From NCBI GenBank assembly GCA_014871385.1, contig CM026423.1, positions 7,292,967-7,356,966 of the forward strand: a stretch of DNA of 64,000 nucleotides, read 5' to 3'. Source of the DNA: Ceratodon purpureus (taxonomy: Eukaryota; Streptophyta; Bryopsida; Pseudoditrichales; Ditrichaceae). A model generated the notes under the pieces. The model did not search any database, was not told the DNA's origin, and was given only the letters and a program-made list of their open reading frames with translations. Shown piece after piece: positions 1 to 64,000 of this stretch; position 1 is the first letter of the stretch; each line of letters opens with the position of its first letter. A program made the translations under genes and the position numbers.

Positions 1-2192
1 TGCATGAAACCTAAAGTTGAGATTGCTACTAAATTTGTACCCATGCCTTCTACATCGTGCAGCTTCTAATGTAGCCTTTCGGCACTTAAATGTTAGTTTT
101 GAATTTTTGAATTCAAACGTAGAATGACACATGTGAAACGCAGTTCAATTACAACTATGTGCATTTATTGCTACCTTTGTTTTTCCTAATCTTATGCTCA
201 TGTAGTAATTCTTATTTTAAAAAATAATTACTACTCAACTAACAAAATCATTTCCGTGCATCTCTCTTCTATCTACTATCAACAGCTTTGCAAAATTTGG
301 GCCTCGGTCAGAACAAAATTGAGGCTCTAAGTGAGTCACTCTTGCATGTAAAAAATTCTATAGATTCAACAATGATGATGACACAATTGCAATTTACTAC
401 AGTGAATACCTAACAAGGTATATAATTTTTACAGATTTTCCCTAGAACGAAGAATGAAATTCTCATGAGCTGTTCACAAATTGCATTCGTCAGTCGTCGA
501 AAATTTCGACCTTCGCAGCGTTCGGGGCTAAAGAATGTCATCAAGGGACACATCCACCCCATGGCAATTTAGACATGGAATGGACCAAAAGGAATTTTGA
601 TGTTCGCACTCCTGTGAGATTTCCTCATGGCCAAGTATATCCCGAACTTCAAAGTGCATGGTCTACCAAGAGAAGTATCAATCTGCTAATATTCAAAGCA
701 AATGGAGGTTCAGAGACACTGTTTTGGGCCCAATTCAACTAATCCAACAATCCTCGAGTTGAGATGCGTCTGTGGCAGCCATCATGATGTCGGCACTACA
801 ATCCAGACCTCTATCGGTGCTGCTCGTGGTGGATAATCCGGTGCAAACCCCAGCGCTAAATTGTTCTTCATCAGAACCACCTTCCCATTCATACGAGCTC
901 CACCTTTTACCAATTTCTCCTCGATGTACTCACAGATCTATCAGCTTTTCAGCAGTACAAACCTTTGAGTTACTTGCCATATCGTCCCCTGGTACCAGCA
1001 TCACTTGCAATTTCTTCACCACATGATTGTCTACTGAAATCCACACAAACTTCTTGAAGGCAACTTTTGATCCTAGAACCCCTTCGCTCGATGATGAATT
1101 TGAAAACACTACAAACTAAGAGTCTTATCAAACTCCACCAATTTACAAACACTGAATTCCTCTCCCCTTCACTAATTAGCAAGGATTCACAGAAAAACGA
1201 AGATTTTATAGCAAAGCAGAATTGGAACAACTCATGTGCAGGAAGGTCAGAGTACACAATGAGTTCTATCGGGTTCTCGGACCTTTTAGTGAAGCATTCT
1301 CACGGAATTTCTGAGTCGAGAATGTGCTTTTCCAGACATGGTCAACTAAAAAGACAAAATCCCAATGTGAATTCTCTGGCATCAAACTTTCCACGGAAAT
1401 TGAACCCTGAGATCGAACGAAACGTACGGCCCATAGCGCAAGATCGCTTTATTTTACGTTTCCCATGAAATGCATGCAAGAAACCCCCACGCGGTAGCAG
1501 AGGCAGAAGAAGAAAGATTAAACAAGACTCCCTCACATACAACTGCAATGCCTCCTGCACATCCGTCGCAGACCTAGAGCACCTTCCACGGTGTCCTCCG
1601 TACTCCACTGATTACATCACACCCCAAAACTTTTCAAAGCCAAATTCCACCAAAATGGACCATGACGAAAAACCTATAAACACAGCCAGGAAACAGGGAA
1701 CGAAATTCCAGCAAGTCTCCATCCTCCCACCTCATAGCCCACCATTCTTTCCACATAGGCTAGGTCAGCAACACACTCCATGGGATTCACAGCCATCACC
1801 ACCCTGCCCTGAGCAAACCCCTAATAACTCAAAACCCAAAGACTCACACTCATCAAGCAAAAACTTGCATACTCTCTCAAGCAAACCGGATCATTCAAAA
1901 CAAACCTCCAAACATCCACCGTCTGATCACCAGTCATGGAACCGCTGTTTCAAAAGAAGAATTCACAACATGACTATCTCATCCTGCATACCTCATTCTC
2001 ACGGCATTCAACATACATCTCTTAAACCCGATGCCGGCGATCCTAATTCTACCATGTACCACCATACCTAAATGCACTCTAACCTCATGCTCCGCACTCC
2101 ACAACGAATCCCAAACCTAACTGGAATCCATCATCACAACCAACAGCCTCTACAACCATCCCGAGACCGGCAGCTCTTCCACATCAACACAC
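1..2192. other. No recognisable gene; left flank and likely 3' UTR of the H-protein gene
   Basis: I see no conserved coding region here. Open frames exist, such as a Pro/Ser/His-rich one at 1655-2071 on the plus strand, but they are low-complexity and match no family I know. The last few hundred bases lie just downstream of the minus-strand H-protein stop at 2193 and probably include its 3' UTR. Confidence 0.5.
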
Positions 2193-2669
2193 TCAGTGCC
2201 CATCCTCCTCAACAAACTTCTTGTAACTCTCAGCGCTCAGCAACGACTCCACCTCCGCTGGATCCTTCACCTTCACCTTCATCATCCACCCCTCCTGGAA
2301 CGGGCCCTGGTTCACCAACCCAGGCGACTCAGTCAGCTCGCTGTTCACCTCCACGATCTCCCCAGACACGGGCGCGTACACATCGCTCACGGCCTTCACA
2401 CTCTCCACGCTCCCGAACGACTCGCCCTGCGCGACGGACTTCCCGACCTCGGGCAGATCCACGTACACGACGTCCCCGAGCGCCTCCTGCGCGTGGTGCG
2501 TGATCCCCACCACGACGGTGTCGCCTTCCAGCTTCGCCCACTCGTGCGACTTGGCGTACCGGAGCTCGTCCACGATGGTGGCCGTGGAGAAGCGCTGGAA
2601 GAAGGGCGTGAGCGCTGTGCGGAAGGCGGACGCCGATCGGGCCGCCAGAGGGCGGAGGTGGTGCGCCAT
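2193..2669 (-). CDS. GCSH: Glycine cleavage system H protein, mitochondrial
   Basis: This is the lipoyl carrier of the glycine decarboxylase complex. Its lipoyl arm shuttles the aminomethyl group between the P, T and L proteins in the mitochondrial matrix, the core of photorespiratory glycine breakdown. The 158-residue product begins with an Arg/Ala/Ser-rich, acid-free stretch (about residues 1-30) typical of a mitochondrial presequence. The mature part starts near YAKSHEW and holds the lipoylation motif GSVESVKAVSDVYAPVSGE, with K92 as the lipoyl lysine, then the NQGPFQEGWMMKVK segment and a C-terminal SYKKFVEEDGH. The start is the only ATG in frame (MAHHLRP); the frame upstream lacks another Met. 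The length matches the plant family. There is no intron in the coding region. The gene has GC-rich codons, and GC-rich sequence continues upstream to about 2900. Confidence 0.96.
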   Translation of the reverse strand: MAHHLRPLAARSASAFRTALTPFFQRFSTATIVDELRYAKSHEWAKLEGDTVVVGITHHAQEALGDVVYVDLPEVGKSVAQGESFGSVESVKAVSDVYAPVSGEIVEVNSELTESPGLVNQGPFQEGWMMKVKVKDPAEVESLLSAESYKKFVEEDGH

Positions 2670-3160
2670 CCCTGTCCCTGCTGCGATGAGCCTGGAGCGA
2701 GCGGTGCGCGAAACGGTGGTCGTCTCGTCTCGGCGGCGTCCGGGCGGAGTGACGAGCGATCGCAGATTCGTCACGGAAATAATTCAATGCCATGCACCAG
2801 TGATCGGGCTCTCCTCCGGGGCCCGCTTCTCTCTCAGGTGCGAAATGGAATGTTGTCTCGACTCTCGCGTGTGCTGACGGTGCGTCGCTGCTCGGATTCG
2901 AACTCGGGTTGATAGTGGTGGGTGAGGGGAGGTTGGTACGGGGGTAGAATCCAGTAGATGCCGGGTATTGGATGTGTACGGGTAGGTGGTAAGTTCTCTG
3001 CCAGGTATCACCAAATGACGTCAGCGGTTCGCAATTGGACGTTAGCGGTTCGCATGGTAATTCTCTTGGAATTTGTGTTTTCTCCATGCGGTAGTTTTCT
3101 CTAAGAATTTGTGTTTTTCCCAACAACTGTGATATCGACCCTCTAAACCTTGCTGGGGTC
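2670..3160 (-). promoter_or_regulatory. GCSH: Probable promoter and 5' leader of the H-protein gene
   Basis: This interval lies directly upstream of the minus-strand H-protein ATG. It is GC-rich near the gene and becomes AT-rich beyond about 3060. I cannot place a convincing TATA box or transcription start. A duplicated motif containing aatttgtgttt occurs at about 3069-3079 and 3107-3117. The call rests on position and composition only. Confidence 0.4.
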
Positions 3161-3164
3161 AAGT

Positions 3165-6100
3165 GTTTATCAAAAACCTAGTTGGTTTTGGAATAGACCT
3201 CAATTACATGACAATAAGAGCTTCTTATTGATTCCAAGTTGTGCAAATTTAACATTTTGGTGAATGAAAGAACAAGAAATGACAAACTTGAAATTTGTAA
3301 AGAAGGCCATGAAGAGGATAAACAAGGCCTCGTTGGTGTAGCCAAATATAATGTATATACATCGTGTGTATAAATGTACAGGATTTTTTAAACAATAATA
3401 CCGTTTTTACGAAACAAAATGAATGAGAATTTAAGTGGTCCTTTAAAATATTTTGTTCTTTATTCATTGGCAATACATAGTTGTAGCTCAAAATCTTTTT
3501 GTACGTGTATAGGAATGAAATCACTTACAAGCAACCAAGCCCATCCACGTTCCAAAAGCCATTAAGAATGTGATTGATTAGTTTATTTTTCTCATTTTAA
3601 TATAATTCTTTTTTGTCAAATATTGTCAAAGGTTTAGTTGGCAAAAATTAATATAAGAATTTAACCTTTGCGTTTTCTACTTTTATGAAATCCTTTAGTA
3701 TCTTTTACAACAAAGAGGACTTTGCCTATCTATATTCATCTTTATCTTGATTTCTAATATAGTTAACAAGGCTACCTTTACGGCCTTCTCAATTTTTTAT
3801 CCTAAGTCATTTGCCTTACTTGAATTGTCTAGAGTTAATGATGATGAAATTGCCTTCTTGTGCAACATGTAGTGTTGAAGAAGCATGATGTAATCAACAA
3901 CATATGATTTGTAGATTGAAAAATGGTATGAGTTAATAAATTAAAAGGTATATAGTAGCAATTGTCATTAACATTACTAAGGATAGTAGAATTTTCAATT
4001 ATTATAACTACATATTGATGCCATTTTAGATTATGAAGCCAACAAAACAAAAATGAATTAAAAGAATTAGTTTACTATTTTGAAATAATAGAATAAGTTT
4101 TTATTTCTTTTTAGATTAGGAATGAGATTGTATTATTTTTTGAAGGATGGATAGTTTATAAACAACAGTAGGTTTTCTATTGCACTTTTTATTACACATT
4201 GTATTTTGGATTATGACAATTTTTTTATTTTTTTATAGTGTTTAGAAACTATATGTGAGACCGTAGTGATACATAAATGCGTCAAGAAGAATAGACATGT
4301 AAGAATTGAAATTTGGATTATTGATAATGTTTAGTGCAGAGTAATTTAAATTTTCCATAAAGTATACATAATTATTTTTGCTATATAGTAATAATATTTT
4401 ATTTTATCATAAATGATCTTTATTCTACTACACATGAAAAGTGAGCCTAATTGTAAGAGCAATGATTGCATCTAAAAGAAAATATTTTAAAACACTTTTG
4501 TGATAAAGAAAAGGTTTTTTTTTGCATCTTGCCAAAAAGGGGCCAAAAAAATTTGACTCATTATGGATAGGAAATCTTTTAGGTACAAAAGATTTATTTT
4601 GATGTCTCAAAGCAATGCATGTTAGTTATTTGCATTAAACATTCCAAAGTTAATTAAGAGTCGTAGGAAAAATTTAAGAGCAACCTAACAAGTAGGAAAA
4701 CCCACATCCAACACCATAAACATGTTTACCAATGTCTAGTGCGAAATAAACTATAGTCCCATGAAGTTATTGCAATTCCCTAAATCTACAATTTAAAATT
4801 TAAAAATTTAAAATAAAAATAAAAATTCACGTTCAAAATTGACATCATACAAACATGCCCAAAATCTCAAAAAGCCCATTTTGGGCCTATGGCCAATCAG
4901 GGGTTAAAATCTATCAATTCATCATATTTATTTTCTAAAATTGATAAGTGATGAAGACAAATGAACTCAAGTTCAATAGATGCCGCTGTCATAGCAATCC
5001 AATCCTCCAAGGATCTGTTCCCTGAAAAAGTGATTATCATTCAAATGAAATTAAAGTGGTTAGCACAATTTTTGAGACCTCATTTGCAAGTCGAAATTGC
5101 TCCGGTGTTCAATATGTTTTGCCCTGCAGCTGAGGTCGACATATATTTACTGAAGGGCACTGACCATTCCTAATTTCTTCATACAATATAATTCCACGGT
5201 AACTTCACAATCGATGAAGTAAACATTCTCTTGCTTTGTAGAATCCCAGCATACTCCATTAATGCTCTGATTCCTCCAACGGTAGAAAGTACTGTATAGT
5301 ACTGTATTTGCTTCAGGATTGAATGCCTCTACACAAGACAAGTGCTTGCAAAGAAGCATAAAATCATATTCCTCGCTTGCCAATTGGATTTATATCAGAA
5401 AAAGGGAGACTCAAGCTGTTAAATTCAAACAGAATTTTCCATACTACTGTACATGTAACTAAAGTTAACTAACAGGCTTCAAACATTGTTACCTCCAACA
5501 CGAGTACCATTCAGCTACAGAATTACTGTTCAGAAGGAAGCTCCAGACACTTGATCATAAAATTTCACCAACTCTGCTCAACTACCCAGTTGTAAGAAGT
5601 TACAACACTTGTAAACATTATAGTCCACAGCAACAAGGTGCTACTTGCAGCGGACCCGGCCATTGATTTTCCAACAACAATCCACCGATGTGTTCAGACA
5701 CAACCTGAAGACAAGATGTCTTGGGAAGACCAAGACTCTGAAGTCAGACAATGGCACGCAGAAATGAGGCAGGTGAGAGAGCGATCGACGAGAATCAAGG
5801 CATATCGAGCATACCTAGAGCTAGGATTTGCACACACACAGCAGTGTCCGTTGAAGTGTGCCGCCTTTGAAATGGGTAGGTGCTTCCGTTCTATCTTTGG
5901 GTTTCTGCAAATCACCACTGATTGTTTTTGAACGATGCAACTTAGCCATGTTCCCTATGCAATGGCTATGATCCATTCTGGCGCTGACAAATAGCTGTAG
6001 GATTTGATACTTCTTTTTGTATGATGACAATTTTGTTCTCCAAAACAATTTAAAACGATGTTAGTAATATAAGTTGGAAGATAGGTGAGTGCCGCAATAA

Positions 6101-6830
6101 TTGTATACTGTGCTAGAATTCAAACCATGTGGTTTCATGCTTCTTGTAATTCATGTGAATGTTAAATTATGAATAATGAAATCATAAAAAATAGACATCT
6201 TTTATTTCCAATAAATCCTCTTAAAACTCAGGGCAAATGCTTTTATCTCTGGAGACTTTCCTGGCATCACTTGTTTACTTCACCACTTAATCCCACTTTG
6301 CACTAGATGCGATTAACTTGAATCCATTCAATTTTGACTCATCCCAAGGCAGAGGTACTTCAACTAAGACTTCATTCAAGAGTGTATTAAACAGGCATCC
6401 GAAACGAACGAAATGATGCTTCTCCTAACTTGAATTCTTATCCCATTTCTCAGATATCCGTAAATCCACATGTCACCCAACTGCAGTCTCACACCTTCCA
6501 CAGCGAACATTACTGTACCCCCGTATTTTCTTCCAAGAAAATCACACAAAACTACAAAAATTGTCAAACCTGTCATAATACCACCACTTTGGCAAATTAA
6601 ACAAAACTCCATCATTACAAATACCAACTGACGAAAATGAAAAAAATAAAGCGAAAAAAAGTCAAGCATAATTAAAAAAAAAAAAGAAGCAAAAAGCCAG
6701 AGCCCCCAGTGGCAACACAGAGCACAGCACTCTAACAAGATACACACACAAAACCGCCACAGGACCCCAAAACCAACACCATCTACCAAACCCCTACATA
6801 TGGTCAATCGAATCTAGCGAAAACGCTGTG
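3165..6830. other. AT-rich gene-poor interval
   Basis: No gene is recognised. Small open frames at 5147-5383 (minus) and 5716-5931 (plus) lack a family match or convincing splice partners. Sequence at about 4780-4903 resembles the right end of the transposon listed at 39113-40333 (shared ACATGCCCAAA, AAAAAGCCCA and AGGGGTTAAAA) and is listed separately. Confidence 0.5.
4780..4903. mobile_element. Solo right end of a TTAA/CCCC-terminated transposon family
   Basis: The segment carries acatgcccaaaatct, then aaaaagccca, and ends in caggggTTAAAA at 4900-4908. The right terminus of the 39113-40333 element shows the same order of blocks and the same GGGG-TTAA end. No matching left end was found within about 1.3 kb, so this looks like a truncated copy. 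Confidence 0.45.
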
Positions 6831-6839
6831 TGCCGATTT

Positions 6840-9332
6840 TACATACCGTAACGCCTTTTGGTATCTTCTTCCTTCTCACTGTAGACGACGGAGAATGGAA
6901 CTGCTGCAATTGCGGCATGAAACAGGACTCGAAGGCAAAGAGATGGTGTCGCCGGACTCAGGAGTCCTTGATTGATGACGATGAGTTCCGACGAGCTTAA
7001 CAGGAATTGCTGGAGCAGGACATGATCTCCGGCGACTGATCGGATGGAACAGCGATGGCGGAGCAGGAACACCAGCGGGGGGGAGCTACAGTGGTGGAGA
7101 GTCGTAGGAAAGTCGTAGCCAAGACATCCGGACAGACAGGAGCCGAAAATAACACACAGAAGAGCGGGAACGGCGCGGAGGGAGCCACTGGAGGCAGGCT
7201 TCGGTCTCTTTCTTGTCGTCGCCGCGTTGTCGTCGTGCGCTCTGCCAGCCAGTCGCGAACTCGCCACGCCAAAAATGGTCGCTCATGGCGCTCTCTCGAT
7301 GCGGCCGTTCTGACAAGTTTATGATCACTGCGGGAGCTAGCTCTGCTCTGGGGCGCTGCGCCTCTGGTTTGTGATTGATCGCGCGGGCGGTGTCGGATGA
7401 TCCCGGTGCTACGGTGTCGGTCGGATTGCAGGTGCGATGTTTGCTGTTGGTTTTACCCTGTGAGATTAGAATTTTGTGAGATTTTGTTTTTGTGAAGTTT
7501 GAATGAGGGAATGAAGGAGGCCGGCCATTGTGGAGGATGTTGGAGCGGTCCGTTAGGTGTGTGGAGCTGTTGCGCTCGTTTGGATTGGTTGAAGACGGAG
7601 AGAGTTTTATGTTTGCGGTTAGGAGGAGCACAGGAAACTTGCATTGCTAGGTCGTTCAGGAATTCTGCTACAGTTCCTAATGGAGTTGATAGAAGGAGAA
7701 CTGGTGTGGATGTTTCGTGTCTGCGCCGAGGTCTTTGTCCTACGTTGGAAATGATGTTTTGCGGGAGGATGCTTGATTTCGAATTGGCTTCTTTCGTTCC
7801 GGTTGAAGACTTTTTGATTCTTCTGTCTGGATTTCGATTATTACTGAAAGAGGCTTATTCTGTTAAAATTTGAATGTATTTCATATATGTGTTGAGGAAG
7901 AGTTCGGGCGTGAGCCCCAGGTTGTGTTACAGACCGTTGGAAGGCTTTGTCGGCCTTCCCGCGGGAACTATTTTGTCGTATCTGCTGTTTCACTACCTTA
8001 GGGCTTAGCTCGGCGAGGAATATCTTGTACGAAACAGAGAATGGTGTGTTGCTGCTTTCAGCCAGAATGACGAACTTAAGTAGACCTGACGGTGCGCTTG
8101 ACTGGAAGTGCAGTCTCTCGGTCTGGAAAATTGAAAAATATTTTGAAGGTCAGTCTCGCCAGTGCTGTTAAGTTTTTTGACATTATGTTTCAATTCGTGT
8201 AGCAGTTGTCTGCCAAAAGTCTTAGTGGAAAAAAATTATCTGCCCAGGGTTCGCATGGCTGTTTTGCCATTCAGGCATCGTAATTGTGCTCTCGCGGGAT
8301 TCGAGTCATTGATTAATTTTGGCGCCTGCATTTGTTGTAGTACCGGGCATTTAGTCGATTGAGTATGAAGTGTTAGAATACGCTCTCATCACAATTTATC
8401 AATTAATGCTCGGACATGATTTTTACAAATTTCCTTAATTGTTGCATTATTCCACGTTCAGTGACTAAATTCGGTAAACGAAAGAAGCGAATAATCTGGA
8501 CTCTTGTCAGATCTGAGGAATCGTTTCAGGAAGTTATTGTGAGGTTTACGCACTATGTAAATATAGTGTGCAGTTTGCGAGTATTCAATTTTGATTTACG
8601 AACAAGGTCCACCGCATTCATTCTTAGCAGGATGCATTTTACTGCCATCCTGAACTTCTTCGCTGAATTAGCCCACAGCAAAATGCATTTTCGAAGCAGA
8701 AAGAAATTGCAACTTCTACCTTGCAATATTTTCATTCGCATACTCTGAAGAGTGACAGGGTTAAGGAATTTGTCACTTCTTTGTAAGAGACGATTATCCA
8801 GATGATAATGCTGTAGCACCTTTTTTGAACGCTTATCTATAGTTGGGATGTCGTTTAAGGCTGAGAACGAAATCAGTTTGAGAGTGTGAACATTACCTGT
8901 TGTTATGATTATTTCCGCGGTGTAATCCTGCAATTCGTTTGAATAAGGTCGTAGCGACGGTGGAGGGATCCGCGTTGTAGAATTACAAGAGCAAGTTTGG
9001 TAGTTTTGTTGCGGGACTTGAGTGTGCTTAGTCTTCTTATTTTCCCGCTGAAGAATTGGAAATGATTGGCATGCATGAAGAAAAATCGCTTCGTCGTTCA
9101 TCTGTTTCTTTATGCTTCTGTATTCCGAAAACTCGCAGGATAAGCTAGAGTAATACCTTCCTTTCTGATGATGTCTAGGAATACAGATTGTGTGACTTGT
9201 TTATTTCTGTTTCTATTTTTGTTTGTGAAAACTTCATTCTGTATATTTGAATCGAATTCCTGACAATTATCGTTTTGTTCCAGAGTTCTATTTGTAGGCA
9301 ATGGTTGTGTAAGAGCAGTGAAGTTTTGAGCC
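6840..9332 (+). promoter_or_regulatory. GC-rich island and probable long 5' leader of the GIL1-like gene
   Basis: About 6990-7400 is markedly richer in C, G and CpG than its surroundings, the usual look of a plant promoter in this window (compare 28130-28570). From there to the ATG at 9333 there is no family-matching open frame, so the interval probably holds the promoter plus a 5' UTR split by one or more introns. The transcription start cannot be placed. Frames on either strand in the island begin with non-ATG codons and match nothing. Confidence 0.4.
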
Positions 9333-11540
9333 ATGCAGTGGGAGCATGATGAAGAAGAAGATGAAATACAGGTCTACAAGACTTCTAGACTACCTGAAGA
9401 GAAAAGACATTATCACGGCAGGTCTTCCAGCTTTACTCAACACAGACCCAAAGAGTTGCCAGTATTCGAGGACTCCTTCGCCAAACGCCTAGGCCAACGA
9501 TCAAAATCCAATATACGTGAGCGGAATTTAGAAAGGACTAATGCTTCCTTAACCACAACAATTCCAAGAACATGTAAGTATCAGGCGAAGTCCCTTCTGA
9601 TACGAATCCATTATGGCGTCCTTAGGGGTTCGGGAGCAGTGTAAGATGGATTATGAAACAACGAATACGTCGTTCTAACTCGGATGCCTCATTATAATTG
9701 CTGTAGAACTTGTCAACTGGTTCTGTTTGAGAACCCACCATGTTGTTGGAACTATCTGGTGAGTCCTGACATTTGAGTTGTATCTTGAGCAGCAAGAAGC
9801 AATGACGTGGTTCAGGTGGACAAAAACTGCTGCAGATGGCCATGTGTCAGTGATGGACCTTCGGGAGTTCCTCACAGTGACAGTCAGAAAGCTCTTTCTA
9901 CTAGTGGATATCCACCAACTAGATCTTTCAACAGCAAGGAACCTCGGAGTTTGTGTGCACTGCTGACTCGCAAACTTTTCAGGTGTGTTTCTTCTGTCGT
10001 TACTATGTTTCGTTTCTGTGATGTTACAGCCGTGATGACTTGCCACTGCTGCAGAGGTCTCTACAGTTCTTTGTGATATTTTCTTATGTTAACCAATATA
10101 ATTCCTATGTGGTTTCAGGCAAAAGAACAACCATTCTCTTCCGTATCGAGCTTGGGAGGATGAATGGGCATTATTCCGGGAGCAACATGAAAGTGAAATG
10201 AAGCAAATGAAGCAAATGTACACGAGTCTGCAAGAGATTTGCCAAGAGTTGAAAAGGATGGGTTCTCATAGAGGGGATGCGTCAGGCGTAAGCTCGCGGC
10301 ATCAGTCTGTTTCTGAGGGCATTGACAATAGAGCTGATAGGGCTCCTGTACTCGGGCTGAGCAAGAGACATGGAACGTTGAACTATGCATCTTACTTACG
10401 TGAAAACGGTCCTCATCAGCCCAACAGAAGAGCAAAGTCCGCTCCTAAAACCAGAGTAAATCGGGATGCAGGTTTTACCAAGGAGAACAGCGTGTTCGTC
10501 CAGGATCCGTATGGCTCATCTCGGTATTCTCCGAATGAAGTACTTTTTGAAGAAACAGTGCAGATGGAGAGGATTTACCTTCGAAAGTTTGTTGCAGCTC
10601 TTATCAAATACGATGACGACCGCTATGATTCTGAGTTGGAACAGGACGGCCGTTCCCTGCGAGATGTGGTTGAGCGGCTACTTCCTCATGCTAATTTTGC
10701 GAAAGATTGGCATTTCAAGTATGGCATCGAAGCTTGGGTGAGCCGCATCGCATTTAGGGAGTTTGGGAAGTCAGAAGGTACTGCCTCAGATTCTGCCAAC
10801 TTATGAGAACCGTTAGTCACGAGATTGGAGCGTCTTATTTGTACTTTCTTGACGTGGTTGATGCCGAGAGCTTCCTTGTCTTTCACTCCCTTGTTGTTAC
10901 TTGTATATCCCAAATGCACACTCTTCTATTCAGGGTGCATTTTGATATTGGAGCGATGTTTACATGTGCTTGCTGGAAGATAAAGTGGGTCTGTCTTTGT
11001 AATGCCTAGTGTTTGTAAACTGGATTTCTAAGTCTTACTTTGTCGTGATGCTTGTTTGTGATCTTAGAGAAGGGTCCGGGTGCTCGAGCAAGACGGATTG
11101 CATCCTGGGAAGAGTATCAAAAACTGGCGTTTTTGAGCCCTGTTGAAGCCATAATGCCAGAAGGAGAAGATTACGTCCGGAGTTTTCACTTGTTCTGCAA
11201 CGACAAATTTGGCTTCATCGGAAACGAATTGAAGTGGAAAGAGGAGTGGCCAGACCATCTTGTGAAGGATTTTCTGGAGGCCATGAAGCATGTATGGCGG
11301 GCTCACAAACTCGCACTTGCGTTTGAACCCGTTGTATCCCAGTTTAGTATGAAGCCCTCTGCACAGTTCGATGTTAAATTTATGGAACCTCTGGAGCTCC
11401 CAACCGTGCTCCAAACTGATACTCTATCACCATTCACCCCACAAGTAGGTTTCTTAGTGAACCCAGGATTTATTGTGCTTGATCGAATAATCAAGTGTCA
11501 GGTTTATTTGGCGCCAGATGTTAGCGTGGTATCTTCGTGA
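9333..11540 (+). CDS. GIL1/IRKI-like plant-specific protein (DUF641-type C-terminal region)
   Basis: Four exons join with kept phase: 9333-9573, 9793-9982, 10119-10777 and 11068-11540, giving 520 residues. The N-terminal third is acidic, then basic and low in order. Residues about 155-190 (WEDEWALFREQHESEMKQMK...) are predicted coiled coil. The C-terminal half has the layout of GRAVITROPIC IN THE LIGHT 1 and IRK-interacting proteins: YLRKFVAALIKY and LPHANFAKDWHFKYGIEAWVSR, a FEPVVSQFSMK...FMEPLELP block, and the closing VGFLVNPGFIVLDRIIKCQVYL block. Known members act in light-modulated gravitropism or bind the receptor kinase IRK; the biochemical activity is unknown. The N-terminal DUF641 coiled-coil segment seen in angiosperm members is not obvious, so this may be a separate subfamily. 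The first splice donor (ACAT|GTAAGT) is strong; exon 2 is the least certain exon. Confidence 0.75.
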
Positions 11541-12419
11541 TGTATAAATGGGATTAGTACCGGAGATGACTACATAGGCTAGAGCCAATTCTTTTTCCAG
11601 CGTAACTTAGACTAGTCACCATTTTTCCAGGTAACGTGCTTCAAGAAGGCCGTTACATCCTGGATGTTCATGCACACCGAAAAGAGAAATTCAATTCATT
11701 TCGTCTATTATGTGAGTCGCAACACAAACATATTATCCTGGTATCGCAGTCTGTCGTTGTTCTTATCCATACAATCGATTCCCAGTCTACGTACCCAGAG
11801 ACTCTTCCCGTTATGGACCGAATTCTTCAAACTCAACGAGGCCACACCGCTTTGGCCAACGTTTCGTGTCGTTTGATCAGGCAACTTTTCCCGAAATTGA
11901 GGTACTTCTTGTAACCCCTAAACCTCCCAATCTTAGTGCAAGTGATTGTATGAATGGATTCATTGTGATGCTGGGCAGAGAGAATAATTCGAAATATATT
12001 TTTTGTACCTCCGAAGCAGCAGAGTCAGGTGTCTGTACGTTCAAGGCCAAGTCACCACACGACAGCAGCATGACGATAGCGATGGGGCCGAATTCCCGCA
12101 CCAAAGTCACCAGTGGAGGTAGGTTGCTCACAATCCTTCTCTTCGGGATCATATTTTGTTCACTCCTCTAAATTGGAGTATACATGAATCCAAGCTCTTT
12201 TAATACAATGGCATGAAATTTGAAATCTACTTCACTGCTCGTGTTCTGGAATGTGACTCTGGATGTTGGCTTCCTTCTACTGACTTGTGGAGCTTCTTGC
12301 TAACGTTTGGGCAGCAGCTTAACCTTCAACTGGTTGTTTGGTGATCGTAGCGAGGTTGTGTTTGATTTGGAAACTTCGAGAGTCTGGGAAGGTGCGTGAA
12401 GGGGAGGAGAGCCGAGATT
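11541..12419. other. Intergenic: 3' UTR of GIL1-like gene and promoter of reductase gene
   Basis: No conserved coding region. The frame at 11866-12171 has no family match and probably lies in the 3' UTR of the upstream gene. About 250 bp before the reductase ATG are presumably its promoter and leader; no clear TATA box was identified. Confidence 0.4.
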
Positions 12420-14589
12420 ATGGATTTGGTTGAGGGCACGGAGGTGTGCGTAACTGGAGGTACTGGCTACATTGCATCATGTCTGATCCAGGGTCTCCTC
12501 CAACGAGGTTACAAAGTCCGCACGACTGCTCGAAACCCTGGTGGGTGTTGTGGCCTTCTCCGCTTTCTTTGACAGAATCGACTCCGTCTAGTAAAATCTT
12601 GAGCGATGGATGTCTTTAGGATATGTTCTGTTGAGTTTTGCTGTTGGCTTGATTGGCAACTGTTGAACTCGTGCAACATTGGGGTAGTTTTTGTGACAGG
12701 AGTAATTGGTGTGTGGGTCTACTCAGATGACAGGACCAAGACTGGGTTCTTATGGCAGTTGCCAGGTGCGACGGAGCGGCTTCAGATCTTCAAGGCAGAG
12801 TTGCTTGAGGAGGGCACCTTCGACGACGCGGTGTCTGGAGTGCACACAGTGTTTCATACTGCATGCCCTGTTCTGTATGATCCCGACGGTGATCCCGAGG
12901 TCTTCACCGTCTTCTTTTTTTCCCCTTTTTCTTCCTGGGTGTACTACGAGTCAAAGTTTTGCAAGTGGCTATGAAGTAAATAAGTCTTGATCGAACCGGT
13001 GAAACTGGTTACAGCCTAATTAGGTCCTCCCGGATTGCACTGCACCCTAAGCACAATATGCATATGTGTTCGAGGACGCTGAGTCTTCTCTTCAGCATTT
13101 GTCGGTCTCGTGAGGGATGGTAGAGTGTCTTTGGAGAACTGGAATTGTTCTCAACATTCGTGTAAATTACCTGTGCAGATGACAATGTTGAATCCTGCAC
13201 TGAAAGGAAATATGAATGTGCTGCGGTCATGCACCAAGTCACCTTCCCTAAAGCGTGTGGTGATGACGAGCTCATGTTCAGCTATCCGATACGACTACAA
13301 CCGGAGCAAGGAGGATGGTCCTCTAAATGAATCAGCATGGAGCAATCCCGAGTATTGCCGAGACTACAAGGTACTCGCATCTCGACCATGTCATCATCCT
13401 TATGTTGAATGTTCGCGGTCCTGGATTCTGCTCTAGAATATCGACAGCTTACAATTCCGACTTTTAATTTCTAGGCGTCAACTGGAGCATTTGTGTGACT
13501 AGTTACTTGACCGTGCAGATGTGGTATGCATTGGCGAAGACGTTAGCTGAGAGGGAGGCAACTGAGTATGCTGCCAAGGAGGGGCTGGACTTGGTGGTTG
13601 TATGTCCATCCTTCGTCATTGGTCCTGCTCTTACCACTGTGCCCACCAGTACCGTGCTGATGATCCTTGGCCTTCTGCGAGGTACATTGTTTTGCAGCTA
13701 ATGGCATTTCCTTTAAATTGGTTCCAGGAATTACATAGGAAATTATTGCATATATGTATGTTATCTGGTTTGGCATTTCTTTCTGCTGGTTATTGGGTAT
13801 TGGTGTTTGATCGTTGCAATCTGTTGATCATGTGCTCGAGTTGATGGAGCAGCGTATGCTTTCTCCAAACATCAAGTCTTCACATGCCAGAAGTTTGCAA
13901 ACAACTAACACTAAATACCCAAGTGCTAGCATTATGTTTACTGTATATAAGTCAGAAAGTATTATTTAAGTCTTTCTAGTCATTCGATATGTATGCAATG
14001 GCCTCAAGAGACCTAAACTAAGTGATATAAGGGCTGGGGAGCAAGCAGTTGCACATGAGTATCCAAACAGAAGGATTGGATTTGTGCATATCGATGACGT
14101 TGTCAAGGCACATGTGCTTGCGATGGAGGTGCCCGAAGCGCACGGCCGATACATATGCTCATCAGATGTTGCACACTTCGAGGACATCATGAGCATGTTG
14201 CAAACCAAGTATCCCAAACTGCGGATTCAGGCTTCAAGGTGAATATGCACACACTAGCTTCGTCTCACAAGAATCAATGAAACGTTCAGTGGCAGGTTGC
14301 TCTACATTGTGCAGATGAGGTTCTATGTTCATATACTCTATATGTTGAGTTTATAGATTCTTTTTATCACGTCGTTCGGCATTGGTGTGTTGTGTTTCAA
14401 GCATCAGCTAACCAGTGAACATGATCCTGATGCAGGTGCTCGGACATGGAGGGTGATGACATACACCATAAGCTGGATACTACCAAGATCGTGGAACTTG
14501 GGCTTACTCAATTCAAGAGCTTAGAACAGATGTATAGTGACATGCTTGAATACTATCACCAGAATCATCTGATTGAGAGTTACGTGTAG
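12420..14589 (+). CDS. NAD(P)H-dependent reductase, cinnamoyl-CoA reductase / dihydroflavonol reductase-like (extended SDR)
   Basis: Six exons, 12420-12540, 12727-12899, 13179-13370, 13519-13681, 13980-14238 and 14436-14589, join in phase to 353 residues, the usual length for SDR108E enzymes. The N terminus has the Rossmann motif [10 protein letters not shown] (residues about 11-20), followed by [12 protein letters not shown], whose arginines fit NADPH binding. [10 protein letters not shown] matches the conserved segment before the substrate pocket, VVMTSS carries the catalytic Ser (129/130) and YALAK the Tyr165-xxx-Lys169 pair. [19 protein letters not shown] is the family's C-terminal signature. 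The reaction would be reduction of a ketone or thioester on a phenylpropanoid, flavonoid or polyketide pyrone. The NWYCYGK signature of true cinnamoyl-CoA reductases is replaced by MWYALAK, so a tetraketide pyrone reductase-like or orphan role is as likely. It is cytosolic by lack of a targeting sequence. Confidence 0.9.
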
Positions 14590-15721
14590 AACAGTTAGTG
14601 ACTAGTTGTTCTATTGTCTTAATTCCACACGACTTATTCTCCAGCCTATCAACATGTTGATACCACTGTAGCTCTATAGCTTCATCATTTCTCAACTTTA
14701 TACCAGGACCGACTGACTCATCACTTTCGTAAGAGTTTTATGCAGATGTGAATTTTTCCAGAGAACAGTGACATGGTGCTTTTGGTGACCAAACACCCTC
14801 CATAAGGTCATTCTCAGTTGCTGAATAAGAATACTAGCACATGATCGGGTTCTCCGATCACCATCTACTAGCCAAAAGATCAACAATTATTTCTTGGTCT
14901 TGGTCTACCTGCAGAACCTATAGTTCAATGTTGACGTAGAGCTTGAGATTACAGAAACTCCCACTAAAACTTAGTATCCGAGTATAAACTCTGTGACCGA
15001 CCACTCAAAAAACACAAATCATAACATGGTAAATTAGTTTCCACATTTGCATACATGTGGAACGGTGCAACACAGCAATACCAGCTAACACGTCATCACT
15101 GCCGACGAGGTGTCTACAGTGTTAAGAATCAACTATGGAACTGGTCCAAGAGGTATCCGTTCTTGATCGATGAGCCGGACGGCCGCCCCACGTGGTCTGT
15201 ACGAGATATAATAACAAAAGAGTCCTCTCGTAAGTAACGCCTGTTTGTCTGCACTGTAAAGGCCAGTCGGCAAAGTGTTGGTCAGTCGGAGCAACAATTT
15301 GGACAACAGCCGAATCCCGACTAACTCAAGTTGTTCAATTCCAGAACCTATAAGACCTTGGGACTTAACACACTAACTTTGTCATAATATCTGTGCAAGA
15401 GCGTGTAAGTTGATGGCTTAATCATATACAGCGTCTTGAGCTCAGAAGTTTTACTAAGTTTTTTGGCAGAGAATCACGGTTTCGCGTGCAGCTATGGCGT
15501 ATCATTTCGATGCAGGGTAGTGAAGCTGGACTATGTCCGAGGTCATTCGACGCGGCAGAGTTAGGAAAGAACCGGAGGGTGGCTGGAGAGCAACAATCTA
15601 GTGATGTGTACTTCAGCTTGCTGAAACTCGCAGAAGTGGGGGTAGAGTCGACAGGAATAGGATTGCGTTATTCTTTCCAAGTGCACAGCGGTGGTGATCG
15701 CTGTCAATTCCGCCTTCCACC
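14590..15721. other. Intergenic between reductase and TNL; probable TNL promoter
   Basis: No convincing gene. A 60-codon ATG frame at 15055-15237 matches no family. The 3' part, up to the TNL start codon at 15722, must hold the TNL promoter and leader. Confidence 0.4.
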
Positions 15722-18700
15722 ATGAAGCGGAAATGGGAGCAGGAACGGGCCGGGACGAGCCATGCGGTGATGGACGACTTCGACGTGTTTCTCAACCACC
15801 GCGGGCCCGATGTCAAAGCCACTTTCGTGGCGCATCTGGAGGAAGCACTCCGATGCGCAGGGTTCCGCCCGTTTCTGGACGCTCGGTCTCTGATGAAGGG
15901 CAATCCCGCTCTCCAGTCCATCGACCAAGCGCTGGATATGGCCAATGTTCATGTTGCGGTTGTGTCCAAGAGATACGCGGAGTCGAAGTACTGTCTGAAG
16001 GAGCTGGTGGCCATGATGAGGAGCGGCAAACCGGTGATTCCCGTGTTCTACGATGTGGAGCCTGTAGACTTGCGGTGGGTGGAGAATGGGCCGTTTGCTG
16101 GAGCCTTCGAAAAGCACAAGTCGAGGGGGAGAACGGCGACGAAACTGCAGGAATGGAGAGATGCTCTGCAAGCGCTGTCAGAAGTCACAGGGTTTCGCTC
16201 CGCTGATTACAAACGGTAAGACCCAATTAAGCTACGATGCGCGCAACGTGTGTGTTCTCCATTCGGTGTAAGATGTGGTAACCGAAAAAATTCTTCTTGG
16301 TATCGTACACAGGCCAGCTTGCTACTTTTAGATGCCCTGCTTAATTTACTTCGAAATCTGTACTCAACTGCTACTATTCCATCTGGATGGAGATTTAGGG
16401 AATGAGACATTGGTTTCTGAGAAATGTTGCTGAGCACTCGACACTTAATATTGTGTGTGCATCTGGTCTCTTGTGCAGCGATGAAGCGCTGCTGAAGCGG
16501 GATGTAGTGAACGAAGTATCACGCCTCACACCTTCAAACCAGCCCGTCGAGGTGGAACAGTTCAGAGTTGGATTGAAGGGCTCGGTCAAGGGATGCATTC
16601 AGATTTTGGAGGACATGGGTGCCGGGCCAGGGATGTTGGGGCTTGTGGGAATGGGAGGTATTGGTAAGACCACTCTCGCAAGAGAAATCTACAACCATTT
16701 TGTGGCGCAGAGGAGGTTCAAACACATGACGTTTTTGGAGATTCGTCGTGATTCTTCAACATCTAATGTTCAGGTTAGACCGACCCAGAGTATGGATTTG
16801 CGAAAACAGTTGTTGTGGGATCTCCTCTCTGTTCCAGACAATTCTTCGAAGTCCAATTACAGCTCTTGGTTCCAGAAGCTATCTACCTTGGGACCGGTGT
16901 TTATTGCAGTTGATGATGTCCACAAACTTGGCCAGTTTGAAGAGCTCATACCCTTCACATCCGCCTTGCATCCAGACAGCCGGATCGTAGTCACATCTCG
17001 TGATCGAGGAGTTTTGAACACTATTGCAGGAAAATCAAAATTCAATCACCATGTGTTTAATGTTTGCCCCTTGGAATGGAAGGAGGCAAATGTGCTTTTC
17101 AATTGGCATGCATTTCAAGCCAAGGAAGCGGCAAAGGGATATGAAAGTGTAGCTGAGGATGTTGTGAGAGCTTGTAGCGGTGTGCCACTTGCGCTGAAGG
17201 TGGTTGGATCAAGCTTGTTTGGCATGCAGTTGGATGGAGATCTGGAAACTATATGGCGAGAAGCAGTGATTGAGTTAAGGAAAAACAGGGATGTGATGGA
17301 TGTTTTGCGATGGAGCTATGATAGTCTTCCAGAATCGGAGAAACACATGTTTTTGGATATCACTTGTCTATTTCATGGAAAGAGTAAAGAAGAGGCTTTT
17401 GCATATTGGGGAAGTTGCAAAGATTGCATGTCATGTAGGGGTGTACCCGCACGTCATATTTCATTGAGGAACCTTATCAACAAAAACCTACTTATGTCAA
17501 GCCCAGATTTTCGTCGAAGAGGTGTATTTAAGGTGCACGACCTCTTGAAAGAGCTAGGTCAAGAGATTGCAGTGAAGACAAAGAGACACTTTGTGAATTG
17601 TAGAGATGCTGAGGCAATTGTTATCAAGAATCAAGTAAGTTCTTTTTACTATCATATCTTTTATAAATTTAATGGTCCGGTGAAGTTTGAATATTTAAAT
17701 GAATTGGTCAAATATATAATTTCATCATATAGATAACTAATAAATGTAAGTGGTGAATCCTTAATTTCTTTAATTATAGCAAATTGTATGTAGTGAAAGT
17801 TAAAGAAGTGAGAGGAACAATTAAGAGAAGAAAGAGAGTATGATTGATATTATCAAATGTAAAATATCTTATGATTTTTTTCTATTTTTTCACTATATTT
17901 GTCTAAATTATAATATGCATGATCTGTGATGTAATTTATAAATGTTTTGAATACACTACATTTAAGTGTGTTAGATATTTTTTATTGTTTTGGATCACAT
18001 ATTGAAAATTAAAAAATGTTGAAATTATTTATGTTGCAGGGATCTGAGAACACCATGGGGCTATATTTAGAAGGAAGTAAAATTCAAGAATTTGAAGCTG
18101 AAAATTTTACAAGCATGCCAAATTTACATTACCTTCAATTGCCACGGGGATGTAAAGTAAATGGAGATTTTAGATCTATGCCAGGAGAATTGAGATGGCT
18201 TCGGTGGCAAGCAATGCCATATACACACATACCGACTGGGCTTAATCTTTCTTTACTTATTAAATTGGACTTTTCAAATAGTACAAATTTGGCAAAACTA
18301 TGGACAAAGTCGAACAACAGTTTGGAGGTATGTTTCAATATAGAATTCAAAAGATTGAATTTTTTTGTATTTATTGCTAAAAATCCCAAATCAAGAATTG
18401 GTTCAATATATGTAGAACATTCTATATTAAATATGGAGTGGAGTTAAAATGCATATCATATTATATTCATATCAATGTAGTACATGTTTAGTATCAAATT
18501 TGACATAATTTAGTGTTCATTTTAGATTAAACACATGTGAATGTATTATATAATATTAAAAAAATATTCTTCGTCGTCTATGATTATAATTAAATTTATT
18601 ATTTCAAGTATTTAAGTATTTTATTACAAATCAAAATCTTTGATTATCAACCATGATGAATGAATATCTTTATTACAATTTTAGAGGAACGTTCATTGTT

Positions 18701-20858
18701 TTAGTGGTCATGCATTGTTAGAAGAACATCCATGAACATAAACCAACATTGACATTTCAAATTACAATATCCATGTACTCTAACATGAGTCAAGAATAAT
18801 GCATTTAATTAGTAGGTTTGGCTAGAATTCTTAACCTTCATGGTAATAAAAAGATTTGTTGACTTGTGGATGTTGTGGGTGTCTCAGAGTTGCTCAAACC
18901 TACTTCACCTGAATTTGGAGGGATGCACATCCATCACAAGACTACCAGATTCCATGGGCCAATCTATACAAGTTTTGCGGCTGTCTTCTTGCGAGAAATT
19001 GGAAATGCTCCCACCATCCATCCAACATCTCAAAGGACTTAGATACCTTGAACTCCGTGCTTGTACAAGCCTGAAAGCTTTGCCGGATTGTATAGGTGCC
19101 CTGTCAAATTTGGAATTCCTTGATGCTCACGGTTGCACTTCGCTCCAGGCGCTTCCGACTTCAATTGGGCTTCTGTCAAGTCTGCAGGAATTATACATTG
19201 AAGCAAATCCAGGATGCCAGATATCCTCGGAGGATATTGGCATTGGCTCTGCTTGGACAAGGTTACAGGATTTGCGCTTAACGAATTGCTGTGGATTAGG
19301 ATCCCGTCTCGATTACGATGCAATGAAAAGCCTTTGGAAGCTAGTTTTGGAAGACAGTGCTCTCACCGAGCTTCCGGAGTCTATGATGGGGAAGTTAACT
19401 CGACTTCAATATTTGGACATTGAGTGTGAGAGGCTGCAATGCCTCCCAAACTCAATTGGCGATCTCAAAATGCTAAGAACCCTCTATCTGTGCCAATGCC
19501 ACAACTTGACGAGGTTGCCTAAAAGTTTGGGTGCAATCTCAAGTTTGGAGTGCTTGATTATTATGTGTTGCCCCATCAGGAAGCTCCCGAAGTCTTTAGG
19601 CTTATTGCCGAAGCTTCATCGCTTGTCCATAAGAGATTGCAAAAATTTGCAGAAGCTCCCGTCTTCCATCAGATTTCCCCAATCGCTCCAAGAATTCGAA
19701 TTCGTGAATTGTGGGAGCAGAGAGGCGATGGGGGCATCGTCAACCGGTTTGCAAGACCTTCTCGAGTGTGGTGCACTTGAAACTCTGAGAATTCAAGATA
19801 GTACTTTCACCGAGGTTGTGGAATCCTTGGGACAGTCAGTACCTCTTGACCAGTTGACCGTCGGTTGCGAGAGGCTGCAATGCCTCCCAAACTCATTTGG
19901 TTATTTGAAAAAGCTCCGAACCCTAGAGCTGTCCGGATGCCTGCACCTGACGAGGTTGCCAAAAAATCTGGGTGCAATCACAAGTTTGGAGTGCTTGATT
20001 ATTATGTGTTGCCCCATCAGGAAGCTCCCGAAGTCTTTAGGCTTATTGCCGAAGCTTCATCGCTTGTCCATAAGAGATTGCAAAAATTTGCAAAAGCTCC
20101 CGTCTTCCATTAGATTTCTCCAATCGCTCCAAGAATTCGAATTCGTGAATTGTGGGAGCAGAGAGGCGATGGGGGCATCGTCAACCGGTTTGCAAGACCT
20201 TCTCAAGTGTGGTGCACTTGAAACTCTGAGAATTCAAGATAGTACTTTCACCGAGGTTGTGGAATCCTTGGGACAGTCAGTACCTCTTGACCAGTTGACC
20301 GTTGGTTGCGAGAAGGTGAAATGCCTTCCAAACTCATTTGGTTATTTGAAAAAGCTCCGAACCCTAGAGCTGTCCGGATGCCTGCACCTGACGAGGTTGC
20401 CTAAAAATCTGGGTGCAATCACAAGTTTGAAGTGCTTGATTATTATGTGTTGCCCCATCAGAAAGCTCCCGAGGTCTATAGGCCTACTGTCGCAACTTCT
20501 AAGGCTGGAAGTGATTGGGTGCACGAATTTGGAGAAGCTCCCAACTTCCATCAGAAAACTCCATAGCCTCGAGGTGTTCGAATTGGAGGATTGTGGAAGC
20601 ATCGAGGCGATGGGGGCACTGATAACTTTGCAGGGCCTGCCAATCTGGGGAAGCACATCCATCACCGAGCTCCCCGCTTCCCTCAGGGGCATTGTGTCCA
20701 CTCTAGCTGTCTACTCGAACAGGTGGTCCTCCGTTTTTAGTTTTCGTGCCCGTTATTACGATACACTCCAAGTTGTGGAACAGGATAAGAGTGGTTTCTT
20801 GAAAGCTTGTCAGGACAAAGTAAGTGGTAAGATAGCATTGCTACGAGGTGTAAACTAG
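15722..20858 (+). CDS. TIR-NBS-LRR (TNL) intracellular immune receptor
   Basis: Four exons (15722-16215, 16479-17634, 18040-18327, 18888-20858) join in phase to 1302 residues, a full-length TNL. The first exon encodes the TIR domain (about 18-160, FDVFLNHRGPD), with E94 in YCLKELV at the position of the catalytic NADase glutamate. The second holds the NB-ARC: P-loop GMGGIGKTT (about 221-229), kinase-2 VFIAVDDV (about 304-311), RNBS-B SRIVVTSRDRG, CSGVPLALK (about 396) and a VHDL form of the MHD motif (about 516). The split of TIR and NB-ARC between exons is classic for TNLs. Exons 3 and 4 encode leucine-rich repeats of the C..L..LP type. Such receptors sense pathogen effectors and signal through TIR-made nucleotides. 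All switch motifs are intact, so the gene looks functional. An internal 441-bp duplication is listed separately. Confidence 0.94.
19430..20560 (+). repeat. 441-bp intragenic tandem duplication within the TNL LRR exon
   Basis: The block containing ttatgtgttgccccatcag occurs at 19561, 20002 and 20443, a period of exactly 441 bp (147 codons, so in frame). The first two units are almost identical over most of their length; protein differences fall mainly in the first 35 residues plus two single changes (P/L and E/K). The third unit matches for its first ~60 residues and then diverges. This indicates recent unequal crossing-over or gene conversion. Confidence 0.93.
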
Positions 20859-21755
20859 TGATGAATTGCTCCGGCATCTTTGTTGCAGTAAACTCCCACG
20901 TCCAATTCCAGCGTATTTTTCAATCTAGTAAGATGTCAATGCAGATCCATCGATATGATACAATATCAACATGTTAGACTACATGATGCCATCTTCGCCC
21001 TGCAGACTGCCATTTCACTAAGACAAGCAATTTAGGACATCCCATTGCTTCTCATCGGCAGTCCTTTTAGTGTTTCTTGCTTGTGTAAAAGATGGCACAG
21101 TGGATGGGCAGATAGTCGCTTCTATTCTACATTCGGTGGAAATGTTTGTTCAGAACAGAGTGACCAGCATCCAGTTCTGAATTTGCCGTGGCAAATCACT
21201 TTAGCCAGCTCCTGCAGCCTTCCAGGATTCCGATTTCTTTCACACCACCCGACTGTCAATTGCCGGGGATTCGTTTCAGTCGATGGTGCTAGCTGATGGT
21301 CATGAACCAAACAATCTTCCTCTTCAAAGCTCTGCACTAGGTGATATCTGCAAACCTTTGTTTGCTGTTACCAAATTAGAGGCTACTACAGTAATATACA
21401 TATACTAAAATTCTGAATTCAATTCAAATGTAATGTACTTGCTTACTTTCTAATTTGCACACACAAACTAGGAAGAGTGCGAAGTTTCAACAAACGAAAT
21501 GAAAGAACTTTGGAGCTGAGTCATGAATAATTTTTGGGACTTCGGATGCATGGAAATGAGATCAGTACTCCCCGATGCACAAGGGGCATTTGTGTTTCAT
21601 TTTAGTAAGGTTCAGTGATCATTCCTTAGCCTGAATGTGGCCATAGCTCTCTTTGATGGCAACTGTTGGACTGCGTCGACACATCTACTCTGCATACTCA
21701 CTCATAGTATGGAATCTGCAAATATGTGTTTCCTTGTTGGTGGGGAGTATTTGTG

Positions 21756-21809
21756 TATCCTTTTAGTTGCATTGTGCAGCATTATCCTTTTAGTTGCATT
21801 GTGCAGCAT
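21756..21809. repeat. 27-bp direct tandem duplication
   Basis: A 27-bp unit containing ccttttagttgcattgtgc occurs twice head to tail, starting at 21756 and 21783. Confidence 0.85.
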
Positions 21810-23423
21810 TCTAGGCAAGTAGTACTCAATCCTGGAGCAATAGCAGTACACATTAAGGTAGCTACACCCATGAGGTCCCTTCTAAAATCTTGGGAAATCT
21901 GGCGAAGTGAATAGATATATGGTATTAAGGATGTTCCATCTTGGAGCATTAGATCCAGCTAGGATTGGTATTAGGTGTATCTATAGTAGATTCTCTAAAA
22001 ATTCACAACTTAAACATACAATGGCCAAATAATGCATTTTAAAGTGCCTTGGAATCATTTTTCTTTTGTTAATCTGGTCCAATAAGTTTTGAAAAGATTA
22101 TAAGTAGGGATCATGCTGAAAACCTTAAAGTCATGCTTATAGGTGTTATGAGCTTAGAAGCTGTAATTTGACGTGAGCCATGAATGTAGTGCCATCTTAT
22201 TAATGAAGTATAAACTATTTTCTTAATAAACACCATTCTGAGGCTTTGTGGATGTCTAAAGATGAGAATCCCGTATAAAAAATTAGATGTATATATCTAA
22301 AGTCATCTTGCTCTAATGATTTCCAAAAAGAAATTATGATGGTTAAATGCACAAGGAGCTTATCCCTTTGATGTCGAGGTAATCATATTGTGGTTACAAA
22401 TACATCAAAAATTCTAATAATAGAAAGTTTGTAAAGAATGGAATTTTTAATTTTGTTGTTTAGAATTAGAGAATCATAACAAACATTTTCTAGAAAAGTA
22501 AAATATTAATTTGGAATTGTGCAACTATCAAAATACCTATTAAAAATTACAAAACCCTAGTAGTTACTTGAAAATACATAAAATACTTATTAATACAATA
22601 CATGCACTATGTATTTTTTCTTGGATTTGGAAGTCTACTATCATATTTTTATTTTAAAATTTAAAATTTAGTTCTCAAATACATGTTCAAAGAATTTATA
22701 TATTTTGATCCTGCCAATGTACGAATTACTTTCACTTTTTAACATATAAACGTTTGTCCTAAAGTGTACATCAATAAGTCACTCTCACTTATAGATTCAA
22801 TATTTAATTGTGTGTAAGTTTATTCTTGACATGGAAGATTGCAACAAAGAAGTATTGGCATAGAAGGTTAGTGTTGAACCTTATTACTTTCATTTTTGAA
22901 AACTTAATCCAAACTTTATTTAACTTTCGGGTCAGGGTACTTTCAAAAATCTCATTTTCAAATGTGCATTGTACAGTTTAAACTCATACTATGATTTTTC
23001 AATGTAAGAGTCCAATCTTATCAAAGTTTAATTAGCATTTATTTTATTAAGTTATGCTTCATTTATACGATTAAATATTTTGAACAATATCACTAATTGC
23101 GATACAAATTGTTGAAAAAACAAATCACTCAAAATTGTAGTTTCTCCAAAATATTTTGGGGGCCATAGTGCTTAAGTAGATTACTTGTGGGGAAATTTTT
23201 GTATTACAAAGAAAATCCAGGTATGCAAGGAATTTGTAAAGGAGGCAAGGAAATAGACATTGGAAATTCTAGACCTAGCTTAGGCTTGGCAAAGATGAAT
23301 GATATGTTGTTAGATTCATTGTGGATGAAAAACTTAGAAAGATGATAAAGGCACTGGACCAATTTTTGTTTTCTTCACAATCAAAATCATATGTTTGGAT
23401 GAAGGAAAATGTTATTTTTGATG

Positions 23424-23531
23424 GATGAGATGTGAACCTTTTGATGAATGGATGAGATGTTAACCTTTTGATGAATGGATGAGATGTTAACCTTTTGATG
23501 AATGGATGAGATGTTAACCTTTTGATGAATG
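23424..23531. repeat. Minisatellite, 4 x 27 bp
   Basis: Four copies of a 27-bp unit beginning gatgagatgttaacc and ending gatgaatg start at 23424, 23451, 23478 and 23505. Only the first differs, by one base (gtgaacc for gttaacc). It lies in gene-free AT-rich DNA. The near identity suggests recent expansion, so it may be polymorphic. Confidence 0.95.
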
Positions 23532-25858
23532 GATAAATTGTTGATAAATGACTATGATTTTGTAGATATAAAAATTAGATGAGATTTTATCACTCAAGAT
23601 TGTCATCATTTAAGAAAATGAATTGCTTTATTATAAATTTTTAAGGTATTCCAAGTTTTGGTCTCTCTTCCTAGATTGATGCTCCATCCTCATGAGTCTA
23701 TAAATGACACAAATAACTATATTTTTGTTTTTCCTAAGTAGATCTAAAAGCCAAACTTGTTCCAATCTATTTCACATGTCAACAAGATTAAATATAAATG
23801 TTTGTTTAGAATCACCTCCTATGAGTTAAAATGCCAAATCTAAACAAAGAATGACAAGGCATTGCATTAGTTGAATGCACAATGGAATATTTTTACTCTC
23901 TTTTTAATTATAAAGGTAATGCATATTATGTAAAACTTGTTTTGTTTCTTGCAGCTAATTTGAAACAAACAAATCTAAAATTCAATCAAATAGTTATAGT
24001 CATATAATGTTTGTTAAAAACACCAAGATGTTGATGCACAAATGATGGCAATGTTCTTTATAGAGGTTAGTTTGTTCTTTCTACATACAAGATACAACAA
24101 ATATCCTATAATTCTACAAATCTTGCTAGAAAGATTTGTTTACAAATAGCGTTCCAAAAATTAAGAATATCAATCATAGTTGAAAAACATTCTTAAAAGA
24201 CCATTCAAATTTCAAATAGATAAAAAGGTAGGGCATATAATCATAATTTGAATAATATTGCTACTTAAGAAGTTGAATTGCTTTAGATTGTATATCTGCG
24301 AAAAGAATTTCATATTAAAAAAAAAATTAAAAAATTAAAAAATTAAAAATCTTTCTATCATGAGTATTAGATATTTGATTAAAAGAATTTTATGAAGGCT
24401 TATAAAAGAAAAAACTTCTTCAAAATATTCCAAAGACAGAGGATTGCAACCTTGTGATTTTCATTGACAAAGTTTTTCTTTTGCACATTTTGTATTTAGT
24501 GTAATGAAATCAAAAAGCTCTTTGACAATAATAATATGAAAATGGCTGCCTTTAATGTTACAAACATGTGTTCTACAAATATCACTTATTATAGAAAAAA
24601 CACTTCTAAAAATCCAAACTTGTAAGTAATAACTTTTATGATAAAAAAATGATTCTTTATAAAATTAATTTATTTCAACTATGGTTTTTAATAAAAATTA
24701 ACTTTCATTCCAACCACAACTTTTCCAAGCTTGTTTTCAAAAACTTTAAAATAAAAAAATATAAAGATGATTGAGACTCTAAGCTTAGGTGCTAGTATTA
24801 TCCTAACCAAGAAGTTAACAATATGTTATTGTTGATATATTACCTAAATTAGTTGGTTGAAATACTTAAGGAGACTAATCCCCTTATTGGAGTATATTTG
24901 TTATGTTTTCTATAATGCTTCATTTAAAACACATACTTTGCTGCAGTTGTTGTGATTTGATGAATCTTGAAAGTTTATTTAAAAAAATTAATATCAAAAG
25001 TCATGTTATCTTTTTTAAAAAATTGCATTTTAAATACAATTATTGTAAAAACTTATTACATGCTCTAAGTACCAACAAAGTGGTGAAGAATTTTATAAGT
25101 TGTACAGAAAGTTGTTTATATCTAATATAACCACTAATAAAAAACATGATAATTTTTCTTGAGGTGTTGGTTTTATCCGCTATGACAACATAGTTTCTTC
25201 AAAGAACATGTTGCTCCATGTTATGTCTATCCAAACTTTTAGGCCTTTGCTTGTTTATCTTTGCATTTGAAGATAATGTTAAAAGTTGTGGAAATGCATA
25301 CAATACAAAATATGATTATTCAAAAGCTTCCACTTTTTTGTCTTTTATAACAGTTGCAGTATATTGGATTTGCTCTTATGACCATGGAATACAAAACGTA
25401 CTACACCACTTTGACGCTAGTATCAAAAAACATGGTACACACTCATCATAAAAAATGCCATATTTAAAATTGGATTTTTTTTTGACAACACTAAATTAAG
25501 ATGTTATGGGGATAGAGAAGCAAACTTTGGCTTTGAAAGGATTAGACTACAATTGTCTAATCCTTCCAATTGCAAAAGAATACACTTCTAAATTCATTGA
25601 GTTATGAAGCAATTTTTTTCATTTTTGTGTATTTCCAACTAAAGAATTTTGTGCCTAACTACTACAACTACTAGTATGTAAAATCTTAGATGCTCATATT
25701 ATCCAATTGTGAGATCATGGCATTTAAATTGAGAAGCAAAGTTTATTTTAGTACTATTTAAACGACATCATAGACTTTGTACCATCATTAAAAGTAATAT
25801 GGAACCTCAAATTCTTTGAAAACATTTATTTTCACCTTAACTTCATATTTGAGAGTAT

Positions 25859-25921
25859 GCTACAAAGTATTGGACTAAGGCTATAAAGTATTGGGCTAAT
25901 GCTACAAAGTATTGGGCTAAT
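25859..25921. repeat. Short tandem repeat, 3 x 21 bp
   Basis: Three copies of a 21-bp unit (gctacaaagtattgggctaat and variants) start at 25859, 25880 and 25901. Confidence 0.9.
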
Positions 25922-28119
25922 AATTATGTTTCCAAGACCTTCATTTAAAATGTTGTTATTGAATAGGTGGAAAACGATGTCAAATTTTTTCCATTATCTC
26001 TAAAACAATACATGGTAAGAACAAAAACCTATATTTAAAAAAACAGTGAGTAGAAGAATTTCTATACTTTTGAAAAGTTTTTATTTTAATTAAAAAGTTG
26101 CAAGTTCTATTAATGAATACAACAAACTCAAAAAAAAAATAGCTAATTCATAGGAACAACTTACAAATATTTGATTTTGATAAAGGTATAAAGGTGAAGT
26201 TATGGCTCCGCCATTACAGCAAGAGTGCATGCAGTACGTCATAAAGATATCCCTAAACAAGGCAACTTGACGTATCAATGTAAAAAGGTGAAAGAGCCTC
26301 TAGACTACATTAAATGTTAGTTGGAAGGGCCATAGAGCCTAGAGTATCTTGATTTTAGGATTGAACTTAGGATTTAGGAAATGGACTTAGAGCCCACGAG
26401 ATTTATTGAAGTCATCTTCCACCTTTTTTTTCCTTGTCATTTGATTTAATTTATTTATTTACTTTTACAAATATGTCCATCTTCATTATCTGAACATGTA
26501 TATTGCTCCATGCCTTGGTTTTCTTTAGAAACTAAAAAAATTGGATTGAATTCTTCACGCTCTAGCATGTGTATTAAGTTTGCACTTTGGAACGCTAGAT
26601 CAATAAGTTTTTCAAAAGAGTAGTTTGATTTAAATGTGAGCGGATTGTTTTGGAATGATAATGGTCTTGGAGGTGGCTCTTGCAATAGCCTATTGCTCCT
26701 TCTCATAGCTATTTTTTTCTGCTCCATCAACAATTATTTGTAGCATAGCGATGAGCATATTTATGAATTTAGTGAGATCCATGCATTCAAAATAGGAAGA
26801 TGTAATTTAGAAATTTTCCTCAAATTTTCTTGATTTTTTTTCAAGGCTATGCCTCTTGTAAGTGTTGGAATGGGATAAATTTGTGTGCCATTTGCTGTAC
26901 TTGCGGTGATTTGTTTGAGCTCTAATATGATTTGCAGTCCATCCTCTAGGTCTTGTGCCCGTGGTGATTTGGTTTAGCTCTGATTTAGCTTGCAGTGCAA
27001 ATATGACGTCAATTTTATTCACTTCCTACGCTACCTCTGCCGTTTATTACAATGCATGTGCACAATGCTTGAGCTTTAATTCCGCAACCAATTACATGTC
27101 AATGCATTGTCAACAATGGCTACTGATTTGGAGTTTATTAAATTTGGTATTGGTTTGGAGTTCATTAGGTTGGATGCAAGATCAACAATGGTTACCGCAT
27201 TTAGAGTTTAATAGGATTTGTTGTTGATTGATTTCTTACATTAAGTGTTTGTCACTTTTACCTTAACTTTCGCATTCAATCTCAAGTTTGCTATGCTGCA
27301 TTTTTAGTAAAGATATATTTAGTTTTTGGACTCAACGTTTGCCAAAATTTGCATGAATTGTGTTCATTATTCTCGCAGCCACCAATGAAAGCCAAAATTT
27401 TAATATGAAGACTAATTGCTACTATGTAGTGAATTCTATCTAGAGCCACTATTCCAAACGAATTTCTTTTGTAAATCCTTCTAATTGCCTATATGACATG
27501 GGTATTCTGATTTGTTCAGACCTTAGCTGAAGTTGCCCTTCTTGGGCTCCGAAACAAAAATATTGATTATCTCAACAAAAAATAATACCATTGGCTTGAA
27601 CATTACCCCAAACTCCCTTAACCCGATTCAAAAGAACTTTCGGGATTAATGATAAGATCTCTTAAGAGTGTGAATTAATGAGAATTTAGCCTAACAAAAG
27701 CTACTTCAATGGTGGAAACACCATTGAGCTTGAAGACGCGTACAACACCAAATCAAGTGCTTGCCAGAAAACAAAGCCCACTCAAGCCACCACCCTTATT
27801 CACTTCATTTTCCAGCAAGCACTGATCAACCCAGTCCTGTACCACTTACACCAAAGAACCTAACCCAATCACACCACCATGCAACCGTACTGTCAAAAGA
27901 CCAAATTCAGAACCACACCCAAAGTACTCAACCCCCAAATCCAACCCCATCCCAACATCCCACTCCCAGATCTACCCCCTCCCTACACCCCACCCCCAAA
28001 ATCTACCCTCACCAAACACCCCTCAAAAAACCCGCCACCACGCCCCCCAAATTAAAACACCCCCCCCTCAATCATCAATCTTGCCACCAACACAACACAC
28101 ACACAAAAAAGCAACCCCG

Positions 28120-28575
28120 CCACCTGCACATGCACCTGCACCGGCACCGGCACCCGGGCACCCGAATGCCGGGCGCGACCGCGCGGGACCGGGCGGGGCC
28201 GGCAAAGCGGGCAGCGAATGCAGCGCCGGGTCCCGACTGCATCGCCCGGACCACAACTTAACGCTGCGACGCAGTCGATTGCGCTTCAGCCCCGCAGAGA
28301 ATCCCATGCGCTTGGAGTCCCGGCGACGGAACAGGAGCGGAGGCGAGGGCGACACACCGCGAGCGAGCGCGCGCGCGAGCGAGATAGCGAGAGCGAGAGA
28401 GAGCAAGAGCGAGAGAGCAAGCGAGAGAGCCATCACGTGCAGGGCGGAGGCCGCTCGCGCACACGGGGGAGCCTCGCTCATGCGGAGGACAGCTTCAGGG
28501 AGAAGCGTGGTCGATGGATGCACGTGAAGCTCTTCTTGACACGAGTCGCCGGAGTCGGATCGCATCTCTGGTGAG
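28120..28575 (+). promoter_or_regulatory. GC-rich promoter / first untranslated exon of the SWO1-like gene
   Basis: Composition changes abruptly from C-rich (about 27900-28080) to CpG-rich. A short hexameric run (cacctgcaccggcacc type, 28120-28170) is followed by a purine-rich GAGA/GCGAG tract (28350-28430). A good donor, CTCTG|GTGAGT, lies at 28571. The next 850 bp are G/T-rich with poly-T and (TG)n runs, as expected for a leader intron ending near the gaggcag acceptor at 29408. The transcription start is inferred to fall around 28300-28500. Confidence 0.5.
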
Positions 28576-29473
28576 TTTCGTCGCCTGCCGATGGTTGTGT
28601 CTGAAGTGAGGGAGAGCGGAGAATTTTTTTCTTTCGTGGGAGTTCGTGTTGGTGGTGGAGGAGTTTGAGCTTGTGGCGATGGGGACGAGGGTTGGGGTGG
28701 TAGGGTTTTGGGGAGGTGCGATTGGTTTCGTGAGGTTAATCAGGCGATGAGGGTTTGTGAGTTTAGTTTCGGTTGGGGGATTTGTAATGCGCGTGTCTGG
28801 GGGTTGTGGTTCTCTGTAGTGAGGGGAGAATTGGCCTTTAGTGAGTGCCCGTGGTTGTGGTGTTTGAGTTTGTGGTTATGGCGTGAAATTATGAAGAGGT
28901 TGGGGTTGTTAGGGTTTTGTGGAGGGCATTGGGGTTGGAGGTTGTTGGTGTAGTTGGTGATTAGTTCTGTGAGTGAGATTACGTGTCGTGGTTTTGTGAG
29001 TTTGGTCTTGGTTGGTGGAGCCCTAATGTGGGGTTGGTAGTGTTTGGGGTCAGGGTTCTGTGCGGAGAGGGGAGAATTGGTGTTTCGTGGGAGGTTGGGG
29101 TTGTGTTAGCGATGGTGTGTGAGCTGGTAGTGTTTTGCGTTGATTGTAGTGAGTTTTTTTGAGAAATTTTGGGTGATTAGGGTTTTTTGGTGGTTATGGG
29201 GTTGGAGTTTGTTTGAACTTGTTGCAGTGGTTGCGTGGGTTGGTGGGAGGTGATTGAGTGGTTTTTTTATTTTTTATTTTTTATTTTTATTTTTATTTTG
29301 ATGTGTGTGTGTGTTTGAGAGGGGATTGTGAAGAGGATCGGGGGTTGTTGTAGAGTTCGTGGTGGTTTTCTGTGGTTTGGTGAATGAGATTGTGACTTTC
29401 TGAGGCAGAGCTATGCAGGGATGGGGGTGGAGCATTGATCGGTGAATTGGGAGGCGGAGTTTCCAGTCTGAGA

Positions 29474-32400
29474 ATGGAAGGTTTGCAGCGCCGTGTGGCG
29501 ATGGGAGAAGGGGCAGCGGATGGGGGACAATGTGATGTAGGAGGAGCAGGGGTTCTGGGGCTGGAGGTGAATGTAGCGAAGCCTGACGGGGCACCTGACG
29601 GTTCCGAGGCCATGGTGGAGGATGCGAATTCATTGCGGATGCAAGTGGATGGGGGACAATGTGATGTAGAAGGAGTAGGGGTTCTGGGGCTGGAGGTGAA
29701 TGTAGCGAAGCCTGACGGTTCCGATGCCATGGTGGAGGATGCGAATTCATTTCGGATGCAGGTGGATGGGGGACAATGTGATGGGGTTCTCGGGCTGGAG
29801 GTGAATGTAGCGAAGCCTGATGGGGCACCTGATGGTTCCGATGCCATGGTGGAGGACGCGACTTCATTGCGGATGCAGGTGGATGGGAATGAAGGAGCTG
29901 GATCTGATGCAGGTGCTTCGTCTTGCGATACCATCGGGGCTCTAGGCGATGCTTGTTCTATGGGAAGGACAGAGCGGATTAGGGCAGACATTGGTACAGG
30001 CGACGATGATCAGATAGAGTCCTCCTTGATTTCGGGGTTCGAGGCACAGAATCCAGGAGTGGGAAGTTCGTCGCAGCCGGATTCTGAGGCCGATATTGAG
30101 GAGGGTTATGGTCATTTGTTCACGGATATAATGAAAATACAGTTGCGAGCCCAAATTCTGGTTTTAGGGGACCTTTTGTAAGTGACTTTTATCAAGAGTT
30201 TAGAGTAATATTTCATTCATGTCGTTGTGAATTATAGAAGAAATGATTCAAGTTTGAGTTTATTTCAATATTGCCCTGAGATTTGTGCTGTCAATGTGTT
30301 CTGTTAGTCTGGCATGGCCTTAGCAAACTCCCCGTGTTCATCAGTTCCCAAATTCGAGGTTCGCTATCAAAGGTTGATTAGCAAACTAGCTTCTTACCTA
30401 CGTCTATACGTCATGAATGGTGCCCTTACATGAACCTGTTTCTTGTTCTTTACAGAAAGGGGATTGCACCAAGCCCGGAATGGTTGGAAGAGGCTTGTCT
30501 GGAACCTGGCATAGGTGTGTTTCAAACCCTAAATATATTGTTGCAAATCCGTCAATTCATCTTATCGAATTTCACAGGGTTTTGTGAAGGTGGTTAGTTT
30601 CTGGTATAGCTGGAGTATTAAAGTTGTCTTCTCCCTAATTGATTCCTTTCCTTCAGGTTGATATTGGGGGTCTGTTGATGCAATAGATCTAAAAGAAGGC
30701 TCTCTTGGCTTTTATCTTGGCCCTTGCCCGGATTCACCTTTGTAATTTGTTGATTATCTTATATTTTCAATACTTCACATGGTTCTGAGCACTGTCATTT
30801 TAAAGTCCAACTCTGTTATCTTAACTTAGTTTTTTCATTTTCCTGTTTTATCTTCCTTTCTATGTTTCTCGTGGCTGAAGTGCTTTCAATGATGTTGCTT
30901 CACTTTGACAGGGGTTGAATATGCGCTTCCCGAGCCTCTGGATGCCCCACGTGATGTTCCACCTGAATCAAATTTGCAGAATTTGGAAGTTACAATGTCT
31001 CCATCTGCAGAGTCGACAGATCCACCTACTGTTACGACTGCAGGAAGACTCTCAAACCCAGAAGATCCTTCGACAAGTGGAAAAGATTTTCTATATATTG
31101 ATGATTTAGCACAGGAGAGGGATGTTGCACCCTCAGGGCAACTGATGATCACATACGACGATACAACGACAGCCAGATCGAACCCAAATACGGCGGAAAA
31201 TATTTCCCAGGCCACTGATACTCTTGTTCATGAGAATGATAAGCATCTTGATTTGGCACAGGCTAGTGCGCAGGATGCACTAACAACTGCCACCTCCGCC
31301 CTTGCTCAGAGCCACATGGTGTGGGCCCGCCTTCATTCCCAAAACCACTCAGAAGAAGGAATAGCAAGGGATGCTCGAATAGCTTCTGTTGCTGCTACTG
31401 TTGCGGCTGCTGCTTCTGTTGCGAAAGCTGCTGTTGAGGCTGCTCGAGCAATTGCTGAGGTGTCAGTGGATGCCTTTATTCAAGCTGGTGGCTACCAGGC
31501 AGGTGATACCAGTTTGGCTCAGTTGGGCTCAACGAGATCAAAACCGTTACAGGTACGCTTACGGAATTGCAATACTCTTCTAAGCAAGTTCGTATTGGCA
31601 AATAAGTGTCGATATGGATATTTATTCATTTCACATACATGTTTCCCTGGTAATGAAGCAGAAATGAAAGAGTCTACTCTTTCCACTCGATGTTACAGGT
31701 GTTAATAGAAATAAGTATTCGAGATTTGTTTTGGAAAGTCTATGTAGTATTTGAGGGAAATGTGTTCGCATTGATCACATGCGTGTTGCATTAGTTCATG
31801 CTGATTGCAATAGTCGATTATGCAGATGCTATTTTCACTTGAGAGATGGTCCAGCTGATTGTGGATTAATTGCAGGTGGCTGGTTTGAACCAGTCTCTTC
31901 ACGGCAACACCAGGGAGAACACTTCTCAACATAGGACTGACATGGTGGAATCTGTTGTACAAGCTGCTGGAAAAGCAGCTGAAGCTGCCACACAGGCAGG
32001 AGTAGTTTTATCGAAGGCAAATCCATTGATACAAATGAGTGGTTTGAGTGAATTTTGGTCCCGAAAACGAAACGAGGGGAGTGAAGAGCATGAGCGCAAC
32101 GAATTTGGTGGAATAGATGAAGGTAATGGGATGGATGTGACTAATGAAGTGGGAGGATTTGGTGGACGACGCAAAGGAGATGCATCGAATGAAATAAACG
32201 CTGTCAATGAGGTCGGCGAGTTAGATGGAGGGAATGAAGAGGATGCGGCAGAGGAAATGGAAGATACTCAGGAAGAAGACACCGTATCTCAAGATATACT
32301 GAATTTAGATGACATAATGGGCGATGTACATGGAGGGGATATTGCGAACCAGGACTTCGCTGTAGAAGGTGATATGGTTGCGCCGAATGGAGACCAAGAT

Positions 32401-35400
32401 GGAACAGCAGCAGCGAATGAGGCCGAGGTATTTGTAGAGAATGGAGTTGGAATGGTGGAAGCGAATGGAGATGAAGATGTTGGAGCGAATGAAGTTGAAC
32501 TGGTTCCTGTCAATGAAGTGGCTGAAGCAATTGAACAGGAAAAGTATATTGGTCCAAGGTCAAGAAAGTCTAAACGAGGCAGAGGAAGAGGACGAGGAAG
32601 ATCTCAGGAAGCACCTAGCAGAGCGAAAAGATTGAAGAACTCAGTTGGAGCTTCGTCTGCCATTCCAGTGGCCCAAGCTCTGGAAAATGAAATGCACCAA
32701 GGTGAACCGGAAAGCCCGAAGAATGATGGGGATGCAAATGCAAGAAGTGAAGAACGTGGTGTCTTGATGAAAAATTCGACTATGAGCACTTCTGGGAAGG
32801 ATATATCTGATTCGGCCCCTCTCGAACCATATGGAGAAGACACACCTGCCTCAGCAGCCGCTCAAATCCCAGAAGATGAGATTCAAAGGAAGGACGATGC
32901 CCCGGAAAGTCCAAAGACTGTTAGGGGTGGAAACGCTAGAGGGAGAAAACGGGGTGCAAAGGGAATGGTAAGGACACCTGTGACCACTTCTAGGAAAGGT
33001 TTACCTCCCGCAGTCCCTGTCCAAGCTTCTTGGGAAGAGAGACCATCCCCAGCAGCTGCTCACTCTAAAGAGAATGACATGGAGGAACAGGGTGGTGTAC
33101 CGGAAAGTCTGAAGACTGTTAGGGGTGGATACACGAGGGGGAAGAAACGTGGTGGGAGGCAAGTTGGAAGAACACTTCTGAGGATTTCTCGGAAAGTTCA
33201 ATCTCCTACAGTCTCTGCCCCTTCGGGCGAAGATCAACCTGCCTCAGCCGCCGCTCGAACTCCAGGGAAAGAGATGCTAAGAGAGGACGACGGACGAGAA
33301 ATTGCAAAGACTGTTAGGGGTGGATACACGAGGGGGAAGAAACGTGGTGGGAGGCAAGTTGGAAGAACACTTTTGAGGATTTCTCGGAAAGTTCAATCTC
33401 CCACAGTCTCTGCCCCTTCGGGCGAAGATCAACCTGCCGCAGTCGCTGCTCACATTAAAGAGAATGAAAAGCAGGAAGAGGACGACGTACGGGAAAGTCC
33501 AAAGACTGTTAGGGGTGGATACACGAGGGGGAAGAAACGTGGTGGGAGGCAAGTTGGAAGATCACCTTTGAGCACTACTAGGAAAGATCTATCTTCCACA
33601 GTCTCTGCCCCTTCTGGAGAAGATCGACCTGCCTCAGCCGCCGCTCGAAGTCCAGGGGAAGAGATGCTAAGAGAAGACGAGGTACGGGAAAGTCCGAAGA
33701 CTGGTAGGGGTGGATACATGAGGGGGAAGAAACGTGGTGGGAGGCAAGTTGGAAGATCACCTTTGAGCACTACTAGGGAAGGTGTACCTCCCGCAGTCTC
33801 TGCCCAAGCTTCTTGGGAAGCGATACCATCCCCAGCATCTGCTCACACTAAAGAGAATGAAATGCAGGAAGAGTACGATGTACGGGAAAGTCCAAAGACT
33901 GGTCGGGGTGGATACATGAGGGGGAAGAAACGTGGTGGGAGGCAAGTCGGAAGATCACCTTTGAGCACTACTAGGGAAGGTGTACCTCCCGCAGTCTCTG
34001 CCCAAGCTTCTTGGGAAGCGATACCATCCCCAGCATCTGCTCACACTAAAGAGAATGAAATACAGGAAGAGGACGATGTACGGGAAAGTCCAAAGACTGG
34101 TCGGGGTGGATACACGAGGGGGAAGAAACGTGGTGGGAGGCAAGTTGGAAGATCACCTTTGAGCACTACTAGGGAAGGTGTACCTCCTACAGTCTCTGCC
34201 CAAGCTTCTTGGGAAGAGAGACCATCCCCAGCATCTGCTCACACTAAAGTGAATGAAATGCAGGAAGAGGACGATGTACGTGAAAGTCCGAAGACTGGTA
34301 GGGGTGGATACACGAGGGGGAAGAAACGTGGTGGGAGGCAAGTTGGAAGATCACCTTTGAGCACTACTAGGGAAGGTGTACCTCCCGCAGTCTCTGCCCA
34401 AGCTTCTTGGGAAGAGAGACCATCCCCAGCATCTGCTCAGACTAAAGAGAATGAAATGCAGGAAGAGGATGATGTACGTGAAAGTCCGAAGACTGGTAGG
34501 GGTGGATACACGAGGGGGAAGAAACGTGGTGGGATGCAAGTTGGAAGAACACCTTTGAGGATTTCTCGGAAAGTTCAACCTCCCACAGTCTCTGCCCCCT
34601 TGGGCGAAGATCAACCTGCCTCAGCCGCTGCTCTCACTAAAGTGAATAAAATGCAGGAAGAAGACGATATACGGGAAAGTCCAAAGAATGTTACGTGTGA
34701 GAACGTAAGTGGGAAAAAACGTGGTGTGAAGAAAATGGTGAAGACACCTGTGAGCACTTCTAGGAAAGATGCACCTCCTCTTTCCGCAGCAGATGATTGC
34801 AGTCCAGAGAATGGAATGCAGAGAGAGGGTGATGTTTCAGAAAATCCGAAGGTCAGGGGTGGAAGCGCAAGAGGGAAAAAACGAGGTGCAAAGGAAATTG
34901 AAAAGACACCGGTGAGCGCATCTGGGAAAGGCACAGCCGAGCGGGACTTGAGAGAGCCTGAAAGTGACAGGAACATACGAGATGTTCCAGAGCACGCTGT
35001 GGAAGGGTCTGCAGTGGAGGTGCGTGAAATCTGGTTAATATTCAGATTGACAGCTAGGACATATGGACCTCTTTTAGACAATACATGGTCCATGAATCTG
35101 CTTGAAAGTTTCAATCTTGCTGATTTGATTCTGTTTGCTTGCAGGTCATGACTGATGAAGTAGGATTGAGAGGTGGCTGGTTCTCAGGCACAGTTCTTAA
35201 GATGAACCCAAATGAAGCCTTTGTGGAATTACACGATCTTCTTACTGATGATGGTCAGTGCTCAAAACCTCCTCAATCTTCAGATATGCTGCTTACTACT
35301 GGTATCGATTCGTTTTGCTTAGTCACACTATAGTAGCGTGTTAGCAATTCCGATGGAAGTACAGCAAGCCGATAGGATACCTACCTCCGGGTGCTTTCAG

Positions 35401-38044
35401 CAGGAAGTCTATGCCCACGCAAATACAGAATTTGTTTTGGCGAATTTATCTCTACGCTGCAGAAATTTAAGTGACGTAGATCAAGCATTGATGAACCTTT
35501 TTCATTGAGAACTTGTACATCAGAAGTCAATATCTTATCGTCATGCTCATGAACAGCAGACTATGGAATTATAGAATGATAATTCAGGTTTTTGTTCTAG
35601 ATTTTTTCCGATCATTTTTTATTACATTTCTGTCATAAATTTTCTACTTTGCTGCGTCCATAGCTCGCAACATCTGAAGTACATTTTATGGTATCACTCT
35701 AGTCTTATATTCGCTTACGCTGCTTTTCTAAAATGAATGAACGGGTATGTCTTCTCCGTTAGTCGATAACTTGTGAAAATAAGAAATTCTATTCTTTGGG
35801 TTTGTTTAGAGTTTTCTTACAGGTCAAGTAACGTCAAGTTATGTTCGCTGATTGCAGGCAAATCGAATGTAAGAGAGTGGTTTCCTCTTGTGGAGGGGTT
35901 CAATCCAGACCGCCCACGAAGACACATCCGACCTATCCATCCATTTAGCATATTTACTGAAGCTGGTTCAAGAAAGCGACGGCGTGTAGCGTTAGGTTCT
36001 CAAACTTGGCATATAGGTGACCATGTGGATGCTTTCTTTCAGGACGCGTAAGTTCTCTGAACCTTTTTCATCGACGATATGCTAGTTGCGCATATACAAC
36101 AAGTTAGCGCTTGCCGTATTGCATGCTGTTTTTGTAGCGATTAAAAAACGTTTAAGTCTGATAAATATTCAATCAAAAGCTTGACAAAATTTATGATAGC
36201 TGGCAAGAATATCAAGTTTGAATCTTTTAGAATCTTTTAAGAATTTTCATTGCTTGTTGAAGATTCATGATGAAAGAGATTGCTTAAGTTTTTAAAATCA
36301 TAAATTTTTATAATCATGGTAGTTGTCTAGATTTTTGTTTAGAAAATTCCGAGCGTGGAAGACTCCTGTGTTACTTATTCTGCTTAGGTATGGCTTATGA
36401 CATCAGTATGTGTTACCTGTGAGTTCAGGTGGTGGGAAGGAATTGTAGCGGAATTGAATGATTTATATCCAAGCAAGGCTACCATCTATTTTCCAGGTTT
36501 GAAAACATCTCAAAATTTTGACAGAATGCTTGAATGAGAATGTTTAATTGTCTAAATACCTGGAAATCTTAAGGAAGTTGTCCCTGAATTTTACAAGGAC
36601 TTGACTGTACATGGACTTTAGTTATGCCTCCATTTGTGAATGGACAAATGCCTTCGGAGCAGTACTTGTAGAAGAACTCCCATTGAACCATAGGCAGTTC
36701 TGAATATTTGCTCTAAAATCTTTGTTAGGACGAATCTCATGGTGCACTAATGATGAGGGCACTCAATTGGGCTCAGAAGTTTCTTCATTACATGCAGTTG
36801 GTACTTGTAGGTGCACACGCTTATAGTGGAAAATGATACTTGGTTCTTTTGGTTAATAACTGTTAATTTGTCCCCGTGCAGAAGAAAACGATACACAGGT
36901 TGTAAAGACGTGGGATTTAAGGCCTTCTTTTCAGTGGAAGGATAACAAATGGACGCCATGGAAGAATCCAGTACTACTAGAGGTAACATCATCTGTCTTA
37001 GGTGGACTATTGTATGCTTTGCAATTGCTCAATAATTTTGCGGTCTTCAACTTATAAAGCATTGGTCATGTCATAAACACTTGTAATTACAAATTTGGGA
37101 ACTTCTAGGGATTTAAAGATAACTTAATCTCGTTATGCAGTATGAAAATGTGTCTGCAATTTGTGAAATAGAGACAGAATCACAATCTCATTCTGTTCCT
37201 TAGAGTCTCTTACGACCTCTATACAGTCGTAAATGCTTTCGGGCGGAAGGGGGTTTTGAAATACGGTTTCCTACCAGATTTATAAAGCGGGTTTTAGAAT
37301 TCTAGAGTGAATCCAGTTTATCTTATCCGGGTTTATCATCAAGGATCGTAACTTCTACGAAGGTTCATATCTGGCCAATCTTTGTTACAGTTGTACCGGA
37401 CATTTAAATGATGTAGATGACTCTTTACTGGATCTGATATGTTCTGTGATATGGAACCCGAGGGTAATCGGTTTTTTGTACAGTACCTTCTTGTAGTCTT
37501 GATTATTGAAGTGTAGATTTGTTGGCTTAAGCAGGATGAACGACCACAGAAGCGACATAGAACTGTTGGTCCAATTAAGAGCAGTACGAAGGGTGGACCA
37601 GAGGATTTGATTGCTCAAAAATCAAATGGCAAGTCCAGCACGCAGAGAACCGAGAGGGTGGAGATACCAGAGGACTCTAGAACAATACCAGAGCCCATAT
37701 CTTCTAGAAAGAAAACGCCCATCAAGATGCTGCAGGAAAGTAAAATATCATTTAAGCGGTCAAGTAGAAGTAAAATGTCATTCAAGCGGTTGAAGACTTC
37801 GGAGAACGAGGATGCAAGCCAAAAACAAGAGGGGCTCAGCACCATGACCAGACGTAGAGCGCAACTAAAGGATGTGTTGTCACCAGGAACCTCAAAGAAA
37901 CTAGACTTTACCACGGACTCCATCGCATCCACAGCATCTGCAAGCAAAGTTGATGCATCACGGAATAAGGCATCCATTACAAAAGCCAAGCCAAGGCATT
38001 GGAGAAAAAAGGTATTGTCTGATGTAGCGCTACTGCAGGATTGA
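29474..38044 (+). CDS. SWO1/G2484-1-like Agenet (plant Tudor-like) domain protein with basic repeat array
   Basis: Nine exons join in phase to 1841 residues: 29474-30177, 30456-30514, 30912-31552, 31876-35019, 35145-35253, 35858-36047, 36429-36496, 36882-36982 and 37535-38044. Family marks are the N-terminal FTDIMKIQLRAQILVLGDLLKG segment at the exon 1-2 junction; an alanine-rich helical region near residues 360-460 (ALTTATSALAQSHMVWARL...VAATVAAAASVAKAAVEAAR); and two Agenet units after residue 1517 (GLRGGWFSGTVLK...VELHDLL, then HIGDHVDAFFQDAWWEGIVAEL and VKTWDLRPSFQWKDNKW). Agenet domains are Tudor-like readers. Arabidopsis SWO1/G2484-1 is a nuclear protein tied to salt tolerance and RNA processing. 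Unusual here are three acidic repeats near the N terminus and about eleven basic repeats in exon 4. The start is the first in-frame ATG; exon 3 and the last exon's end are the least certain. Confidence 0.85.
29519..29885 (+). repeat. Three in-frame acidic repeats (129/117/117 bp) in the SWO1-like protein
   Basis: Units starting at 29519, 29648 and 29765, each beginning gatgggggacaatgtgat, encode about 40 residues of the form DGGQCD..GVLGLEVNVAKPDG..MVEDANSLRMQV. Copies differ by small in-frame deletions. They lie in residues about 16-137. Confidence 0.9.
32900..34920 (+). repeat. Array of about 11 in-frame 195/198-bp repeats in the SWO1-like protein
   Basis: The core encoding RGGYTRGKKRGGRQVGR recurs with its ggtgga block at 32926, 33124, 33319, 33514, 33709, 33907, 34105, 34303 and 34501, with decayed versions at 34696 and 34858. 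Spacing is 195 or 198 bp, always in frame. Each 65-66 residue unit has a basic RGG/KKRGG core, Ser-Pro sites (ESPKT, GRSPLS, RPSPAS) and an acidic end (QEEDDVRE). Middle copies are nearly identical and edge copies diverged, the pattern of unequal crossing-over. Confidence 0.95.
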
Positions 38045-39112
38045 ACTTCCTGAGCCACGACACTAATTACTCTGACCCTATCCCGAATATCTTTCTTGGC
38101 TCTCGAAGATGTGCCTTATCATCCGTTGGCCTTCAGTGAGGTTCTGGTTGATGCTTTGTCTGTAGATATACGATACTCTGCGATGGAGTGAATCTTCTAA
38201 TCATTGTAGTTGTTATCATTCCTTTATTGCCCCACCAAATCTGTGGTAGGGATTGGAAAATGTAGATTGATAACTGGCTGTGTTTTGTTGGACAATTATG
38301 ATTTTTTCTCCCAGTACCCTAGCTTGAACGTGGAACTTCTATTTCTGCTACAGTAGTTGGATCCGGAACACTATTCTTATGGAACGTACAGGCTGGGGAG
38401 ATTGGTTACGAGTGACAGCAGAGTTGATCTTGTAGCGGACGCCATTCAGATGAACACTATCAGTGGAAACAGTTACCTCAACATTAGACAAGTAACCAGG
38501 TGAACAACACAGAACGGGGTGTGCAACTGGCTTTGAATGATTTGACCTCAAATTCAGTGCACTAATGTCTCAATTCTAAGCGTTCTGGAATCTCTCTCAA
38601 GCTCTTCAGCTTAGACAACAACAGACCTCGTTACCTTCTAGTATGAAGGTACCTATTTCCTGAAAAAGATGTGCATAGTATGATGTAATTAACAGGGATT
38701 TTGACAAAGCAAACTGTCCATGTGGACATCCTTTGCCAGGAAATCAAAAATGGTTTTGAGCACTACACATTTCAGTTAAATTGTTTGTATTAGAGTTATT
38801 TGTAAAGCCATCTTGTATTTGACTTACATACCATGAGTGCAGATGAGATATAATCTCATCTCCTTACTCTAAATAGATGAGGAAGAGTTTGGTGGTCTCT
38901 CCATTCGTGGAGTACAAGCTTGGTGGTGGTCTTTAAAGCCAAGGACTATTAGTGTAAGGAAACAATGATGGCAAATGTGTTTTCTTTGAATTTAAAGACC
39001 ACCGAGTTTTTCTAATATAGAGACCTTTATTCTAATATAGAGACCTTTAAGCTCTTCTATGCCCCTCAACTATTTGGAGTAAAAAATGATAATACAATAA
39101 AGTGAAATTTAA
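38045..39112. other. 3' UTR of SWO1-like gene and intergenic DNA
   Basis: No gene seen. A 20-bp direct duplication (tctaatatagagacctttat twice) lies at 39011-39050, just outside the transposon that follows. Confidence 0.5.
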
Positions 39113-40333
39113 TCCCTAAAGGACAATTTGTCCCAATCAGGGTCTTTTTAGAATTTGGGCATATACCTTTAACTTCAATTTAAATTGAAATTTTTTGAAT
39201 TTTTTGTGAATGTTTGCCGCAACAAAGACTTTGAGGGAATTTAAATTTCTTTTTGATTAGACATTTAAAAAATAGTTATGGAATCCAAAGTGAAATTTTC
39301 ACTTCATTGGGCAATTTGGTCAGTACAAAATGTTCACTCCACAAAATATCAAAGTTTCCTCACTATTTCGGGTAGTGTTCTAAATTTTTTTTTTTTTTTT
39401 TTTTTTTCCTTCATAAAAGTTAGAAAAAGTATTATTTTAGGTTTTTCCTTTTTTTCACTTAAAAGATGGACATCAATCTTTACTTTGACCATTTGGATTG
39501 GCTAGGAAAGAAATAAGATTTAACATTTTTTGTATTCAATTTAATAAAAATATTGTTTTCAACATGCTACTTCACTTTTGTGCGTAATTTTTTTATACAA
39601 TTAGCTAACTTAGTCTTCTCTAACATGGATCAAAACCCCAAGAATCCATAATGCAAAAATCTAAGAAAATAAAAGTTTAACCCTTAATTGACTTCCTTGT
39701 TTTGGAGAATAATGCAACCTCATTGGCTTTTTGCCATATTTCTACATATGTAATGAAACAATTTTGAAAATCCGAAACGGTGAATGTCGAGGTAACTTGA
39801 TTATGTACCCAATGCAAAAAAAATCAATCACATCGGATAAAATCCCAAAAAATGCCACCGTTGAGATCAAAAGCTGCGAAAGGCTCCCTCGAGGACCATA
39901 TTGGTCCGCTATGTCAATTAAGGGTTAAGTGTATCAACCTAGTCAAAAATCTTTTCAAAAAGGTTTATTTTCAAATTTTAATTGCTATAATCTTCTAATC
40001 TTTGCGGTCGATTATAATGAATTTTTTGAACTGTTTATTACAATAATCTAGTTGAAGATCTTACGGTTTGAACTAGAAGATAATATTTTTTTAGTCATTC
40101 ATGCTTTTCTAATGCAATTTTGAAGTGTTTTTGGTACAACATAGTCAAGGAACTTTAAGGGTTAAGGTGATGTCAAAGAGAAATTTATTTCCTCCTAATC
40201 TTTTCATGATTCCCTCAAAGTCCTTACTGCAAACATTCACAAAAAGTTTCAAAATATCTTGATTTAAATTAAAGTCATAGGTACATGCCCAAATTCTAAA
40301 AAAGCCCAAACGGGACAAATTGTCCTTTAGGGG
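39113..40333. mobile_element. Non-autonomous TIR transposon with long inverted repeats, flanked by TTAA
   Basis: The left end reads TTAA-TCCCTAAAGGACAATTTGT and the right end is its inverse complement with one change at the first base (C for T), followed by TTAA at 40334-40337. Similarity between the two arms continues inward for about 150 bp (shared: agaatttgggcat, tttttgtgaatgtttgc, gactttgagggaat). The 1221-bp element has no transposase frame. It contains a 23-base poly-T run (39385-39407) and a second, nested TTAA-flanked element. Ends of CCC(C)TAAA next to TTAA resemble piggyBac-type termini, but TTAA is itself palindromic, so target duplication and terminal repeat cannot be told apart from one copy. 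Confidence 0.8.
39681..39924. mobile_element. Nested 244-bp MITE flanked by TTAA
   Basis: Inside the larger element, TTAA-CCCTTAATTGAC (39677-39692) faces GTCAATTAAGGG-TTAA (39913-39928), a perfect 12-bp terminal inverted repeat between TTAA sites. It encodes nothing recognisable. It may be a later insertion by the same transposition machinery. Confidence 0.65.
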
Positions 40334-41408
40334 TTAAAAAACAGATGTATCAAAATTTATTTCAGTTTTGTCTTCTCTATCATCAGTCTTCTTTTTTACA
40401 ATGTCAGGTTGGGTGGTCAAATGAAAACACACTTTCACTGCATTGAATTTGGGATTGAAAGAAAAGGCCCTTTTAATCTTTGAAGGACGTTTCTAGCTCC
40501 AATAAGTCTTCCCAAAAGCTATGTTTTGTTTTGCTTTACTTTTGCATATAATTTTTGTTTTGTCTGCCGCCCAAACAGAGTGACCGTGCGCTAGCTCTGT
40601 TTTTCTTTTTGGCTGTTTCTCAACTAATATCTCTCTTTCATCAACAGGACTATAGCTTCAGATCACCAAAAGCAAAAGGCTTTTCCCTCGTCAAAAATTC
40701 TCCTGAAATTAAAATTGAACTAAAAACATAACGCTCACTGGTGGATATATTTGAACAAAATCTTCAAGAGATTGCTCATTATTCAAGCTTTTCACTCTGC
40801 GTCAGGGATTGCTTCTTCATGGTTCATGTGCACCCTCAGATGTACAATGTAGCTGTAGATCATGAATTTTCAACAAAGCTCCTTAAAGACATGAAAATCT
40901 TTGCCAAGCCTTGGGTCAAGAGCAGTGGTGGTTTTTCTCAAGGTCCCTAACATGTCCAGGGACATGTTAATTTAATTAAAAAAAAAACATTTCTAGTGGA
41001 CGGGTTCTAAGAAAATGAACCGGTTTCTGGAGAGGTTCTAAAATTATAATAATTTTTTGATGTTTTTTCCAAAAATAATAAATGGTACAATGATCAATTA
41101 TATCTTGTCATATACATGACATGTGCACATAAGCATAATGAAATTGAACCACTAATTTTATTTTGGTATTTTTTAAAATCGTTCACAACCATAGTAAATA
41201 GTTTCTATATACCTCTAGCAGGATGGGTATTTTCAATTTCCAACTAGTTTTGGAACTATTTTATGTTATTTTATTTATTTGAACCCTTTCCATGGACGGG
41301 TTGGTTTTGAAACTACCGGTTTTTGAACCAGATGCAATTTTGTTTGCCTTTCAATGTAAGGTTTTTGGACAAGGATGGGCAAAAAATTTGTGAAAAAACA
41401 GCCTTGGT

Positions 41409-41482
41409 GGGCTTGTAATCTATTTCTTGCAATGAAATCTTGCTTCAAAAAAAAAAAAAAAAAAAAAAAAACAAAACAAAAC
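41409..41482 (+). mobile_element. Short poly(A)-tailed retroposed insertion with 14-bp target-site duplication
   Basis: The sequence AAAACAGCCTTGGT occurs at 41395-41408 and again at 41483-41496. Between the copies are 38 bp of unique sequence, a run of 25 A (41447-41471) and (CAAAA)n. A poly(A) tail and a duplicated target site are the mark of LINE-mediated retroposition; the insert is a strongly 5'-truncated LINE, SINE or mRNA fragment. The source cannot be told from 38 bp. Confidence 0.85.
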
Positions 41483-41496
41483 AAAACAGCCTTGGT

Positions 41497-44400
41497 CCAG
41501 AGTCCAGAGCACTTGAGGTTTTCAACAGGGTGTTCATGATAGACATGCGTCACGAGTGACCGAATATAAACAAGACAAAGCTCTCCTTTTTTGTTCCAGT
41601 TATTTTTTGCATTCTTTTCAGGCCCCCCCTCGTGACCCTCCTCCCATTTATAACTACTCATTGTCCATGCGCATCCTAACTTAGGCTTCGAGTCGTTGCA
41701 TTCGTTGCATTATCAATAAACGACAAGAATATCCCAAAAGGTAGACTACCTTTGGAGGTAAAGGATGACCACCGAACTCAACTTTGAACCTATCCGTGCG
41801 TTCAGTGCATACATTAAAATTGAAGAAGAATGAATAATGAAAGTGGACAACTTTTCAGAGGATTTTAATTTTAAACCTATAAAGCTTACAAAGGTCCTTC
41901 AAATATCTACCCTTGTAGATTTGCCATTCATATCTACCAACACAAGTTCCACAAGGAACAAACCACAGACCAGAAAATCTTACGTGCTGACATATTTTAA
42001 TCATTGGATTTCAATCTATATATATTTCTGCAACCAGATGTCGCATTCCATCGTCTTCTGCTCTTCTCGCTGCATATTCTGCCTCGTGTGTGTCTCTCTT
42101 GCAACCATGTTGTCATTGATTATTTGTTGTTGAAGTTTTCTTGTGTTCGGAGGTGTTGTGGTTGTCTACTGATTTGTAAGGTTGTTTAAGCTCTGGATTG
42201 ATGTTGAGGTTGAAGAACGTGGAAAACTGGAAGTGTCTAGTGTGGTTTAAGTGGCCAAGGGACCATCGTCTTGGTTTAAACACCAGTGAGAATACTATCA
42301 AGTGCACCTGTGCAGATAATGATATTTCAGCTCTTTTCAGACAATCCCTTAGTTGATTGATCAGTAGATCACATATTTGCCAGAGGGTGCTTGAAACTTG
42401 ACAGGTCTTTTATCAGTTTGGAATTGATTCTATAAACTGGGGTAGCAAGTGTTATCTAGATCCTAGTGGCCTCTTTAGTAGCACTTGTCTTGATTCGGTC
42501 TAGCGTTACTCTTCCATTTTGAAAAGCAGTTCTGAAAGAAAATATTAAGTGGCTTCTGGAATTGCTAATCGAGTTCTGGGACCGGAACTGCTGGATCACG
42601 TAACTCCCAGTTTGCTTTTCTTCAACAGCAAGGCATTGGCAGCAACCGGGAATGGAAATGACACTCACAGCAGAAACATTCGATCCTGGCGATGAGGCCG
42701 ACTGGTCCATGAACGAATCCAATCATGTAATTCAGAGTGAGAAGACCATGAGCGTTGGCCCTTTTTTTAGTTGCTTTTTTCCGCGCTTGCGGCCTGGACT
42801 CAATAACATGCGTATCAAGGTTGCAGTTCGGAATGCAACCGAGAATTACAGCTATTCTGGAGTGGTACCGAGACTTGCTATCAATGTGGAAGAGAACGCT
42901 ATCTATGGGTATGAGGAGGTATAATTGGACGCAACTTGGACACACCAGCTGTATTCAGGTCAGTATTCCGCAATCTCGTGCACCAGTGCATAGTTTTGTC
43001 GGTGCTATTTCTTTTAATTTCCCTCGGTCAAGGTCGACCATAATCTACTTTGGAAAGCAATTGGATTTTTTAAACTAAAACATAAAAAACTAATGACAAA
43101 ATTGCACTGATCCTCAAACTATACACGGTGTGAAGCCCTATGAAGCCCTAGGTCTGTTAAATGCAGTACAACATGCCATCTTTAAGTTGTGGAAACTCAC
43201 AGCATAATAGATTTTACTCAGAAGCTGGCTCTGGTTTGAATTCCGTTGCCAAGGTGATACTCTACGAGATGATCTGTTTCGTTCCTGTTTTGAATCATAG
43301 ACAGACACATCGCTGGCTGAGTTCATGTACTTGCCGTTAGGTCCCCCCATTCGTGTCAAAAAACAAAATGGAGTAAACAACGACAGAAGCACCTGATTAA
43401 TTTAAATTAAAGTGTCCACCCCAATCAATACTAAATTCTTTTGATGTAATTACAGTTGCTAATTCGTAAACGCAACATACAAAGTCTGTAACTGATATGC
43501 AGTGGCGAAAGTAGCGGTATCACGCTTGAACTGTTCGCACGATTCCAGAGTAGTTTTGCATTGGACAAGTTAATGAATCATATGCATTTCAGTAACCTGA
43601 TCATTGACGTTACGTATCATGTAACTTCGCAGAGTGCAATGGATTTCAGACGTCGATGTGAGGAGCTTCTCACAGATTCTACTTCTGGCTTGAAACTTGC
43701 AAGTCACAGCCTCGATGTTTTTTGATCTGGGTAACCAAACCAGTGCAATGGAGAAGGTGCCATACTTAAGTTTTAGGCCGCTTGAGCTTCGGCCCGGTGC
43801 AGATGAACAGATGCAGATAGTATGATTAGAGAACTGTAATACAAGACCACTTCAAATTTTCAGGATAAAACTAGCTGAAGTTTTATCACCTTGAAATTAG
43901 TGTAGTTCAATTGTTGGAAAGTTGTAGAGTTAGTGACCTCTTGAAGGGTTAAGCCCTGGGAGGCAGCACAGTGTTGCTAGATGTTGGCACAAAGTTTTTT
44001 TCCCATCAGTCCTTCAACCTTAGAGTTTGTGATCTGAATATTGTTAACCAGGTTTTTTATGTGCTTGTGGGGTGACAGTTAAGTAGTATCACCTTGAGAA
44101 AGGTACCTACAATAAAATTCTAGTACACTTACTCTTTCCACAGTTGAAGGTGATGCAGATTATTGTTGTTTAGTTTGGTGTGGATTTTGCAATTGAAGTA
44201 CATTATTTGTTTGCCATGCATGACTAAATGCTTCATGTGATTTTTGTTCACTATTATTTCTGAAGTATTTATTTATTTAAATTTAATCTAGTAAAGAATT
44301 TTCCTTTTAGAATTGAATTTACGAATTGTTATACTGTAAGCTTCGCAATCTCATGGAAGCAGATGACATTGTGCGTGGCGGCACTTCATTTGAAGACAGT

Positions 44401-45118
44401 TACAATGAAAATATGGTTTTGTTGATATTTTTTCCAAATGCTGATTGGGAACCATAATTTTTTTCAAAAGTAGCAATAAGATATGAATTTTCACCATAAG
44501 ATATGAATTTTCATGTTATTAAAGTAAAAACAATACAGATAGAAATTTTCATTCAATTTTTAAAATTATTCAAACATATATAACATTCTTATAGACAATA
44601 ACTTATAATTGAGAAGGTTTTATTATTCAATATTCTAACTTCCAACACATGGATATATACTGGCAAGATTCAATTGTTGGTTTCACATGAAAAAAATAAA
44701 AAATATTACTACTATGATCTTCCAATAGGATTCTTTAAAAATTATTCAAAAAATTTATTAAAGAAATATTTCCTACACAAATTATTCTATTTTTGTCGGT
44801 TCATAGATAATTACATTTGTCTCTTTGCTTCAAACGGTATTAAACACATCCGTTCATTTTTCAATGCAACTCTTCATTTTTTTATGCGGAGTAAAGATTG
44901 GTTATTTGGAACCCGTAGCATAGTGTAAATCATGTCTTTAGCATTTTCTAAACAAATCATAATTTGACGTTTTGTGCCGCTTGGCATAGACCTTTCAAAG
45001 TGTCTTTTGAAAATATACAAATGAGACTCTTCACAAAATAAATGTATCTTTCTTCCCTACTTAGTTTCTTATGTTGAGTTTTAAGTTCAATCTAGATTTT
45101 TAGTTAAATCTGTACAAC
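41497..45118. other. Gene-poor interval
   Basis: No recognisable gene. A 90-codon ATG frame at 42652-42924 (plus) overlaps another frame and matches no family. From about 44450 onward the sequence becomes very AT-rich. A near-20-bp direct repeat (ataagatatgaattttca) lies at about 44484-44515. Confidence 0.5.
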
Positions 45119-45541
45119 ATGGCTAGTATGAAACGTTCTTTGATTCGTGATGCTATGGTCCACATGAAACAACGAAATGGTGCTAGTTTTGCCCAAATTC
45201 GCAAACACCTCGAATCCAACTATGGAAGCAAATTGGCTGTTACAAATAAAAAAATGTTGAGCTCTGCATTGAGAGGTTTAGTGCAATCTGGATCTGTGGA
45301 AAAGAAAGGTCCAGTGTACAAACTTGGATTAATTGGAACTATGAATCGTGCTGCAAAGGAAAATGAAGACATGGAAGTTCCTGGACGCCGACGTCGCAAG
45401 CTTCCAACAGGTTATTGTAAAACACATCATTTTCGTCATAAAGCCGGTCGTCGTCGAAGAAGACATAGTAGACGAAGACGACGTAGTCGGCGAAGACGTC
45501 ATCATCGTAGAAGAAGACACCACAAAAGACGTCGTAGGTAG
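45119..45541 (+). CDS. Linker-histone-derived protamine-like protein (H15 winged helix plus arginine-rich tail)
   Basis: The single ATG-to-stop exon encodes 140 residues. Residues 3-70 form a linker-histone globular (H15) winged helix: SLIRDAMVHMKQRNGASFAQIRKHL, then KKMLSSALRGLVQSGSVEKKG and VYKLG. A short acidic linker (ENEDMEVPG) follows, then a protamine-like tail: residues 90-140 hold 27 arginines, and the last 30 residues consist of 22 Arg, 5 His, 2 Ser and 1 Lys. The normal Lys/Ala/Pro-rich H1 tail is missing. Bryophyte and invertebrate sperm protamines are known to arise from H1 in this way, replacing histones to compact the sperm nucleus. Expression in male gametes is therefore inferred. 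The serines within the Arg runs (S117, S123) fit SR-kinase control. A single Cys (C100) could cross-link. The gene lies alone in AT-rich DNA and favours A/T-ending codons, unlike its neighbours. Confidence 0.85.
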   Translation: MASMKRSLIRDAMVHMKQRNGASFAQIRKHLESNYGSKLAVTNKKMLSSALRGLVQSGSVEKKGPVYKLGLIGTMNRAAKENEDMEVPGRRRRKLPTGYCKTHHFRHKAGRRRRRHSRRRRRSRRRRHHRRRRHHKRRRR

Positions 45542-47010
45542 ATTGCGGAAAATGGATATCATTTTAGAGCAAAACATTTTTTGTAATCCAATTGAGTTTG
45601 AACTATAATGTAAAGAATAATATAAATATAAAAGGTGAATATTTCACCTATAAGAAGTCTCTGAGTAATGATTATTTTAAAAAACTTCCAACTAATATAT
45701 TTTTAATGATGCATATTTTACTAACGCTTTGGTCCTACGGTATTAAAATTATCTTTAATTTGAATTTTGATTTAGCAAAACCAACACTATGAATTAGAAA
45801 ATATTATGTGCCATTCCAAAGTAGAATTCAAAAAGAAAAATATTTAAACATTAAAATATGATGTACATAAATTAGATAATATTCTAAAGTTTTTTAATTA
45901 CAAGCTACATATTAAGATTAAATTGTATCTTTGAATAGATCTTTGATTTTTACTTTTATACGAACAAAAATTCAAAATCAATGATTTTAATTTTTTTGTA
46001 TTCTAAGATACATTATTTAAAATATCATGATTTAATTTTTATGATGATTAATTTTTTTATAAGTATTAAATATGGCAAAACAACCACTATTTTTATGTAT
46101 TAGAATAAATATAATAATGTTTTGTGTGTATATTAAGAAATGTATTTAATAAAGGATTCACTTATCCGTTTTTGGCTATTAACCCTCCTTAGATGTGTAT
46201 AGCATAGAATGATTAATCTCCTTATTTATTATATATGCAATACTATACAATTGATTTCTAGGTTATGTTCCCAGCTTATTTAAAATTTTGGCAAATTTTT
46301 TGCACAAATATATATCAACATTTCCAAGTATTTTATTTTTGTCATTACAATTCAATATAAAAATATGAAAGATAAATTTGATCACTAAAAACCAACAAAA
46401 TTAAAAATTAGACCAATTTGATCTCTAGTGGAAAATGAGAGAATTATGGTTGATAGCACTTGTGTACTACTTCACAAAATTCATGATCCACCATGAACCA
46501 CTCATTCAATTTAGTTTCTGAAGAAAAAATTATGTCTCAACAAACATCAATAAAAAATTCAATCCAATTCAACACAAATGTTGATAGATGGCAAATGACA
46601 CAAAATATCTAGCAACGCTAATCATTCAACTTCTAAAACGCCATATTCATTAAATTAGCCAATTTTGCTTATATTAGCCACCACACTAATCAAATATTAG
46701 AGAGAAAATGAACTGAAATCATACTATTTGAGCGGCTAATATAACCAAGATTGGCCAATATAATAAATATGACGTTCTAACCTCATATGTGCTCTCTTCA
46801 TTACACCAACAACCTACTACACCATCATCCATGTAAGCTTAAATATAAGTCTAAAACAAAACTTTCAATTTTGTATAGTATTGTCAAATCCAAAAGTAAA
46901 TGCACTTTGTCATTCACAATATACATGGTCCATACTCTTTTTACTAACAAATCAATTCTATTAATAAATGATAAATGGAGCAACCCATTCACTTCACACA
47001 AAAAGAAATC
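45542..47010. other. Very AT-rich interval without a recognisable gene
   Basis: No family-matching frame on either strand. It probably includes the 3' UTR of the protamine-like gene; aataatataaatataaa just after the stop (about 45617-45633) is a plausible polyadenylation region. Confidence 0.5.
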
Positions 47011-47034
47011 TTAGGTGGAACATAGAACCCAAGA

Positions 47035-47260
47035 CATCCATAACAACTTACTCTCTAAGGCCCACTTCATACACAATGTAGGACTAGCTGGAGAACCCGG
47101 ATTCAACGTTTTTCCAGCATCAAATCTGGCCCAAAATTCATCCTCCCAAGTTGGGAGTTCGGGCCAAGAGAAACCTTGTTCCAATTGCATCACTAAGGCC
47201 CAAACATTTTTTGCACCAAAACACTACCACTTAAAATGCCACATAAGATAAATTAAAGTT
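47035..47260 (-). mobile_element. Dispersed repeat copy A, possible LTR fragment (minus orientation)
   Basis: Read on the minus strand, this matches 57585-57830 in several blocks in the same order: gggccttagtgatgcaat, cccaacttggg, gggccagatttgatgctgg, aaaaacgttgaatcc, acattgtgtatgaagtgggcc. Copy A has one copy of a 61-bp block that is doubled in copy B. Length, lack of coding and a TATAAA-like element fit an LTR or other non-coding transposon part, but no target duplication was found. Confidence 0.65.
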
Positions 47261-47423
47261 CCAATTGAGCCCTACTATAAAGCCCTTAGGCCCGATTTGA
47301 AAGAATCAAACAATCCTATTGCTTAAAATTAGAAGAATTTGGGCCGGCCCTTAAATCCAGCCCCAAGCACAAACTGCCCTAAGTTAATTCTAAGCAACTC
47401 ATGCTAAGTAGAGACAAGATGGG

Positions 47424-50400
47424 CTAAGCACTTGAGCAGGAACTCAAAGCTCCAGAAATGCCCTGAAGATAGCTGGGGCAACTGTGGTCGGAGATGATGG
47501 TCCTGGAAACAATGATCCTGCCAAACCGTTCCTTCGGATCCATGCCACGCACAACAACATACATCGGAGCAGATGATGAATCTTCACCTGAAGCAGCTTG
47601 CAGTGCTTTGGGAGAAGTGGGAAGCGACATCCTCCTCTCTCCATATCGTCTCAGTCGTTTGATGTGGTAGAGAACACCCGGGACATACAGACGGCGTCTC
47701 TCGAGCTCCTCCATGTTGGCTGAGGAGCCTGTTGCCACAGCCATCACGGTCTTATCGGCTATTGTGGACTCAGATTCTTCACCATCTGTTGTGGTGGTGT
47801 TTGTTTGGGATTGAGGAGCATGGGCAGTTTCGGACTGATCGATATCTTGCTGAGGTGTGGTTGTGACGACGTTGAGAGCACTTTCAGCTGCTATTTCGGT
47901 GTCTGGTACTCCGGTGCTGTCATTCTTCGTGGTTATGCCAACCTTCTCCGACACTGAAGCTGAAGCAGAAACTAGTTGATTTTTTTGGAGTTTGAAAGGT
48001 TAAATGATGAAAAAATAAATTGAAATGTTTTAAAGAAAATTTGCAGGAAGGGAAGTTTAAAGGGTCATGGCAGATGATTCCCTAATTTTAAGACAATCTG
48101 AATCACATGAGAATGCATAACCATGCATAAGCAGTAGAAAAGGGAAGTATATATGCATAACCGTGTACGTCTTATTTGGTGAGATTTTCTAAGGATGAAT
48201 CAAAATGGAACAACACTTGCCTGGTAGCAAGTTCCAGAGAAAACTTACGTCGATCTACAATAGACGCATTGCTTGATGAAGTAGATGCATAAGCTGTACG
48301 AAAATTGCCGATTTTCTGGAACAAAGCTGCCCCTGCAGCTTGCGCGCCCGTAGCTAGAAAGCTGCTACCTGTGGATAATATAGTGCCAAAACTGCCGTGG
48401 ACTTGCACCATTGTTTCCAGCAGCCTCTTTGTTGTTTGATCTGTAACGACTTGACTCCTGAAAGAGAATGACATTGGTGCTGCATGTCATCTATAATTCT
48501 CAATTTTTACAAGTAGTGGGTGTGATCAACAAATGCATTCCAGTTCGATATGAACATCTACGAATATTTTAGTAACTGTTGGTTTTACTCTTGCGGTGGG
48601 ATTTAGTTCAACGAAGTTCATTGAAAAGAACACTCTATAGCAGGAGTTGAGTCATCTGTTCAGCAAACTCCGTTGAACTAAATTCCACCCTCAAGTCTGA
48701 AACCCACAAGTGACAGGATACAAATGTCTACAATTTCCAATTTAGAAAAAGACCTGCCTGTGAAAGTACATACCAACTTGTGCCTAAGATTTCATTCCGC
48801 AATGCCTCGACTGCAGCTGGGCTTACTCGTGCCACAATATCATCCTGCTTCGAAATTCCATAATATGCATTAGGAGATATCCAAACCATCCAACATACTC
48901 TGTTCAGTTCGCACCAGATTTTTGGGTAGAAATTCAAATAAGTAGAGTTATATGGTTCTAGCAAACTTAAAGAGAGGAGTAAAAAATATGGAAGCATTGA
49001 TGGACAATTCAAACTAGGGTGCAAGTTTAAAGTAGCAATTGTAGTTCTAATTGACTCAGGAATACAGGACACAACCTGTAGGACAACGTTGCAGATGAAA
49101 CTGGAGGACTCTGCTAATTCTCGGTCAACACAAGGGGCGCATCCATAACCCCAACAGAGGATTTTAGACGAAGGGACCGAAGATTGTACTTTCGGCATGT
49201 ACCATCCCTCTGTAGAACGAATTATCATCGCCAGAAGACCTGCTGTTGCGGCTCCCAGTGAGTGCCCTGTCAAAACTAATCTGTAACCCTGGCACATGTG
49301 CATAAGCTTCTTGCATCAATTTGTTAGAACTTAAAAGTATTTGCTCAAAGCACTCAAAAACTTCTGTAAACCTCATCTCATAGTGGAAGGCAATGAAAGT
49401 ACGTAAGTTCTGGTGTATAATCGACAAAGCTGTAGATATATAATATGTAATATGAGATGTGAACCGGATATTTCTCGAGAAGACTTTGCAGTGTTTTCCC
49501 CTCATTCTCGAAAAGCCACCTCGCTGCTTCAAGCATGCCTGAGTGTGCAAATCTGAATCAGGAACAAATCTATGTTTACACAATCTCATAGAGACACCAT
49601 TGATCATAGAAATACCCTAATCAACAATAATAAGTGTACAACAGCAAAGAATTGACTCACCCTTGTAGAAATTGCTCGGTATTAGGATTAAGGTCGGTGA
49701 AAACATCTTGCTTCTGATGTGTCCCACGAATGGCCATAACAACACATTTCCGCGTGTGGTGGATTCCAATGAAGAATGCAGGTTTATGAACACCCGAGTT
49801 CGTTACCATCTTCACTAGATCCTTGTCGCTTAGCTGCAAATACCACAATCTACTCACATTCTTAACCCTAAACTCGACAATAAGAAACTCTAGAAACTCT
49901 AGAAACTATACCTACTGCCCCCTCCCTGAGTGTCACTATAAAAGGTAAAGAATATCAACTAAAACCATCAAGCTTAAAGCGGCAGGTATTTTCATTGAAC
50001 ATCAACAACCACAACAATCTAAACAGATCTAAACATCAAGCTACATTAGCTTATGTCTTGAGAAGTGTTACTTCCAAGATGGTTGCAGGGCCTTTGTTTT
50101 CATCATTATATGCAGCCTTAGACCAGCGCATCCATTCCAGCATTTCTTCTAACTCATCCCTACATCAAAAAACATGGCAAGTGAATCGTAGATTACAATC
50201 AAAAGTCATCACATCCAAGTTACTGTTGTATACATATCCAAGATTAGATCTGAATCAAACTATTAGCCACGAGGTTATAAAGAAGCACAATACTTTCAGA
50301 ACTTCAACGAAGTAGTGGAACGTGATCAAATTACCGATTCTTCACCGTAGTAGCATTGGTGATGGTATCTGTGGCACCGTTTAAGGCATGCAGATTGTAG

Positions 50401-50838
50401 ACCTTAAACAGACCTGCAGTCGTATCGGATATACTCCATCTGCTAGTTCCCTGGAAGCTATTCCTTAAATTTTTTGACAACGCTGCCAACGTGTTGTCAA
50501 CACGACATGAACCCAGATGCTCCCCTGCACAGTGGTCACCTGCATCATCACAACATTATAGCATATCAAACGTAGTCCTAATTCTTGATTTCAAAAAGCA
50601 AGATCATTTTATTTCTCAAATCAACGGGCGGATAAAGGCACAAAAGCTAGCGTACAAAGGCCACGTGGATTTGAAGGAATTAATTTCCCCCGCACCAAAG
50701 ATTCAGCTGGCATTGAAAGCATTGGGGCAAATTTTCAATTCCAAAATGGCACTACTTCCGCTTCACTGCATTAACAATTGGATAAAAATGACTGTCATGT
50801 TTTTGTAACTTACACACTTCCTGCTCCTCTGTCGACAT
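47424..50838 (-). CDS. Class 3 lipase / diacylglycerol lipase-like alpha/beta hydrolase
   Basis: Nine minus-strand exons, in order 50838-50814, 50539-50335, 50159-50072, 49833-49661, 49552-49465, 49288-49076, 48844-48774, 48457-48249 and 47953-47424, join in phase to 533 residues. The tiny first exon ends in the middle of a Cys codon and gives an N-terminal CDHCAGEH. The family would hydrolyse an acyl ester of a di- or monoacylglycerol. The triad is visible: Ser203 in the nucleophile elbow LVLTGHSLGAA, Asp in QDDIVARVS (265/266), and a probable His514 in SDHSCPSYLQGI near the C terminus. KPAFFIGIHHTRKCVVMAIRGTH is the conserved strand and oxyanion region before it. The segment between Asp and His is long and Ser/Thr-rich (exons 8-9), as in plant DAGL-type lipases. 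No signal peptide or clear membrane helix is seen. The exon 5 donor (CCG|GTTCAC) is weak; other junctions are good. Confidence 0.87.
48590..48695. mobile_element. 106-bp hairpin, MITE-like, in a lipase intron
   Basis: cttgcggtgggatttagttc at the left end is the near inverse complement of gaactaaattccaccctcaag at the right end, giving a stem of about 30 bp (shared atttagttcaacg). It lies wholly within the intron between exons 7 and 8 of the lipase gene. No transposase and no clear target duplication. Confidence 0.65.
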
Positions 50839-52951
50839 ACTTGTGGAAATGCAAAGCTGAACATTATTCCTGGAGCATCAAACTAACACCTGCACCCACA
50901 GATGTTGCGCAAGATTAGCAATCACTCTTGAAGAAACCAATTTGAGGTGTTCCAACACAAAACACCTTAAGATTCCTTCCCAAATCAGACCGAACAGATG
51001 CTCTTGTACCATATACATTAATTAGGTCATGCGAGATGATTGCAAAAAAACACCTAAAATTCAAAATTGACTAAGTGGGACATCCAGAGTATATGAGCGT
51101 GACTAACATATCATTCAAATTCACTGTCCTTCCATAACCTTTTTCTTCACATAGTCCAAAGACATCACAATTTTCACGTACCTCTACACTGCCCATTAAC
51201 TACTTGACATGCTCAAGCATTCAGATTACCAACCTAAGAAAACAACTTCAATTCCTCTGCAGTAATCATACCAAACATCTTCCCTCTTCTGCTGCTATTC
51301 CGATGTCCTCCCTTGCAATGATCAATTCCAACAATCTGCAGCATCACAAACTCCTTCCATTCAATGCATTCAAAATCATCACACAACAATCCTGCAAAAG
51401 CTCAACTTAATTTTGGTATAAAACAACCTTCCAATACTCATCAGCATCCAATCTCGATAGCCTCAAATAACCTCAACACCAACTTCATAATCTGCATTAA
51501 ATTCCCATATCCTCTGTCGTTTGGGCAGAAAGACTCCAGGAGACACTGCCTTAAACCTTGATTCTAGCACAGAAAACTCTCACCTTTCGCCTGAAACCTC
51601 CGAATGCAGGATTCATGGAGTGCACAGCAGAGAATGCAAGACGGTCATTTCGGTTGCACGCCATGTGTATAAATGCAAGACAAGGCAAACCTCGCCCAGA
51701 ATCAGACCTTCAAACAATCTGAAGCCCTTCAATACTGCCTTTGAACCTTCATCAGTGCCCAAGCCTTGATTTTGCAAGGCTATGTTCTCTTCCAAAACTC
51801 CCAGTTTTTTGTTCACTTTCACGTTCACTTTAGTTGTGTCGGTGTGTGAACAAGATATCAATAGATACAAAGGGGCCTTTGTAACTCAATAGTGTAATAC
51901 CAAGCAATACTGTACTTTAGGGCAGTTTTGGCAAAAAAAAATCCAAATATAAATGTTGGATTAGAAAAAGAATTATGTTGCTTGTTTGCTGGAAAATCAT
52001 GAAATAAAATTAGGTGAATGATGAAATATCTTGAAATCAAATACATGAATAAAAAGCAAAATCAATTAAAAATGTTCAAAGTGATCATATGAGGTCGACT
52101 AAAATAATAAACATATAATGAGACTTATGAATTGTGAATGGAAATAAAACTTTAAACTGTTTTTGTAATACTTAGTGACTATTTTTTGTAGATTTTTTTT
52201 TAAATAGTTCTAAAAGAAATACTATAAATAATTTAGGTCTTTAGCCAAACTTTACTTTAAAAGTATTACATACACATCAACATGTTATTATCAAGTATTT
52301 TCCTAGTAATACAAAAGTGTTCATAAAAGACCTCCTACAATAAGGAGTTGAAAATTTTAAAAATAAAATAAAATCATAGCTCGTAAATTGTTTATAGTAT
52401 ACTAAAATTGACAATTAATATCATTAGATAATTAGTATTAAGCGAGAAATTTACTATGGCTAAGTACTAAGTATAAGTTGTTATATTAATGTCACCAATA
52501 CTAAATATTAACAATGTATTGATTTGTTCAATGATAATGTATATGTATATACTATTCACTTTATATACTAAGTACTTAAAAAACTGATGCTCATTGTGCA
52601 CACTAATTCACATCTAGTAAATGTGTGTGAATTTTCACATGGCTATTTGTTTTTAAAATTTAAACACATATGCGTATTTGGGAGATTTTATATTGAAAGA
52701 AGAATTTATGTTATTAGTCACAATTGTCACTTATTGTGATTTTTTTAAGATTAATTTATCAAATTTATTGCATTTAAATTTTAGTGAGTATTTTTTGTAG
52801 ATTATTTTTCTGTAATAATTACTTTTTCCCATAGAAGAAGAATTCTCCATTGAAAGAAGAATTTATGTTACTATTATATGGAAAATGCATCCAATTAGAA
52901 TAAATTGGATATATAATACATGGACATGAAACACATCATAAAACTTACATA
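50839..52951. other. Lipase upstream region and AT-rich intergenic DNA
   Basis: The first few hundred bases must hold the promoter of the minus-strand lipase. Short frames near 51204-51870 lie on both strands and match nothing. No gene is recognised. Confidence 0.45.
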
Positions 52952-53109
52952 TTCCCTCTCTCTCACTAAAAGACCGTTGTTTGCTGATAATATTGGATTT
53001 AAGGGTAATTCTAAAATTAGAAAAAAAGTTGGCCCAATTTAGAAACAACAATCTTATCTAGAGACAAATTTTTTGAGCAAACAATGGTCTTTTAGTGAGA
53101 CGGAGTGAG
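52952..53109. mobile_element. Stowaway-like (Tc1/mariner) MITE, 158 bp
   Basis: Left end TA-ttccctctctctcactaaaa and right end (inverse complement) TA-ctcactccgtctcactaaaa share a terminal inverted repeat of about 36 bp including tctcactaaaagacc and ttgtttgct. TA dinucleotides flank both sides (52950-52951, 53110-53111). Terminal CTCCCTC-type sequence, TA target, small AT-rich non-coding interior and size all fit Stowaway elements. Confidence 0.88.
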
Positions 53110-53111
53110 TA

Positions 53112-56018
<2,907 letters not shown>

Positions 56019-56532
56019 ACAAAGTATGAGAATATACGGTGATTGGCAAATATCAAAAAATATAACTTAGATTCACATCAACTAAAATATAGTTATATTA
56101 TCAAAATACTATGGCTTTATATATTACTTTGAAGTTGGTTAATTAAAATTATAACTAAAAATATATTTAAATTCAGAATAAGTGGATTGTATAATGATTT
56201 TTCAAATTTACCATTGAAGTTATATGGAAGTGCCCTAAAAAAATGACTCAAACTAAATTTTTCAACAAATGATAACTTGGAGAAGAAAACTAAAAGAATG
56301 ATTCAAGTTTAATTAATGTCTTGTGATTAACATAAAAGAATTAACTTTGATAGTATGCACAACAAACAAGATATCAAAGTTTCAAGGGTGGAGCTCTGAA
56401 CTTCCATCCAACCCCTCCCCTTCCACAAATCCCTTCAATAACCCCTCCAACTTCCAGATCAAAGGGGCTAATTGGAAGCATTGTTGTACTGCAGATGCTC
56501 CAAAGGCCAATTTATATTCAGCTAGGGATTAA

Positions 56533-57448
56533 CCCCTAAAAATCCAGCCGTTTTTGGAAGCTCCAAGTTCCAAAACTGTCATTTTTGACCGCTTTGTGGG
56601 AATGACGGTTTGGACCAGTTTTTATCCTTTTTTAGACATCTAACCGTAAGATCTTTTACTTTACCTTCTTTAGAAATACTGATGAAATTTTCAACCGTTG
56701 GATGTTTACCATTTGTGAGATTATAATGTTCAAAGTTGCAGCAAAAGTTTTTTTTGGTGTAAACCGAACAACATAGGGTAAATGGTGAAAATGGAGACTT
56801 GATGTTCATTATCCCAAAAAATTTGCTCATATTTTTTTCCACGTAGGTAATCAAGTTGGGTACCTCCATGCAAAATTTTAGAGACTTATTCCTTTTTTAG
56901 AACCTTCATAAAAATTATTTTCTAGAAGCGGGTCTAAAAACGTTGATATCATAAAACATGTATGACGTTATGTATACTTGGTTTTAGAAAAAATCTAAAC
57001 GGTGGTTAGGTGCCTTTATACATTTTTTATTTTTGGGCGAATTATTTTTGAAAATTTTATAAATCTCAAATTCTGACGAATTTTGAAAGAAATAATTCAA
57101 AAATTTGAAGCTTGTCTTTGTAATTTTTGGAGGCTGCCCCTTGTAAAATTGGTTTATTTTTTGACTTGGGTCTCTTTGGAATTTGAGTGGTGGTTTGGTT
57201 ATGAAAATATTTCAAGAAAAAAAAATTTTAAAAATCCTAATTTTAAGCTGCTCGTTTTGGACTTGAAACCTAAATTTCTAGATGACGGTCTTAAAATTGG
57301 AGTTTGGTTTTGAAAATTTTACCACATACACTTTGCAATTTAGAGAGCATCTAGTAACAATCTTAGGCAAAAATATGAATTTTAACCCCTTCATCTTGGC
57401 TGCCCAAAACAGCAAAAACCCATTTTGGCTTTCCTGGATTTTTAGGGG
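56533..57448. mobile_element. 916-bp TTAA-flanked TIR transposon, non-autonomous
   Basis: TTAA-CCCCTAAAAATCCAG (56529-56547) faces CTGGATTTTTAGGGG-TTAA (57434-57452), a perfect 15-bp terminal inverted repeat. The inner parts of the arms agree only weakly. No transposase frame is present. The CCCCTAAA terminus and TTAA flank match the elements at 39113-40333 and 4780-4903, defining a local family. Confidence 0.82.
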
Positions 57449-57584
57449 TTAAAGGCCGGTTCAAACTCTTCGAATTTTAACCAATAAGATTGCTCAATTT
57501 TTTCAAATTAAGGACTTGATATTAGGGCCCGACCCGAACTTCAGTTTATCCTATGTCGCATCCTATGTAGCACTAATTTGGCGC

Positions 57585-57830
57585 TAAAATGTTAGGGCCT
57601 TAGTGATGCAATAGGAACAAAGTTTACCAGGCCCAAATTCCCAACTTGGGCTTGAACTCTAGGCCAGGTTCGAGGCTGGAAAAACGTGGAATCCAAAATT
57701 CCCAACTTGGGCCTAAACTCTGGGCCAGATTCGAGGCTGGAAATACATAGAATCCGAAATACATAGAATCCACCCTCCAGCCACCCCCAGATTGTGTATA
57801 AAGTGGGCCTAATAATAACTCTTACCTCAG
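57585..57830 (+). mobile_element. Dispersed repeat copy B with internal 61-bp duplication, possible LTR fragment
   Basis: Matches 47035-47260 in inverse orientation. A 61-bp unit (attcccaacttgggc...gaggctgga) occurs twice, from 57637 and 57698. The block attgtgtataaagtgggcct (57791-57810) contains a TATAAA that could be an LTR promoter. Confidence 0.65.
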
Positions 57831-58437
57831 CCTGATCATTTTGATTCCTTGTGCAGGCCTGCCCACATGGGCATGGTAGACATAGATGCCAAAACATAAA
57901 GAACTGAAAGCGCGCATCCCACTGTTACCATTTTCCGCCAAACCAAATAAAATAAAGCGCTGATCCCACTAGTGGCATTAGACTTCAGTATTATAATCAC
58001 ACCACAGTAGTATGGCCAGCTCAAATGAGCACATTGGGGACTTCAGGGCTCCATTTAGGCGCGCAGTGCCAGCAGAATCTTAATTCTATGGTCCTCAAGT
58101 TTCATGCACTTGTGTCAAAAATGAACGCCCAAGAAAAAACTGTCTTGCTGCTGATTAAATGGCAGAATTAGTGTGAAAAGTTACATGAACTTCATACAAT
58201 CATAAAGTATATGGACCAAAAAAATAAAACTTTCAAAATTATTTTGAATGTTTTGTGGATTAAGATGCTAACAGCCACTATTAGGATGCTAACAAAATTA
58301 CATTCAAGTACACTGGAAACCAAGGGCTTATTCATTTCAGCTACTTCCACTCTCAGTTATTTGGGCACCTCGGCTCCTTCCCAGTTACAGGAGCTACTAC
58401 CTTACAATCAAACGGCGCCGAGTCCACTGCAGGGGCG

Positions 58438-58443
58438 TATAAA
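58438..58443 (+). promoter_or_regulatory. TATA box of the ankyrin-PGG gene
   Basis: TATAAA sits in GC-containing context (ggggcgTATAAAgcttg), with transcription expected near 58470. A leader intron is likely from 58640 (TTTCAG|GTATGT) to 59240 (TCTTTTGCAG), placing the ATG at 59501 after a spliced 5' UTR. Confidence 0.55.
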
Positions 58444-59500
58444 GCTTGTGCTCTTCAATCAAGGTTTTCACCTTCCTCCGTTTCGCATTCGTTGCACTTC
58501 TCCACCTGACTTCACGCACAGACTCACGTTGACCTTGGTGTCTGCTTCGGGAGCCTTTATTTTGAACTAGCAGCTACCTCTCTGCCGACAACACAGCATC
58601 TGTAGAAGAGTTTCCTGAAACATATATAGATGCTTTCAGGTATGTTGCTTGTGCCGAGGTTAAAATTTGGGTATCAGAAGATGTGGTGAAGTAGGGGTGC
58701 TCTGCAAGCTTCGATTTGCTAAGTTAGATCCAAAACCTCTCGACTGTCCATGTGAGCCATCCTTTTCTCTTTGAGCAAGTATGCATGCATCTGAACGCAT
58801 CTGAGTTTTCAAGCTTTTGCAGTGAGTATTCTCGCGCATCTCGTTGGTGTTGTGTTGAGTTGGAGTAATGCTGGATAACTTGTGCACACATTCTAGGTTC
58901 TGGTCCATATGCTGGGTGGAGAATCCTCAAACCTCTAACTTGATGCGTAATCCCCAACTAGTTCGAAGTCTAATATCTTGCGCCAGAATTTTAAATCACT
59001 AGAGACTCGGAACAAAGGTCGTTGTGTTGTGCGGGTTCAAAAGACAATCTGGTCTAACTTGTCATTTTAGCTACTGGACAGTTGGTGGGCTGTGCACTAT
59101 CCAGTGGCGTTTTGGGGTCTCTTAGCCTAGAGATAGCGTTCTAGGCACCACCTAATAACTTATTGTTTCCGTTGACATCTGGTTAACATCTGGAGTCAGA
59201 ATCTGGATTGCTGGTGGATGTATGACTTTCTCTTTTGCAGGTGCGGCCGTCTAGAACACGTGCAGTTTGCAGTATTCATTTCCCTGCGTTTTGCTCTCTG
59301 AACAGGTGCGGGATTAGAGACAGGGGAGTCGGGGACTCAATATATTGCTAAGAAGCGAAGCTCAATTGCTCTTGGAGCTATTTCTTATTGATCCTCTTAT
59401 ATGAGATGCACATCTACCATCGAGCAAAAATTATTTTTCGCTTATATCATTTTCGAGTGAGTGTTTGTTGACTTCGGCAAGTGAATCTGATTTTTCATCA

Positions 59501-62500
59501 ATGACAAGTGAAGATATTCCTCCAACCGGTGTATTCGTAACTGCCTCTTCTAGCTCAGAGTGGTATCAGCATTTGGAACGTCATGGTAGCTGCCTACAAC
59601 TCTATTCTCTTATGGTAAAGAAGCGCGAGTTGATTCATCAGCTGGGACCAAAAGGCATATCTGTTCTGCACAAAGGAGTGGAACATGGATGTGTCAAGTT
59701 GGTGAAGTTCATTTTAGTGAACATGTTTGATGATGTAGGTACTTGTACTTGTAAGGTGCATGGTCCAAATGATGCACGTCTGACAAGGGAGCAGTTGCTT
59801 CGTCAGACTTGTGAGGATGGGATCACGGCAGTGAACATAGCGGTGGTGAGTGGGAGTCCAAAGATGGTATTGCTTCTGAAATGGGCCATTGATAAGAACT
59901 TGGAAATTTTAGCACCAAGTGGAAACTTGTCACGGAAGGGTGAAGACACTCGCTCAGATGCCACTCGCTTGCTCATTCAAAGAGCCCAAAATAGGTTGAC
60001 AAGAAATGCATTACTGTTCTGCCAGAAGGAGTGGAACCTGGAAGGAGAAGACATTCGGCGTCTGTTTGAGGATGCAGTCTCGGAAGAGTCTATTCCTCCG
60101 GCACCCATGGATCCATGCCCTCCAGACACGGCGGAAGAAATTAGGAAAGAAACGTGCAATCTGAGCGTCAATGTTCCAGAAAGCAGTATAGTGGTTCCAG
60201 AAGTGAAAGATCATACGATTGATCATATGTACGAAGCTACTTCGAAGGAAAGTATCATGATTCCGAAAGTGTATGCTCTCATCGAACGTATACTTGCAAA
60301 TCCACCTTGTGTCCAAGAGAAGATCGACATGTTAATGGATGAGTGCAAGAAGAATGTGGACTTCGAGTTTGTACCAGTTCCACACGTCTTTCTGCACTTT
60401 CTTTTACATACCACATCCGTCAATGACCCACTTTCCTACAATGATAGTAGTCATGAGGAGATCTTCCAAACAATTGTGCGTGCGTGCTATGAGCATGACC
60501 GCAAGGAAGGAGGCAGCTCAGGGTCCATGGTGGCGACTCTGTTCAAGATTCTAGATCCCCGGGGTCGAACTATTCTTCATGCTGCTCTTGACAATACCCA
60601 ACCAGAAATTATTGTGAACCTCTTTTCTTGGATGGATGGATTGGATCTCGGAATGTCTCCGGAACTGATAGGAGATTGTGTGAATGCCAAGGATGGTGCA
60701 GGTCGCACCATTCTTCACTTCTTCTGCACTCATCCTGAATATATTTACTGTTACCGAAAGTTTGGGAAGGATCTAAGCCTATGTAACGTTTGGAATATGG
60801 AGAAGTTTGATTGGGATACGGAGTTGTCCCCACTTGTTCCCTTGGAATTGGACACATTGAAAAACTGGTGTTTCCCACTTTATCGGAAGAAGCCACTGAG
60901 TTTTCCAGCGGGCGACGTACGACCAATTCATTTGGCAGTAACATTCAATGCAGTACATCCATTTACAAACATTTATGCAAAACAGAAACGTACTCTCCAT
61001 TTTAATCCAAATAAGAGTTTTGATCTCTCTACTGTCGTCACTCCAAAGGATGGCATATACGCTTGTTTTGAATTTGGGCCATTACAAATAGCAGCATTTT
61101 TGGGAAGAACAACGATTTTAGAGGAAATTCTCAAGGTAAGATTATCTTTCATTACTCAAATTTCAAATGTTTTAATGTATGGTAAAATTGTTGTTTCCTT
61201 AAGCATGTCTTAGGTATTTTTATGAGTGCAATGCTTACAATATCATCATAAATGGATATTGGAAAAAAACTTGTTTTTTTGTATATTTCACTTTCGTAAT
61301 TGTAGGATCTATTATATACATAGAATTATTATTTTTATTGAAGAACTAAGAATGTAAAATCCACTAACAGTAAAAAGAAAAGTGGTATTTGATGTGGAAT
61401 AAGTAGATTGTAAGTTTTTAAAAGTAGAAGTGATATGTTTTTTAAGAATAAGGAATTTACTAATATCATTCTTTCGTATATACAGTGCAGGTCAAAAATC
61501 AAGACTATACATGATCTTGGACTTCGAAAGTGCCACAAAAACCATTTGCCAGCCATTCATTGTGCTGCATTATCAGGCCAAGTTGAAGCAATCCAAGGTA
61601 TTCTAAAATTTCCTGTATATGACCCTTTCATTCAGCACAATATCATTAGTGAGGAAGGAACTGGACCCTGTCTTAAGCCCAACATCTACACCAACGAAGG
61701 GACTGCTTTACACCTTCTTTTGCAGAGAAAGAATTTCAACATTACAGTAAAGATATTTCAAACCTTAGCTCAACTTCATGTACTACCCAATTCCAAAGCC
61801 TACGCACTTCTTAAAAATGAGTTTTCCAAACTTCACTTTGATAAACATCAATCAAAGAACTTTTCGGCCACCGAAATTAGTTGCATCAACCTCCTTCTCC
61901 AAGCTGGCATTGACATATGGACTCCTCATTGTGAAACTGGAGAACTTCCCAATCCTGGACCTATGGCTAACGACCAGGCAAGACAATGGTGGTATGACAA
62001 AGTTGAAACTGAAGTGGTGTCTCGGAAGACAACCGTTAACAATGCTTGCAATGCGACCTCGGTCATTGCCACATTGGTGGCCACTGGCTCCTTCATTGGG
62101 CCTCTCCAGCCACCCCTTGGCTGGGCAAGTGATGGTTATGTCCACACCAACCTCATCCCAATGCGGGTATACTTGGTGTGCAACAGCATGTCATTCTACT
62201 TCTCCATTGCAAGCATCCTAATGGCGGTCCTTCCTGCCATTCCCATGCCCAAGGAGTCCCTCTACGATGAGCTTTTCAGAAGTCAGAGATGCTTGAAGGC
62301 TGCAGTATTGTTGTTGCTGGTGTCCATCATCTGCATACTGATCAGTTTTACATCTGCCAGCATTGCCGTGGTATCTTCAGAGCGGCGTGATAAGCAGCTT
62401 GTTGGTGCTTGTATAGCGCTTGGATGGATAGTTTGCATAGCGGTGCTGGTGATATACATCATACGTTTGCTACGGATGTTGTTTCACAGGAATGATCGGT

Positions 62501-62535
62501 TTAGAAGGTGGTTTGCAAAGCATATGAGCTTTTGA
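59501..62535 (+). CDS. Ankyrin-repeat PGG-domain membrane protein (ACD6-type architecture)
   Basis: Two coding exons, 59501-61135 and 61486-62535, join in phase 0 to 894 residues. Ankyrin-like repeats spread over most of the protein: ISVLHKGVEHGCVKLVKFIL, GITAVNIAVVSGSPKMVLLL, GRTILHAALDNTQPEIIVNLF, GRTILHFF, FGPLQIAAFLGRTTILEEIL, then after the intron LPAIHCAALSGQVEAIQGIL and GTALHLLLQRKNFNIT. The C-terminal PGG domain begins near residue 726 (TTVNNACNATSVIATLVATGSF), with PPLGW in place of PPGG, and about four hydrophobic helices (about 735-757, 771-795, 815-840, 851-878) before a basic tail. Family members such as ACD6 are plasma-membrane or ER proteins that modulate immunity and cell death. 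The first in-frame ATG was taken as start; the frame upstream has only TTG codons. The repeats are irregular and separated by long spacers. Confidence 0.88.
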
Positions 62536-64000
62536 AGACTCCAAAGTGTAGTCCGGAGTTGACGCTTCGAATTCTATTTCGCTCTGGTTCCATACCGCTG
62601 AATCACTTGAATCATAATCAAACCTGAAGCTCATCTTTGATCTCCATTCATATGGTAACATGAAAAGGCGGATAATGTAAGCCCGGCCATGTTGCGATAA
62701 TTTTGTCCAATACGAAACAGGACATTGACGGCGTGGAAGAGCTGCCAGACAGTGATATTCTTTGAGGCCAGGTGTTCCCTTGAATCCCTTCGACGACGCC
62801 TTCTTTCAACACCTTTGTAATTGGTTCTCACTGGTAAACTTTCTGTTCTTCAGGCAGTAGTCGTAGAGCAGTCTGATTGTTCAGTGTGATTTGTCTGGTT
62901 GATGGTGATGAAAACAGCTTTCCTAAGCTGCACAGTGTAAGGTCGTCAGAGCTGAGTGAGTTCTAGCAAAGAGGGCCTATGCCGATTGTAGTTGGCAACT
63001 TAATCTCCAAGTTGAATATTGAGTATCAGTAGTGATGAGATTCGTATTGCGTCTGTGAACGGGAAGACCAGGCGTGGCACTTCATCTGTTTGTTTGCCCT
63101 CTTTAATTATATTTAGTTATAGTTCCTTCATGCTCTCTGCAAATCCACGTCCAGTGTCGTTGTTGTATTTGTCACTTGGAAGTACTTTACACAAGAACAC
63201 ATTTATTGTTCATGGCAGTTGGATTCTAACTCGTAGACCTTGGCTCTCAAGTTGAGGGATGCACTACTGCCGGTCGACGAAAGCGGGATTTTGTACTCTT
63301 TGATAGTTGAATTGTGTGATCGTAATGTGATTCATGATTAGCTGGGACGTTTAAGCTTTAAGTAAGCTTAACAATGGTGCACCTTTACAACGCCAAGTCA
63401 AGAAAAGCTCAAACGGGTGGCACAGAACCCCAAGACCGAGAAATTGTTGATTAGAGGGACTGAAATAGGCCCTATCTGGGCAGCAATCAATCGGAGGGGT
63501 ATTTAAATGACCACTGATACTACTGAAGAATTCAACTTTGTTCAGCGTATCATAAAGTCGCATGGAACAGCACACGGTGCCATTGTCACACTGCTTCAAT
63601 AAGTTATCTGTGGTTCGCGTGGCATTTCAGTCCAAGCAGAAAGTTATAGCCCATGTCAAGCTACTATAAGTATGATCTGTGCATTGCATCTGCAGGTTTT
63701 GTGTTTGACAATCTAAGAAAATCAGCTGAATGTTGCGGTATAAGTGCCATGTATGAAGCTCTGGTATTGCCCACATCATTACAGTACACATTATTTTCAA
63801 CTCACATATTTGCGTTTGATTAGTATATCTCTAATTAACGACACAAATGCAGTGCAATATTATCTGGTTTTGCGATCTTTTCAAAGGTTTTTGATCCATC
63901 AAAGTATTTGCATCAGGCTTCTGGCTTTGAGCACTGACCTAGATAGATTTATGTGCTCTGCTGCGTCGTTCTCGTTAGGACTCCTCGAATTGTACTGGTT
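62536..64000. other. 3' UTR of ankyrin-PGG gene and right flank
   Basis: No recognisable gene. Short frames on both strands lack family matches. The first few hundred bases probably include the 3' UTR. Confidence 0.45.

Follow-up and report, generated by a model that had tools for sequence, protein, structure and literature searches.

Introduction

Protamines of liverworts reportedly arise from cleaved H1 histones of the male germ line, as the title of the 2019 work by D'Ippolito et al. has it, and Higo et al. are said to have described MpPRM, a protamine-like gene of Marchantia (GenBank LC102462, as given in PMC6290024). Liverwort sperm chromatin carries protamines and is devoid of histones, according to the available part of PMC9402228. 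PL proteins are described in the available text of PMC13148410 as a winged helix joined to a disordered C-terminal half with 30–50 Arg/Lys-rich residues. The same text reports cleavage of the C-terminal half from the protein in a liverwort and in some molluscs and tunicates, where this half is thought to finalise condensation. Papers on moss protamine genes do not appear among the matches listed in the open-licence literature.

Reported here is a candidate gene of this kind from the moss Ceratodon purpureus. It is situated in a 64 kb stretch of DNA, analysed as a whole and referred to as the window, at 7.29–7.36 Mb of contig C3 (25.2 Mb).

Results

The open reading frame and its predicted product

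An intronless 140 aa frame had been read in the preliminary description at 45119–45541, and it is found exactly there, on the plus strand (Table 1). Five sense codons separate the ATG from the nearest upstream in-frame stop, and the frame begins a few residues ahead of the domain. The preliminary description also proposed a linker-histone winged helix joined to an arginine tail, with the lysine-rich H1 tails gone. Both points hold, with a Pfam E-value of 8e-10 for the domain, 22 Arg in the final 30 residues and 27 Arg versus 4 Lys in the tail.

Table 1. Positions in the window of the putative protamine-like gene and the segments of its product
Feature	Position	Strand	Details
Putative protamine-like precursor open reading frame	45119..45541	+	140 aa, one open frame, stop TAG; eight paralogs
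Linker-histone winged-helix domain, residues 7–62	45137..45304	+	Pfam match E 8e-10; AlphaFold2
Acidic linker ENEDMEVPG, residues 81–89	45359..45385	+	Sequence
Junction VPGRR, residues 87–91, candidate processing site	45377..45391	+	[VL]PxR in 9/9 members
Candidate mature protamine, residues 90–140, 51 aa, no acidic residue	45386..45538	+	Composition; cleavage predicted
Cys/His module LPTGYCKTHHFRH, residues 95–107, C-x2-H-x3-H	45401..45439	+	Aligned counterparts in L002–L004
Arginine core, residues 111–140	45449..45538	+	22 Arg/30; 2 Ser, Arg after each

Linker histone is the only Pfam family matched by the protein (residues 7–62; 39.3 bits, cut-off 22.4). The AlphaFold2 model folds residues 2–69 into three helices and two strands, with block mean pLDDT values of 89–92 for residues 11–70. 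A low-confidence helix follows at positions 71–84, after which the chain is unstructured; block pLDDT values of 44–54 across residues 81–140 mark a disordered C-terminal stretch. A fold comparison did not single out H1, as other winged helices score equal or better.

The 52 residues from position 89 to 140 consist of 27 Arg, 8 His, 4 Lys and 1 Cys among others, with no Asp or Glu. All six Arg codons are present in the tail (CGT 9, AGA 9, CGA 5, CGC 2, CGG 1, AGG 1), thus the nt sequence is no plain trinucleotide run, and this usage points to selection on the protein rather than to a simple DNA repeat. A weak 18-bp repeat is found inside the tail DNA at 45450–45502 (2.9 copies, 77% matches). 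Over the six frames of the whole 64 kb, 29 of 127,816 30 aa segments are stop-free and hold 12 or more Arg. Twenty-one of these start in the plus strand bin 45000–45499 and the remaining eight in the bin 2000–2499, four per strand. That the open reading frame is no chance frame follows from the presence of eight further genes of the same plan in the genome.

The window protein matches each of the sequence features in the published PL description. The lysine-rich N- and C-terminal tails of a somatic H1 are absent. A protamine in the strict sense has no folded domain; the primary product here contains a winged helix, and the strict label would fit the cleaved tail only.

The gene family

The whole C. 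purpureus assembly was searched (362.5 Mb, 151 contigs). The window protein as query yielded seven more genes of the same plan, and L007 as query yielded one further member, L035. When L035 was used in turn there was no tenth gene, only the same nine and a weak match at the L017 position. The family size is at least nine genes, the best candidates having been scored. Four loci are on contig C1, two on C3, two on C4, one on C12 and none on C6, and L005 and L007 are spaced about 5.5 kb apart.

Every member shows a single open frame with an ATG a few residues before the helix, then the domain, a short linker and the tail. The term intronless, applied to the window gene in the preliminary description, matches the DNA of all nine as judged from genomic sequence. 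The Pfam Linker_histone score is above the cut-off in all nine, L035 barely passing (23.8 versus 22.4 bits). Arg content is 26–59% in the eight tails counted; the tail of L035 contains 43 Arg and 36 His among 130 residues. Extra residues are found beyond the arginine core in L004, L008 and L035.

Divergence is high. With eight members compared, dS is inestimably high in 21 of 28 pairs, and the other seven show dS of 1.3–4.6 and dN of 0.27–0.80 (closest pair L006/L007, dN 0.27 and dS 1.99). Frames that stay open despite such divergence indicate real genes under constraint.

Presumably, the strain is female and contig C6 (110.5 Mb) is its U chromosome. With all nine genes off this probable sex contig and the strain probably female, expression rather than linkage to a sex chromosome would determine a sperm function.

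The junction between fold and tail

In the window protein the segment ENEDMEVPG (residues 81–89) and the segment GRRRRK (residues 89–94) lie between the fold and the tail, as first read, and a cut after G89 would yield the 51-residue fragment then predicted. The sequence [VL]PxR is found once per protein at the start of the tail in all nine members. An acidic residue is situated no more than two positions ahead of it in eight, the exception being L004. The combination acidic-[VL]PxR arises in 0.8–4% of shuffles of each protein, thus its weight comes from the shared position and not from one gene taken alone. The surrounding linker is variable in both length and sequence.

The [VL]PxR junction has the look expected of a processing site and is termed a candidate for one; a hinge, or a relic of common descent, are possible alternatives for its conservation. 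Cleavage of the PL-type precursor is given about an even chance on these sequence data.

Cys/His modules

Counterparts of the window module LPTGYCKTHHFRH are found by alignment in L002, L003 and L004. In L002 the module FPKGYCKTHRHYHRSRR flanks the arginine core at both ends. The two copies are equal at 17 of 17 residues, and nine of 51 bases differ, all nine synonymously (P ~4e-7 under random change; one Arg codon difference is a two-base change, scored as synonymous). This suggests selection on the module. L006 and L007 display another module pair, with a first copy HHHC...GHRHCPRR, also at both ends of the core. Between the two copies in L006 there are 11 synonymous changes and 15 that are not (P 0.036, mild constraint), and the first module of L006 differs from that of L007 by 9 changes that are synonymous and 4 that are not (P 0.0009).

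The spacing C-x2-H-x3-H is present in four of the eight tails tested (L001–L004), with shuffle P values of 0.019–0.072 each. It is thus weak in any single gene, and for this reason the case for the module rests on the L002 duplicate. No Cys is found anywhere in L005 or in the tail of L035. C-x2-H-x3-H was ruled out as a general family signature on this ground, and the module is neither general nor essential to every member.

Mammalian protamines 1 and 2 carry arginine clusters with Cys and His, as do some of the moss tails, and protamine 2 is a zinc-binding protein processed from a precursor. Neither has a winged helix, and their genes are unrelated to the moss family. Linking of moss tails through zinc or disulfides by way of the modules would be rather unlikely.

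Relation to H1 and other linker-histone-domain genes

Three ordinary H1 genes are found in the genome, L009 and L010 on contig C12 and L011 on C6. They show an apparent lysine-rich first exon and an intron right before MIVEAI, with splice sites as predicted, and their tails consist of Lys/Ala/Pro over more than 100 residues. The Pfam domain is common to these genes and to the family. However, the family is without the lysine-rich exon, the pre-domain intron and the lysine tail. With these three missing, the family looks to have started either as the second exon of H1 or as a copy of H1 without introns.

A tree of H15 domains had been proposed in the preliminary description. In a tree of 16 rows from this genome, eight members fall on one side of a branch (55/6). 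In a tree of 17 rows, with L035 and L038 added and the long-branched L020 omitted, the nine members group together, but weakly (71/36), and their monophyly is not established by either tree. L016, identical to L015, was omitted from both.

L011 (G000:C6:32141249-32141437) is an ordinary H1 gene on the 110.5-Mb contig taken above for the U chromosome. In the available text of PMC8000587, the U and V chromosomes of Ceratodon purpureus are each >100 Mb and ~30% of the genome. With L011 on a probable U contig, a V counterpart may exist, and H1 may be sex-linked in C. purpureus.

Further linker-histone-domain genes in the genome are L013, L017, L015/L016, L020 and L024. L020 (C3:17131700-17131984) and L024 (C12:5156786-5157058) are single-frame proteins of ~95 aa with an Arg-rich N-terminal start and no C-terminal tail. 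They share 42% identity and are possibly another sperm or germline set. L013 (C3) and L017 and L038 (C13, ~1.7 kb apart) have an Arg-rich stretch preceding the domain. L038, which matches weakly and falls short of the Pfam cut-off, is Arg-rich after the domain as well. These three group together and adjoin the protamine-like genes in the tree. L015 and L016 (C4:8338544 and 8391332) are identical 3,162-base loci 53 kb apart, whose product combines a linker-histone domain with a tail rich in Gly and Arg. Either the locus was duplicated recently or the second copy is an artefact of assembly.

Upstream regions

In Marchantia, MpPRM depends on DUO1, with the motif RRCSGTT, according to the available part of PMC6290024. 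By contrast, the 1 kb that precedes the window gene has no copy of this motif. The 1 kb regions upstream of the nine members contain three matches versus 2.1 expected, and 35% of simulations are as high; for eight members, without L035, there are three versus 2.0 expected, with 0.345 of simulations as high. The DUO1-motif result thus gives no support, but it is compatible with sperm expression through other factors.

Shared words of 6–8 bases were sought in the 500 bases before the nine members, with the 500-base pieces of the window as background. The best 8-mer, ATCAATTG, is found in three of nine (P 5e-6 uncorrected). Corrected values are ~0.02 over the 3,596 8-mers and ~0.04 over all 7,721 words tested. 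The case for ATCAATTG is weaker against simulated sequence of the same composition, where three of nine is reached in 1.9% of simulations (uncorrected). CAATTGA is upstream of five of nine, the window gene included (0.7% of simulations, uncorrected). The shared words are thus no more than borderline and were dropped as evidence.

Other frames in the window

A 1069-codon frame at 31942–35151 (+) contains ~9.6 copies of a 198-bp unit of the GRGGYTRGKKRGGRQVGR type, a repeat rich in basic residues. At E 0.001 the frame has no match in Pfam. A plant immune receptor gene is represented at 15722–20858 (+) by successive TIR, NB-ARC and leucine-rich-repeat frames. The window also contains a glycine cleavage H protein at 2193–2669 (-), a piece of a class 3 lipase at 48728–49303 (-), and ankyrin and PGG frames at 59501–62535 (+).

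Discussion

By analogy, the liverwort H1-derived protamines appear to be the closest known kind. Taken by description, Marchantia polymorpha resembles C. purpureus in being a bryophyte with a linker-histone precursor that has a protamine part, with several precursors, and with cleavage reported. The C. purpureus family may differ by its nine members, its acidic-[VL]PxR junction and its Cys/His modules, with Marchantia again compared by description only. The parallel with liverworts drawn in the preliminary description is thus supported in outline, at the level of description.

Animal PL-type proteins (molluscs, tunicates, spiders) are similar in that a winged helix is joined to an Arg/Lys-rich disordered tail, which in some animals is cleaved, as set out in the available portions of PMC13148410 and PMC11607694. 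In contrast, the moss family belongs to a plant lineage, has tails with far more Arg than Lys, and carries Cys/His modules. Independent origins of the moss and animal PL proteins from H1 would be the more likely course.

On sequence and structure prediction, the window gene most probably encodes a moss PL-type sperm nuclear basic protein precursor derived from a linker histone. This reading is favoured because of the linker-histone domain, the disordered Arg tail, the nine frames that stay open despite high divergence among the eight members compared, the conserved junction, the synonymous-only differences between the L002 copies, and the close fit to the PL description in the available text of PMC13148410. 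As to mechanism, where we infer sperm expression, DNA condensation, cleavage and cross-linking alike, the protein of developing spermatids would be anchored to linker DNA or nucleosomes by its winged helix, and its arginine tail would offset the charge of the DNA phosphates and aid histone displacement. Cleavage at the acidic-[VL]PxR junction would release a ~51-residue protamine to complete condensation, and the Cys/His module beside the arginine core might join adjacent tails by zinc or disulfide bridges. The wider proposal, that moss sperm DNA is packaged by multigene H1-derived protamines with a dedicated protease acting at the acidic-[VL]PxR junction and a cross-linked lattice evolved independently of that of mammals, is doubtful as a whole; in it, metal- or disulfide-linked Cys/His modules that flank the core on one side or on both would staple the tails together.

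In a variant of the PL-type reading, the full protein is an uncleaved sperm-specific H1 kept in sperm chromatin, and the junction is a flexible hinge. We regard this as possible, at somewhat under an even chance. [VL]PxR is present in all nine members though the linker varies in length and sequence, which argues for a cut, and liverwort precursors are reported as cleaved (D'Ippolito et al., 2019, by title). However, both the protease and the cut are assumed in the cleavage scheme, and the acidic residue before the junction is missing in one of the nine (L004). A sperm-specific H1 is described for a brown alga, and PL proteins are cleaved in some organisms only (available parts of PMC10858212 and PMC13148410, respectively).

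Alternatively, the window gene might code for a basic protein of the nucleus or nucleolus in ordinary cells, one that binds RNA or chromatin and has no part in sperm. The lack of a sperm-type promoter signal (the DUO1 motif, within 1 kb upstream) would be in keeping with this. Arg-rich tails with RS pairs are also found in RNA-binding proteins. Yet the sole Pfam family of the window protein is linker histone, and six of the eight tails counted are 46–59% Arg with at most one acidic residue, a level that to our knowledge is beyond what is usual outside protamines. Somatic H1 roles could be covered by the three canonical genes L009–L011, and a protein of ordinary cells is quite improbable. That an intronless copy of H1 has left a decaying pseudogene or a chance frame here is hardly credible. 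The single exon, compared with the apparent intron before the first helix in the three somatic H1 genes, would suit such an origin, but nine frames are open in the genome, dN is well below dS in the seven of 28 pairs with estimable dS, and the L002 module copies differ synonymously only.

With the PL-type reading preferred, the interpretation given in the preliminary description is likely in outline and partly supported; membership of a nine-gene family and the Cys/His module in the tail were absent from it. H1-derived proteins of the PL type had been described before in animals and liverworts, and the new points are the moss gene family, the conserved candidate cut site and the Cys/His modules.

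Among the open-licence matches listed, the H1-to-protamine route in bryophytes is represented by one liverwort. A nine-gene moss family, if true, would suggest a broader distribution of this route in bryophytes. The family would supply a candidate cleavage site defined by sequence, and it would raise the idea that plant protamines may use Cys/His cross-links as mammalian ones do.
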